From an uncultured Chlorobiaceae bacterium (GTDB taxonomy: Bacteria; Bacteroidota; Chlorobiia; Chlorobiales; Chlorobiaceae), in the NCBI GenBank assembly GCA_903939765.1, contig CAJAIK010000033.1:1-41915 (forward strand): a DNA stretch of 41,915 bases, in the 5' to 3' direction. The notes beneath the pieces were generated by a model, which saw nothing but the letters and a program-made list of their open reading frames with translations, did no database searches and was not told the origin of the DNA. Positions 1 to 41,915 of the stretch are shown piece by piece. Position numbers and translations under genes: made by a program. Numbering within the stretch: position 1 is the first letter of the stretch; every line of letters begins with the position of its first letter.

Positions 1-209
1 CGAAAAAGAAAAAACAAAACATATATTTCATTAGGCACTACAAAGGCAAAAACAAAAATACCCCCTGATTTTATTGGCTTATCGAACACACTCACTCACT
101 TTATGTATGAAGTCAGGATATAATGAAAAAGCGGGACTACCGTCTGTGGATGACGTTATCACGTTCCGTCAATATTCATCATCCTGCTTCCGATTCAGAA
201 ACTTTCCCC

Positions 210-250
210 AAAAAAAAACTCCGCCTCATGCACAAGGCACAGGGCGGAGT
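210..250 (-). terminator. Rho-independent terminator of hemE
   Basis: An 8-bp GC-rich stem (ACTCCGCC at 218-225 with GGCGGAGT at 243-250) is followed on the minus strand by an unbroken run of eight or nine T. It begins 28 bases past the hemE stop codon. This is a textbook intrinsic terminator and indicates that the hemE transcript ends here. The bases to its left (1-209) are AT-rich and hold no gene I can support. Confidence 0.88.
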
Positions 251-278
251 TACAAAACAAGAAAAAGAGAGGGTGCGC

Positions 279-1334
279 TTAGTGGTATTTGGCGCTCTCT
301 TCCTTGACAAATTCAACGAGCAGTTTCAGTTTTTCCGGCTCCATATCGGGCAGAATGCCGTGACCGAGGTTAAAAACGTGGCCTGAATGTTCGGTATGCT
401 GACCGAAAGAGCGAAGAATCTTGGAGGCTTCGGACTTGATCAGTTCAGGTGTACCATAGAGAACAGTCGGATCAAGGTTACCCTGCAGCGCAACACGATC
501 ACCGAGTTCAGTGCGTGCCTTGCCAATATCGATTCCCCAGCCAAGACCCATGGCATCGCAGCCGGTATCGGCAATTTCGGAAAGAATGGTGTTGCAATCT
601 TTTGAGAAAACAATGACCGGAGTATCAGGATATTTTGCCTTGATTGCCTGCACCGTCTCCTTGATGTAAGGAAGAGCGTATACACGGTAGTCATCTTCAG
701 AAAGAGCGCTTGCCCATGAGTCAAAAATCTGGATGGCATCAGCGCCAGCTTCGATCTGCTTCAGCACGTAGGCTGTGATAACGCTTGAAATCTTGCCGAG
801 CAGCGCATGGGCCATTGCCGGCTCACGGTACATCATCTTTTTGGCGTAGGCATAGTTTTTCGATCCGCCGCCTTCAACAGCATAGGTAAAGAGAGTCCAT
901 GCAGCACCGGTAAATCCGATAAGAGGAACACGGTTGTCGAGCTCTCTTTTGGTCATTCTGAGCGCATCCATCACATAACCGAGCTTTTCATCAATGTCAG
1001 GTACAATCAGCTTGTCGATATCAGCCTGGCAGCGAATCGGCGGGGTGAGCTTGATCCCTTTGGATTCGATAATCTCGACATTCATGCCCATGGCTTCATT
1101 GATCACCAGAATATCGGAAAAAATAATGGCCGCATCCACACCCATCAGTTCAACAGGCTGAATGGTTACCTCGGTTGCCAGTTCCGGGGTTTTACAGAGG
1201 GTTAAAAAATCGGTTTTTTCTCTCACAGCACGGTACTCCGGCAAATAACGACCGGCCTGACGCATCACCCAGATTGGTGTTCTGGAACATGGCTGGCGTT
1301 TTAGTGCCCGAAGAAAAAGATCATTTTTGAGCAT
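279..1334 (-). CDS. hemE: uroporphyrinogen decarboxylase
   Basis: Cytoplasmic enzyme that removes four acetate carboxyls from uroporphyrinogen III to give coproporphyrinogen III, a step on the shared route to haem and (bacterio)chlorophyll. The N-terminal family signature RQAGRYLPEYR and the second signature GFTGAAWTLFTYAVEGG are both intact, and the 351-residue length is normal. The longest frame starts at a TTG at 1343; the ATG at 1334 (MLKNDLFLRAL) matches where family members begin, so I chose it. No good ribosome binding site is visible, which is common in this genome. The sdh genes upstream are on the same strand but 171 bases away, so hemE probably has its own promoter. A phototroph making large amounts of bacteriochlorophyll depends heavily on this step. 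Confidence 0.96.
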   Translation of the reverse strand: MLKNDLFLRALKRQPCSRTPIWVMRQAGRYLPEYRAVREKTDFLTLCKTPELATEVTIQPVELMGVDAAIIFSDILVINEAMGMNVEIIESKGIKLTPPIRCQADIDKLIVPDIDEKLGYVMDALRMTKRELDNRVPLIGFTGAAWTLFTYAVEGGGSKNYAYAKKMMYREPAMAHALLGKISSVITAYVLKQIEAGADAIQIFDSWASALSEDDYRVYALPYIKETVQAIKAKYPDTPVIVFSKDCNTILSEIADTGCDAMGLGWGIDIGKARTELGDRVALQGNLDPTVLYGTPELIKSEASKILRSFGQHTEHSGHVFNLGHGILPDMEPEKLKLLVEFVKEESAKYH

Positions 1335-1505
1335 GCAATGCAATAATTTGATGGGTTAACAAAACAAGAGGCCTGTCAGATCATCCGGTAATTCCCCGGC
1401 TGAGAGCAAAGTAAAAGTGCAAAGTTACGTTTTTTCAGCCTTTTTTAAAACTTTCCCGAAAGATCGTCAACCAAAAAATCAGCTCCCCGACTCCCTGAAG
1501 CATCC

Positions 1506-2354
1506 TCAGCAGACAATGTGGCGTTTAATACCAAGCTGTTTGGCACTGTATCCAAGTGCGAGACCGATCATTTCGGAAATATGAAAAACAGGAATAGAGT
1601 TCTCAACACCTGCATTTTTAAGCGCCTTGGCCTGATAGCCGTCAAGTGACGTGTGGCAAAGCGGGCAGGGGGTCACAATGAAATCGGCTTTCGACTCAAT
1701 GGCCTCCTGAAGCGCCTCTGCCGCAACATTGAGTGACTCTTGCTCGGCAACCAGCAGGGTATGAAAACCGCAACAGCGATTTTTATGGGTATAGGGAATC
1801 GTTTCTCCCCCCAAGGCCTCAATCAACTGGTCAAGTGAGGTTGGATCAAGCGGATTATCATGGCCAAGAACCGTTGATGGCCGGAGAATATGGCATCCGT
1901 AAAAGGGAGCTATCCGATAGTTTTTCAGCGGCACCTTCACCTTCTCGCGGATAGTATCAAGCCCGACATCGTCAACCAGTACCCAGAGCAGATGGCGCAC
2001 CTCAGAAGTGCCGCGATATTCCAGCCCCTCCTTTTTCAGGAGCTCATTGATCTCTCGCTTCAGTTCCGGTGATTCATCAAGCTTTTTCTTTGCCGTACGA
2101 ATCGTCATGAGGCAGGTATTGCAGGAGACAATAAGGTCAAGCCCCATCTTTTCAGCAAGGGCAATATTGCGTCCATTGACCAGCGCAAAATGTTTCGGAC
2201 TGACATACTCAAGGTTACTCCCCCCGCAGCAGGTACCCTCGTGGAGCTTGACAAGCTCGATTCCAAGATCTTTCTGCCAGAGTTCAATCGAACGATCCAC
2301 CTCTTTGGTCATGGACTCATTGATACAGCTCAGGTAATATGCATATCGCTTCAT
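1506..2354 (-). CDS. HdrB-like subunit of type-E succinate dehydrogenase/fumarate reductase
   Basis: Third subunit of the succinate dehydrogenase/fumarate reductase encoded just upstream. It has two CCG domains: Cys42-Cys43 with Cys78 and Cys81, then Cys194-Cys195 with Cys230 and Cys233, plus Cys10 and Cys154. This is the heterodisulfide-reductase subunit B arrangement that binds an unusual iron-sulfur cluster. In type-E enzymes (known from Sulfolobus and green sulfur bacteria) this subunit replaces the classic haem-binding membrane anchors, and no transmembrane helix is evident here. It is called SdhE or SdhC depending on the author, so no symbol is given. The start ATG has a GGGGAG ribosome binding site and lies 17 bases after the sdhB stop. 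Confidence 0.9.
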   Translation of the reverse strand: MKRYAYYLSCINESMTKEVDRSIELWQKDLGIELVKLHEGTCCGGSNLEYVSPKHFALVNGRNIALAEKMGLDLIVSCNTCLMTIRTAKKKLDESPELKREINELLKKEGLEYRGTSEVRHLLWVLVDDVGLDTIREKVKVPLKNYRIAPFYGCHILRPSTVLGHDNPLDPTSLDQLIEALGGETIPYTHKNRCCGFHTLLVAEQESLNVAAEALQEAIESKADFIVTPCPLCHTSLDGYQAKALKNAGVENSIPVFHISEMIGLALGYSAKQLGIKRHIVC

Positions 2355-2371
2355 CGAGCAGTTCTCCCCTG

Positions 2372-3406
2372 TTATTTTTTATGAGATTTCTGATCCTGCT
2401 TTACATGTTCGGTCATCTCCCTGAACATCGTCCTGAATATCTTTATTCCTTTGACCGATTTTACCAGCGGCGGCGGTAGCGGCGTACGGCGCTTCATGAT
2501 CATCTTCATGGCCATCGGCAAAAGGTTTTGCAGCGTCCAGACCACGCCATTGGTGCGTATAGGAAGGGTCGCCTCGATCAACTTGCCTTTCTTTTCAATA
2601 TCCGTCATAAAAGCTTCCGCATGTTTGGAGCCACTGGTATCATTCTTTCCCCTGCTCTCAATGGCATCTTCACGCAGTCCATGAATGGCATCCATGATCG
2701 GAATACTTTTCACACACGACTCCTGACAGCGATAACAGTGCGTACAGTCCCAGACACCATGATCCTTGACCAGTTCGGCCATACGCTGCTCATGCATGGA
2801 GTCGCGACTGTCAACACTCATACGGTATGATTTCAGCAGCACGGCCGGAGAGACATACTCCTTGTTCGCCCGTAAAATGCTGCATTCAGAAACACAAGAG
2901 GCGCAAAGAATACAGTCGGTCGCTTTATCATAGCGAAGGAACTCCTCTTCGGAAATCAGGAACTCCTTTTTACCCATCTGGGCCTCAGGCATCGTTGAAT
3001 CGATCCAGTTCGAGTAGTGCACCATCTTGCCGACAAGCGGATCCATATCGACAATCAGATCTTTGATGAGCGGCAGGTTACGCAACGGCTCAACCTTGAT
3101 GATGCCTGGCTCCCTGCTTTTGGCAAGGACATCCCATACCTGTGTCGTACAGGCAAGCTGGGACAGTCCATTCACCCTCATGCTGCAGGATCCACAGATT
3201 CCAGCCTGACAGAAGGCTCTGAAGCTGACCGATCCGTCAATATGCTCCTTGATATAATTCAAGGACCTCAGCACCGTAATACCCCTCTCTACCGGAATGG
3301 TATAATCATCAAAATATGGCTTGCTGTCAACCTGTGGATTGAAACGAAAAACCCGGAAGGTTACATTTTTTTTCCCTTCTGTATGCTGATCTGTTGGCAA
3401 CGTCAT
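2372..3406 (-). CDS. sdhB: succinate dehydrogenase/fumarate reductase iron-sulfur subunit
   Basis: Electron-transfer subunit linking the flavoprotein to the HdrB-like subunit. The N-terminal part holds a [2Fe-2S] ferredoxin fold with the cysteines of FCQAGICGSCS and LACTTQ. The C-terminal part holds DCILCASCVSECS, a [4Fe-4S] site, and WDCTHCYRCQESC, which has four cysteines in CxxCxxCxxxC spacing. Classic SdhB proteins have only three cysteines at that last site, for a [3Fe-4S] cluster; the fourth cysteine is a hallmark of type-E enzymes and predicts a second [4Fe-4S] cluster. At 344 residues it is longer than E. coli SdhB, with an extra C-terminal tail. It starts 11 bases after sdhA ends, so the genes are cotranscribed. 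Confidence 0.94.
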   Translation of the reverse strand: MTLPTDQHTEGKKNVTFRVFRFNPQVDSKPYFDDYTIPVERGITVLRSLNYIKEHIDGSVSFRAFCQAGICGSCSMRVNGLSQLACTTQVWDVLAKSREPGIIKVEPLRNLPLIKDLIVDMDPLVGKMVHYSNWIDSTMPEAQMGKKEFLISEEEFLRYDKATDCILCASCVSECSILRANKEYVSPAVLLKSYRMSVDSRDSMHEQRMAELVKDHGVWDCTHCYRCQESCVKSIPIMDAIHGLREDAIESRGKNDTSGSKHAEAFMTDIEKKGKLIEATLPIRTNGVVWTLQNLLPMAMKMIMKRRTPLPPPLVKSVKGIKIFRTMFREMTEHVKQDQKSHKK

Positions 3407-3417
3407 AAGCGAAATAG

Positions 3418-5121
3418 TTAATAAGTTCTTTCCTGGAGTTCATAACGACCCATAGTCACCGGTTTTTCACCAAGAGTGACTTTACCATTGACCAGGGTAG
3501 TCAACGTATGCTTGTGCCACTTCGCATCATCCCGTACAGGAAAATCAATCCGGGTATGAGAGCCCCGGCTTTCCTCACGGGCAAAAGCACCCGCTGCAAC
3601 AGTTTCAGCCAGATCAAGCATATTTTTCAGTTCAAGCACCTGCATAAGGTTCGTGTTGAATACATCACTTGTATCAAAAATACGGACTTTTTTGAACCGC
3701 TCTTTCAGCTCCGCAATATCCTCGATCCCTTTCTGCAACAGGGAGGATTCCCTGAAAATACCGACGTTGAGTGCCAGCGTCTGGCCAAGCTCTTCACGCA
3801 ACTCGCCATACCGTTCATAGCGACCAGAAGCCTGCATTCCTCCCCTGACCTCTTGCAACTGCTCGTTCAGCTCGGCTTCCGATATCGTACCAGGTCTGAA
3901 TTTGCCTGCCTCCTCAGCCGCCGTGCGACCGGCAATACGACCGAACACCAGAATATCAAGCAGCGAATTTCCGCCAAGGCGATTTGCGCCATGAACCGAG
4001 ACACAGCCACACTCACCGGCAGCATAGACGCCATCCATGATTGTCCGGGTCTGGTTATCGGTATCAATTCCTCCCATTGAGTAATGAGCCGTCGGGCGGA
4101 CAGGAATTGGCTCCTCAATAGGGTCAACACCCTCAAAGTTCATCGACATTTCCCGTATCTGGGGCAAACGCGATTTGATCAGATCCGCTCCGAGATGAGT
4201 CAGATCAAGATGAAGATATTTCCCTGCCGGGCTGTCAAATCCCCTTCCTTGCAGAATTTCCGTTTCAAGCGATCGAGAGACGAGGTCACGCGGGCCAAGC
4301 TCCATCTTTTCGGGCGCATAGCGTGCCATGAAACGCTCGCCATCCTTGTTCAGCAGGTAGCCACCCTCACCTCTTGCACCTTCAGTAACAAGCAGACCGC
4401 TCTTTCTCAAGCCTGTGGGATGAAACTGGACAAACTCCATATCTTTCATTGGTATGCCAGCCCGATAGGCGATGGCCTGACCGTCACCAGTATTACCAGC
4501 AGCATTGCTTGACCGGTTCCAGTACATTTTGGCATAACCGCCGGTAGCAAGAATCACCGTTTTTGCCGGGAAAGCTTCAACCTTGCCGGTCTTCATATTC
4601 ATGGCAATCAGCCCGTTCGAACAACTTCCGCTGACCGAAAGGTTCAGAGCAAAATACTCATTGAAAAAAATGACCCCTTTTCTCAGACACTGTTCATAGA
4701 GCGTCTGCAGAATGGTATGGCCTGTTTTATCCGAACAGTAACAACAGCGTGGACGCCCGGCTCCGCCGAAAGGCCTCTGGGCAATGGTGTTGTCCTCAAG
4801 CCTTGACCACGGCGTCCCCATATTTTCAAGTTCACGGATGATTTTTGGCGCTTCCGAGCAAAGCACATCAACAGCATCCTGATCGGCAAGGTAATCACTC
4901 CCCTTGATGGTATCAAAAATGTGCATCTCAACCGTATCGTCCTTGGCCTTGTTACCAAGCGCAGCATTGGCGCCGCCCTGGGCTGCAGAAGTATGTGAAC
5001 GGTTGGGATAAACTTTGGAGAGAACGGCGATATTCAGTGCCGGATTGGTTTTCATTGCCTCCATGGCGGCATAGAGCCCGGCCCCACCGCCTCCGACAAT
5101 AACAATATCAAATGGTTTCAT
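3418..5121 (-). CDS. sdhA: succinate dehydrogenase/fumarate reductase flavoprotein subunit
   Basis: Catalytic FAD subunit interconverting fumarate and succinate. Residues 6-15 form the FAD-binding IVGGGGAG motif, His43 in RSHTSAAQGG is the covalent FAD attachment site, and RPTAHYSMGGI plus HGANRLGGNSLLD are the substrate/FAD motifs near the C-terminus. Length (567 residues) fits the family. In a green sulfur bacterium the likely physiological direction is fumarate reduction in the reductive TCA cycle. The ATG has a strong AAGGAGA ribosome binding site (complement of 5131-5137). It is first in a three-gene minus-strand operon with sdhB and the HdrB-like subunit. Confidence 0.96.
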   Translation of the reverse strand: MKPFDIVIVGGGGAGLYAAMEAMKTNPALNIAVLSKVYPNRSHTSAAQGGANAALGNKAKDDTVEMHIFDTIKGSDYLADQDAVDVLCSEAPKIIRELENMGTPWSRLEDNTIAQRPFGGAGRPRCCYCSDKTGHTILQTLYEQCLRKGVIFFNEYFALNLSVSGSCSNGLIAMNMKTGKVEAFPAKTVILATGGYAKMYWNRSSNAAGNTGDGQAIAYRAGIPMKDMEFVQFHPTGLRKSGLLVTEGARGEGGYLLNKDGERFMARYAPEKMELGPRDLVSRSLETEILQGRGFDSPAGKYLHLDLTHLGADLIKSRLPQIREMSMNFEGVDPIEEPIPVRPTAHYSMGGIDTDNQTRTIMDGVYAAGECGCVSVHGANRLGGNSLLDILVFGRIAGRTAAEEAGKFRPGTISEAELNEQLQEVRGGMQASGRYERYGELREELGQTLALNVGIFRESSLLQKGIEDIAELKERFKKVRIFDTSDVFNTNLMQVLELKNMLDLAETVAAGAFAREESRGSHTRIDFPVRDDAKWHKHTLTTLVNGKVTLGEKPVTMGRYELQERTY

Positions 5122-5163
5122 ACGCTCAAATCTCCTTATGAAGCTGTAGAGGGAGCCTCACTG

Positions 5164-5192
5164 ATTAAATGGAAGGGCACTGCAACCGGCAA
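5164..5192 (-). promoter_or_regulatory. possible promoter of the sdh operon
   Basis: Read on the minus strand, TTGCCG (5187-5192) and TTTAAT (5164-5169) are separated by 17 bases and resemble -35 and -10 boxes. They lie about 45 bases upstream of the sdhA ATG. The match is partial, so this is only a suggestion. Confidence 0.28.
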
Positions 5193-5259
5193 GCGCCCCG
5201 CTCATTGAAATTGGTCTTTCTGGTAATACTAAGGAAAGCAGTACAAGGTACCCTGACTG

Positions 5260-5712
5260 CTAAAGGGCAACATGGTCATCATGAACAGGAAGTTCCTCAA
5301 CAGCATGAAGCACATCCGTCATATTGAGGAGACCAAGAATTTTATTGTTTTCCATGACCGTAAGACGCCTGACATTGCTCCGCTTCATCAGGCGAAGAGC
5401 ATACTTGATGCGAAGACTTGGATTGACACTGATAACCGGCTTGCTCATGATCTGAAAAACAGGAGTATTCCAGGGATCGCGATGAACATCCTCCCCCGGA
5501 TCAATCACCTTTTCAAGAATATCTTTCTCGGTCACAATACCGTAGCAATCGTCCTCATTACGAGGCTCAACGATAAGGCCGCTCTCCTTGCTCCGTTTCA
5601 TAATCTGCAAAGCCTCGGCTACCGTACAGCTTCCCTTGATTATGTGAAACTCTTTCTGCATGAGAGCAGATACCGGCAGGGTACGTAATGTTATAAGCTG
5701 ATCCATAGTCAT
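5260..5712 (-). CDS. two-CBS-domain protein
   Basis: A 150-residue protein consisting of a tandem CBS (Bateman) module: CBS1 at about residues 15-73 and CBS2 at about 85-142, with the usual G-[IL]-[VL]-T-x-x-D turn seen as GIVTEKDIL and GLLNMTDVL. Such modules bind adenine nucleotides or related ligands and act as sensors. No effector domain is attached, so the partner is unknown. The ATG at 5712 and an in-frame ATG at 5706 are both possible starts; neither has a clear ribosome binding site. It lies upstream of sdhA on the same strand, 138 bases away, and downstream of the MBL gene by 196 AT-rich bases, so it is probably a separate unit. Confidence 0.85.
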
Positions 5713-5908
5713 CAGGTTACTAAAGATTAAAAAAACAGATAATACCTATTTTTTATCGTTCGGCACACGAAACAACAAGCCACCGATTTTATATCATAAA
5801 GCAGAAAAAGGGAGGAACGCCAAAGTTTAATCCCCAAAATTGGCGCGATGAATTAATTTATAAAAAAAAACGACATAATTGCAAAAACTCCTCTCTCAAA
5901 AAGAGAAA

Positions 5909-6547
5909 TCATACAATTCCATGTATTTTTTTATACGTTATCCAGTTCTGTTTCAAGGCAAAAAAAGCCTTGAAATCACCCTGAAGCAGAAAAGGATTGG
6001 AAACTCGCTCTGTGCTGACGGTTGAGATGGGAGAGGTACCGTAATCATGTCCGGGATAAACTTTTGTTTCGCCGGGCAGCAGCATGAGCTTTTGCAGCGA
6101 GAGATATTCATCACGTGCCTGCTCTTCAGTGCTGGTGCCGCCAACCTTTCCCGTAAAGAGGGTATCACCGGTAAAAAGAGCTTCCCCGATATGAATGCAG
6201 ATGGAATCCCGGGTATGGCCGGGAGTATATAAAATACGCGCCTGAAGAGAGCCAAGAGGAAAGAGGGCCCCATCCTTTACGGTAATGCCAGTCCGGGCAC
6301 AGGTATCACCGTAAAGCAAAGGGGAAACAGCGGTCAACAGAGTGATGGCTGCGTTGCCATTGGTATGATCGTCATGACCATGTGATGAAAAGATGTAACG
6401 AATCACAAAACCCCTTTCAACGGCAAACCGCACAATCATGTCAGGATTGAATGAGGCGTCAATAACCAGAGCTTCCAGGGAAAGCTCATCGGCGACAAGA
6501 TAACCGAAGTTCCTGTCGCCACCGGTACGAAACTGTTCAACGATCAT
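5909..6547 (-). CDS. MBL-fold metallo-hydrolase (glyoxalase II-like)
   Basis: A 212-residue metallo-beta-lactamase-fold protein with all metal-binding motifs: SSHGHDDH (HxHxDH, about residues 55-62), TPGHTRDS, FTGDTLFTG and YPGHDYG. The GKVGGT stretch is typical of the hydroxyacylglutathione-hydrolase-like branch. The true substrate cannot be read from the sequence; a glutathione-type thioester or a persulfide are both chemically plausible for this fold, but the ETHE1 signature GCGRTDFQ is absent. The gene starts 14 bases after the RND pump stops, with an AGAGGAG ribosome binding site, so it is the last gene of the repressor-efflux operon, which ties its role to whatever that operon responds to. 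Confidence 0.88.
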   Translation of the reverse strand: MIVEQFRTGGDRNFGYLVADELSLEALVIDASFNPDMIVRFAVERGFVIRYIFSSHGHDDHTNGNAAITLLTAVSPLLYGDTCARTGITVKDGALFPLGSLQARILYTPGHTRDSICIHIGEALFTGDTLFTGKVGGTSTEEQARDEYLSLQKLMLLPGETKVYPGHDYGTSPISTVSTERVSNPFLLQGDFKAFFALKQNWITYKKIHGIV

Positions 6548-6561
6548 GCGATGTATCTCCT

Positions 6562-9500
6562 CTACCGTTTTGCTGATTTTTTCTCAACCATATAGTAAAC
6601 AATCGGCACAACAACGAGCGTCAGAATGGTTGAAAGAACACCACCCCAGATCAGCGATATGGCAAGTCCCTGAAAAATCGGATCAAAAAGCATCACGATC
6701 GAGCCAATCACAACCGCACCTGAGGTCAGAATAATCGGCCGGGTACGAACCGCGGCGGACTCAATAACCGCCTGCTTGAGATCAGCACCTTCCGCCCGGC
6801 GAATCTGGATGAAATCAATAAGCAGCACAGAGTTACGCACCATAATACCAGCCAGGGCAATCATACCGATCATGCTTGTTGCGGTAAAAAACGCACCATG
6901 CAGCAGATGACCGGGAATAATACCCACAAGACTGAGCGGAATGGCTATCATCATGATCAGCGGCGTCTTGAAAGACTGGAACCAGCCGATGATCAGAAGA
7001 TAAATAATCACAAGCACAACGGCAAAAGCGGTGCCAAGATCCCTGAAAACTTCAAAGGTAATCTGCCACTCCCCATCCCATTTCATCGACAGCTTCTCCT
7101 CCGAGGTTGGGTTGGCCGTATAAAGAGGGCTGACCCGGTATCCTCCCGGAACCTTTAGCTTTTCGATCTTTTTATCCATATCGAGCATGGCATAGACCGG
7201 GCTCTCCGTCGCCCCGGCAACATCAGCCGTAACATAAACCACCCGGCGGAGATCCTTTCGGTAAATGCTCTTGTCCTGAATTTTTTCTTCAACCTTCACC
7301 AGCTCTGAAAGTGGAATCATCTCACCGGCACGCAAACGGGTTGTCAAGGTTCCCATACCCTGTGACTGCACAAAAATACCGGAAAGATCCTGCAGGGAAG
7401 TTCTGTCGGACTGAGGCAAACGGACCTGAATCATGACAGGTTCCAGTTCCTTGTCCGTATGCAGTACCCCAACATCCATGCCCGCAAGCGACATGCGCAG
7501 CGTCTGGGCTATCTGTTCGGCTGTGACACCGCGGAATGCAGCTCGCTCTTTGTTGACGACCAGATTGTATACCTTCTGGTCAGCCTCAACCATCCAGTCA
7601 ACATCGACCACCCCGGGAGTCTCTTCAAAGACCTTTTTGACCTGTTTGGCCAATGCAATCTGCTGCTCCTGCGAAGGGCCATAAATTTCAGCAACAAGCG
7701 TTGAAAGAACCGGCGGGCCCGGTGGAATTTCAACGATCTTGGCATTCGCATTATAGCGCATGGCAATCTGCTGTACTCCAGCCCTTACCTTTTTGGCAAT
7801 ATCATGGCTCTGCGCCTTGCGTTCATCCTTCGGAACAAGGTTAACCTGGATATCGCCCATGTTCTTTGCCTGACGCAGGTAGTAATGGCGCACAAGACCG
7901 TTGAAATTGATAGGCGCATTAGTCCCCACATAGTACTGATAACTGCGAACTTCCGGCACTGTTTTCAGATAGGCTGAAATCTCCTTGGTCACTCTTGCTG
8001 TCTGCTCAAGCGCCGTACCTTCAGGCATATCAATAATCACCTGAAACTCGTTTTTATTGTCAAACGGAAGCATCTTCATCTGTACAGCCTTAAGCGGCAC
8101 CAACGCAATAGCTCCGACAAGCATAAGCCCAACCACCCCGAACGCAACCCATCGCTTGAAACTGCTCTCGATAAATGGAGAGAGAATAGCGTTAAAAAGC
8201 CTGTAATAGGCGGTTTTGGAAATATCATACTCTTCATGATGCCCCTCTTCAGTTTTAAGCAGACGGAAAGAGAGCCAGGGCGTTGCAATCAGCGCAACAA
8301 GAAGCGAAAAAATCATGGCCAGTGAAGCGCCAATCGGCATCGGACTCATATAGGGACCCATCAGACCGGAAACAAAGACCATCGGAAGCACGGCAGCAAT
8401 AACCGTAAAGGTTGCCAGAATGGTTGGATTGCCGACCTCATTGATCGCAGTAATAGCGGCCTGCAGTTTTGGCTGCCGCTTCATGGCAAAATGACGATGA
8501 ATGTTCTCTGCAATGATGATCGAGTCATCAACAACAATACCGGTAACAAAGATCAACGCAAACAGGGTCACCCTGTTAAGTGAATAATCAAGCAAGTAGT
8601 AAATCAGCAGGGTAAGGGCAAAGGTGATCGGTACCGAGGCAAGTACCACAAGAGCCCCGCGCCATCCCAGAAAAAAGCCAACAACGATCGTTACCGCAAC
8701 AACCGCCATAAGCAGATGCTCCAGAAGGGTCGTGACCTTGTCGGTTGCCGTTGCACCGTAGTTCCTCGTTTCGGACACCGTCACTCCGGCAGGAATAGAA
8801 CTCTTCTTCAGCTCTTCAACCCTTGCAAGCACCTTGTCGGCAAGCTTGGAAGCGTCACTTCCCTGACGCTTGGCCACCGTCAGCGTCACCGCAGGGTACT
8901 CTCCTGATGCTGACCCTTTTGGAGCCGCCGCGCCCCAGCCGAAGAAGTTGTAATTATTGACCTCTTCAGGCCCGTCAACAACGCTCGCAACATCGCGCAG
9001 ATACACGGGTGATGCACCATAGATTCCGACAACGATATTGCCGACATCACTGGCGCTCTCAAGAAACCGTCCTGACCGGACAACGATCTCCTGATTCATC
9101 TGCTTGAAATCACCGGAGGTCATCTGGCTGTTGGCCATCTGTACCTGTCGGGCAATCTGCAGGGGGCTGACATTGAACTGCCGGAGTTTTTCCTTGTCGA
9201 GCACAATCTTTACCTGACGTTTCAATCCTCCCTTTATGTCAACATCACCAATACTCTTGATTTTTTTTAACTCATCAGCCACCCCGACTGCAGTTTTACG
9301 AAGCTCGAACGGATCTTTTGTCTTGCTCCAAAAGGTGAGATTAAGCACCGGAACATCGTCGATCGAGACCTTTTTCATCAAAGGGAACTGAACACCTGGC
9401 GGCATCTTGTCCATGTTTTTCATCAGTGTCGACCACAATTTGACCATGCTTTTTTCAGCATCCTCACCAACCTTATAACGGACAGTCACCACCGCAAAGT

Positions 9501-9774
9501 CAGGCATGGAGGTTGAATAGACATAATCCACTCCGGGAATTTCAGTCAAGGTACGCTCAACCGACTTGGCAACACGTGATTCCACCTCGGCGGGAGTTGC
9601 TCCCGGATAGGGGATATAAAGATCAACCATCGGCACCACAATCTGTGGTTCTTCCTCTCTCGGCGTCATGAATGTCGCCATAATACCCACCAGGAGAGAG
9701 GCCACCATCAGGAGCGGCGTAATCTTTGAATTGATAAACTGTTTTGCAAGTTTACCGGCAATACCTTCATTCAT
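6562..9774 (-). CDS. RND-family efflux transporter permease (AcrB-like)
   Basis: A 1070-residue inner-membrane pump of the resistance-nodulation-division superfamily. It has the expected TM1, large periplasmic loop, TM2-6, second loop, TM7-12 layout. TM4 carries GIVVDDSIIIAENIHRHF, in which the paired aspartates form the proton relay of AcrB-type pumps; heavy-metal CusA-type pumps have a different TM4 motif. An inserted Gly/Ala-rich stretch (about residues 280-295) sits in the first periplasmic loop. The start overlaps the end of the upstream adaptor gene by 8 bases, giving translational coupling. Substrate is unknown. Together with the adaptor and the TolC-like gene it would form a tripartite exporter, but the adaptor is strikingly short (see there). 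Confidence 0.93.
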   Translation of the reverse strand: MNEGIAGKLAKQFINSKITPLLMVASLLVGIMATFMTPREEEPQIVVPMVDLYIPYPGATPAEVESRVAKSVERTLTEIPGVDYVYSTSMPDFAVVTVRYKVGEDAEKSMVKLWSTLMKNMDKMPPGVQFPLMKKVSIDDVPVLNLTFWSKTKDPFELRKTAVGVADELKKIKSIGDVDIKGGLKRQVKIVLDKEKLRQFNVSPLQIARQVQMANSQMTSGDFKQMNQEIVVRSGRFLESASDVGNIVVGIYGASPVYLRDVASVVDGPEEVNNYNFFGWGAAAPKGSASGEYPAVTLTVAKRQGSDASKLADKVLARVEELKKSSIPAGVTVSETRNYGATATDKVTTLLEHLLMAVVAVTIVVGFFLGWRGALVVLASVPITFALTLLIYYLLDYSLNRVTLFALIFVTGIVVDDSIIIAENIHRHFAMKRQPKLQAAITAINEVGNPTILATFTVIAAVLPMVFVSGLMGPYMSPMPIGASLAMIFSLLVALIATPWLSFRLLKTEEGHHEEYDISKTAYYRLFNAILSPFIESSFKRWVAFGVVGLMLVGAIALVPLKAVQMKMLPFDNKNEFQVIIDMPEGTALEQTARVTKEISAYLKTVPEVRSYQYYVGTNAPINFNGLVRHYYLRQAKNMGDIQVNLVPKDERKAQSHDIAKKVRAGVQQIAMRYNANAKIVEIPPGPPVLSTLVAEIYGPSQEQQIALAKQVKKVFEETPGVVDVDWMVEADQKVYNLVVNKERAAFRGVTAEQIAQTLRMSLAGMDVGVLHTDKELEPVMIQVRLPQSDRTSLQDLSGIFVQSQGMGTLTTRLRAGEMIPLSELVKVEEKIQDKSIYRKDLRRVVYVTADVAGATESPVYAMLDMDKKIEKLKVPGGYRVSPLYTANPTSEEKLSMKWDGEWQITFEVFRDLGTAFAVVLVIIYLLIIGWFQSFKTPLIMMIAIPLSLVGIIPGHLLHGAFFTATSMIGMIALAGIMVRNSVLLIDFIQIRRAEGADLKQAVIESAAVRTRPIILTSGAVVIGSIVMLFDPIFQGLAISLIWGGVLSTILTLVVVPIVYYMVEKKSAKR

Positions 9775-10183
9775 TGGTTTGATCCTCCGCAGTCACACTT
9801 TTTATTACCGTTACACCTTCAACAAGCTCAGGACTATAAACTCCCACCACAAACTCACCTTTATCCAGACCACCAAGAACAACAAGATCGCCCTGCATGA
9901 AACGCCCCGTACTGATCCATCGTACAGAGAGACGATTATCAGCCCCTGCGACAAAAATACCGGTAAGCTCCCCTTTACGAAAAATCGCCGATGCTGGCAC
10001 CAGCAGCACCTCGTCACCCCCGGCCTTAACTGCACGACGAACGGCGACAACACTCACGACAGCATCAGGAGAGACCTTGCTCCCGCTCTTTATCGACTCC
10101 GGCTCGCGATTGCCACACCCTGCAAACAGCAAGGGAATGGCAACCAGAAAAGGGAACAAATTCTTTTTTCTATCCAAACTCAT
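9767..10183 (-). CDS. shortened RND membrane fusion protein (periplasmic adaptor)
   Basis: A 138-residue lipoprotein that looks like an RND adaptor with its middle missing. Residues 1-23 are a lipoprotein signal peptide ending LLFAG|C. A short stretch (VVSVVAVRRAV) resembles the N-terminal beta strand of adaptors. The sequence then goes straight to the C-terminal barrel and membrane-proximal part (LLVPASAIFRKGELTGIFV, then GDLVVLGGLDKGEFVV). The lipoyl domain and alpha-helical hairpin that normally contact TolC, some 220-250 residues, are absent. The frame is intact, so this is either a clean in-frame deletion or a real minimal adaptor. It lies between the TolC-like gene (31 bases away) and the pump gene (8-base overlap). 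Confidence 0.82.
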   Translation of the reverse strand: MSLDRKKNLFPFLVAIPLLFAGCGNREPESIKSGSKVSPDAVVSVVAVRRAVKAGGDEVLLVPASAIFRKGELTGIFVAGADNRLSVRWISTGRFMQGDLVVLGGLDKGEFVVGVYSPELVEGVTVIKSVTAEDQTNE

Positions 10184-10214
10184 GGCATTATTCTGCTTCA
10201 GTTACAAAAGCCTC

Positions 10215-11540
10215 TCAGTTCCCACCGTAATATTCAAACTCACTTCTTGAAACACAATAATCATAGGAGGCCTGGTTCAGCCTCATTTTGGCATAGGTAT
10301 AGGCCTGCTCCCTCATCAAAAGCTCAAAGGTCATCGCCATCCCTGTTTTGAACTGCTCACCGATATAATCAAGGCTTACCTTGGCCTCCTCCAGAGATTT
10401 GCGGGCAACGGCAATTCTTGCTTTAGCGGTTTTCAGCGACCTGAGCGACCGGCTCACCTCAGCCAGACTGTTGCTCTTTGCCGCCTCATAGTTGTACATC
10501 GCCTCACGCACCTGAGCCTTGGCCTCCTGTGCACGACCTGCTGTTGCCATACCATCAAAAATATTCCACTGCATATTCATGCCAAGCGCCCAACTGGAAC
10601 CCCCGCTAAAAACGTTATTGCTGTGCAGGTTGGTCTGCACGAAGGCGTTCAGGCGCGGAAGCCTTGACGCATGAACAATCTCTTCCTGGCTGGCCGCAAC
10701 CTGTCGAAAAGTCTCGAGTGCCTTGAGATCAGCACGGTTTTCCGGCACGTATTTTTTATCTCCATCCGGCAAATGATTATCGATAACAAAATCACCTGTC
10801 GGCACAATGCTTACGCCCGGCTCAAGATTCAGTAGCACGGCAAGAACGTCCGTTCCATTTTTTATCTCGTCATGCAGCAGAAGTTTCTGCTCCTGAAGCT
10901 CAGCAAGCCTCACATCCGTTGAGAGCTTGTCAGATTTTGTCAGCAACCCGGCTCGGTAACCTTTGGCGGCATCATTGCTGTGTGCCTGCATGGTTTTTAT
11001 CGACTGCTCAACGGCTGCAATGTTTTTTCGGGCAAGAATAAGCCCGTAATAGACTTTGCTTACCTGGAGTCCTACACTCTCCTCAGTGCGCAGGGCCATA
11101 AGCTCCTGACCTTTTTTGGAGGTTAAGGCCATCGTCCGCCCTATTGCCGCATCCGCATTGTAAACCGGCTGCATCACCTGGAGAGATGTATTAAAATCAT
11201 TGATAACATCAGCATTATTAAGCTTTTCAGGCATAAAATCACTCTGCTGTACAATGTTCTGCTGCAACTTTAAAACCAGTGCTGCCCCCGGGTCATTGGT
11301 CACAACAAGCGTCTCCGACAACGTCACTTTCGGCAGATAGGACTGCCGGGTCTGAACCACCCTCGCCTGAGCCTGATCAACCCTGCTTTTGGCGGCCTTT
11401 ACCGTGAAGTTGTTTTGACGAGCCAGAGTAATGGCGTCAGCAAGAGAGAGCCTCATTGTTCTGTCAGCAGTTTTTGCCTGAAGCGGTGAGGCAAGAGCGC
11501 CTGCAATACAGAAACCGATCAACGCCTTATATATCTTCAT
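10215..11540 (-). CDS. TolC-family outer membrane efflux channel
   Basis: A 441-residue outer membrane factor. An N-terminal signal peptide (about residues 1-22, cleavage after LQA) is followed by the two internally similar halves typical of TolC proteins, each rich in heptad-like helical stretches (for example LADAITLARQNNFTVKAA near the start and SLRSLKTAKARIAVARKSLE near the end) with short beta segments. It would form the trimeric outer membrane duct for the adjacent RND pump. It begins 6 bases after the repressor gene, so it is cotranscribed with it and presumably derepressed together with it. No Shine-Dalgarno sequence is clear. Confidence 0.9.
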   Translation of the reverse strand: MKIYKALIGFCIAGALASPLQAKTADRTMRLSLADAITLARQNNFTVKAAKSRVDQAQARVVQTRQSYLPKVTLSETLVVTNDPGAALVLKLQQNIVQQSDFMPEKLNNADVINDFNTSLQVMQPVYNADAAIGRTMALTSKKGQELMALRTEESVGLQVSKVYYGLILARKNIAAVEQSIKTMQAHSNDAAKGYRAGLLTKSDKLSTDVRLAELQEQKLLLHDEIKNGTDVLAVLLNLEPGVSIVPTGDFVIDNHLPDGDKKYVPENRADLKALETFRQVAASQEEIVHASRLPRLNAFVQTNLHSNNVFSGGSSWALGMNMQWNIFDGMATAGRAQEAKAQVREAMYNYEAAKSNSLAEVSRSLRSLKTAKARIAVARKSLEEAKVSLDYIGEQFKTGMAMTFELLMREQAYTYAKMRLNQASYDYCVSRSEFEYYGGN

Positions 11541-11546
11541 GTTCTT

Positions 11547-11798
11547 TTATTGTTTAGAGATGAGCTTCAAAATCTTTTCAACACTTTTTGAATCATCATT
11601 ACTCAGGCACTCCTTAAGGTTGCGGTGAAGTACCAATGAAAAGGTGTTGTCCAAAGCAGCCTTTGCCGCCTGAAACTGCGTAATGATCTGGGGACACTCC
11701 TCTTCCCGTTCAATCATCCTGACAAGCCCCTCAACCTGACCGGCAACCCGTTTCAGCCTCAGAATCACATCATTCATGTCCCGTTCAGTTTTAATCAT
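11547..11798 (-). CDS. CsoR/FrmR-family repressor, CstR-like (candidate persulfide sensor)
   Basis: An 83-residue all-helical DNA-binding repressor of the DUF156/CsoR family, recognised by RLKRVAGQVEGLVRMIE followed by EECPQIITQ. Aligned by eye to copper-sensing CsoR, the first Cys is kept, the essential His is Asn (RNLKEC), and the last Cys is kept, 29 residues after the first. Cys-Asn-Cys with a following ENL/RNLxEC pattern is what I know from the persulfide sensor CstR, not from copper, nickel or formaldehyde sensors. The longest frame starts at a TTG at 11885 and would run through the operator, so I chose the ATG at 11798; the ATG at 11777 is less likely. First gene of the efflux operon. 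Confidence 0.85.
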   Translation of the reverse strand: MIKTERDMNDVILRLKRVAGQVEGLVRMIEREEECPQIITQFQAAKAALDNTFSLVLHRNLKECLSNDDSKSVEKILKLISKQ

Positions 11799-11827
11799 AA
11801 TAATCGGATCTAAAAGCGAGTGATACC

Positions 11828-11846
11828 TATACCCCCTATGGGTATA
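11828..11846. promoter_or_regulatory. CsoR/CstR-type operator
   Basis: A perfect inverted repeat, TATACCC then 5 bases then GGGTATA, lies 30 bases upstream of the repressor ATG at 11798. AT-flanked G/C tracts in this symmetrical arrangement are the known operator style of the CsoR/RcnR/CstR family. Its position, overlapping or just downstream of the probable -10 box, implies autorepression of the whole repressor-efflux operon. Confidence 0.78.
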
Positions 11847-11847
11847 A

Positions 11848-11875
11848 AAAATATAAAAAGAAAGAACAATTGCAA
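11848..11875 (-). promoter_or_regulatory. probable promoter of the repressor-efflux operon
   Basis: On the minus strand TTGCAA (11870-11875) and TATTTT (11848-11853) are spaced by 16 bases, immediately upstream of the operator palindrome. The AT-rich stretch and the operator next to it support the call, although the boxes are imperfect. Confidence 0.42.
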
Positions 11876-11930
11876 GCTTTTTCAATGCAACACAGAGGGT
11901 AATGGAAAAACAACCGCAGAAAACCCAGCC

Positions 11931-12554
11931 CTATTTTTTACCACCCTCAACAGCAAGTTCAGCCGACGTGCAGCAAATATCCGACTGAACCTGGCAAAGC
12001 ATACTTTCTGTAGCCTGTTGCATGATCTGCGACATGACGGCCTCAGTCATAAACCTCAGAATACCCTCCGGCATAAGATTCAGGGGAAACGACAGATCAA
12101 AATCAAGAGCAATATCGGTATCAAAATAGACCGATGTCCGACCATCATGCTGATGCAGCAGGCATATTTCAGAACTTGCCTGCCCGATAAAGGAGTTGGG
12201 AGAGACAAGTTCAATTTCTGGATGATCAGGCACCGCCTCCCAGCGAATCCGCTTTCCAGTACCATTGAGATGCGCCCTGTTTTGCACTCTCGAGGCCAAC
12301 TGCTGGCCGTAAATATCGTCAAACGAAAAAACCTCCTCCCGTTGACGGACAAAAAACACTGCCGTAATCGGATTGTTTCGGGGATCAGCCACCTCAAAAA
12401 TCCACTGAAAAATATCGAGATCCTTTAAATATTTGACGTTACTGCAATAAGGATTGCACTTCAGCAGCTTTTCATGATCAGAGAAATAAAGAATCGATTC
12501 ATGAAAACATGAATCAAGAACGACATGAGCCTTACTTTTACCAACAACTTCCAT
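11931..12554 (-). CDS. DUF1997-like protein
   Basis: A 207-residue soluble protein that I recognise only as resembling the DUF1997 family, which is found mainly in cyanobacteria, plant plastids and green sulfur bacteria and is thought to have a START/SRPBCC-like lipid- or pigment-binding fold. The alternation of beta strands in the middle (EVFSFDDIYG..., SEICLLHQHDGRTSVYFDTDIALDFDLSFPL) and the C-terminal helix with LMPEGILRFMTEAVM fit that fold. The function is unknown. It is the last of four minus-strand genes beginning with the carotenoid cyclase, though 137 bases separate it from the preceding small gene. That context and its distribution in phototrophs suggest a pigment-related role; this is inference. 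Confidence 0.62.
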   Translation of the reverse strand: MEVVGKSKAHVVLDSCFHESILYFSDHEKLLKCNPYCSNVKYLKDLDIFQWIFEVADPRNNPITAVFFVRQREEVFSFDDIYGQQLASRVQNRAHLNGTGKRIRWEAVPDHPEIELVSPNSFIGQASSEICLLHQHDGRTSVYFDTDIALDFDLSFPLNLMPEGILRFMTEAVMSQIMQQATESMLCQVQSDICCTSAELAVEGGKK

Positions 12555-12691
12555 TGATGTACGAAAAAAATTGAGGAACCTGAGTCCGGATGAAGAGTTA
12601 TAAAGCTTTCAAACGTTCGGCACGGATTGAGAGTTCCTGATTCAATGGAGAGTTGACAATGGATCAATTATCTGTCTGCCACCCTCAGCGG

Positions 12692-12928
12692 TCAACTCTT
12701 GGTCGACCTTTGCTGCATAACCTGTCCCAAATTTTCGGCAAATTTGCCAGAAACCTTGTCCACAACATTTCCAGCCAAAAATCCGCCAAGGCCAGCAAGC
12801 AATATCCGCGGTACTCCGCGAACAAAAAAAGGTAGCCCCAAAGGTGAGATGAGAAATGCTCCGCTGATAATTGCTGCCGCAGGCTTGACAACTCTCTCCG
12901 GTAACAGGTGCTGTTGATTATCCGTCAT
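12692..12928 (-). CDS. small glycine-rich membrane-associated protein, unknown function
   Basis: A 78-residue protein with a long hydrophobic, Gly/Pro/Ala-rich core (about residues 14-56, including SGAFLISPLGLPFFVRGVP and LAGLGGFLAG) and a charged, amphipathic C-terminus. It begins with a normal ATG. The composition recalls small chlorosome envelope or other peripheral membrane proteins, but I cannot assign it to a Csm family. It lies 81 bases after the 115-residue gene on the same strand, between the carotenoid cyclase and the DUF1997-like gene, so it is probably cotranscribed with them. Confidence 0.62.
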   Translation of the reverse strand: MTDNQQHLLPERVVKPAAAIISGAFLISPLGLPFFVRGVPRILLAGLGGFLAGNVVDKVSGKFAENLGQVMQQRSTKS

Positions 12929-13009
12929 AAGATCTATGGCTTAGCGTATTAACAAGGAAAAGGTGGCTGAACCATTAACGTCTTCCCGAAAAAAGCTGAA
13001 GGAGACGAC

Positions 13010-13357
13010 TTACTCTTTTGTTCCAGAGCCTTCAACAATTTTATTGAGCGAATTGGAAAGCATCCCAAGTACCCTATCAACAACCATCAACTGCGAGGTG
13101 CCAATTTCAACCAGAGAACGGCAATAAACATTGATGGCTTCAAAGGTATCAATAAGGGGCTCAGATAATGCCGGATCCTCAACAGGCTCAGGGGCAACAG
13201 CCGCAGTTTTGGACAAAGCACCACTCACCAGGGTGTTCCTGCTTTCAGGTGTCGAAACAACTCCCCGGCTTTGCGCCTTGGGTGGGGTGGCTTCAGAAGC
13301 AGCTTCACTTTTTTTGAATCTGGAAAAAAATCCACCGTTTTTTTCATCTTTTGCCAT
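13010..13357 (-). CDS. small protein with disordered N-terminus and amphipathic C-terminal helix, unknown
   Basis: A 115-residue protein. Residues 1-70 are charged, Ala/Pro/Ser-rich and probably disordered (MAKDEKNGGFFSRFKKSE...). Residues about 72-110 form one long amphipathic helix (INVYCRSLVEIGTSQLM..., RVLGMLSNSLNKIVE). The helix is similar in character, not in clear sequence, to small chlorosome envelope and phasin-like proteins that coat lipid or pigment bodies. It starts 32 bases after the carotenoid cyclase stop, on the same strand, so it is most likely in the same operon. I do not recognise the family. Confidence 0.62.
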   Translation of the reverse strand: MAKDEKNGGFFSRFKKSEAASEATPPKAQSRGVVSTPESRNTLVSGALSKTAAVAPEPVEDPALSEPLIDTFEAINVYCRSLVEIGTSQLMVVDRVLGMLSNSLNKIVEGSGTKE

Positions 13358-13389
13358 GATCGTTACGCAATTAAGAAGTTTAAGAAATA

Positions 13390-15042
13390 TTAATTTTTCC
13401 TGGATTTCGACGAGAGAGCCCAGCCAATCATATTTTTTATCATACCAATCGATCCATTCAAACCAAGCTTGCTCGCCGTGGCCCTTAAAATTCCAGGATA
13501 ACTGCAGGCAACATGAACTCCGACAACAAAGAGGTCGGCAAGATCCATCGTATCGCGGAACAGCGATTCACGATAACGGGGCGGAAGGCGGTCAAGCACG
13601 ATCATCACTTCATTCATCATTTCATTGACAAAGTTACGGCTATCAGTCTCTTTGCTATAGCACATATACTTCATGAGGTTTGCCATAGTGGCCACATTGG
13701 GCTCATAGGCATTCACCCGCTCAAGACTCCCCTTCTGCAGTTGGCCATTCTGCAAAACAAGTTCCACCCCGGCAGTCAACAACTTGATATTACGAACAAA
13801 TGAGCCAAAACCACAAAAAGTCAAGGGTGAACCAAGAGCAGCAGCATCACCGATCATAAGAATATTATCGGCGGCAACTTCGCGAGCCAAGGTAAAACCG
13901 TCATGAAAATATGCCGGTATAATGCCAAAAACAGGCCGATGAATCACAAAATCAGCTCCCGGATTTTTATAGGAGGGAAGTTTCGTAAAATAGGTTTCAA
14001 ACAATCCAAGAAGACTCTTATCGTTACACGAATCAAGAGTATCATAAAAAAACAGGTAGGTCGTGTACTGCTTTTTCCCTGCAGGAAACCCTTCCCAAAT
14101 TAGCTGGCGCCCATTTCCGGAACTGTGATCTGCCGGCTCAATACTGACAAGTATTTCACCAATCTCTTCATTAACTCCCTCCAGACCGGAGGCAAGAGTA
14201 CCAACCGTAGGGCAAACATGAGTTTGTGGCTGTCCATTATTCAACTGCCGGGCAACAGGAGAAGAAACCCCCATGGCATCAGCAAAAAGTCGTGCTTTAT
14301 AGTAGAATTTTTCATGCTTCCGATCTTCAACTTCAACAACAACATGACCCGAAAACTGAAAGCACCGTTTAAAGGTAAGGCAACTTAATACCTGATTACC
14401 GGCAGCAGCAACAATTTTTTGTTTTGCAAGATGCAGCAGTGCATCGGCATCAACCGCACAATCAAGCACGCTATCAAGATAGAGTCGTTTTTTTCGGCCA
14501 TCTTCAACAAAAAACTCGGCCCAGCCTGTTTTGTAACGGCATGCGATACTGCGCTCTATTTCATCTGCTGAAAAAACACCCGTCTCTTCAAGACTTTTCA
14601 GCTCACTCCTTGATATATTCCAGTCACGAGTTGACTTTCCGGGAACATTCCTGTCAAAAACAAGAACGGAGCGATGATACTTTTCAGCCATAACCGCGGC
14701 ATGAAAAAGAGCCAAAATTCCTCCTGCATAGACGATATCATACTCTCCGCTGATCTCAACACCTTTCGGCATCATCTCACCGTCAAAAACCACGTCCTGA
14801 GATACGCGACTGTTGACCAGCTCCCAATACCGATCTATTTCAAGGATTTTCTCGAAATGCCTTTGCCCATCATCGAGCAGACTAAAGTGTTTATAAACAA
14901 GCGGATGCGTATCCCGTACCTGTTCCAGTCCCATAAGCAGCAACGACCATTTAATAGAACCGTTGTAAATGAAAACAAAATCTACACCTTCTTTAGTCCC
15001 CGTCAAAGCGCCAAAAACTTCATAAACTCTCCAGTCGTGCAT
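13390..15042 (-). CDS. cruA: CruA/CruB-family carotenoid (lycopene/gamma-carotene) cyclase
   Basis: A 550-residue FAD-dependent protein. After an N-terminal region of about 100 residues comes a Rossmann motif in degenerate form (YDIVYAGGILALFHAAV, residues 101-117), then a long substrate domain. Near residues 397-410 is the second flavin motif, IGDAAALGSPLTFCGFGS. A 100-residue leader before the dinucleotide fold and that GSPLTFCGFGS stretch are what I know from the CruA type of lycopene cyclase in green sulfur bacteria and cyanobacteria, which forms the ring of gamma-carotene on the way to chlorobactene. Brown-coloured species have a second homologue, CruB, that closes the other ring. Sequence alone does not let me separate the two. 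First gene of a minus-strand cluster with small proteins that could be pigment related. Confidence 0.75.
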   Translation of the reverse strand: MHDWRVYEVFGALTGTKEGVDFVFIYNGSIKWSLLLMGLEQVRDTHPLVYKHFSLLDDGQRHFEKILEIDRYWELVNSRVSQDVVFDGEMMPKGVEISGEYDIVYAGGILALFHAAVMAEKYHRSVLVFDRNVPGKSTRDWNISRSELKSLEETGVFSADEIERSIACRYKTGWAEFFVEDGRKKRLYLDSVLDCAVDADALLHLAKQKIVAAAGNQVLSCLTFKRCFQFSGHVVVEVEDRKHEKFYYKARLFADAMGVSSPVARQLNNGQPQTHVCPTVGTLASGLEGVNEEIGEILVSIEPADHSSGNGRQLIWEGFPAGKKQYTTYLFFYDTLDSCNDKSLLGLFETYFTKLPSYKNPGADFVIHRPVFGIIPAYFHDGFTLAREVAADNILMIGDAAALGSPLTFCGFGSFVRNIKLLTAGVELVLQNGQLQKGSLERVNAYEPNVATMANLMKYMCYSKETDSRNFVNEMMNEVMIVLDRLPPRYRESLFRDTMDLADLFVVGVHVACSYPGILRATASKLGLNGSIGMIKNMIGWALSSKSRKN

Positions 15043-15277
15043 TCTGCATCTGCGTGGATAGAAGCAAAAAGAAAAACTCCAGGAGTTCAGCCATCATGAA
15101 AAAGCTTTTAAAGCATGCTGAATTTTGTAATTTCAGTTGGTGATGGGCTCTAACCAGCCAAGAGAAACGCCCAGCGAAGCTCTTAAGCCGCAAGCCCTGT
15201 TGCTTGAAGCCAGGCACCTTTGAACGCCATCACAACATCGGAAAATAACTATCCAGAAACTATCCATTCGAACAACC

Positions 15278-15403
15278 ATGCAAGAATTCACTCAATACAC
15301 CTCCCTCTTCGCACCTGTCCTCTTTTTTTTTTCAGGCATTACCATCGTCATCCTCCTGAACAAGTTTATCGGAAAGCACTCGGCCAATAAAAAAGCAAAC
15401 TGA
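15278..15403 (+). CDS. candidate 41-residue single-helix membrane protein
   Basis: An ATG-started frame of 42 codons, too short for ordinary gene callers. It begins MQEFTQYTSLFAPVLFFF; a hydrophobic helix spans about residues 9-28 and is followed by a positively charged tail (KFIGKHSANKKAN), giving a clear N-out/C-in one-pass topology. It is divergent from the carotenoid cyclase and convergent with the flavodoxin gene, and its stop codon lies inside a nested palindrome that could end both transcripts. No Shine-Dalgarno site is visible. Small one-helix proteins are typical accessory subunits of photosynthetic complexes, but nothing here proves that role. Confidence 0.45.
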   Translation: MQEFTQYTSLFAPVLFFFSGITIVILLNKFIGKHSANKKAN

Positions 15404-15439
15404 GTCAGAGAGCATCCCGACTCATCATCTTTATTGGCC
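15382..15439. terminator. nested palindrome, probable bidirectional terminator
   Basis: An outer perfect 10-bp inverted repeat (GGCCAATAAA at 15382-15391, TTTATTGGCC at 15430-15439) encloses an inner 6-bp one (TGAGTC at 15401-15406, GACTCA at 15419-15424). On the minus strand the inner stem is followed by a T-rich run, so it can terminate the flavodoxin gene, which stops 15 bases upstream. It also spans the stop codon of the small plus-strand ORF. Confidence 0.62.
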
Positions 15440-15453
15440 TGGTTGGTTCACCA

Positions 15454-16080
15454 CTATGTGCCGCCAAGGGTATCCCTTGCCTCTTCAAGCACGGCAAGGG
15501 TAATCTCCTTGTATCCCATCTCCTCGGCATACTCTTCAGCCATGGTCCGGAACTTCCCCTGCATAAAGGAGGGCATGGACTGAAACCATTCCTGAGCCTC
15601 ATCGGTCCACTTCGCCGACAGAACTCTGGATTTCGGGCGTTTATTGTATTGATAAAGCATATCCTCAACAAACAGCTCAATAGCATCACCATCTGAAAGA
15701 ACATCTGGTGGAAAAATTGTTTCAGCAAGAATTTTATTGCGGATCAAATGAATTTTCAACTGCGGCAGATAAAGCACCGCGGCCGTAGACGGAGAGCTTC
15801 CGCATGTCAGAAAAAGTGCAATTTTTTTCCTCTTAAGATTTTTTTTCAGGTTACCATGAATCAACGCCCCCAAAAGCTGTGAAGCAACGACAAAATAGTA
15901 AACCGGCGCACCAAGAATGACAAGATCAAAATCCTGAACAAAACTGTAGTCAGCCATCGCGCTGCATTTTGCTTTTTCAACATAAACGCCAGCATCAACC
16001 AACCCGAGTCCGATAGCATCGACGACCGCCTCAGTAGAACCATTTGAGGATTTACTATCGTATAAAATGATAGCTTTCAT
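15454..16080 (-). CDS. flavodoxin-like protein fused to a PCP_red domain
   Basis: A 208-residue two-domain protein. Residues 1-140 are flavodoxin-like: MKAIILYDSKSSNGSTEAV is the phosphate-binding loop for FMN and LVILGAPVYYF fits the strand and loop near the isoalloxazine ring. Residues about 158-205 match the small PCP_red domain (PF08369) otherwise known from the C-terminus of the BchB/ChlB subunit of dark protochlorophyllide reductase: W-x-x-E-A, then P-x-F, G-K-x-R, E-x-Y-A-x-x-x-G and I-T-x-x-x-L. The combination suggests an electron carrier working near bacteriochlorophyll or chlorosome biogenesis; this is inference. It is divergent from csmB across a 368-base gap. Confidence 0.8.
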   Translation of the reverse strand: MKAIILYDSKSSNGSTEAVVDAIGLGLVDAGVYVEKAKCSAMADYSFVQDFDLVILGAPVYYFVVASQLLGALIHGNLKKNLKRKKIALFLTCGSSPSTAAVLYLPQLKIHLIRNKILAETIFPPDVLSDGDAIELFVEDMLYQYNKRPKSRVLSAKWTDEAQEWFQSMPSFMQGKFRTMAEEYAEEMGYKEITLAVLEEARDTLGGT

Positions 16081-16448
16081 ATTTTTATAAGGTAAAAAGT
16101 ACCGTAACTCAATTGTTCATCCCTATTCTTGATTATTTTCGTTTTGAGCTACAGTGTCGATTGATGAAAAAAATTCACAACATCACCTGAATCAGAAAAA
16201 GCTTATAATAGCGTACAGAAAACCCCAAACCTACGAACCTAATATAAGAGTTTTTTTAGATACCAGGACGACGCCAACTCCTGTTAACCAGCACAGCAAC
16301 AGCCTGACCACTCCCCGACCTGCCTCTCTTTTTTCTATTTGCTCTGCAATTGAAAATATTTTAAATTGCGGGAGAATTTGTACAGGAAAATTGTGGAATG
16401 AAATTTATCAACAACACTCCTTTCCAATAACATTAAACGAGGATAGCC
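16081..16448. other. gene-free divergent control region of the flavodoxin gene and csmB
   Basis: 368 bases between divergent genes. It is AT-rich near both ends and holds the dyad described separately. A GTG-started frame on the plus strand runs through it into csmB, but has no protein-like composition and I reject it. I could not identify convincing -35/-10 boxes for csmB. Confidence 0.6.
16346..16369. promoter_or_regulatory. 24-bp imperfect palindrome upstream of csmB
   Basis: Positions 16346-16369 form a nearly perfect AT-rich dyad: GCAATT on the left, a central AAAATATTTT, and AATTGC on the right, with one mismatched pair of twelve. It lies about 80 bases before the csmB ATG. It may be an operator or part of the promoter; AT-rich palindromes also arise by chance, so confidence is modest. 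Confidence 0.35.
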
Positions 16449-16676
16449 ATGTCGAACGGAACAAGCAATGACGTATCTGGCGCAATCTCCAACCTTTTGG
16501 ATACCTTGGGAAAGCTTGCCCAGCAGCAGGTTGAAATGCTGACCAGCGGAATCAAAACAGCCTCCGGACTTATTGAGCCTCTTGGCAAAACAGCGACCGA
16601 TCTTGTCAGCAACTTGATTGGCACGCTCAATCAGGTGTTGCAGAGCGTTTCAGCAGCTATTGCCCCCAAAAAGTAA
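16449..16676 (+). CDS. csmB: chlorosome envelope protein B
   Basis: A 75-residue protein that I recognise as CsmB, the second most abundant protein of the chlorosome lipid envelope in green sulfur bacteria. The conserved middle (GIKTASGLIEPLGKTATDL) and the C-terminus (VSAAIAPKK) match the family closely and the length is exactly that expected. It is one amphipathic helical stretch with no transmembrane segment or signal peptide. A GAGG ribosome binding site precedes the ATG. It is transcribed alone: a strong terminator follows and the upstream gene is divergent. It is the best taxonomic marker in the window. Confidence 0.96.
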   Translation: MSNGTSNDVSGAISNLLDTLGKLAQQQVEMLTSGIKTASGLIEPLGKTATDLVSNLIGTLNQVLQSVSAAIAPKK

Positions 16677-16691
16677 GCGTTTTTTTTACGC

Positions 16692-16731
16692 AAAAGGCAC
16701 CTTATATCTTCTGTATAGGGTGCCTTTTTTT
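16692..16731 (+). terminator. Rho-independent terminator of csmB
   Basis: A 10-bp stem (AAAAGGCACC at 16692-16701 with GGTGCCTTTT at 16719-16728) is followed by a T run continuing to 16731. The loop holds a further TATA/TATA pairing. It begins 16 bases after the csmB stop and makes csmB monocistronic. Confidence 0.92.
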
Positions 16732-16763
16732 GTTTTCCGCAAAAGATTTTTCGAAGTTGCCGT

Positions 16764-17768
16764 ATGACCATCCAGAAAAATATCGCGGCTCTCTTCAGTA
16801 CCTGTTGCAGCAAGCCACTTTCCATTACAAAAATACAGGGCGATGCCTCAAGTCGTCAATATTTCCGGGTTACAGGAATCAATAACTCTGCCGTTGCCTG
16901 TTATGATCAGGCACTGAACAGCTCATCGGTTGACACCTATCCCTTTCTGGTCATACACGCACTGTTATCCCGACACGCTCTTCCCGTGCCGGCAATCATG
17001 GCCATTGATGCTGAAAAAAACATTCTGCTGCTTGAAGACTGCGGTGAAGTGCTCTTGCAAAACCTCTTCCATTCATCGATAGAGGAGACTATTCCTGACC
17101 ATTACAGGGAGATTATTGATATTCTTGTACAGCTTCAGGCAATAAGCGGGCACAACAACAAGATTCCCTTCAGTATCAGTTTTGATAAAGAAAAGCTCAT
17201 GATGGAATTTGATTTCTTTATCAAGTACGGTCTGCTTGACTACTTTGCACCAGCATTCGACCAGGAGTTGATCGGAAAATTACGATATGAGTTTGAACTC
17301 ATTGCAGAGCTCCTTGTCAAGCCACAGCACTTTGTCCTTAACCACCGGGATTTTCACAGCCGAAATATCCTTATTCACCAGAACAAGCCTGTAATAATTG
17401 ACTTTCAGGATGCCCGCATGGGCCTGCCTCAGTACGACGCGGTTTCCCTGATAAAAGACTCCTATGTCCAGCTCAGCCCATTACTGACCGAAGAACTGAA
17501 AGCATACCACTATCAGACACTCTGCAGCAACCAGATGACCAGCATGAGCTTCGACGAATACCTCTTCTATTTTGATATTTCAGCCTTTCAGCGAAATATC
17601 AAGGCAACAGGAACATTTTGTTACCAAACCAGAATCGCAAAAAACAACAACTTCGAACACTCAATTGCGCCAACATTGGCCTATCTGCCCGATTACATTA
17701 ACGCAAGAGTCGAACTCAAAAGAGCAGGACAACTCATGCAGAGACTTTTTGAAGGAATCGGAGAATGA
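16764..17768 (+). CDS. amgK: AmgK-like sugar kinase (aminoglycoside phosphotransferase fold)
   Basis: A 334-residue kinase of the APH/choline-kinase fold. NHRDFHSRNIL (about residues 193-203) is the Brenner catalytic motif and VIIDFQDARMG is the metal-binding DFG equivalent; KIQGDASSRQYFRV is the nucleotide-binding start. This family includes AmgK, which phosphorylates N-acetylmuramic acid and N-acetylglucosamine at C1 in the anabolic peptidoglycan recycling route. The assignment rests strongly on the next genes: its stop overlaps the start of a MurU-like nucleotidyltransferase (ATGA), followed by NamZ. No Shine-Dalgarno site is clear. A general sugar-1-kinase is the main alternative. Confidence 0.8.
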   Translation: MTIQKNIAALFSTCCSKPLSITKIQGDASSRQYFRVTGINNSAVACYDQALNSSSVDTYPFLVIHALLSRHALPVPAIMAIDAEKNILLLEDCGEVLLQNLFHSSIEETIPDHYREIIDILVQLQAISGHNNKIPFSISFDKEKLMMEFDFFIKYGLLDYFAPAFDQELIGKLRYEFELIAELLVKPQHFVLNHRDFHSRNILIHQNKPVIIDFQDARMGLPQYDAVSLIKDSYVQLSPLLTEELKAYHYQTLCSNQMTSMSFDEYLFYFDISAFQRNIKATGTFCYQTRIAKNNNFEHSIAPTLAYLPDYINARVELKRAGQLMQRLFEGIGE

Positions 17769-18724
17769 AAGCTTTCGTTCTGGCAGCAGGTCTTGGTACC
17801 CGTCTGACCCCGTTGACCGATCATACTCCAAAACCACTGATTCCTGTTCTCAATATCCCGAGCCTTTTCTATACTTTTTTTCTGTTGAAACAGGCTGGAA
17901 TAACCGAGATTATCTGTAACATCCATCATCATGGCCAGGCTATCAGGCAATGCATTGAATCCCGGGAACTTGCCGGGCTGACCATTATTTTTTCAGAGGA
18001 GCCCGTTATTCTCGGTACCGGGGGAGGGCTGAAAAAATGCGAACAACTTCTCGGTGATGACGACTTTATTCTGGTCAACAGCGACATTATTACCGATATT
18101 GATTTTAACGCACTCGTGCAGCAGCATCGGCTCTCAGGACACCCGGGAACACTTGTCCTTTTTGAATCACCGGACGCTGCCGTTATAGGCCATGTCGGTG
18201 TTGAAGATGGCTTGGTAAAAGACTTCAGAAATTTGCGCAATACAGGCCTTTTCTCTTCGTTTATCTATACAGGAGCCGCAATACTGAGTCCCAAAATATT
18301 CCGTTTTATGAAAGCCGAATTTTCAGGAATTGTCGATACCGGCTTCACGGGACTTATTGATAACGGAGGATTAAGCTTTTACAGGCATGAGGGCCTTTGG
18401 ATGGACATCGGAACCATGCAGAACTACTGGCTCGCAAATATCAATCCAAACTCCAGAGTGACCGACCTTGCAAAACCAATGCATCTTGCAATTGGCCATG
18501 CTCCGCATTCGATCTCTCCGGAAGCCATCATCAGCCCCGATGCACTAATCGCCCAATCCGTCATCGGCAAGGAATGCGCCATCGGAGCGGGGTGTATCAT
18601 CAAAAACAGCGTACTCCTGCCTGGAGCAATCATAAAACCCGGAAGTTCCGTGGTCAATGCAATTGTCGACCACGGCCGTATTATCATCATGGAAGAACCG
18701 AAACAAAACAGGATACAGAGATGA
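17765..18724 (+). CDS. murU: MurU-like sugar-1-phosphate nucleotidyltransferase with beta-helix C-terminus
   Basis: A 319-residue NDP-sugar pyrophosphorylase. The N-terminal signature LAAGLGTRLTPLTDHTPKPL binds the nucleotide, LVNSDII holds the metal-binding Asp, and GLWMDIGTMQNYW closes the transferase domain at about residue 225. Residues about 240-305 form hexapeptide repeats of a left-handed beta-helix (VIGKECAIGAGCIIKNSVLL). Pseudomonas MurU is a short enzyme without that helix, so this version is extended and looks in part like mannose-1-phosphate guanylyltransferases. In this operon the likely reaction is MurNAc-1-phosphate plus UTP to UDP-MurNAc. ATGA overlaps join it to genes on both sides. 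Confidence 0.8.
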   Translation: MKAFVLAAGLGTRLTPLTDHTPKPLIPVLNIPSLFYTFFLLKQAGITEIICNIHHHGQAIRQCIESRELAGLTIIFSEEPVILGTGGGLKKCEQLLGDDDFILVNSDIITDIDFNALVQQHRLSGHPGTLVLFESPDAAVIGHVGVEDGLVKDFRNLRNTGLFSSFIYTGAAILSPKIFRFMKAEFSGIVDTGFTGLIDNGGLSFYRHEGLWMDIGTMQNYWLANINPNSRVTDLAKPMHLAIGHAPHSISPEAIISPDALIAQSVIGKECAIGAGCIIKNSVLLPGAIIKPGSSVVNAIVDHGRIIIMEEPKQNRIQR

Positions 18725-19884
18725 TCGCAACAGGACTGGATATCCTGCTCAGGATGAGTGAGCGTTTTCAAAACAGAAAGATCGGACTGATCGTCAATCA
18801 GAGTTCAGTAACCCAGTACCAGCAATACTCATGGAATGTGCTGAAAGAGAGGGGTATACAGGTCAACATGATTTTTTCTCCTGAGCACGGACTCTTCGCA
18901 ACTGAGCAGGACCAGATTGCCGTTAACTACCAGCCAGATCTTGGCTGTGAAGTGGTGAGCCTCTACGGCGACTCTGCGGAGTCACTCCTTCCCGACAAGG
19001 CACTGCTCAACAATCTTGATCTTATCTTGTTTGATATTCAGGATGTTGGCTCCCGTTATTACACCTATATCAACACACTTGCGCTCTTCATGGAAGCCGT
19101 ATCCGGCATGGATATTGAAATCATGGTGCTTGACCGCCCGAATCCCCTGGGAGGCGAAATTGTTGAAGGTCCACTGCTCGAACCTGCATTCCGCTCATTT
19201 GTCGGCATTTTTCCGGTACCAGTACGGCATGGTTTGACTGCCGGTGAGCTGGCTTTTTTCTACCGCGACATAAAAAAACTTGATATCAATCTCAGCGTCA
19301 TCAAGATGGAGGGATGGCAACGCTCCATGCTTTTCCCTGAAACAGGTCTACCATGGATTCCTCCCTCCCCGAACATGCCAACGTTTGCCACAGCAGAGGT
19401 TTATCCCGGAATGTGCCTCTTTGAAGGCATAAACGCCTCTGAAGGACGAGGCACAACAACCCCTTTCCAGCTTTCCGGTGCTCCCTTTATCAAACCCTTC
19501 GATCTTGCCCGGTGCTGCCAGCAGTACGGCCTCGAAGGGGTTCTCTTTCGCCCGGTATGGTTCAAACCGACATTTCACAAGTTCTGCGGGGAAGTTATTG
19601 GCGGTATCTGGCTTCAGGTCACCGACCACTCCCGCTTTCGTTCCTTTGCCACCGGAGTGGCCATGACTGCTGCACTCAATGAACTCTATCCTGAAGAGTT
19701 GCAATTTTTAAACGGCGTTTACGAATTTAACGATACCATACCGGCATTTGATCTTCTGGCCGGAAGCTCCAGCATCCGCACCTCCATACTGAATGGCTGC
19801 AATACCGGCATCCTCCTTGAGTCATGGAAAGGTGACGAAGCTGAATTCCTGAAAATCAAGCCTGATTTTCACCTCTATGCATAA
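18721..19884 (+). CDS. namZ: exo-beta-N-acetylmuramidase NamZ (DUF1343)
   Basis: A 387-residue protein with the hallmarks of the DUF1343 family: FSPEHGLFA near residue 58, VVSLYGDSAESLLP, LFDIQDVGSRYYTYI near residue 107, and VLDRPNPLGG. Bacillus NamZ, the founding member, releases MurNAc from the non-reducing end of peptidoglycan fragments. The frame is open far upstream (from 18397), but that part is only murU read in another frame; the ATG at 18721 overlaps the murU stop as ATGA and starts where the family does. There is no signal peptide, so the enzyme is predicted to be cytoplasmic, unlike the secreted Bacillus form, and would act on imported fragments. Confidence 0.88.
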   Translation: MIATGLDILLRMSERFQNRKIGLIVNQSSVTQYQQYSWNVLKERGIQVNMIFSPEHGLFATEQDQIAVNYQPDLGCEVVSLYGDSAESLLPDKALLNNLDLILFDIQDVGSRYYTYINTLALFMEAVSGMDIEIMVLDRPNPLGGEIVEGPLLEPAFRSFVGIFPVPVRHGLTAGELAFFYRDIKKLDINLSVIKMEGWQRSMLFPETGLPWIPPSPNMPTFATAEVYPGMCLFEGINASEGRGTTTPFQLSGAPFIKPFDLARCCQQYGLEGVLFRPVWFKPTFHKFCGEVIGGIWLQVTDHSRFRSFATGVAMTAALNELYPEELQFLNGVYEFNDTIPAFDLLAGSSSIRTSILNGCNTGILLESWKGDEAEFLKIKPDFHLYA

Positions 19885-19955
19885 CAGAGTCCAGAAATCA
19901 GGCAAACACAACGAATCAAAACGATACCGCCTTATTAACCTTCAGGAAAGAGCTC

Positions 19956-21365
19956 ATGCAGAATATCGATCTTGCCATTATTATTCTTTTTCTTGCTGGC
20001 AATACCCTGTTCGGTCTCTGGCATGGTAAAAGCAACAAAAGTAACCGTGACTATTTTGTCGGTGGTCATACTCTGCCATGGATAGTCTCAATGCTCTCCA
20101 TAGTCGCTTCAGAAACCTCGGTACTCACCTTCGTCAGCGTTCCCGGTCTTGCTTTCCGGGGTGACTGGAGTTTCCTGCAACTTGCCATGGGCTACATCAT
20201 CGGAAGAATCCTGGTCAGTTTCATACTCCTGCCCATGTATTTTAAAGAAGGTGTCAGCTCTATCTATGAAATCATCGGTATCCGTTTTGGTCCCGGCATG
20301 CAGAAACTTGCTGCCGTGATTTTTCTTGTTACCAGGACCCTTGGCGATGCCATCAGGTTTCTGGCCGCTGGCGTGGTTGTGCAAGTGGTCACTGGCTGGT
20401 CGTTACCTCTGTCAGTCATGATCATCGGTGTTGTCACCCTGGTCTATACCCTTTCAGGAGGCATCAAGGCCGTGGTCTGGCTTGAAAGCTTCCAGTTCGC
20501 CCTTTACCTACTCGGAGGCATCCTCTCCATCATGTTCCTGCTTCAAAGCATCAACATGGGGATTCCCGATATGGTGACCTCACTTACCAACTCCGGCAAA
20601 CTCACCATCATAAGTCCGGACCCGCATATTTTAACAAACCCATTTGCCTTTTTCAGCGCATTTATCGGAGGCATTCTGCTTTCGCTCTCATCGCACGGAG
20701 TCGACCACATGATGGTACAGCGCGTTCTCTGCTGCAAAAATCTGAAATCAGCCAAAAAAGCCATGATAGGAAGCGGCATTTTTGTTTTTTTCCAGTTTTC
20801 AGTTTTTCTTCTCGTAGGCTCTCTGCTCTCCATATTCATGCATGGCGCACCTATGGAAAAAGACCGGGAATTTGCCTTTTTTATTGTCCACTATCTTCCG
20901 ACTGGACTGAAAGGATTGCTGATCGCCGGCGTCCTGTCAGCAGCCATGTCCACACACAGTTCAGCAATCAACGCCCTGGCCTCCTCCACAGTGACGGATC
21001 TTCTGGGCGGAAAGAGCTCTCTTGGCTTGTCACGACTGATCAGTCTCCTCTGGGCGATTCTGCTTATCATCATCGCACTCATGTTTGATGCGGGAGACAA
21101 GGCAATCATCATGGTTGGTCTTGAAATCGCATCATTCACCTATGGGGGCCTCTTGGGACTCTTTCTCCTCTCAAAAAGCAAGCGGGCATTTCATCCTGCA
21201 AGTCTCGGCATCGGACTTGTTGCAAGCATGGGCATTGTCTTTCTGCTTAAATTTTTTGGACTTGCATGGACCTGGTATATAACCGTCTCGGTTCTGGTAA
21301 ATATTTTGGTGACCACAGGTATTGATATGAGCCTCTTCAATAAAAAAGTGATCCAGAGGAAATAA
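19956..21365 (+). CDS. sodium:solute symporter family transporter
   Basis: A 469-residue SSS-family membrane protein with about 13 transmembrane helices. NRDYFVGGHTLPW and the ASETSVLTFVSVPG stretch of TM2 match family signatures, and GVLSAAMSTHSSAINALASS near residue 328 is the conserved TM8 region that contributes sodium-site serines. It starts with a good AGGAAAGAG ribosome binding site 71 bases after namZ. Its position suggests it imports the substrate of the salvage pathway, such as MurNAc or a MurNAc-containing disaccharide; SSS transporters with such partners are known from MurNAc-using Bacteroidetes. The substrate is inferred from context only. Confidence 0.88.
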   Translation: MQNIDLAIIILFLAGNTLFGLWHGKSNKSNRDYFVGGHTLPWIVSMLSIVASETSVLTFVSVPGLAFRGDWSFLQLAMGYIIGRILVSFILLPMYFKEGVSSIYEIIGIRFGPGMQKLAAVIFLVTRTLGDAIRFLAAGVVVQVVTGWSLPLSVMIIGVVTLVYTLSGGIKAVVWLESFQFALYLLGGILSIMFLLQSINMGIPDMVTSLTNSGKLTIISPDPHILTNPFAFFSAFIGGILLSLSSHGVDHMMVQRVLCCKNLKSAKKAMIGSGIFVFFQFSVFLLVGSLLSIFMHGAPMEKDREFAFFIVHYLPTGLKGLLIAGVLSAAMSTHSSAINALASSTVTDLLGGKSSLGLSRLISLLWAILLIIIALMFDAGDKAIIMVGLEIASFTYGGLLGLFLLSKSKRAFHPASLGIGLVASMGIVFLLKFFGLAWTWYITVSVLVNILVTTGIDMSLFNKKVIQRK

Positions 21366-21578
21366 CTTTTTTATGAGAAATACCGCAATATCTTTCAACG
21401 GGCAAAGAACAACGAATCAACCGAAAAACCTTGCTTTGACCAAAAAAATTTCAGACAACTTTTCTCTTTTAAGGGAGAAATTGCCCGGAAAAAACGAAAT
21501 TTTACACTGCCGCACGAAGGAAAAGAAAGACTGATGAAAAGAGCTTATGCAGCAGGAGGCCTGAATCGGTAACGCATC

Positions 21579-24500
21579 ATGCAAAAAGAAAGCCAGGAAT
21601 TACACTCGCAGCAAGAGCAACTGCTAACGGAAAATGCTGCTCTCAAAAAGAAGCTCCATGCCCTTGAAAAGAGAGCCTGCACCCTTGAAGCACAAAACAA
21701 GACGCTCGGCATGGTTGTGGAAGGAACACAGGCTGGATACTGGGACTGGAATGTCAAGACCGGAGAGCTGATCATCAATGATGAATGGGCCTCGATTGTC
21801 GGCTACAGCCTTGATGAGCTTCAACCGATCACGATCAACACCTGGCTATCGCTCTGCCATCCGGATGATCTGCCCCGTTCAACGCAACTGCTTCAAGAGC
21901 ATTTTGCCGGAAAAAGCACTGTTTATGAAATTGAGCTCCGGATGCGCCACAAACTGGGCCACTGGGTCTGGCTGCTCGACCGGGGAAAGGTTTTCGAGCG
22001 CGACACTGCCGGCCATGCGCTTCGCATGGTCGGCTCCCATCAGGATATCTCCATAAGAAAACAGTCGGAAGAGGCGCTCGACCACAGCCGGAAATTCGAG
22101 CGCCTCGTAACAGCACTCTCAAATCAGTTCATCAACCTGCCCTTCGACCATATTGATGAACTGATTTCGGACACGCTTCAGCTTATCGGTGAATTTGACA
22201 AGGCCGACCGGAGCTACATATGCGAGTTCCATGATGATCTTCGCCTGATGAACAACACCCATGAATGGTGTGCAGAAGGTGTTAAGCCCGCAATCAGTGA
22301 ACTGCAAAACATTGAAACGAGCAACTTTCCCTGGTGGATGGAGCAGATCCGAAACAACCACATCATTCATCTTCCCCGGATCGCTGATATGGAGAGGGCT
22401 GCCGCAGCCGAAAAAGAGATCCTTGAATCCCAGGATATCAAATCACTGATTGTCATTCCACTTGTCGCAGGCTCACTTCCCTTTGGATATATTGGTTTTG
22501 ATGCAACGACACACGAAAGAGATTGGTCGGATGAAACCATCTCCATCTTGAAGCTTGCCGGAGGTATTATTGCAAATGCGCTGCAACGTAAGACTGTTGA
22601 ACACTTTATCCGGGCTGAACTTGATCTTGCCATCAAACTTAACCGCTCATCCTCTGTCAAGGAGACCCTGCAAACCTGCCTTCATGCGGCCATTTTTGCT
22701 TCCGGACTGGATTGCGGAGGTATTTATCTGGTCAACCGCCACGATGAGACAATTTCACTGACCATTCATGAAGGTTTGCCGCAGTCCTTCATCAATCATT
22801 CAGAATCATACGGCTTCGACTCCGAAAATGCCCGACTGATTCTGAAGGGAAAACCCATCTATCACAAGTTGAACGAACTTGGCCTGAAAAATAAACCTGT
22901 GCTCAGTACGGAAAAACTGAGGGCAATTGCCATACTCCCGATAACCTACCGTGGCGAAGTTATTGCATGCCTCAATGTCGCTTCACACACGCTGAACCAG
23001 ATACCGGAATTTTCCCGAAAAGGGCTTGAAACCATTACATCTCACATCGGCTCGGCCATCATGCAGGCCCGTCAGGAAGAGGCAATTACTGAAGCAAAAA
23101 GTAACCTTGAATCGCTCTTCGACACTATTGAAGATCTACTCTTTATTGTCAACATGGAGGGCAATATCATTCACGCGAATGCCGCGGTCGGAAAAAAGCT
23201 GGGCTACGCTGCTGAAGCGGTTCTCCAAAAACATGTGCTTGATTTGCACCCCGAAGAGCAGTGGGATATTGCAAAAGATAATCTTGAAGGAATGATTTAT
23301 GGAAACAGGAAATCCTGTCTGGTCCCGCTAAAAACCAGTTCGGGAAAGCTCATACCTGTCGAGACAGTAATTACAAGGGGTATCTGGAACAACAAGCCTG
23401 TGCTCTTCGGAATCAGCCGCGATTTTTCGGAACGGATACTGTCGGAAAAAACCTTGCGGGAGAGCGAAAAACGATTCAGGGAGTTGACCGAACTCTTGCC
23501 ACTCACCCTCTTTGAGACCGATGAAAAGGGTGCCTTGAGCTATTCGAACGCCAAAAGTTTCGACGTTTTCGGCTACACCCCCGAGAGCACCAGCAAAAAA
23601 GTGTACGCCATTAATTTCTGTATTCCAGAGGATGCTGAAAAAGCAATGCGCCATTTTGAGGCAATAAAAAAAGGGCATAATGTTTCCGAGATGTACACTG
23701 CCCTCAGAAAAGATGGGAGTACCTTCCCTTGCCAGGTCTACAGCTTGCCCATCATTGAGAATTGTCTGATCAAGGGAATGCGCGGCCTCGTCGTCGACCT
23801 TACTGAACTGAAAAGAGCGGAAGAGGCCCTGAGAAGCAGTGAGGTGCAACAAAGGATCATCGAAGAGTTTCAAGCCCTGATCAACAATATTCCGGGAGCT
23901 GTCTATCAAACCGATGAAGAGGGCAGAACAACACTGCTCTCGCTCATCAGTGATTTTTTGAGCAATTATACCAATGAAGAGGTTGAGCGTGAACTGTTTG
24001 CAACGGCCAGAATGGTCCATCCGGAAGAGCGGAATATGTTTTTTGCATCAAACAGGAGTCTGAAATCAGCAAGATCATCCCAAACCCTTCTTTACCGTAT
24101 CATCACGAAAAACGGTTCCGTCAAATGGGTTGAAGACCGAAAAACCTCTGTTTTTTCACCAAGCGGCAAATTCACCGGGATAGACGGTATACTGTTTGAT
24201 GTTACGGATCGCATCATGGCACAAAAAGAGCACCAGATGCTCGAATCAAATCTGCGAAGAACCCAGCGTCTTGAAACCATAGGAACACTGGCGGGCGGTA
24301 TAGCGCATGATTTCAACAATATTCTCACACCCATCCTTGGCTATGCTGAAATGGGCTCGCTCATCCAGGGCAGCGATGCATTCCAGCAAGAATATTTCAA
24401 CGAAATTTTCAAGGCGGCTGAGCGTGCAAAAAATCTTGTTGCACAAATCCTGACATTCAGCAAAATACAGGATAGTAAACCGACGATTGTCAGCGTTCAG

Positions 24501-25382
24501 GAAATTGTCGATGAAGCGCTGAAACTTCTCCGACCATCAATACCGTCGACGATCACCATCGAAAAGCATCTCGACAGCACCTGCCGCAATATACTTGCCG
24601 ATTCATCGCAAATCCACCAGGTCATTGTCAATCTCTGCACCAATGCATTCCATGCTATGGAAACGTCGGGCGGCCTGCTGACGATTCAACTCAAAGAGAT
24701 TGTTACCAGTAGCAGCCTGAGAAAACTGCTTCCGAAACTTCATGCAAAGAACTATGTAAATCTGAGCATTTCCGATACAGGAGCAGGAATGGATGAGCGC
24801 ACCATCGAGCGCATTTTTGAACCATTCTTTACCACAAAATCTGTCGACAAGGGAAGTGGCCTCGGCCTTTCAGTTGTGCACGGCATTGTCACAAACTTTG
24901 GCGGAGAAATTGCTGTTGAGAGTCGTCCGGAAAAAGGTACCACCTTCAACGTCTATCTTCCAATAGCTGGCAAACAAGCCGAAAAAGCAACCGTAACGAA
25001 AAGCTGTACAAAAGGATATGGCAGTATTCTTTTTGTTGACGACGAGACCGCGGTACTCAGGATGATGACGATAATGATTACAAAACTCGGTTTCAAAATT
25101 CAGGCAATGAGTTCACCCCTGCAGGCTCTTGAACTGTTCCGGAAGAATCCGGAACAGTTCAACCTCCTCATCACCGATTTGACCATGCCTGAAATGACCG
25201 GTATGGAGCTTGCCGAAGAGCTGCACAAAACCAAACCGCACCTGCCAGTGCTTATGATGACGGGCTACGAAAAGGATATTGAGCAAACCTCTTCTCGCTA
25301 CAATTATGGAATCTCCCAATTCCTGAAAAAACCAGTAACCATGTCACAACTGGCCACGGCAATCAATGAAGTAATTTATTAA
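21579..25382 (+). CDS. PAS/GAF hybrid sensor histidine kinase
   Basis: A 1267-residue soluble hybrid kinase without membrane helices. Order: coiled coil (1-45), PAS1 (about 46-160, ending in a PAC-type GSHQDIS), GAF1 (175-340), GAF2 (350-505), PAS2 (508-625), PAS3 (634-755), PAS4 (764-895), HisKA with phospho-acceptor His910 in GGIAHDFNN, HATPase with NLCTNAFHAM (about 1018), DTGAGM and GSGLGLSVVHGI, then a receiver domain (1148-1265) with Asp1200 in LLITDLTMPEMTG. The kinase core is of the HisKA_7TM/NtrB-like HDFNN class. It may sense light, redox or small molecules through PAS/GAF; no cofactor is evident. A stop codon lies 8 bases before the ATG, so the start is fixed. The next gene is its probable partner. 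Confidence 0.93.
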   Translation: MQKESQELHSQQEQLLTENAALKKKLHALEKRACTLEAQNKTLGMVVEGTQAGYWDWNVKTGELIINDEWASIVGYSLDELQPITINTWLSLCHPDDLPRSTQLLQEHFAGKSTVYEIELRMRHKLGHWVWLLDRGKVFERDTAGHALRMVGSHQDISIRKQSEEALDHSRKFERLVTALSNQFINLPFDHIDELISDTLQLIGEFDKADRSYICEFHDDLRLMNNTHEWCAEGVKPAISELQNIETSNFPWWMEQIRNNHIIHLPRIADMERAAAAEKEILESQDIKSLIVIPLVAGSLPFGYIGFDATTHERDWSDETISILKLAGGIIANALQRKTVEHFIRAELDLAIKLNRSSSVKETLQTCLHAAIFASGLDCGGIYLVNRHDETISLTIHEGLPQSFINHSESYGFDSENARLILKGKPIYHKLNELGLKNKPVLSTEKLRAIAILPITYRGEVIACLNVASHTLNQIPEFSRKGLETITSHIGSAIMQARQEEAITEAKSNLESLFDTIEDLLFIVNMEGNIIHANAAVGKKLGYAAEAVLQKHVLDLHPEEQWDIAKDNLEGMIYGNRKSCLVPLKTSSGKLIPVETVITRGIWNNKPVLFGISRDFSERILSEKTLRESEKRFRELTELLPLTLFETDEKGALSYSNAKSFDVFGYTPESTSKKVYAINFCIPEDAEKAMRHFEAIKKGHNVSEMYTALRKDGSTFPCQVYSLPIIENCLIKGMRGLVVDLTELKRAEEALRSSEVQQRIIEEFQALINNIPGAVYQTDEEGRTTLLSLISDFLSNYTNEEVERELFATARMVHPEERNMFFASNRSLKSARSSQTLLYRIITKNGSVKWVEDRKTSVFSPSGKFTGIDGILFDVTDRIMAQKEHQMLESNLRRTQRLETIGTLAGGIAHDFNNILTPILGYAEMGSLIQGSDAFQQEYFNEIFKAAERAKNLVAQILTFSKIQDSKPTIVSVQEIVDEALKLLRPSIPSTITIEKHLDSTCRNILADSSQIHQVIVNLCTNAFHAMETSGGLLTIQLKEIVTSSSLRKLLPKLHAKNYVNLSISDTGAGMDERTIERIFEPFFTTKSVDKGSGLGLSVVHGIVTNFGGEIAVESRPEKGTTFNVYLPIAGKQAEKATVTKSCTKGYGSILFVDDETAVLRMMTIMITKLGFKIQAMSSPLQALELFRKNPEQFNLLITDLTMPEMTGMELAEELHKTKPHLPVLMMTGYEKDIEQTSSRYNYGISQFLKKPVTMSQLATAINEVIY

Positions 25383-25402
25383 ACCCACTCAAAGAAACCC
25401 TT

Positions 25403-25762
25403 ATGAAAATTCTTGTTATCGACGATGACGCTGCTGTCAGAAAATTTATCAGCATGACGCTGCAGAGAAAAAAATACAGTGTTGTAGAGGCTGATAACGG
25501 CATGAGGGGACTGCAGCTTCTGCAGGAGCACCGCGACATATCCGTGATGATCACCGACCTCATCATGCCCGAAAAGGAGGGCATTGAAACCATTATTGAA
25601 GTCCGGCAACAGTACCCGTCAATAAAAATCATTGCAATCTCAGGCGGCGGAAAAGTGAGCCCTGAAAACTATCTCGTCATAGCCGATGCTCTCGGGGCAA
25701 ACACCACACTCAAAAAACCTTTCAGCGGCCAGGAACTGATACAAGCGATCGAGAATCTGTAA
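25403..25762 (+). CDS. single-domain response regulator (CheY-like)
   Basis: A 119-residue receiver domain and nothing else. VIDDDAAVRK gives the acidic pocket, the phospho-acceptor is the Asp in VMITDLIMPEKEG (about residue 52), ISGGG supplies the switch Ser/Thr position and LKKPF the conserved Lys. It starts 20 bases after the hybrid kinase, so the two are cotranscribed and it is the likely phosphotransfer partner. With no output domain it must act by protein contact or as a phosphate sink. Confidence 0.92.
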   Translation: MKILVIDDDAAVRKFISMTLQRKKYSVVEADNGMRGLQLLQEHRDISVMITDLIMPEKEGIETIIEVRQQYPSIKIIAISGGGKVSPENYLVIADALGANTTLKKPFSGQELIQAIENL

Positions 25763-25801
25763 CAAAATCGGCTGACAGGCAAAATGAGTCAAAAGAACCT
25801 G

Positions 25802-26503
25802 CTACTTCGGAATCTGATCATAGTATTGAGCAAGAGTCGACTGCTCTTGCTCAATGTCGTTGACCACTTCGAAGGTTTTATTTTTCGCATGTTCAACCCA
25901 GAGAGAGAGCACAAGCAGCTCTGCAACATCCGATCGGTTGATCCACCCGCTCCACAACCTGTCACCACTATCAACACGAAGCTTGTGACGCAAAGGTTCG
26001 CCATCCTTCAACCCGCCGGGCCGGACAATGGTATAAGAGTGTGACTCCTGTGAAAACACCTTCCTCACCTGTTCTTCAGCTTCCCATTTTTTCAGCAGCA
26101 CACCACCAAAAAGATTCAACGGATGATACCATTTTGTAACAGCAAGAGAGCTGACAAGCCCGAAATGCTTTACCCCCGCTTTGGCCGCCTCATCAACAAG
26201 CCTCATCACCCCGTCCCGGTCAACACTGGCAGGTGAAGACTCTCCTGAGTATGAGCTCGAACCAAGCGCAGAAATAACCGCATCACACCCCTCGACCGCA
26301 CGGGCAACATCAGCGCTGCTCTGTATCTTGCCCGTCACGATTTCAACACTCTTGCCAAAAAGAGCAAGCGCCTTATCGCTCTCTCTCGAAAAAACCCTTA
26401 CGGCAACACCATAATACAGAAGACGTCTCACCACCCACTGCCCTGTTCTGCCCGTCGCACCAGCCACCAGAACTTTCCCGTTGTATACACCTGGCTCCTC
26501 CAT
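25802..26503 (-). CDS. NAD(P)-binding atypical SDR protein (SDR_a5/Tic62-like)
   Basis: A 233-residue Rossmann-fold protein. VLVAGATGRTGQWVVRRLL is the GxTGxxG cofactor loop, and VISALGSSS and LVSSLAVTKW are the following strands of atypical short-chain dehydrogenases; no Tyr-x-x-x-Lys catalytic pair is clear. Relatives in phototrophs include Tic62 and NmrA-like redox sensors. The function is unknown. The longest frame starts at a GTG one codon earlier; the ATG at 26503 follows an AAGGAG ribosome binding site with 7-base spacing. It converges with the receiver gene and diverges from the pentapeptide gene. Confidence 0.86.
   Translation of the reverse strand: MEEPGVYNGKVLVAGATGRTGQWVVRRLLYYGVAVRVFSRESDKALALFGKSVEIVTGKIQSSADVARAVEGCDAVISALGSSSYSGESSPASVDRDGVMRLVDEAAKAGVKHFGLVSSLAVTKWYHPLNLFGGVLLKKWEAEEQVRKVFSQESHSYTIVRPGGLKDGEPLRHKLRVDSGDRLWSGWINRSDVAELLVLSLWVEHAKNKTFEVVNDIEQEQSTLAQYYDQIPK
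25825..25855. repeat. perfect 12-bp inverted repeat at the 3' end of the SDR gene
   Basis: ATTGAGCAAGAG (25825-25836) and CTCTTGCTCAAT (25844-25855) form a perfect 12-bp stem with a 7-base loop. It lies inside the last codons of the SDR gene and 63 bases past the convergent receiver gene. No T run follows on either strand, so it may stabilise or process 3' ends instead of being a classical terminator. Confidence 0.6.
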
Positions 26504-26689
26504 CACAACACTCCTTAAATAATTGAAAACAACGTATCGTTTAATAACGTATTACCATATCAACCACTTATGATTGCAATAAAGTTTCTTTATAGAGCCA
26601 AAATTTCATAACTTTTGAATATAACTCTACACCTCTGCGGAGCTGCGTGCCGGGAGAGGGTCTGCAAACCATCAATCATCAACAACATC

Positions 26690-27916
26690 ATGAAACAGAT
26701 AGAGCATAAGGTGGTCGCCCTCTTTCTTGGTTTGGCACTCTCAACCGGCTCTACGGCCTCAGCTTACGATCAGGAGGCTCTCAATACGCTGAAAAAAAGT
26801 GTTTCAGAATGGAATTCCATGCGTATGGCCAAACCCGGTGAAACGTTTGACCTCGAAGAGGCGGAACTTGAAGGGGTTAATCTGACGGGAGCTGATCTCA
26901 GCAAAACTGTTTTAATCAATGCGGAACTCAGCGGAGCCACGCTTGACCTGGCTGACCTGAAAGGAGCAAACCTTATGATGGCGTTGATAAAAAAGGCCAA
27001 TCTCAAAAAGAGCAACCTTTCGGGTGCCTGCCTTGTCAAGGCCAATCTTAATGGATCATTCATGAAAGGCGCAATGTTCACAGGAGCAAACCTTCAGGAT
27101 GCAAATCTGCGATGGATTGTGGCTGAAAATGTGGATTTTTCGAGAGCCAACCTGGCCAACACCACTCTTTTCGAAGCAAATTTTACGGGGGCAAACCTGA
27201 GTGGAGCAAACCTGAAAGGGGCACTCTTCGTGCAACAGGCAAATCTCAATGGGGCCACGCTCTCAAACAACACCATTCTGCCATCGGGAGAAAAAGCGAC
27301 CTCACAATGGAGTGCTCTGCACAACGCTCAATTTGTCAGGGAAGCTGAAAGCGCACCAATTACCTATGAAATACCTCTTCCTGTTGAATCTTCTGTTCAT
27401 GAAAACAGTACCGGCACACCAAATGGCATAAGCACAGGAAAAACTCTCAGAGAGAAAAAAAAGCAATCGAAGGTTTCCGGCAAATCAAATTTTGAAAACC
27501 GCGCACTCAACAATGCCGACATGGCCGGTGCTGATCTGCACAATGCCAATTTCCACAGAGCGGATATGAAATCTGTACGAATGCAGGGAGCAAACCTTCA
27601 GGGCGCAAACCTTGACCGTGCATTTCTCAAAGGAGCAGATCTCAGCAAGAGCAATCTCTCTAACGCAGTTCTTTACCGGGCTACGCTCACCAATGCGAAC
27701 CTGAGCGGAGCAAATCTTGAAGGAGCATCCCTCTTTGAAGCAGATCTCGATGGGGCAAATCTTGAGGGAGCAAATATGAAAGGCGCCAACATCATGGATG
27801 CCAATTTCACCAATGCAACACTCTCTTCCCAAACAACTCTTCCGTCCGGCCAACAGGCAACGTCAAGTTGGGCAACCCTTAGAGGTGCCAGATTTTTGAA
27901 GATAACTCAAGAGTAA
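26690..27916 (+). CDS. secreted pentapeptide-repeat protein with duplicated halves
   Basis: A 408-residue protein. Residues 1-25 are a signal peptide (MKQIEHKVVALFLGLALS, cleaved near TASA), so it is predicted to be periplasmic or surface exposed. It then has two blocks of A(D/N)LxX pentapeptide repeats, which fold as a right-handed quadrilateral beta-helix, separated by a polar linker of about 70 residues rich in Lys and Ser. Both blocks end in the same motif, LPSG(E/Q)(K/Q)ATS then W and a closing A-x-F, showing an internal duplication. The longest frame starts at a TTG at 26615; the ATG at 26690 is the only one that begins a signal peptide. Function unknown. Confidence 0.87.
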   Translation: MKQIEHKVVALFLGLALSTGSTASAYDQEALNTLKKSVSEWNSMRMAKPGETFDLEEAELEGVNLTGADLSKTVLINAELSGATLDLADLKGANLMMALIKKANLKKSNLSGACLVKANLNGSFMKGAMFTGANLQDANLRWIVAENVDFSRANLANTTLFEANFTGANLSGANLKGALFVQQANLNGATLSNNTILPSGEKATSQWSALHNAQFVREAESAPITYEIPLPVESSVHENSTGTPNGISTGKTLREKKKQSKVSGKSNFENRALNNADMAGADLHNANFHRADMKSVRMQGANLQGANLDRAFLKGADLSKSNLSNAVLYRATLTNANLSGANLEGASLFEADLDGANLEGANMKGANIMDANFTNATLSSQTTLPSGQQATSSWATLRGARFLKITQE

Positions 27917-27980
27917 CGATGCACCTGTAATCTGGCAGGTCACAAAACGCTTTCCAAACCGGCAGCAAGGGCCAGGCCGG

Positions 27981-28274
27981 TCACAACGCTGCGCTCGAAC
28001 AGAGAAAGCGCTTGCGATAAAGAAGATGCTGAAACAGATGAGCTTTGGTGATATTGGGATCGCTGGTCTGTAGCCTGTTTTTTTTGCCTGTCCGGGTAAC
28101 CACATCAAGAGTTCCGTCATCATTAACCTTGTCGACGGTCCAGAACTTGTCAACCACATAATGATAGGCCTCCCCATGTTCAAGAGGATAGACCTGCTTT
28201 GCTCTCGGCCCAGGGTGAAATGAGCTTTTTGGCTTATGATAGATAATCTTGTCTCCAACTCTGAACTGTATCAC
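27981..28274 (-). CDS. small conserved-looking protein, unknown function
   Basis: A 97-residue protein with a beta-rich start (VIQFRVGDKIIYHKPKSSFH..., VVDKFWTVDKVNDDGTLDVV) that resembles small SH3- or KOW-type barrels, then a basic C-terminus. I do not recognise the family. Start choice: an excellent AAAGGAGGT site (complement of 28279-28287) sits 4 bases before a GTG at 28274, whereas the upstream ATG at 28304 has no such site and the longest frame begins with TTG. I therefore prefer the GTG; the ATG would add 10 residues. It converges with the pentapeptide-repeat gene. Confidence 0.68.
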   Translation of the reverse strand: MIQFRVGDKIIYHKPKSSFHPGPRAKQVYPLEHGEAYHYVVDKFWTVDKVNDDGTLDVVTRTGKKNRLQTSDPNITKAHLFQHLLYRKRFLCSSAAL

Positions 28275-28351
28275 CTTGACCTCCTTTCCGGTTAGTCCGG
28301 ACATTATGAACAATTGTTACCTGTTCTGGTTAATACAAATAAAAATGGAAT

Positions 28352-28374
28352 AAAAAAATTTCCCCATTGTGGGG
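28352..28374 (-). terminator. probable terminator of the HTH-PAS gene
   Basis: CCCCA and TGGGG (28362-28366 and 28370-28374) form a short GC stem with a 3-base loop; on the minus strand it is followed by AAATTTTTTTATT. It lies about 58 bases after the HTH-PAS stop. The stem is short but the T run is good. Confidence 0.55.
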
Positions 28375-28431
28375 CTCCATCCAATGCCCCTCGACAGCAA
28401 GACAACAGAACAAACAGGAAGGGGTACCAGG

Positions 28432-29082
28432 TTAACTGCTCGACCTCCGCAAAATCATGGTATACTCTCTCAAATCTGACATCGGCTTGCATTTTATATA
28501 GAGGCACCACTCTACCCCCACATAGAGGCCTGCGCCATTTTTAAATCTCGATTGAAGGGTCACAATATCATCATCCTGACGTTGTCGCTGCAACATGCTC
28601 TTCACAAGCAGATAATCATCGGGATGAATAAGCGACTCCAGCCTCACCTCAGACAACGCATTGGGTTCATACCCCAAAAAAGCTTCAATTGATCCGGTCA
28701 TATCAACAAGGCGTTCCGAATGGTCAATCAGTGCATAAGCCTCAATGACAGGCTTGTAGCGGTCACTGCCGCCCCCAACATTCATATGTACCTGACGGAA
28801 CAAGTTGTCGATATCCATGCGGGAGCGGGAGAATGCCATAGCACTGCTGAGCGAAGCCAATGGAGAATCCTGCATCTGACCGCTCTGCAACCACTGTATA
28901 TCCGCACCATCTTTTTTGAGCCGCTCAAGCATTTTTTTACCGGGACGGCATTTTCCCTGAAGATAAGGAGTCATCTGTGCCGGATATTTTATCCCGACTG
29001 TTTTGCAAAACGAGTTGATTGAACCATGCTTTTGCAGGATATATTCCCTGAGCCTTTGACTGAATCCGGTATTTGAAGACAT
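28432..29082 (-). CDS. HTH-PAS domain regulator
   Basis: A 216-residue protein. Residues 1-72 are an XRE/Cro-like helix-turn-helix region (FSQRLREYILQKHGSINSFC, then a recognition helix near KYPAQMTPYLQGK, ending in DIQWLQSGQ, the usual end of that domain in phage-type repressors). Residues about 105-205 are a PAS domain (EAYALIDHSERLVDMTGS, FLGYEPNAL, LIHPDDYLLV). It is probably a cytoplasmic DNA-binding regulator with its own sensor. The longest frame begins 44 codons upstream; the ATG at 29082 (MSSNTGFSQRL) is where the HTH starts. A CCAT-ATAC-ATGG palindrome at 29179-29190 and flanking GTATAC/TATATA stretches lie upstream and could be its operator. Confidence 0.75.
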   Translation of the reverse strand: MSSNTGFSQRLREYILQKHGSINSFCKTVGIKYPAQMTPYLQGKCRPGKKMLERLKKDGADIQWLQSGQMQDSPLASLSSAMAFSRSRMDIDNLFRQVHMNVGGGSDRYKPVIEAYALIDHSERLVDMTGSIEAFLGYEPNALSEVRLESLIHPDDYLLVKSMLQRQRQDDDIVTLQSRFKNGAGLYVGVEWCLYIKCKPMSDLREYTMILRRSSS

Positions 29083-29244
29083 CGATAAGTGCTGTTCGTT
29101 GATCAAAACAATGAAAAAAAGGCCATACCCCCATGTAAAAATGGGCACACGGCAATCCCGCACACAAGTATATATAATCCATATACATGGAGTATACAAA
29201 ATATAATGCGCCATACCGTGACGGACAACATTTTTTTTACCGAT

Positions 29245-30012
29245 TCATGAACGCTCTTTTCGGGAAATGTTGACCAGGATGCTTGCAAGCACAGGAAGAA
29301 CAAAAATGGCCACCGTCACTCCTGAGGTAATGATGTCGCCATCCGTACCCTCCATAAATCTGATAAAAGCGACTTCAGGATAAAAATGCTCCACCGCCGA
29401 GAGTGACAGTTTAAGACCAAGCAAGCCGATAACCATAAATGCGCAGGTCTCAAGAAACGGATAGCGCTCCATCAGACCTACAAACCACTGAGCAACAAAT
29501 CGCATTGCAAGAATTCCAATAAAAACCCCGATACAGATCAGCAGCAGATTGTCGGTAAAAGCTACCGCGGCAAAAATATTGTCGATCGAAAATGCAAGAT
29601 CCATCATTTCGATAAGAAGTACTGTCGACCAGAATACCCCTAACCGGCCGGATACCAATCGATAAAACCAGTTACTCTGCTTGTCGAAATAATCATCCTC
29701 CTTTTGAGGAGTTTTTCTGCCCTTCAGCCAGACCCAAACGAGATAGAGCAGGTAAAGCCCGCCGATCGGCTTCAGCCACCAGATTTGCACAAGAACGGAG
29801 GCAAAAAAGAGGCAGATTCCGCGGAAGAGATAGGCTCCAATAATACCGTATTTTAAGGCTGCGGCCCGCTGTTTCTGCGGCAAATCCATAACCAGGGTGG
29901 CCAGCACCGCTGCATTATCAACCGAGAGAAGACTTTCGATGATGATCAGATTGCCAATAACAAGCAATGATGGCAGCGGATTACGAACAATATGCTGTAA
30001 AAGCTCAATCAT
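29245..30012 (-). CDS. TerC-family integral membrane protein
   Basis: A 255-residue inner-membrane protein with about seven helices. Both family signature helices are present: ESLLSVDNAAVLATLV in TM1-2 and DLAFSIDNIFAAVAF in the middle, each with the conserved Asp-Asn pair thought to bind a metal. Members include TerC of tellurite resistance and the manganese exporters Alx/MntX. The ATG at 30012 is preferred to the TTG one codon before it. It lies 46 bases after kup on the same strand, so the two ion-handling genes are probably cotranscribed. The transported ion cannot be told from the sequence; manganese is the best guess from the family. Confidence 0.9.
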   Translation of the reverse strand: MIELLQHIVRNPLPSLLVIGNLIIIESLLSVDNAAVLATLVMDLPQKQRAAALKYGIIGAYLFRGICLFFASVLVQIWWLKPIGGLYLLYLVWVWLKGRKTPQKEDDYFDKQSNWFYRLVSGRLGVFWSTVLLIEMMDLAFSIDNIFAAVAFTDNLLLICIGVFIGILAMRFVAQWFVGLMERYPFLETCAFMVIGLLGLKLSLSAVEHFYPEVAFIRFMEGTDGDIITSGVTVAIFVLPVLASILVNISRKERS

Positions 30013-30058
30013 CAATTCTCATTCTCTGTGTCCCTGTTTACGGTAACTGCACCATCGC

Positions 30059-31972
30059 TTATATCTGCACAAGAACCCCTATCTCAATCACTTGACCAGA
30101 GGGAAGATCATAGTATGCCGTTGCACTGAGAGCATTACGAGACATCAAGGCAAATAGTTTTTTGCGCCACAAAATCATTTTCGACTTGAGCCCGGCAACA
30201 ATTTTCTCACGGCTGAGGAAAAAGCTGATCGCCTCAGGCCTGAAATGGAGGCCCTGATGATTCGCGAGAGCGATAACCTGACGGATATTTGGATATTCCA
30301 GAAATCCGTACCGGGCAACAACCTTAAAAAATCCATCCCCGAGTTTGGTCACCTCAACCTTCTGACTGTTGGGAACCCTCGGTACCCGCTCGGTACTGAA
30401 ATGAAAAAGGGCCACCTCCGAATGCATTACCTTGTTATGACGCAAATTATGGAGCATGGCAACAGGCACGACATCAGGATTCGCCGTCAGATAGACCGCC
30501 TGACCATTCACCCGATAAGGCTGCTGCAAGGAAAGACTCTGCATGAACTCTTCAATCGTCAAGGTACGATCCTGCAACTGCTGCAACAAAAGGCTGCGCC
30601 CCTGCTTCCAGGTAAGCATAAGGGTAAAGACCACCAGACCAATGGCCAATGGAAACCATGCTCCCTGAAAGAGCTTGGACACACTTGCTCCAAAAAAGGA
30701 GAGATCAATAATGGCAAAAAAGCTGATCAGCACATTGAGCCCAAACTTGTTCCACTGCCAGAGATCGCGTGCAACATAATAGAACAGGATAGTAGAGATA
30801 AGCATGGTTGCTGTTACCGCCACGCCATAAGCCGCAGCGAGCTTGCTTGACGAACCGAAACCGGCAACAAGCGTGATGGTCGCGATCATCAATGCCCAGT
30901 TTGCAGCAGGAACATAAATCTGCCCGATATGCTTGGCTGAAGTATGCGTCACGGTTAAACGAGGCAGATAACCAAGCTGGATTGCCTGCTGCGTCAGTGA
31001 ATAAACGCCGGTAATAAGCGCCTGCGATGCAATAATGGTTGCCAAAGTCGAAAGCAGCACCATGGGAATTATTGCCCATGAAGGCACAAGGCTGTAAAAC
31101 GGATTGTGAGACTCTTGAGGAAAAGCAAGCAGCAGCGAACCCTGTCCAAAATAGTTCAGGAGTAATGCCGGAAGCACCAGCAAGACCCAGGTCAATCGAA
31201 TGGGCTGTTTTCCGAAATGGCCCATATCGGCATAGAGCGCCTCAGCGCCCGTAACAGAGAGGAAAACCGCACCAAGTACCATAAAACCCTGGAGGTGATT
31301 GCTTAAAAGAAAAGAGATCCCGTACCACGGAAAAAACGCCTTCAGAATCTGCGGGTAGCGGATAATTTCAGCAAGACCAAGTAAACCAATGACCACAAAC
31401 CAGACAAAAATAATCGGGCCGAACAGTGCACCGACTCTTGCCGTTCCATGATGCTGAAAGAAAAAAAGGCCGAAAAGGACCAGAATGGTGGCCGGTATGA
31501 CAAGATCCTTGAATGCCGGAGCAATAATCTGCACACCCTCAACCGCACTGAGAACCGAGATGGCAGGAGTAATCATACCATCTCCATAAAGCAATGCAGC
31601 CCCGAACAAGCCGATGATCACCAGAAACCAGCGCTCATAACCCTTTTTCTTGCTTTGCGTGATAATCAGTGCTGTAAGCGCAAGAATACCCCCCTCCCCA
31701 TCATTATCAGCTTTCATGATAAAGGTAAGATATTTCAAACTGACAATCAGGATAAGGGCCCATACGAGCAGGGAGAGAACACCAAGAACATTTGCCTGTG
31801 TGATGGGAATGCCATACTCGCCATGAAAACACTCCCGAACCGCGTAAAGAGGACTGGTCCCGATATCACCGAAAACCACCCCGAGAGCAGCAAGAGAGAG
31901 CCCTGCAAGCCGTTTCATGCCCGCTTGCCCTGATTTATTTTCTAACCCAGCTTCTTCCGATATTTTTGACAT
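30059..31972 (-). CDS. kup: Kup-family potassium uptake transporter
   Basis: A 637-residue K+/H+ symporter of the Kup (TrkD/HAK) family. It has 12 predicted helices in the first 430 residues, starting with LAALGVVFGDIGTSPLYAV, the family signature in TM1, and continuing with KADNDGEGGILALTAL and GDGMITPAISVLSAVEG. The C-terminal 200 residues form the cytoplasmic domain. Length matches E. coli Kup (622). The ATG at 31972 has no strong ribosome binding site. It is the first gene of a probable two-gene unit with the TerC-family gene. Confidence 0.96.
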   Translation of the reverse strand: MSKISEEAGLENKSGQAGMKRLAGLSLAALGVVFGDIGTSPLYAVRECFHGEYGIPITQANVLGVLSLLVWALILIVSLKYLTFIMKADNDGEGGILALTALIITQSKKKGYERWFLVIIGLFGAALLYGDGMITPAISVLSAVEGVQIIAPAFKDLVIPATILVLFGLFFFQHHGTARVGALFGPIIFVWFVVIGLLGLAEIIRYPQILKAFFPWYGISFLLSNHLQGFMVLGAVFLSVTGAEALYADMGHFGKQPIRLTWVLLVLPALLLNYFGQGSLLLAFPQESHNPFYSLVPSWAIIPMVLLSTLATIIASQALITGVYSLTQQAIQLGYLPRLTVTHTSAKHIGQIYVPAANWALMIATITLVAGFGSSSKLAAAYGVAVTATMLISTILFYYVARDLWQWNKFGLNVLISFFAIIDLSFFGASVSKLFQGAWFPLAIGLVVFTLMLTWKQGRSLLLQQLQDRTLTIEEFMQSLSLQQPYRVNGQAVYLTANPDVVPVAMLHNLRHNKVMHSEVALFHFSTERVPRVPNSQKVEVTKLGDGFFKVVARYGFLEYPNIRQVIALANHQGLHFRPEAISFFLSREKIVAGLKSKMILWRKKLFALMSRNALSATAYYDLPSGQVIEIGVLVQI

Positions 31973-32245
31973 AAATCAACGAGGGAAAATGAAAACCGTA
32001 TTGAACAAAAAAAGCAGTCATTGTCTGATCTGAAAATTGAACCCGTCAATATATACAATAAGTTCTAAATCGAAGAAACCCCTGAATTTGCTTCCGGAGA
32101 GGAGCTTGACGCATCAACAAAAAAAAAGTCCCGGCAACATCGCCCCCCGCAGCGTAATGAATATTTATTCATAATAATGAGTAAAAAACACACTGCACAA
32201 CTCACAATATATCAGACAAGAGAGTGGGCAGATTAAACGATAAAA
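31973..32245. other. gene-free AT-rich divergent region
   Basis: 273 bases between kup (minus strand) and a candidate small plus-strand ORF, forming with it a 476-base gap between ordinary-sized genes. It is AT-rich with several A runs and should contain the promoters in both directions. I see no convincing boxes, repeats or RNA structure. Confidence 0.5.
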
Positions 32246-32410
32246 ATGGCTCAATTTCAAAAAAACCACACCGAAAAAGGCCCGAAACCCCTTTACAGAC
32301 AAGCTCTGAAGCAGATATTTCTTGCTTTAGGATATTTTCTCTATATTGGGATGATAAGCATCACTGAATATCGCAATGATTTTATTCATTTTTTACCTGT
32401 TCCTGCATAA
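32246..32410 (+). CDS. candidate 54-residue membrane-associated protein
   Basis: An ATG-started frame of 55 codons in an otherwise empty region. It begins MAQFQKNHTEKGPK, has a basic segment (LYRQALK), then one hydrophobic helix (about residues 24-40, IFLALGYFLYIGMISI) and a short polar tail. A start codon, charged N-terminus and a well-placed helix are more than expected by chance, but there is no clear ribosome binding site and I know no homologue. It ends 38 bases before the first rlpA-like gene and could be cotranscribed with it. Confidence 0.38.
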   Translation: MAQFQKNHTEKGPKPLYRQALKQIFLALGYFLYIGMISITEYRNDFIHFLPVPA

Positions 32411-32448
32411 GGATTCTTTAAGGAACAGCGGATTTAAACCATGAGTGT

Positions 32449-32964
32449 ATGAAGCATGAAAAACAATTTTTTTCCTTGTCATTTGTTGCAATCCTGATCA
32501 CCATCGCCCTCGGATCAAGTCAGGGACGAGCTGGTTTTTCGGCCGTCGCGACACACTATAACCCACTTTACAACTCTGCTGAGGCCTCTCTCCGCCCCGC
32601 TTTTCTTACAAAAGAGGGCTCTCAACCGCAAAAAAAGGCTCACTTTCCTGTTACCGAAGGTCGAGCGTCATTTTACGCAAATCAGTTTCACGGCCACAAG
32701 ACTGCCAATGGCGAAACATTCAACATGGACAAACTGACCGCGGCTCATCCCTCCCTGCCATTCGGCACCTGGGTAAGAGTAACCAATCTGCGAAACGGAA
32801 AGGATGTCATAGTACGCATCAACGACCGGGGCCCGTTTGTCAAAGGTCGAATCATTGATTTGTCGACAAGCGCAGCAAAAGAGATCGGACTCATAAAATC
32901 CGGAACTGCTCGAGTAAAACTCGAAGCACTTACTTCAGGCCGATCAGCTTTTATCGCTGGCTGA
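32449..32964 (+). CDS. rlpA: RlpA-like protein with double-psi beta-barrel domain (copy 1)
   Basis: A 171-residue exported protein. Residues 1-28 are a signal peptide; a linker of about 40 residues follows; residues about 70-160 are a double-psi beta-barrel ([56 protein letters not shown]), the RlpA core. RlpA proteins act on peptidoglycan glycan strands lacking peptides in Pseudomonas; the catalytic-type Asp in NDRGP is present. There is no SPOR domain. A second, closely similar gene follows 82 bases downstream, so this is a tandem duplication. Confidence 0.88.
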
Positions 32965-32986
32965 TCATCAAAAATACAAGATCAAC

Positions 32987-33005
32987 GACCGTTTCTGAAA
33001 CGGTC
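32987..33005. repeat. perfect hairpin between the two rlpA-like genes
   Basis: GACCGTTT at 32987-32994 pairs with AAACGGTC at 32998-33005, an 8-bp stem around a CTG loop. A second smaller stem (CGTTT/AAACG, 33016-33029) follows. Only four T come right after the second stem base run, so this may be a weak terminator or a processing site that sets the expression of the second copy. Confidence 0.55.
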
Positions 33006-33046
33006 GAGATGACAACGTTTTACAAAACGCTCGTAACCTTTTTTGT

Positions 33047-33574
33047 ATGATGACGAAAAAAAAACGATTTCAATCCGGAACGGTTTTTTGTGCGCTCTTT
33101 GCAATGATGCTTTGTGCCACACTGAACCCGGAAATTCTCCATGCGGAAGCAACTGGAGCACTCCGCAATCCTGCCACCTCCGGGATGCAGTGGTTACCCG
33201 AAAATAACGAGGCAAATCCAGCTTCATCAACAAGCGCACAGACAACGTTCCCGGAAGGGCGTGCTCTTGTTGCCGAAGGAAAAGCCTCATACTATGCCGG
33301 AAACTTCCAGGGAAGAAAAACAGCCAATGGCGAATATTTCAGCCTCAGCCACTTTACTGCGGCACACCGCACCCTTCCTTTCGGAACCACCGTCAAGGTT
33401 ATCAATCTTGAAAACGGCAAAACTGTTGTCGTACGCATCAACGACCGGGGTCCATACCTGCACGGAAGAATTATCGATGTTTCGCCAGCGGCAGCCAGAG
33501 AGATCGGACTTGTCAGAAGCGGAGTGGCAAATGTCCGTATCGAGGCATACAATGAAACTGCTGCCATACTGTAA
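33047..33574 (+). CDS. rlpA: RlpA-like protein with double-psi beta-barrel domain (copy 2)
   Basis: A 175-residue paralogue of the upstream gene. An N-terminal signal peptide (about residues 1-33, ending near LHAEA) is followed by a linker and the same barrel domain ([56 protein letters not shown]). The barrel domains of the two copies are clearly alike whereas the signal and linker regions are not, as expected for an old duplication. The ATG at 33047 is followed by a second ATG; either could start. No SPOR domain. It is likely to act in the periplasm on cell-wall glycans. Confidence 0.88.
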
Positions 33575-33673
33575 AAGAGAGGGCTGAGAGAGCAAGAGTT
33601 CCCTGTGCACTACGGGAACCCCGCCTGACTGCATAAACCCGGTCGAAACCAGGAAGAGAGGTACTCCAGCATG

Positions 33674-33706
33674 TACTCCCGAAGCTTTAAGCAGACTGCG
33701 GGAGTA
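33674..33706. repeat. inverted repeat between convergent rlpA and dsbD
   Basis: TACTCCCG (33674-33681) and CGGGAGTA (33699-33706) form an 8-bp stem with a 17-base loop. A second 7-bp stem (ACGGGCA 33739-33745, TGCCCGT 33758-33764) spans the dsbD stop codon. Neither has a T run, so they could be Rho-dependent or weak bidirectional terminators. Confidence 0.4.
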
Positions 33707-33752
33707 TCTGCAGGAAGTGAGCAGAAAGAGATGGTCTGACGGGCAGCCCTTC

Positions 33753-35663
33753 TTACTTGCCCGTTACAAACTTGCTGACATGATCAAAAAATGCACGAGC
33801 CTCAAGAAAACCCACGATCCGGCTTTCCGCAATCTCCTTCCCTTTAGAATCAAAAAAGATCATTCCTGGAGGGCCAAAAAGGCCAAAACGCTTCATCAGT
33901 GCACGATCATCCTCACTATTACCAGTCACGTTAACCTGCAACAATGTCATATTGCCAAGCTGCTCAATAACCTTGGGATCATGAAAGGTAAAGCGGTCCA
34001 TCTCCTTGCAGGCGACACACCAATCGGCATAGAAATCGAGCATGACCGGTTTTTTGGCCGAGAGCAGTGCCTGATCGAGCTCCGCTACCGTTCGGATACG
34101 GGTAAAATTGACTCCCTTCACCTCTCCTGAAACAGCCGTCGATGTTCCACGCATCTGTTCAAGCGGTTCAAGCGGTTCAAGCGGATTGCTCCCACCGGCA
34201 GCAGCTCCCACAAGTTCGAGTAACCCGACAACAAAAAGAACCAGACCAAAGGTTTTGCCAAAGCGGAGAGCAATCGTCGGTTTAGCGGCTGACGCATCGA
34301 AAACACCGAGAAAAACTGCACAGAGAATAGCAAAAGCACCCCAGGCAAGCATGACTGCCGGAGCCGGGAGAATTGGCGAAACCATCCATACGGCAACGGC
34401 TATCAACAGCAGTCCGAACACATATTTCACGCCTATCATCCATGCACCTGCCTTGGGAAGCAAACTGCCGGCAGAAAGACCAACAAGCAGCAGCGGCACA
34501 CTCATTCCCATGGCCATCGAAAAGAGTGCCAGCCCGCCAAGAAGCACGTCACGCGTCTGGCTGATATAGACAAGGGTTCCGGCAAGCGGCGCCGCAACAC
34601 AAGGGCCCACAATAAGCGCCGACAAAGCTCCCATAAAAAAGACCCCAAAAAAACGGCCACGCTTCAAGCCACCTGATGCCTTGCCAAGCTTGCTTTGCAG
34701 GGCGGTTGGCAACTGCAACTGATAAACATCAAACATGGAAAGAGAGAGGAGAACAAGCAGCAACGCAAAGAGCACCAGAACCCATGGTTTCTGCAAAGCT
34801 CCGGCAAGCCCTTCACCCGCAAGCCCGGCAGCAACACCAAGCGAAGTATAGACCAACGCCATACCGAGACAATAGGCGAGCGCCATCAGAAAGCTGCGAC
34901 GGCGGGTAACATCTCCCTCGCCCACAATAATTGAGGAGAGAATCGGCACCATCGGCAAAACGCAGGGAGTAAACGACAACAGCAGTCCGAAAGCAAGAAA
35001 AGCAAGGGAAATTTTCCACAAACTTCCCCCGGCAAGGGTGGCTGTTGCCAGAGAGAGGTCATTGTCCGCCGCGCCCGCTTTCGAAGGAGCTGCACTATCA
35101 ACAGCCAAAGGAGCCGCCGGTGCCGGTTTTCCGGCTTCAACAGCACCATTGCTTGCAGGAACAGGAGCAGGAGCGTCTGCCTGCTCACCATCCGCCACCA
35201 GCAAACCCGGCCTGGAAGGATCAACCTTAAAAAGCTTTGTTACAGGAGGATAACAAAGGCCATCCTCAGCACACCCCTGATAGACAACACTCAGCGTAAA
35301 GGGGCTGTCAGCCTTGACAAGAGGTACATCAACGTTCAGGCGGTCATGATAGATGGCAATTTTCTCATTGGTTGAAGAATCCGTTATGGTGATCCCTTTC
35401 GGCAGTACAGGAGCCTTCAGGTCAGCCTTGCCGCTTTCGACTCCGACCGTCACCTTGTCGCGATAGAGCTTGTACCCTTTGGCAATCTCCCAGTGCAGCA
35501 AAACCGTACGGGAACTGTTCAGCTCAGCCGTGATCTTGAACGCCTGTTCAGGATCAAGAAATTCAGCCGCAGAAGCGCTGCTCACCCTGAAACAGAGTGA
35601 CAGAAAAACAGCAAAAAGAGCGGCAGCACGCCTCAGTACTGGATGGTTCATCTTTGTTCGCAT
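33753..35663 (-). CDS. dsbD: thiol:disulfide interchange protein DsbD
   Basis: A 636-residue protein that carries electrons from cytoplasmic thioredoxin to the periplasm. After a signal peptide (about residues 1-33) come the alpha domain with the redox pair in YQGCAEDGLCYPP, an eight-helix membrane domain with the two cysteines of FTPCVLPMVPI and GPCVAAPLAGT, and a C-terminal thioredoxin domain with the CxxC active site in DFYADWCVACKEMD. All six redox cysteines are present. The longest frame reaches 35783 and runs into apbE; I chose the ATG at 35663, with 35651 also possible. Next to an ApbE-like gene, it fits a periplasmic redox theme. A short 9-bp tandem repeat varies the linker before the thioredoxin domain. 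Confidence 0.93.
   Translation of the reverse strand: MRTKMNHPVLRRAAALFAVFLSLCFRVSSASAAEFLDPEQAFKITAELNSSRTVLLHWEIAKGYKLYRDKVTVGVESGKADLKAPVLPKGITITDSSTNEKIAIYHDRLNVDVPLVKADSPFTLSVVYQGCAEDGLCYPPVTKLFKVDPSRPGLLVADGEQADAPAPVPASNGAVEAGKPAPAAPLAVDSAAPSKAGAADNDLSLATATLAGGSLWKISLAFLAFGLLLSFTPCVLPMVPILSSIIVGEGDVTRRRSFLMALAYCLGMALVYTSLGVAAGLAGEGLAGALQKPWVLVLFALLLVLLSLSMFDVYQLQLPTALQSKLGKASGGLKRGRFFGVFFMGALSALIVGPCVAAPLAGTLVYISQTRDVLLGGLALFSMAMGMSVPLLLVGLSAGSLLPKAGAWMIGVKYVFGLLLIAVAVWMVSPILPAPAVMLAWGAFAILCAVFLGVFDASAAKPTIALRFGKTFGLVLFVVGLLELVGAAAGGSNPLEPLEPLEQMRGTSTAVSGEVKGVNFTRIRTVAELDQALLSAKKPVMLDFYADWCVACKEMDRFTFHDPKVIEQLGNMTLLQVNVTGNSEDDRALMKRFGLFGPPGMIFFDSKGKEIAESRIVGFLEARAFFDHVSKFVTGK
34158..34184. 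repeat. three-copy 9-bp tandem repeat within dsbD
   Basis: The unit ttcaagcgg occurs three times in a row and encodes a Pro-Leu-Glu repeat (NPLEPLEPLEQ) in the linker between the membrane domain and the thioredoxin domain. Copy number could change by slippage without breaking the frame. Confidence 0.8.
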
Positions 35664-35700
35664 AAAAATAGAAGTTATTGAGTTACGCCAGAGGCCGAAA

Positions 35701-36591
35701 TTACGTGTTTTTATGATAAATCTTGCCGGATTGGTCAACAGCGAGATACCCCATCCCTGCATCCTCCAAAAAAGCCAAAGCATCTACCCCTTTCAGCATT
35801 GCTATCGTTGTGCAACTTCCGGCTGTGATCGCCAAAGGAGCGACAACCGTGACTGATCGCCAGTAAGTCACAGGAAATCCCGTTCTGGGGTGAAGAATGT
35901 GGCAGTAACGATGGCCCTCCACTTCAAAAAAACGCTCATAGTCACCGCTTGTCGCCAACGCTCCGCCATGGAGCGGAATCGAAGCAATCGTAAGCTCCTT
36001 GTGGCGCGGATCCTGAATCCCGATAACCCAGGGCGTTCCATCAGGCTTGGGGCCAACAAGCCGTATATCACCCGCAAGGTTCACATAGCCATGCCGCACC
36101 CCCTTTGCAGCAACAACTGCCGCCGCACGGTCAGCAGCATACTCCTTGCCCACTCCGCCAAAATCAATCTCCATACCCGCCTCAGGCAGACGAATGGCAT
36201 TGCCCTGCCGTTCCACCCGGTTCCAGCCGACAAGAGAAAGAAGTCCGGAAAGTTTGGCCGGTTCAGGAAGGATCGCCTTACTGAAATCCCATGCATGGCG
36301 CAAGACCCCGGAGGTAAGGTCGAACAAACCATCGCTCATCTCATAGAGAGTATCAGCATAGCCAAAGAGTGATGCCGTCTCCTCATCATACTCGACAGAG
36401 TCACTGCCTGCGGCAGCATTAATTCGGGAAACAATGCTCCCGGGCCGGTAACGCGAGTACTTGAACTCTATTCTCCCCACCTCTTCAAGCACAAGATTGG
36501 CTATGGAGTGTGCCTCTTCTTTGCTTTTTGACACAAGCACTGCCTCTGCGCTCCCCCCCATGGCATCAAATCCAAAACGATAAATCTCCAT
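35701..36591 (-). CDS. apbE: ApbE-like FAD:protein FMN transferase
   Basis: A 296-residue protein of the ApbE family, which attaches FMN from FAD to Thr residues of redox proteins such as Rnf or Nqr subunits. Family motifs seen are FKYSRYRPGSIVSRIN, FDLTSGVLRHAW, MEIDFGGVGKEYAADRAA and HILHPRTGFPV. The usual Mg2+-site AD-x-x-x-T near the C-terminus reads AGSCTT here, so the Asp is replaced while the Thr is kept. No signal peptide is apparent in MEIYRFGFDAMGG. The longest frame begins with a TTG at 36642; the ATG at 36591 follows an AAGGTGG ribosome binding site. It lies 37 bases before dsbD on the same strand, so they are probably cotranscribed. Confidence 0.88.
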   Translation of the reverse strand: MEIYRFGFDAMGGSAEAVLVSKSKEEAHSIANLVLEEVGRIEFKYSRYRPGSIVSRINAAAGSDSVEYDEETASLFGYADTLYEMSDGLFDLTSGVLRHAWDFSKAILPEPAKLSGLLSLVGWNRVERQGNAIRLPEAGMEIDFGGVGKEYAADRAAAVVAAKGVRHGYVNLAGDIRLVGPKPDGTPWVIGIQDPRHKELTIASIPLHGGALATSGDYERFFEVEGHRYCHILHPRTGFPVTYWRSVTVVAPLAITAGSCTTIAMLKGVDALAFLEDAGMGYLAVDQSGKIYHKNT

Positions 36592-36927
36592 AGTCCACCT
36601 TTTTATAACTGTAAAAAAGACTTTCACGCCATCGACTTCCAACGTAAAGCCTTAACGTCAAAGAACAGAACCTTCAGTGAAGACTCCAACATGATAGCCT
36701 CTCATGGCTTAAAGCATTATTAAAGGATGCTTAAAAATTACCAAAAAAGCGAAAAAATATACTCCCTTCGGGATATGTTCTCGTGTATGCCCTGTACTTG
36801 GGCGCAAAAAGAGATGCAGAAGATCAAAAAGCGGGATAAAAGCTTGCAAGAACAACAAATGCCAACAGGAATATCACTCTCGCAATACTCCCGCCGGCAT
36901 AAAATCTGTCACGGATTTACCCGTGTT
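36592..36927. other. gene-free region between apbE and the giant adhesin gene
   Basis: 336 bases. Close to the end of the giant gene is a small stem (CACGG 36910-36914, CCGTG 36921-36925), followed on the minus strand by ACAGATTTT, a possible weak terminator. The rest is AT-rich. A plus-strand frame starting at 36727 crosses into the giant gene antisense and is not supported. Confidence 0.5.
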
Positions 36928-39900
36928 TCAGGCAATGATATGGATGTCCGAAGCATGCAGACCGGGATGGGACGATGTCCCGATAATTGCCACCTGCACC
37001 GCGGCAACTCCGCCTGCGCCATCCGCATCGTAGTAGAGCGCGCCTGACGAGGTGTTGTAAATAATCCGGTCACTGCTGTCATGGGCAGTAGTGACTCCCG
37101 CACCTGACCAGAACTGATCCAGACTCAACTCACCCTCAAGAGCGCCAAGACCGGTAAAAACAGCCTTGCTGAACTGGAGGGTATCCGTCCCTGACATAAA
37201 ATCAGTAATGGTATCTCTGTTCGAGCTGGCACTGGGCGCTGTGTTAAAGACAAAAGAGTCACTACCGGTACCACCAGTCAGAATGTCGTTACCTTTGCCT
37301 CCAAACAAGATATCATTGCCAGCACCTCCAATCAGCGTGTCATTGCCTGCGCCTCCATCAAGAATATCATCAAAAGCGGTACCGGTCAAAGAGTTTGCGC
37401 CGGCATTACCGGTTATCGACAGAGCATTGAGCACTGCCGAGGCATTCACATTCAGCGCGGTAATGCCCGTCGTCACCGCCGCAGCGGCGGTCCCTGTACC
37501 GATAACCACTTTCTCAATACCGGTATCTTCCGAATACAAGGTGAGTGTCCCTGCTGTCGTTGAGGTGAACCGAACCTCGTCAATGCCGCTCAGTCCACTA
37601 TCGGCAAACTCATGCGACGGATGGTCGGAAGAGAAACCAACAAGGTAAAGATCAGAACCCTCGCCACCATTCAAAGTGTCAACGCCCGCCTTGCCATCAA
37701 GAATATTCCTTGCACTGTTACCGTTAATGATATTCGCCAGAGCATTACCTGTTCCATTGATTGCATCAACTCCCGTCAGCGTCAGGTTTTCAACATTGTC
37801 TCCAAGCGTCCAGGTCACACTCGACTCTACCCTGTCTATACCTTGATTCACCGACTCCTTCACAACGTCACCGATGTTATCGACAATATAGGTATCGTTC
37901 CCTGCACCTCCCTGCATGGAATCCTTGCCGACTCCACCATCAAGAATATTGCCCGCGCTGTTGCCGATGATGATATTCGCCAGAGTGTTACCGGTACCAT
38001 TGATTCCGTCAGAACCCGTCAGCATCAGGTATTCAACATTCACTCCAAGCGTATAGGTAATACTCGACTTGACAGTATCAGTTCCTTGATTCGCCAACTC
38101 CTGAACCAGGTCACTGGCACTGTCGACAATATAGGTGTCGTTACCTGATCCACCCTTCATGGTGTAATTGCCTCGACTGCCATCGAGAGTGTTGTCCCTG
38201 CTGTTGCCTGAAATGATTTTATTCTGAATTGTATCACTGCCTCCATCATGACCGTCATCACCATGACCATCATCACCATGTCCATCATCACCATGTCCAT
38301 CATCACCACCGCCTGACGTTGTTGTGGTGATCGTTAATGCTGGTGTTATACCGGCACTGCCATTGTTTCCTGCAGCATCTCTGTAGCTTGCATTGGCAAC
38401 CGTAATGCTCGCGGCAACTGAGGCGAGGCCTGCCGTCGGGGTAAAGATCGCCGTACGGGTCAGGCCGGTGCCGCTCAGGGCACCAAGAGCGCCATTAACC
38501 GTCGAAATATCGGCTTCGGTAAAACTCAAACCTGGATCTTCGCTGAAAGTGAAGGTAATTGTCGCGGTCTGACCAGTACTCAGTACACTCGTACTGCTGG
38601 TTATGGCTACCGAGGGTGCGAGAGTGTCGAAAGTGATTGAAGGGGTATTACCGGCACTGCCACTGTTTCCGGCAGTATCCGTGTAGCTCGCGTTGGCAAT
38701 CGTAATGCTCGCTGCGCCAGCGTTCACGCCCGCCGTTGGGGTAAAAGTTGCTGTGCGCACAAGGCCGCTGCCGCCGAGAGCGCCAAGGGTACCGCCAGCA
38801 ATGGCAAGATCAGCCGCCGTAAAGCTCAATCCGGGATCTTCGCTAAAGGTGAAGCTTATCGCAGCGGTCTGGCCAACAAGGAGTGTCGTCTTGTCGCTCG
38901 TAATGGCTACCGTCGGGGCAAGGGTATCGATGATGATTGAGGGGGTTGTACCTGTACTGCCCGTGTTGCCTGCGACATCAGTGTAGCTCGCATTGGCAAC
39001 CGTAATGCTCGCAGAACCGGAAGCAAGACCAGCCGCCGGTGTAAAGGTTGCCGTACGCACAAGTCCGCTGCCGCCCAGAGCGCCAAGGGTGCCGCCAGCT
39101 ACGGTAAGGTCAGCCGGTGTAAAGCTTGAACCGGGATCTTCGCTGAAGGTGAAACTGATCTGGGCGGTCTGGCCAGCATGCAATGCACTGGCGCTGCTGG
39201 TGATCGCGACCGTCGGCGGAAGCGTGTCAAGCACATAAGCCTGGCTGACTGCTGAGCCGGCGTTACCAGCAGCATCCCGAACCTCCAGCATGATGGTACT
39301 GCTTCCCGAAAGAGTTGCTCCATCCCAGTTAATCGCCGTCCCACTCACTTTGCTTGTAATATTACTCCACGAGGCACCGTTATCTACGGAGCCAAAGAGC
39401 TGCTCTTCAGCACCAAGCAAGGCGCCCAGCATACCGGTTATGCTTTGCGCCGCCACAGAGGTAATAAAGTCGGCATCGCTGCTGCCCGTGTCGGCACTGA
39501 TATCCAGACCGCTTATCGTTACCGCAGGGGCCTGAGTATGAATGCTTATTGCAGGTGTTGTCCCGGCACTACCGGTATTGCCAGCTGCATCAGTGTAGCT
39601 CGCGTTGGCAACGGAAATAGTCGCTGTGCCGGATGCGACTCCCGCTGTTGGCGTAAAGGTTGCTGTACGCACAAGGCCGCTGCCACTCAAGGTGCCAAGG
39701 GTGCCGCCAGCAATGGTAAGGTCAGCCGCCGTAAAGCTCAAGCCGGGATCTTCGCTGAAGGTAAAGCTGATCGCGGCAGTCTGGCCAAAGCTCAAGGTGC
39801 TCCTGCTGCTGGTAATAGCTACCGTTGGCGCAAGGGTATCAATGGTGATTGAGGGAGTTGTCCCGGCACTGCCCGTGTTGCCGGCGGCATCAGTATAGCT

Positions 39901-41915
39901 CGCATTGGCAACCGTAATGTTCGCTATACCGGAGGCAAAATCCGCCGTCGGCGTAAAGGTTGCTGTACGCACAAGGCCGGTGCCACTCAAGGTGCCAAGG
40001 GTGCCGCCAGCAATGGTAAGGTCAGCCGCCGTAAAGGTTGAACCGGGATCTTCGCTGAAGGTGAAGCTGATTTCGGCGGTCTGGCCTGCATGCACTGCGC
40101 TTGTGCTGCTGGTGATCGATACCGTAGGAGCAAGAGTGTCGATGGTGATTGAGGGGGTTGTGCCCGCACTGCCCGTGTTGCCGGCGGCATCAGTGTAGCT
40201 CGCGTTGGCAACGGTAATGCTCGCAGAAGCGGAAGCAAGACCAGCCGTTGGCGTAAAGGTTGCCGTACGCACAAGGCCGCTGCCGCCGAGAGCACCAAGG
40301 GTGCCGCCAGCAATGGCAAGATCAGCCGCCGTAAAGGTTGAACCGGGATCTTCGCTGAAGGTGAAGCTTATCTCAGCGGTCTGGCCGGCATGCGCTGCGC
40401 TTGTGCTACTGGTGATCGATACCGTAGGAGCAAGAGTGTCGATGGTAATTGAGGGGGTTGTGCCCGCACTGCCCGTGTTGCCTGCGACATCAGTGTAGCT
40501 CGCGTTGGCAACCGTAATGCTCGCAGAACCGGAAGCAAGAGCAGCCGTCGGCGTAAAGGTTGCCGTACGCACAAGACCGCTGCCGCCCAGGGCGCCAAGG
40601 GTGCCGCCAGCAATAACAAGATCAGCCGCCGTAAATGTTGAACCGGGATCTTCGCTGAAAGTAAAGTTAATTGTAGCTGTTTCACCGCTTTTCAGGGCAC
40701 TCTTGTCGCTCGTGACGGCTACCGTCGGCGGAACCGTGTCGAGCACGTAAGCCTGGCTGAGTGCAGATCCTGCGTAACCGGCGGTGTTCCGGACTTCCAG
40801 TTTGATGGTGCTGCTGCCCGAAAGTGTTGCTCCATCCCAAGTAATCGCCGTACCACTCACTTTGCTCGTGATATCACTCCACGAGGAACCATTATCTACC
40901 GATCCAAAAAGCTTTTCGCCTGCTCCAAGTGCCGTACTGAGCGTGCCGGTAATGCTCTGAGCAGCCTCTCTGGTAATGAAATCGGTGTTACTCGTACCGG
41001 TATCGGCAGAGATATCGAGAGCAGTGACCGTTACCGTCGGGCCAAGATTAGTAATGGCAATTGAAGGGGTTGTGCCGGCACTGCCACTGTTGCCTGCCGC
41101 ATCAGTGTAGCTTGCATTGGCAACCGTCACCGTCGCTGCACCAGTGGAGATCGTCGGCGTAAAGGTTGCCGTACGGATCAGGCCGGTAGTGGTCAAGCCA
41201 CTGAGTGTGCCACCGGATACAGCAATGTCGGATGCCGTAAAGCTCGAACCCGGATCTTCGCTGAAGGTGAAGCTGATCGTGGCAGTCTGATTAGCAGGAA
41301 GAATGCTCGTGCTGCTGGTGATCCCTACGGTTGGAGCGAGGGTATCAATGGTTATTGAAGGGGTGGTGCCGGCTCCACCAGCATTAAGTGCGGCATCAGT
41401 GTAGCTGCCGCTGGCAACCGTAATGCTCGCTGTGCCAGAAGCAAGGCCCGCCGTCGGCGTAAAGAGTGCGGTGCGGGTCAGGCCGGTAGTTGTCAAGCCG
41501 CTGAGGGTGCCACCGGATACAGCAATGTCGGATGCCGTAAAGGTTGCAAGGGGATCTTCGCTGAAGGTAAAGCTGATGGTCGCGGTCTGGCCGGCATGCA
41601 AGGCGGTCGCACTACTGGTGATTGCTACCGTTGGAGCAAGCGTATCAATGGTGATTGAGGGGGTGGTGCCAGCTCCACCAGGGTTGAGTGCGGCATCGGT
41701 ATAGCTCGCATTGGCAACCGTAATACTTGCTGTGCCGGAGGCAAGACTTGCCGTCGGCGTAAAGGTTGCCGTACGAACAAGGCCGGTAGTGGTCAAGCCG
41801 CTGAGGGTGCCACCGGATACGGCAATATCGGACGCCGTAAAGGTTGCAAGGGGATCTTCGCTGAAGGTAAAGCTGATGGTCGCTGTCTGGCCGGCATGCA
41901 AGGCGGTCGCACTAC
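36928..41915 (-). CDS. giant secreted Ig-like repeat / RTX calcium-binding protein (C-terminal part)
   Basis: The last 1662 codons of a very large surface or secreted protein; the frame is open to the right edge, so the start lies outside. N-terminal to C-terminal it has about ten Ig-like domains of roughly 100 residues (each like FTFSEDP...FTA-D, then TPSITIDTL), interrupted twice by a different module (ISADTG...LFGSVDNG...YVLDTV). A His/Asp/Gly linker follows (four DDGHG units), then RTX-like calcium-binding repeats (NDTYIVD, GGAGNDTLIGGAGND, GGKGNDILTGG) and a C-terminal tail (RIIYNTSSGALYYDADG...) typical of type I secretion substrates. It probably serves adhesion or aggregation. No secretion genes are in the window. 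Confidence 0.88.
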   Translation of the reverse strand, partial: SATALHAGQTATISFTFSEDPLATFTASDIAVSGGTLSGLTTTGLVRTATFTPTASLASGTASITVANASYTDAALNPGGAGTTPSITIDTLAPTVAITSSATALHAGQTATISFTFSEDPLATFTASDIAVSGGTLSGLTTTGLTRTALFTPTAGLASGTASITVASGSYTDAALNAGGAGTTPSITIDTLAPTVGITSSTSILPANQTATISFTFSEDPGSSFTASDIAVSGGTLSGLTTTGLIRTATFTPTISTGAATVTVANASYTDAAGNSGSAGTTPSIAITNLGPTVTVTALDISADTGTSNTDFITREAAQSITGTLSTALGAGEKLFGSVDNGSSWSDITSKVSGTAITWDGATLSGSSTIKLEVRNTAGYAGSALSQAYVLDTVPPTVAVTSDKSALKSGETATINFTFSEDPGSTFTAADLVIAGGTLGALGGSGLVRTATFTPTAALASGSASITVANASYTDVAGNTGSAGTTPSITIDTLAPTVSITSSTSAAHAGQTAEISFTFSEDPGSTFTAADLAIAGGTLGALGGSGLVRTATFTPTAGLASASASITVANASYTDAAGNTGSAGTTPSITIDTLAPTVSITSSTSAVHAGQTAEISFTFSEDPGSTFTAADLTIAGGTLGTLSGTGLVRTATFTPTADFASGIANITVANASYTDAAGNTGSAGTTPSITIDTLAPTVAITSSRSTLSFGQTAAISFTFSEDPGLSFTAADLTIAGGTLGTLSGSGLVRTATFTPTAGVASGTATISVANASYTDAAGNTGSAGTTPAISIHTQAPAVTISGLDISADTGSSDADFITSVAAQSITGMLGALLGAEEQLFGSVDNGASWSNITSKVSGTAINWDGATLSGSSTIMLEVRDAAGNAGSAVSQAYVLDTLPPTVAITSSASALHAGQTAQISFTFSEDPGSSFTPADLTVAGGTLGALGGSGLVRTATFTPAAGLASGSASITVANASYTDVAGNTGSTGTTPSIIIDTLAPTVAITSDKTTLLVGQTAAISFTFSEDPGLSFTAADLAIAGGTLGALGGSGLVRTATFTPTAGVNAGAASITIANASYTDTAGNSGSAGNTPSITFDTLAPSVAITSSTSVLSTGQTATITFTFSEDPGLSFTEADISTVNGALGALSGTGLTRTAIFTPTAGLASVAASITVANASYRDAAGNNGSAGITPALTITTTTSGGGDDGHGDDGHGDDGHGDDGHDGGSDTIQNKIISGNSRDNTLDGSRGNYTMKGGSGNDTYIVDSASDLVQELANQGTDTVKSSITYTLGVNVEYLMLTGSDGINGTGNTLANIIIGNSAGNILDGGVGKDSMQGGAGNDTYIVDNIGDVVKESVNQGIDRVESSVTWTLGDNVENLTLTGVDAINGTGNALANIINGNSARNILDGKAGVDTLNGGEGSDLYLVGFSSDHPSHEFADSGLSGIDEVRFTSTTAGTLTLYSEDTGIEKVVIGTGTAAAAVTTGITALNVNASAVLNALSITGNAGANSLTGTAFDDILDGGAGNDTLIGGAGNDILFGGKGNDILTGGTGSDSFVFNTAPSASSNRDTITDFMSGTDTLQFSKAVFTGLGALEGELSLDQFWSGAGVTTAHDSSDRIIYNTSSGALYYDADGAGGVAAVQVAIIGTSSHPGLHASDIHIIA
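38252..38311. repeat. four-copy 15-bp tandem repeat encoding a His/Asp/Gly linker
   Basis: A 15-bp unit (ccatcatcaccatgt and close variants) is repeated four times. On the minus strand it encodes DDGHG units joining the Ig-like array to the RTX part of the giant protein. Copy number can change in frame. The His/Asp content suggests metal binding, possibly zinc or nickel. Confidence 0.85.
38330..41915. repeat. tandem array of about 300-bp Ig-like domain repeats
   Basis: The DNA repeats with a period of about 300 bp across this stretch and continues off the edge. For example the segments starting near 39905, 40205 and 40505 are near-identical. Two stretches (about 39225-39545 and 40735-41050) are a distinct module that is similar between its two copies. 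Such near-identical direct repeats are prone to recombination and to assembly collapse. Confidence 0.88.

What the first reader, a model, noticed from the sequence alone, without database searches (positions are those of the whole stretch)
5909..11885. CstR-like repressor, operator, RND exporter and MBL hydrolase in one operon: candidate sulfur-species-responsive efflux system
Seen: five minus-strand genes with gaps of 6, 31, -8 and 14 bases, headed by a CsoR-family repressor with a perfect TATACCC-N5-GGGTATA operator. The repressor's sensor positions read Cys-Asn-Cys where copper sensors have Cys-His-Cys. Known: the persulfide sensor CstR uses two cysteines and lacks that His, and some CstR regulons encode an MBL-fold persulfide dioxygenase. 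Inferred: in a sulfide-oxidising green sulfur bacterium this operon may sense persulfide or polysulfide and export or detoxify a sulfur-related compound. An RND pump under such a sensor would be unusual.
Basis: partly seen in the sequence, partly recalled or inferred. Interest (0 to 1): 0.75.

Follow-up and report, generated by a model that had tools for sequence, protein, structure and literature searches.

The report
Sulfur-sensing repressor with efflux pump operon
Green sulfur bacteria carry a conserved operon in which a repressor of the persulfide-sensing (CstR) kind appears to control an RND membrane pump, a metallo-hydrolase and, elsewhere in the genome, a sulfur-transfer enzyme; the pump's normal periplasmic adaptor is shrunk or missing, so it may be a new kind of sulfur exporter.

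Summary
The window is from a Chlorobiaceae genome. Its only CsoR-family gene heads CsoR-TolC-short adaptor-RND-MBL, with an operator that matches exactly nowhere else in that genome. The sulfur reading holds under tests that could have failed. (1) The sensor triplet is Cys-Asn-Cys (70) or Cys-Ser-Cys (7) in 77 relatives, never Cys-His-Cys. Reference CstRs are Cys-Asn-Cys and copper CsoRs Cys-His-Cys. (2) Grouping with copper CsoRs is rejected (AU p=0.006; 0.019 with sensor columns removed). Grouping with CstRs is not, but 78 columns do not prove it. (3) The operator motif predicts a regulon: 38 of 44 sites away from the repressor lie upstream of a rhodanese or OsmC gene. Conversely, 26 of 30 rhodanese orthologues carry the site. 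The window's genome has this rhodanese, with a two-mismatch site 28 bp upstream. (4) Second copies in relatives continue into OsmC and SQR-like genes. (5) The pump's relatives in other phyla often sit with ArsR regulators and rhodanese. New here: the adaptor is only a lipoprotein membrane-proximal domain, lost in about 18 of 70 loci while the pump stays under strong purifying selection. Most copies also encode an undescribed PII-like protein with three invariant cysteines. Effector and cargo are unproven.

The parts
11547..11798 (-). CstR-like CsoR/RcnR-family repressor, 83 aa, sensor Cys35-Asn60-Cys64
   Evidence: PF02583 75.4 bits; closest PDB chain is the Streptococcus pneumoniae CstR 7mq1 (identified as CstR from memory, the PDB entry is labelled csoR); CNC pattern; tree and AU tests
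11828..11846 (.). Operator TATACCCATAGGGGGTATA (minus-strand reading), 29 bp before the repressor start codon
   Evidence: consensus TATACCYNTANGGGGTATA with spacing 5 found upstream of 75 of 77 repressor genes of this clade
10215..11540 (-). TolC-family outer membrane channel, 441 aa
   Evidence: PF02321 151.6 bits; dN/dS about 0.06-0.17
9767..10183 (-). Miniature RND adaptor, 138 aa lipoprotein: signal peptide and lipobox Cys23 plus membrane-proximal domain only; barrel, lipoyl and hairpin domains absent
   Evidence: TIGR01730 positions 246-319 of 322; invariant C23 in 31 sequences; model matches MexA/AcrA/TriA membrane-proximal domain; full-length homologues are 334-455 aa
6562..9774 (-). 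RND permease, 1070 aa, outside the named HAE-1/HME subfamilies
   Evidence: PF00873 549.9 bits; all NCBIfam subfamilies far under cut-off; dN/dS 0.01-0.06
5909..6547 (-). MBL-fold hydrolase, 212 aa, full HxHxDH..H..D..H ligand set, persulfide-dioxygenase/glyoxalase II-like
   Evidence: PF00753; profile best match 4ysb 136 bits, then glyoxalase II 104 and ETHE1 96; ligands nearly invariant in 21 sequences

Best explanation
This is a CstR-type sulfane-sulfur-responsive operon of green sulfur bacteria. In the reduced state the repressor tetramer sits on the TATACC-N7-GGTATA operator and blocks the operon and a separate rhodanese gene (shown: conserved sites at both; inferred: repression). When per- or polysulfide accumulates, Cys35 and Cys64 of neighbouring subunits become linked by a sulfur bridge and the repressor leaves the DNA (inferred from CstR). 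The rhodanese then moves sulfane sulfur to a carrier, and the RND permease with TolC exports a sulfur-bearing or thiol compound; bacillithiol-type persulfide or polysulfide is the most likely cargo (inferred). The MBL enzyme hydrolyses or oxidises a thioester or persulfide of the same thiol (inferred). The pump works with only a membrane-proximal stub of its adaptor, so it either borrows a full adaptor from another system in the cell or acts without one (open).
For: CNC/CSC sensor in 77 of 77 clade members, never His. Cu grouping rejected with p=0.0057, 0.019 masked; clade lies on the CstR side with 95/96 support, 90/93 masked. Operator conserved at spacing 5. Operator elsewhere lies upstream of rhodanese or OsmC in 38 of 44 sites, including the window's own genome (rhodanese PF00581). 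26 of 30 rhodanese orthologues carry the site against 126 of 5000 random 300-bp pieces. Second operon copies continue into PII-like, OsmC, SQR-like and YgaP-TM genes with a divergent rhodanese. RND relatives in cyanobacteria and alphaproteobacteria sit with rhodanese and, in part, ArsR, DUF2892 and FAD/NAD(P) oxidoreductase genes. A CsoR-family gene is present in all 65 good-quality Chlorobiaceae genomes, with gene order checked in the fetched loci. Literature: CstR C31-C60' bridge (PMC5480029), CstR-like YrkD released by elemental sulfur (PMC9918477), RND targets of sulfane-sulfur ArsR repressors (PMC12423496).
Against: No expression or binding data. The operator spacing of 5 matches the S. 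epidermidis copper CsoR site better than the S. aureus CstR site, which has 4, so the operator alone does not discriminate. The tree rests on 78 columns, and a first, sparser tree with sensor columns removed was unresolved. The best NCBIfam hit of the MBL protein is glyoxalase II-type, not a persulfide dioxygenase. The cargo is inferred only from gene context.
Confidence: 0.72

Rival explanations
1. A copper (or other metal) sensor and metal exporter: the repressor binds Cu(I) through two cysteines and the RND pump exports metal.
For: CsoR-family fold; operator spacing equals that of a copper CsoR; some RND pumps export metals; Chlorobiaceae need metal homeostasis.
Against: The His ligand is replaced by Asn or Ser in all 77 members; Cu clade rejected; the permease is far under the CusA/CzcA cut-off, 294 against 701 bits; regulon is rhodanese, OsmC and SQR-like genes, with no copper ATPase or CopZ seen.
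Confidence: 0.07
2. A general thiol-stress (electrophile, quinone, aldehyde) sensor controlling a multidrug pump and a glyoxalase II-like hydrolase.
For: CstR also reacts with other thiol-active agents such as nitroxyl (PMC5480029); MBL protein resembles glyoxalase II; OsmC proteins act on peroxides; FrmR grouping only borderline rejected when sensor columns are masked, p=0.059.
Against: Rhodanese is the most conserved distant target; second copies carry SQR-like genes; FrmR/RcnR-type proteins of the same family are separate CHH paralogues.
Confidence: 0.15
3. A decaying pump: the operon is regulated by sulfur but the RND pump no longer exports anything because its adaptor is lost.
For: Adaptor reduced to one domain everywhere and absent in about 18 loci; its dN/dS is relaxed, 0.17-0.87.
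Against: The permease is under strong purifying selection, dN/dS 0.01-0.06, and TolC 0.06-0.17, in the same species pairs; about nine other full or near-full adaptors are encoded in the window's genome and could serve in trans; adaptor exchange between RND pumps is known (PMC8446912).
Confidence: 0.06

Closest known systems
CstR regulon of Staphylococcus aureus and the YrkD cluster of Bacillus licheniformis
   Same: Small CsoR-family repressor with Cys-Asn-Cys sensor; ATAC/GTAT operator; regulon of rhodanese, MBL-fold enzyme and SQR-type genes (PMC5480029, PMC9918477)
   Different: No RND pump or TolC there; transport is by TauE-type carriers; operator spacing 4 not 5; here the host is a Gram-negative anaerobic phototroph
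ArsR-type sulfane-sulfur repressors (SqrR, sHdrR, SoxR) with RND targets
   Same: Sulfane-sulfur sensor placed on an RND pump with rhodanese and SQR (PMC12423496; loci L155, L157, L158)
   Different: Unrelated repressor fold; full-length adaptor of 334-455 aa present
Azospira suillum SQR-RND operon Dsui_3440-3443
   Same: SQR and RND genes in one operon, highly expressed during H2S oxidation (PMC5358917)
   Different: No CsoR-family repressor described; an adaptor (MFP) subunit annotated; authors proposed metal sulfide export
TTHA1953 of Thermus thermophilus
   Same: CsoR-family protein governing sulfur oxidation genes, binds DNA best when reduced (PMC10318464)
   Different: Different operator TACNNTACNNNNGTANNGTA; targets Sox genes, no RND operon
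MexAB-OprM / AcrAB-TolC tripartite pumps
   Same: RND permease, TolC-type channel, lipoprotein adaptor with membrane-proximal domain
   Different: Adaptor lacks barrel, lipoyl and hairpin domains needed to bridge to TolC

Membership tests
CstR (persulfide-sensing CsoR-family repressor) | CsoR/RcnR (DUF156) fold | tested here: met
   PF02583 75.4 bits against cut-off 22.8
CstR (persulfide-sensing CsoR-family repressor) | Cysteines at sensor positions X and Z, no His at Y | tested here: met
   CNC in window and 70 relatives, CSC in 7, CHC in none
CstR (persulfide-sensing CsoR-family repressor) | Groups with CstR rather than Cu, Ni/Co or formaldehyde sensors | tested here: met
   Cu rejected p=0.0057 (masked 0.019), Frm/Rcn p=0.007 (masked 0.059), CstR not rejected; short alignment, so CstR membership is allowed rather than proved; sparser tree unresolved when masked
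CstR (persulfide-sensing CsoR-family repressor) | Regulon of sulfane-sulfur enzymes | tested here: met
   Operator upstream of rhodanese or OsmC in 38 of 44 sites; 26 of 30 rhodanese orthologues
CstR (persulfide-sensing CsoR-family repressor) | Operator spacing as in CstR sites | tested here: inconclusive
   Spacing 5 here; 4 in S. aureus CstR and Cytobacillus sites, 5 in copper CsoR sites
CstR (persulfide-sensing CsoR-family repressor) | Release from DNA by per- or polysulfide via Cys-Sn-Cys' bridge | not testable with these tools
   needs purified protein
Copper-sensing CsoR | Cys-His-Cys copper site | tested here: not met
   Asn or Ser replaces His in all members
Tripartite RND efflux pump | RND permease and TolC-type channel | tested here: met
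   PF00873 549.9 bits, PF02321 151.6 bits
Tripartite RND efflux pump | Adaptor with barrel, lipoyl and hairpin domains | tested here: not met
   Only membrane-proximal domain; open frames of 124-183 aa in relatives, a 53-aa remnant in one and none in about 18 loci
Persulfide dioxygenase (ETHE1/PDO) | Closest to PDO rather than glyoxalase II | tested here: inconclusive
   PDB profile: 4ysb (Myxococcus PDO, identified from memory) 136 bits, glyoxalase II 104, ETHE1 96; NCBIfam prefers glyoxalase II, 95 against 76 bits for Blh
Persulfide dioxygenase (ETHE1/PDO) | O2-dependent persulfide oxidation | not testable with these tools
   biochemical assay needed; host family is anaerobic (general knowledge)

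The most novel reading that the evidence does not exclude
An RND pump that works without a conventional periplasmic adaptor, gated in most species by a cysteine-bearing PII-like protein and induced through a CstR-type sensor, exports polysulfide or a bacillithiol-type persulfide from green sulfur bacteria. It would thus be part of the unknown route by which they make extracellular sulfur globules or return the sulfur-carrier thiol to the periplasm.
Probability: 0.17. Interest if true: 0.85.

Novelty: new variant of a known kind. Interest (0 to 1): 0.64.

Why it matters
[quoted passage not shown] A pump kept across the family under a sulfane-sulfur-type repressor, with a rhodanese in its regulon, is a concrete candidate for that transport step. 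It also moves the CstR family from the Gram-positive groups where it was worked out to a Gram-negative phototroph and links it to RND efflux. Finally, it offers a natural case of an RND pump that has repeatedly lost its adaptor while staying under strong selection, which tests what the adaptor is needed for.

Tried and rejected
The copper and formaldehyde readings were tested by sensor residues and AU tests and set aside. The first CsoR tree with sensor columns removed was unresolved, AU p 0.42, 0.36 and 0.14, so a denser set was built. The promoter and terminator scan gave no more than chance. The PII-like protein has no match on plasmids, in Pfam or NCBIfam, or in the window's own genome. 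PDB sequence searches for it gave only meaningless coiled-coil hits. A Gracilibacteria-labelled contig (L302) has a CNC repressor directly before an RND adaptor and permease, but its genes show no recoded TGA and its RND is only 32% identical, so it may be mis-binned; its gene order is not used as evidence, though its repressor sequence is one row of the tree. A Patescibacteria-labelled relative (L301) has no informative context. Of the sites listed, only 40 regions were fetched, chosen by hand before their content was seen. The converse test was added because of that.
Full report
Check of the observation. The window is contig G000:C33 of a 2.98-Mb, 99% complete Chlorobiaceae genome with a single CsoR-family gene (family named from the close relatives). 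The five genes, their spacing and the operator are as described. The repressor is 83 aa (11547-11798), and the perfect palindrome lies 29 bp upstream of its start codon and is the only exact match in the genome. The one important miss is the adaptor: the gene between TolC and the permease is 138 aa and covers only the last quarter of the RND adaptor profile.

Distribution. A CsoR-family gene is present in 82 of 86 family genomes, and in all 65 of good quality. In the fetched loci the order DUF1997 - CsoR - TolC - short adaptor (or none) - RND - 102-aa gene - MBL - CBS protein - SdhA is conserved in both genera. Named members include Chlorobium ferrooxidans and Chlorobaculum thiosulfatiphilum. 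Outside this family, none of the other-family CsoR proteins sampled in the phylum has the CNC triplet. The window's species and a few close relatives lack the 102-aa gene.

The sensor. Of 82 Chlorobiaceae CsoR-family proteins, 70 are Cys-Asn-Cys and 7 Cys-Ser-Cys; the remaining 5 are separate RcnR/FrmR-like paralogues with Cys-His-His. References labelled by annotation or context divide well: S. aureus CstR, the pneumococcal protein 7mq1 and repressors in TusA/MBL/thioredoxin settings are CNC, while those next to copper ATPases or CopZ are CHC; two repressors in rhodanese settings are Cys-Tyr-Cys and Cys-Gly-Cys. A tree of 42 proteins placed the clade beside CstR, but masking the three sensor columns removed the resolution. 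With closer relatives added, grouping with copper CsoRs is rejected (p=0.0057; masked 0.019), grouping with FrmR/RcnR is rejected with all columns and borderline without (0.007; 0.059), and grouping with CstRs is not rejected. I read this as: not a copper sensor, most likely CstR-type, with membership resting on the residues and the regulon as much as on the tree.

The regulon test. The operator consensus TATACCYNTANGGGGTATA, with a fixed spacing of 5, lies upstream of 75 of 77 repressor genes of the clade. Searching whole genomes with it gives further sites in many species. In 40 fetched regions, 38 of 44 sites lie just upstream of one rhodanese family or of an OsmC gene. In the window's own genome a two-mismatch site lies 28 bp upstream of a rhodanese (L194:202-576, PF00581). 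In the converse direction, 26 of the 30 most similar rhodanese orthologues, chosen by protein similarity only, carry the site within 300 bp, against 126 of 5000 random 300-bp pieces of the operon loci, a pool that itself contains the repressor's own operators. Some of those rhodanese genes are divergent neighbours of a repressor copy and share its operator. This association was not built into the motif and is the strongest single evidence for a sulfur regulon.

Sulfur context. Several species hold a second copy, CsoR-TolC-adaptor-RND-PII-like, followed in different members by OsmC, SQR-like and YgaP-transmembrane genes, with a divergently transcribed rhodanese in several. The 486-aa oxidoreductase matches Acidithiobacillus sulfide:quinone reductase structures at 1e-34 (source organism from memory). 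Plasmid-borne relatives of the permease, 40-48% identical in Pseudanabaena, Sphingomonas and Azospirillum, sit with ArsR regulators, DUF2892, rhodanese and, in two of the three, an FAD/NAD(P)-binding oxidoreductase; the 55% identical Flammeovirga copy does not. The literature already lists RND pumps among targets of ArsR-type sulfane-sulfur repressors (PMC12423496) and describes an SQR-RND operon highly expressed during H2S oxidation (PMC5358917). What is new is the CstR-type repressor on such a pump, and its family-wide conservation in green sulfur bacteria.

The adaptor. Across 31 aligned sequences the short adaptor has an invariant lipobox cysteine and a conserved domain. The model of this domain superposes on the membrane-proximal domain of MexA and AcrA at about 1.5 Angstrom over about 75 residues. 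Full-length adaptors of homologous pumps are 334-455 aa; the Chlorobiaceae protein lacks their barrel, lipoyl and hairpin parts. In about 18 of 70 loci the gap between TolC and RND is too short even for this stub. dN/dS is 0.17-0.87 for the stub, 0.06-0.17 for TolC and 0.01-0.06 for the permease. The permease is therefore maintained while the adaptor is dispensable. The window's genome encodes about nine other adaptors over or near the family cut-off and four other RND permeases, and adaptor exchange between RND pumps is known (PMC8446912), so borrowing is the simplest explanation.

The 102-aa protein. It has no sequence family but folds as a PII-like protein, with invariant Cys36, Cys38 and Cys62; the first two lie in a low-confidence loop where PII proteins carry their partner-binding T-loop (the T-loop comparison is inference). 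A role in gating the pump in response to sulfur is speculation. Its absence from the window's genome shows that it is not essential.

The MBL enzyme. All seven metal ligands of the superfamily are present or nearly so in 21 sequences. A profile of the family scores best against 4ysb (a Myxococcus persulfide dioxygenase by my recollection), above glyoxalase II and ETHE1, but NCBIfam prefers glyoxalase II. A dioxygenase would need oxygen, and the host family is anaerobic (general knowledge), so I do not commit to persulfide oxidation; a hydrolase acting on a bacillithiol conjugate is equally open. Chlorobiaceae make N-methyl-bacillithiol (PMC6282198).

Verdict. Sulfane-sulfur sensing by the repressor is likely (about 0.8), co-regulation with the rhodanese very likely (about 0.9), export of a sulfur compound plausible (about 0.5), and an adaptor-independent sulfur exporter possible (about 0.17). 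The last would bear on the unknown mechanism of extracellular sulfur globule formation (PMC12285230). The conservation of the system in Chlorobium ferrooxidans, an iron oxidiser reported not to grow on sulfide (own knowledge), argues that the function is sulfur homeostasis or detoxification rather than energy metabolism alone.

Noticed in passing
L074:9185-9493 (+) and orthologues between RND and MBL in most Chlorobiaceae: Undescribed 102-aa PII-like protein with three invariant cysteines, no Pfam or NCBIfam match, not found in the window's own genome.
   Followed up: partly
L043:1667-8507: A different CsoR-family paralogue (Cys-His-His, FrmR/RcnR-like) lies near a complete HAE-type RND adaptor-permease-outer membrane set and what looks by eye like a cation diffusion facilitator gene.
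   Followed up: partly
L302:3691-9136 (contig JALVIB010000017.1, labelled Gracilibacteria): CNC CsoR-family repressor followed at once by a full-length RND adaptor and a permease only 32% identical to the window's; no in-frame TGA, so the label may be wrong.
   Followed up: partly
   Followed up: partly
L097, L104, L105, L106 (two CsoR genes in tandem): Tandem duplicated CstR-like repressors upstream of TolC-RND in a group of relatives, most with their own operator.
   Followed up: no
L216 sites at 3337 and 8885 (G080); L214 site at 6168 (G066): Operator copies not next to rhodanese or OsmC: in G080 one lies 145 bp before a 928-aa gene that looks by eye like a molybdopterin oxidoreductase, and one near a 458-aa gene; possible wider regulon.
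   Followed up: no
window 11931-12554 (-): DUF1997-like protein directly upstream of the repressor in nearly all Chlorobiaceae; outside the operator-controlled unit, function unknown.
   Followed up: no
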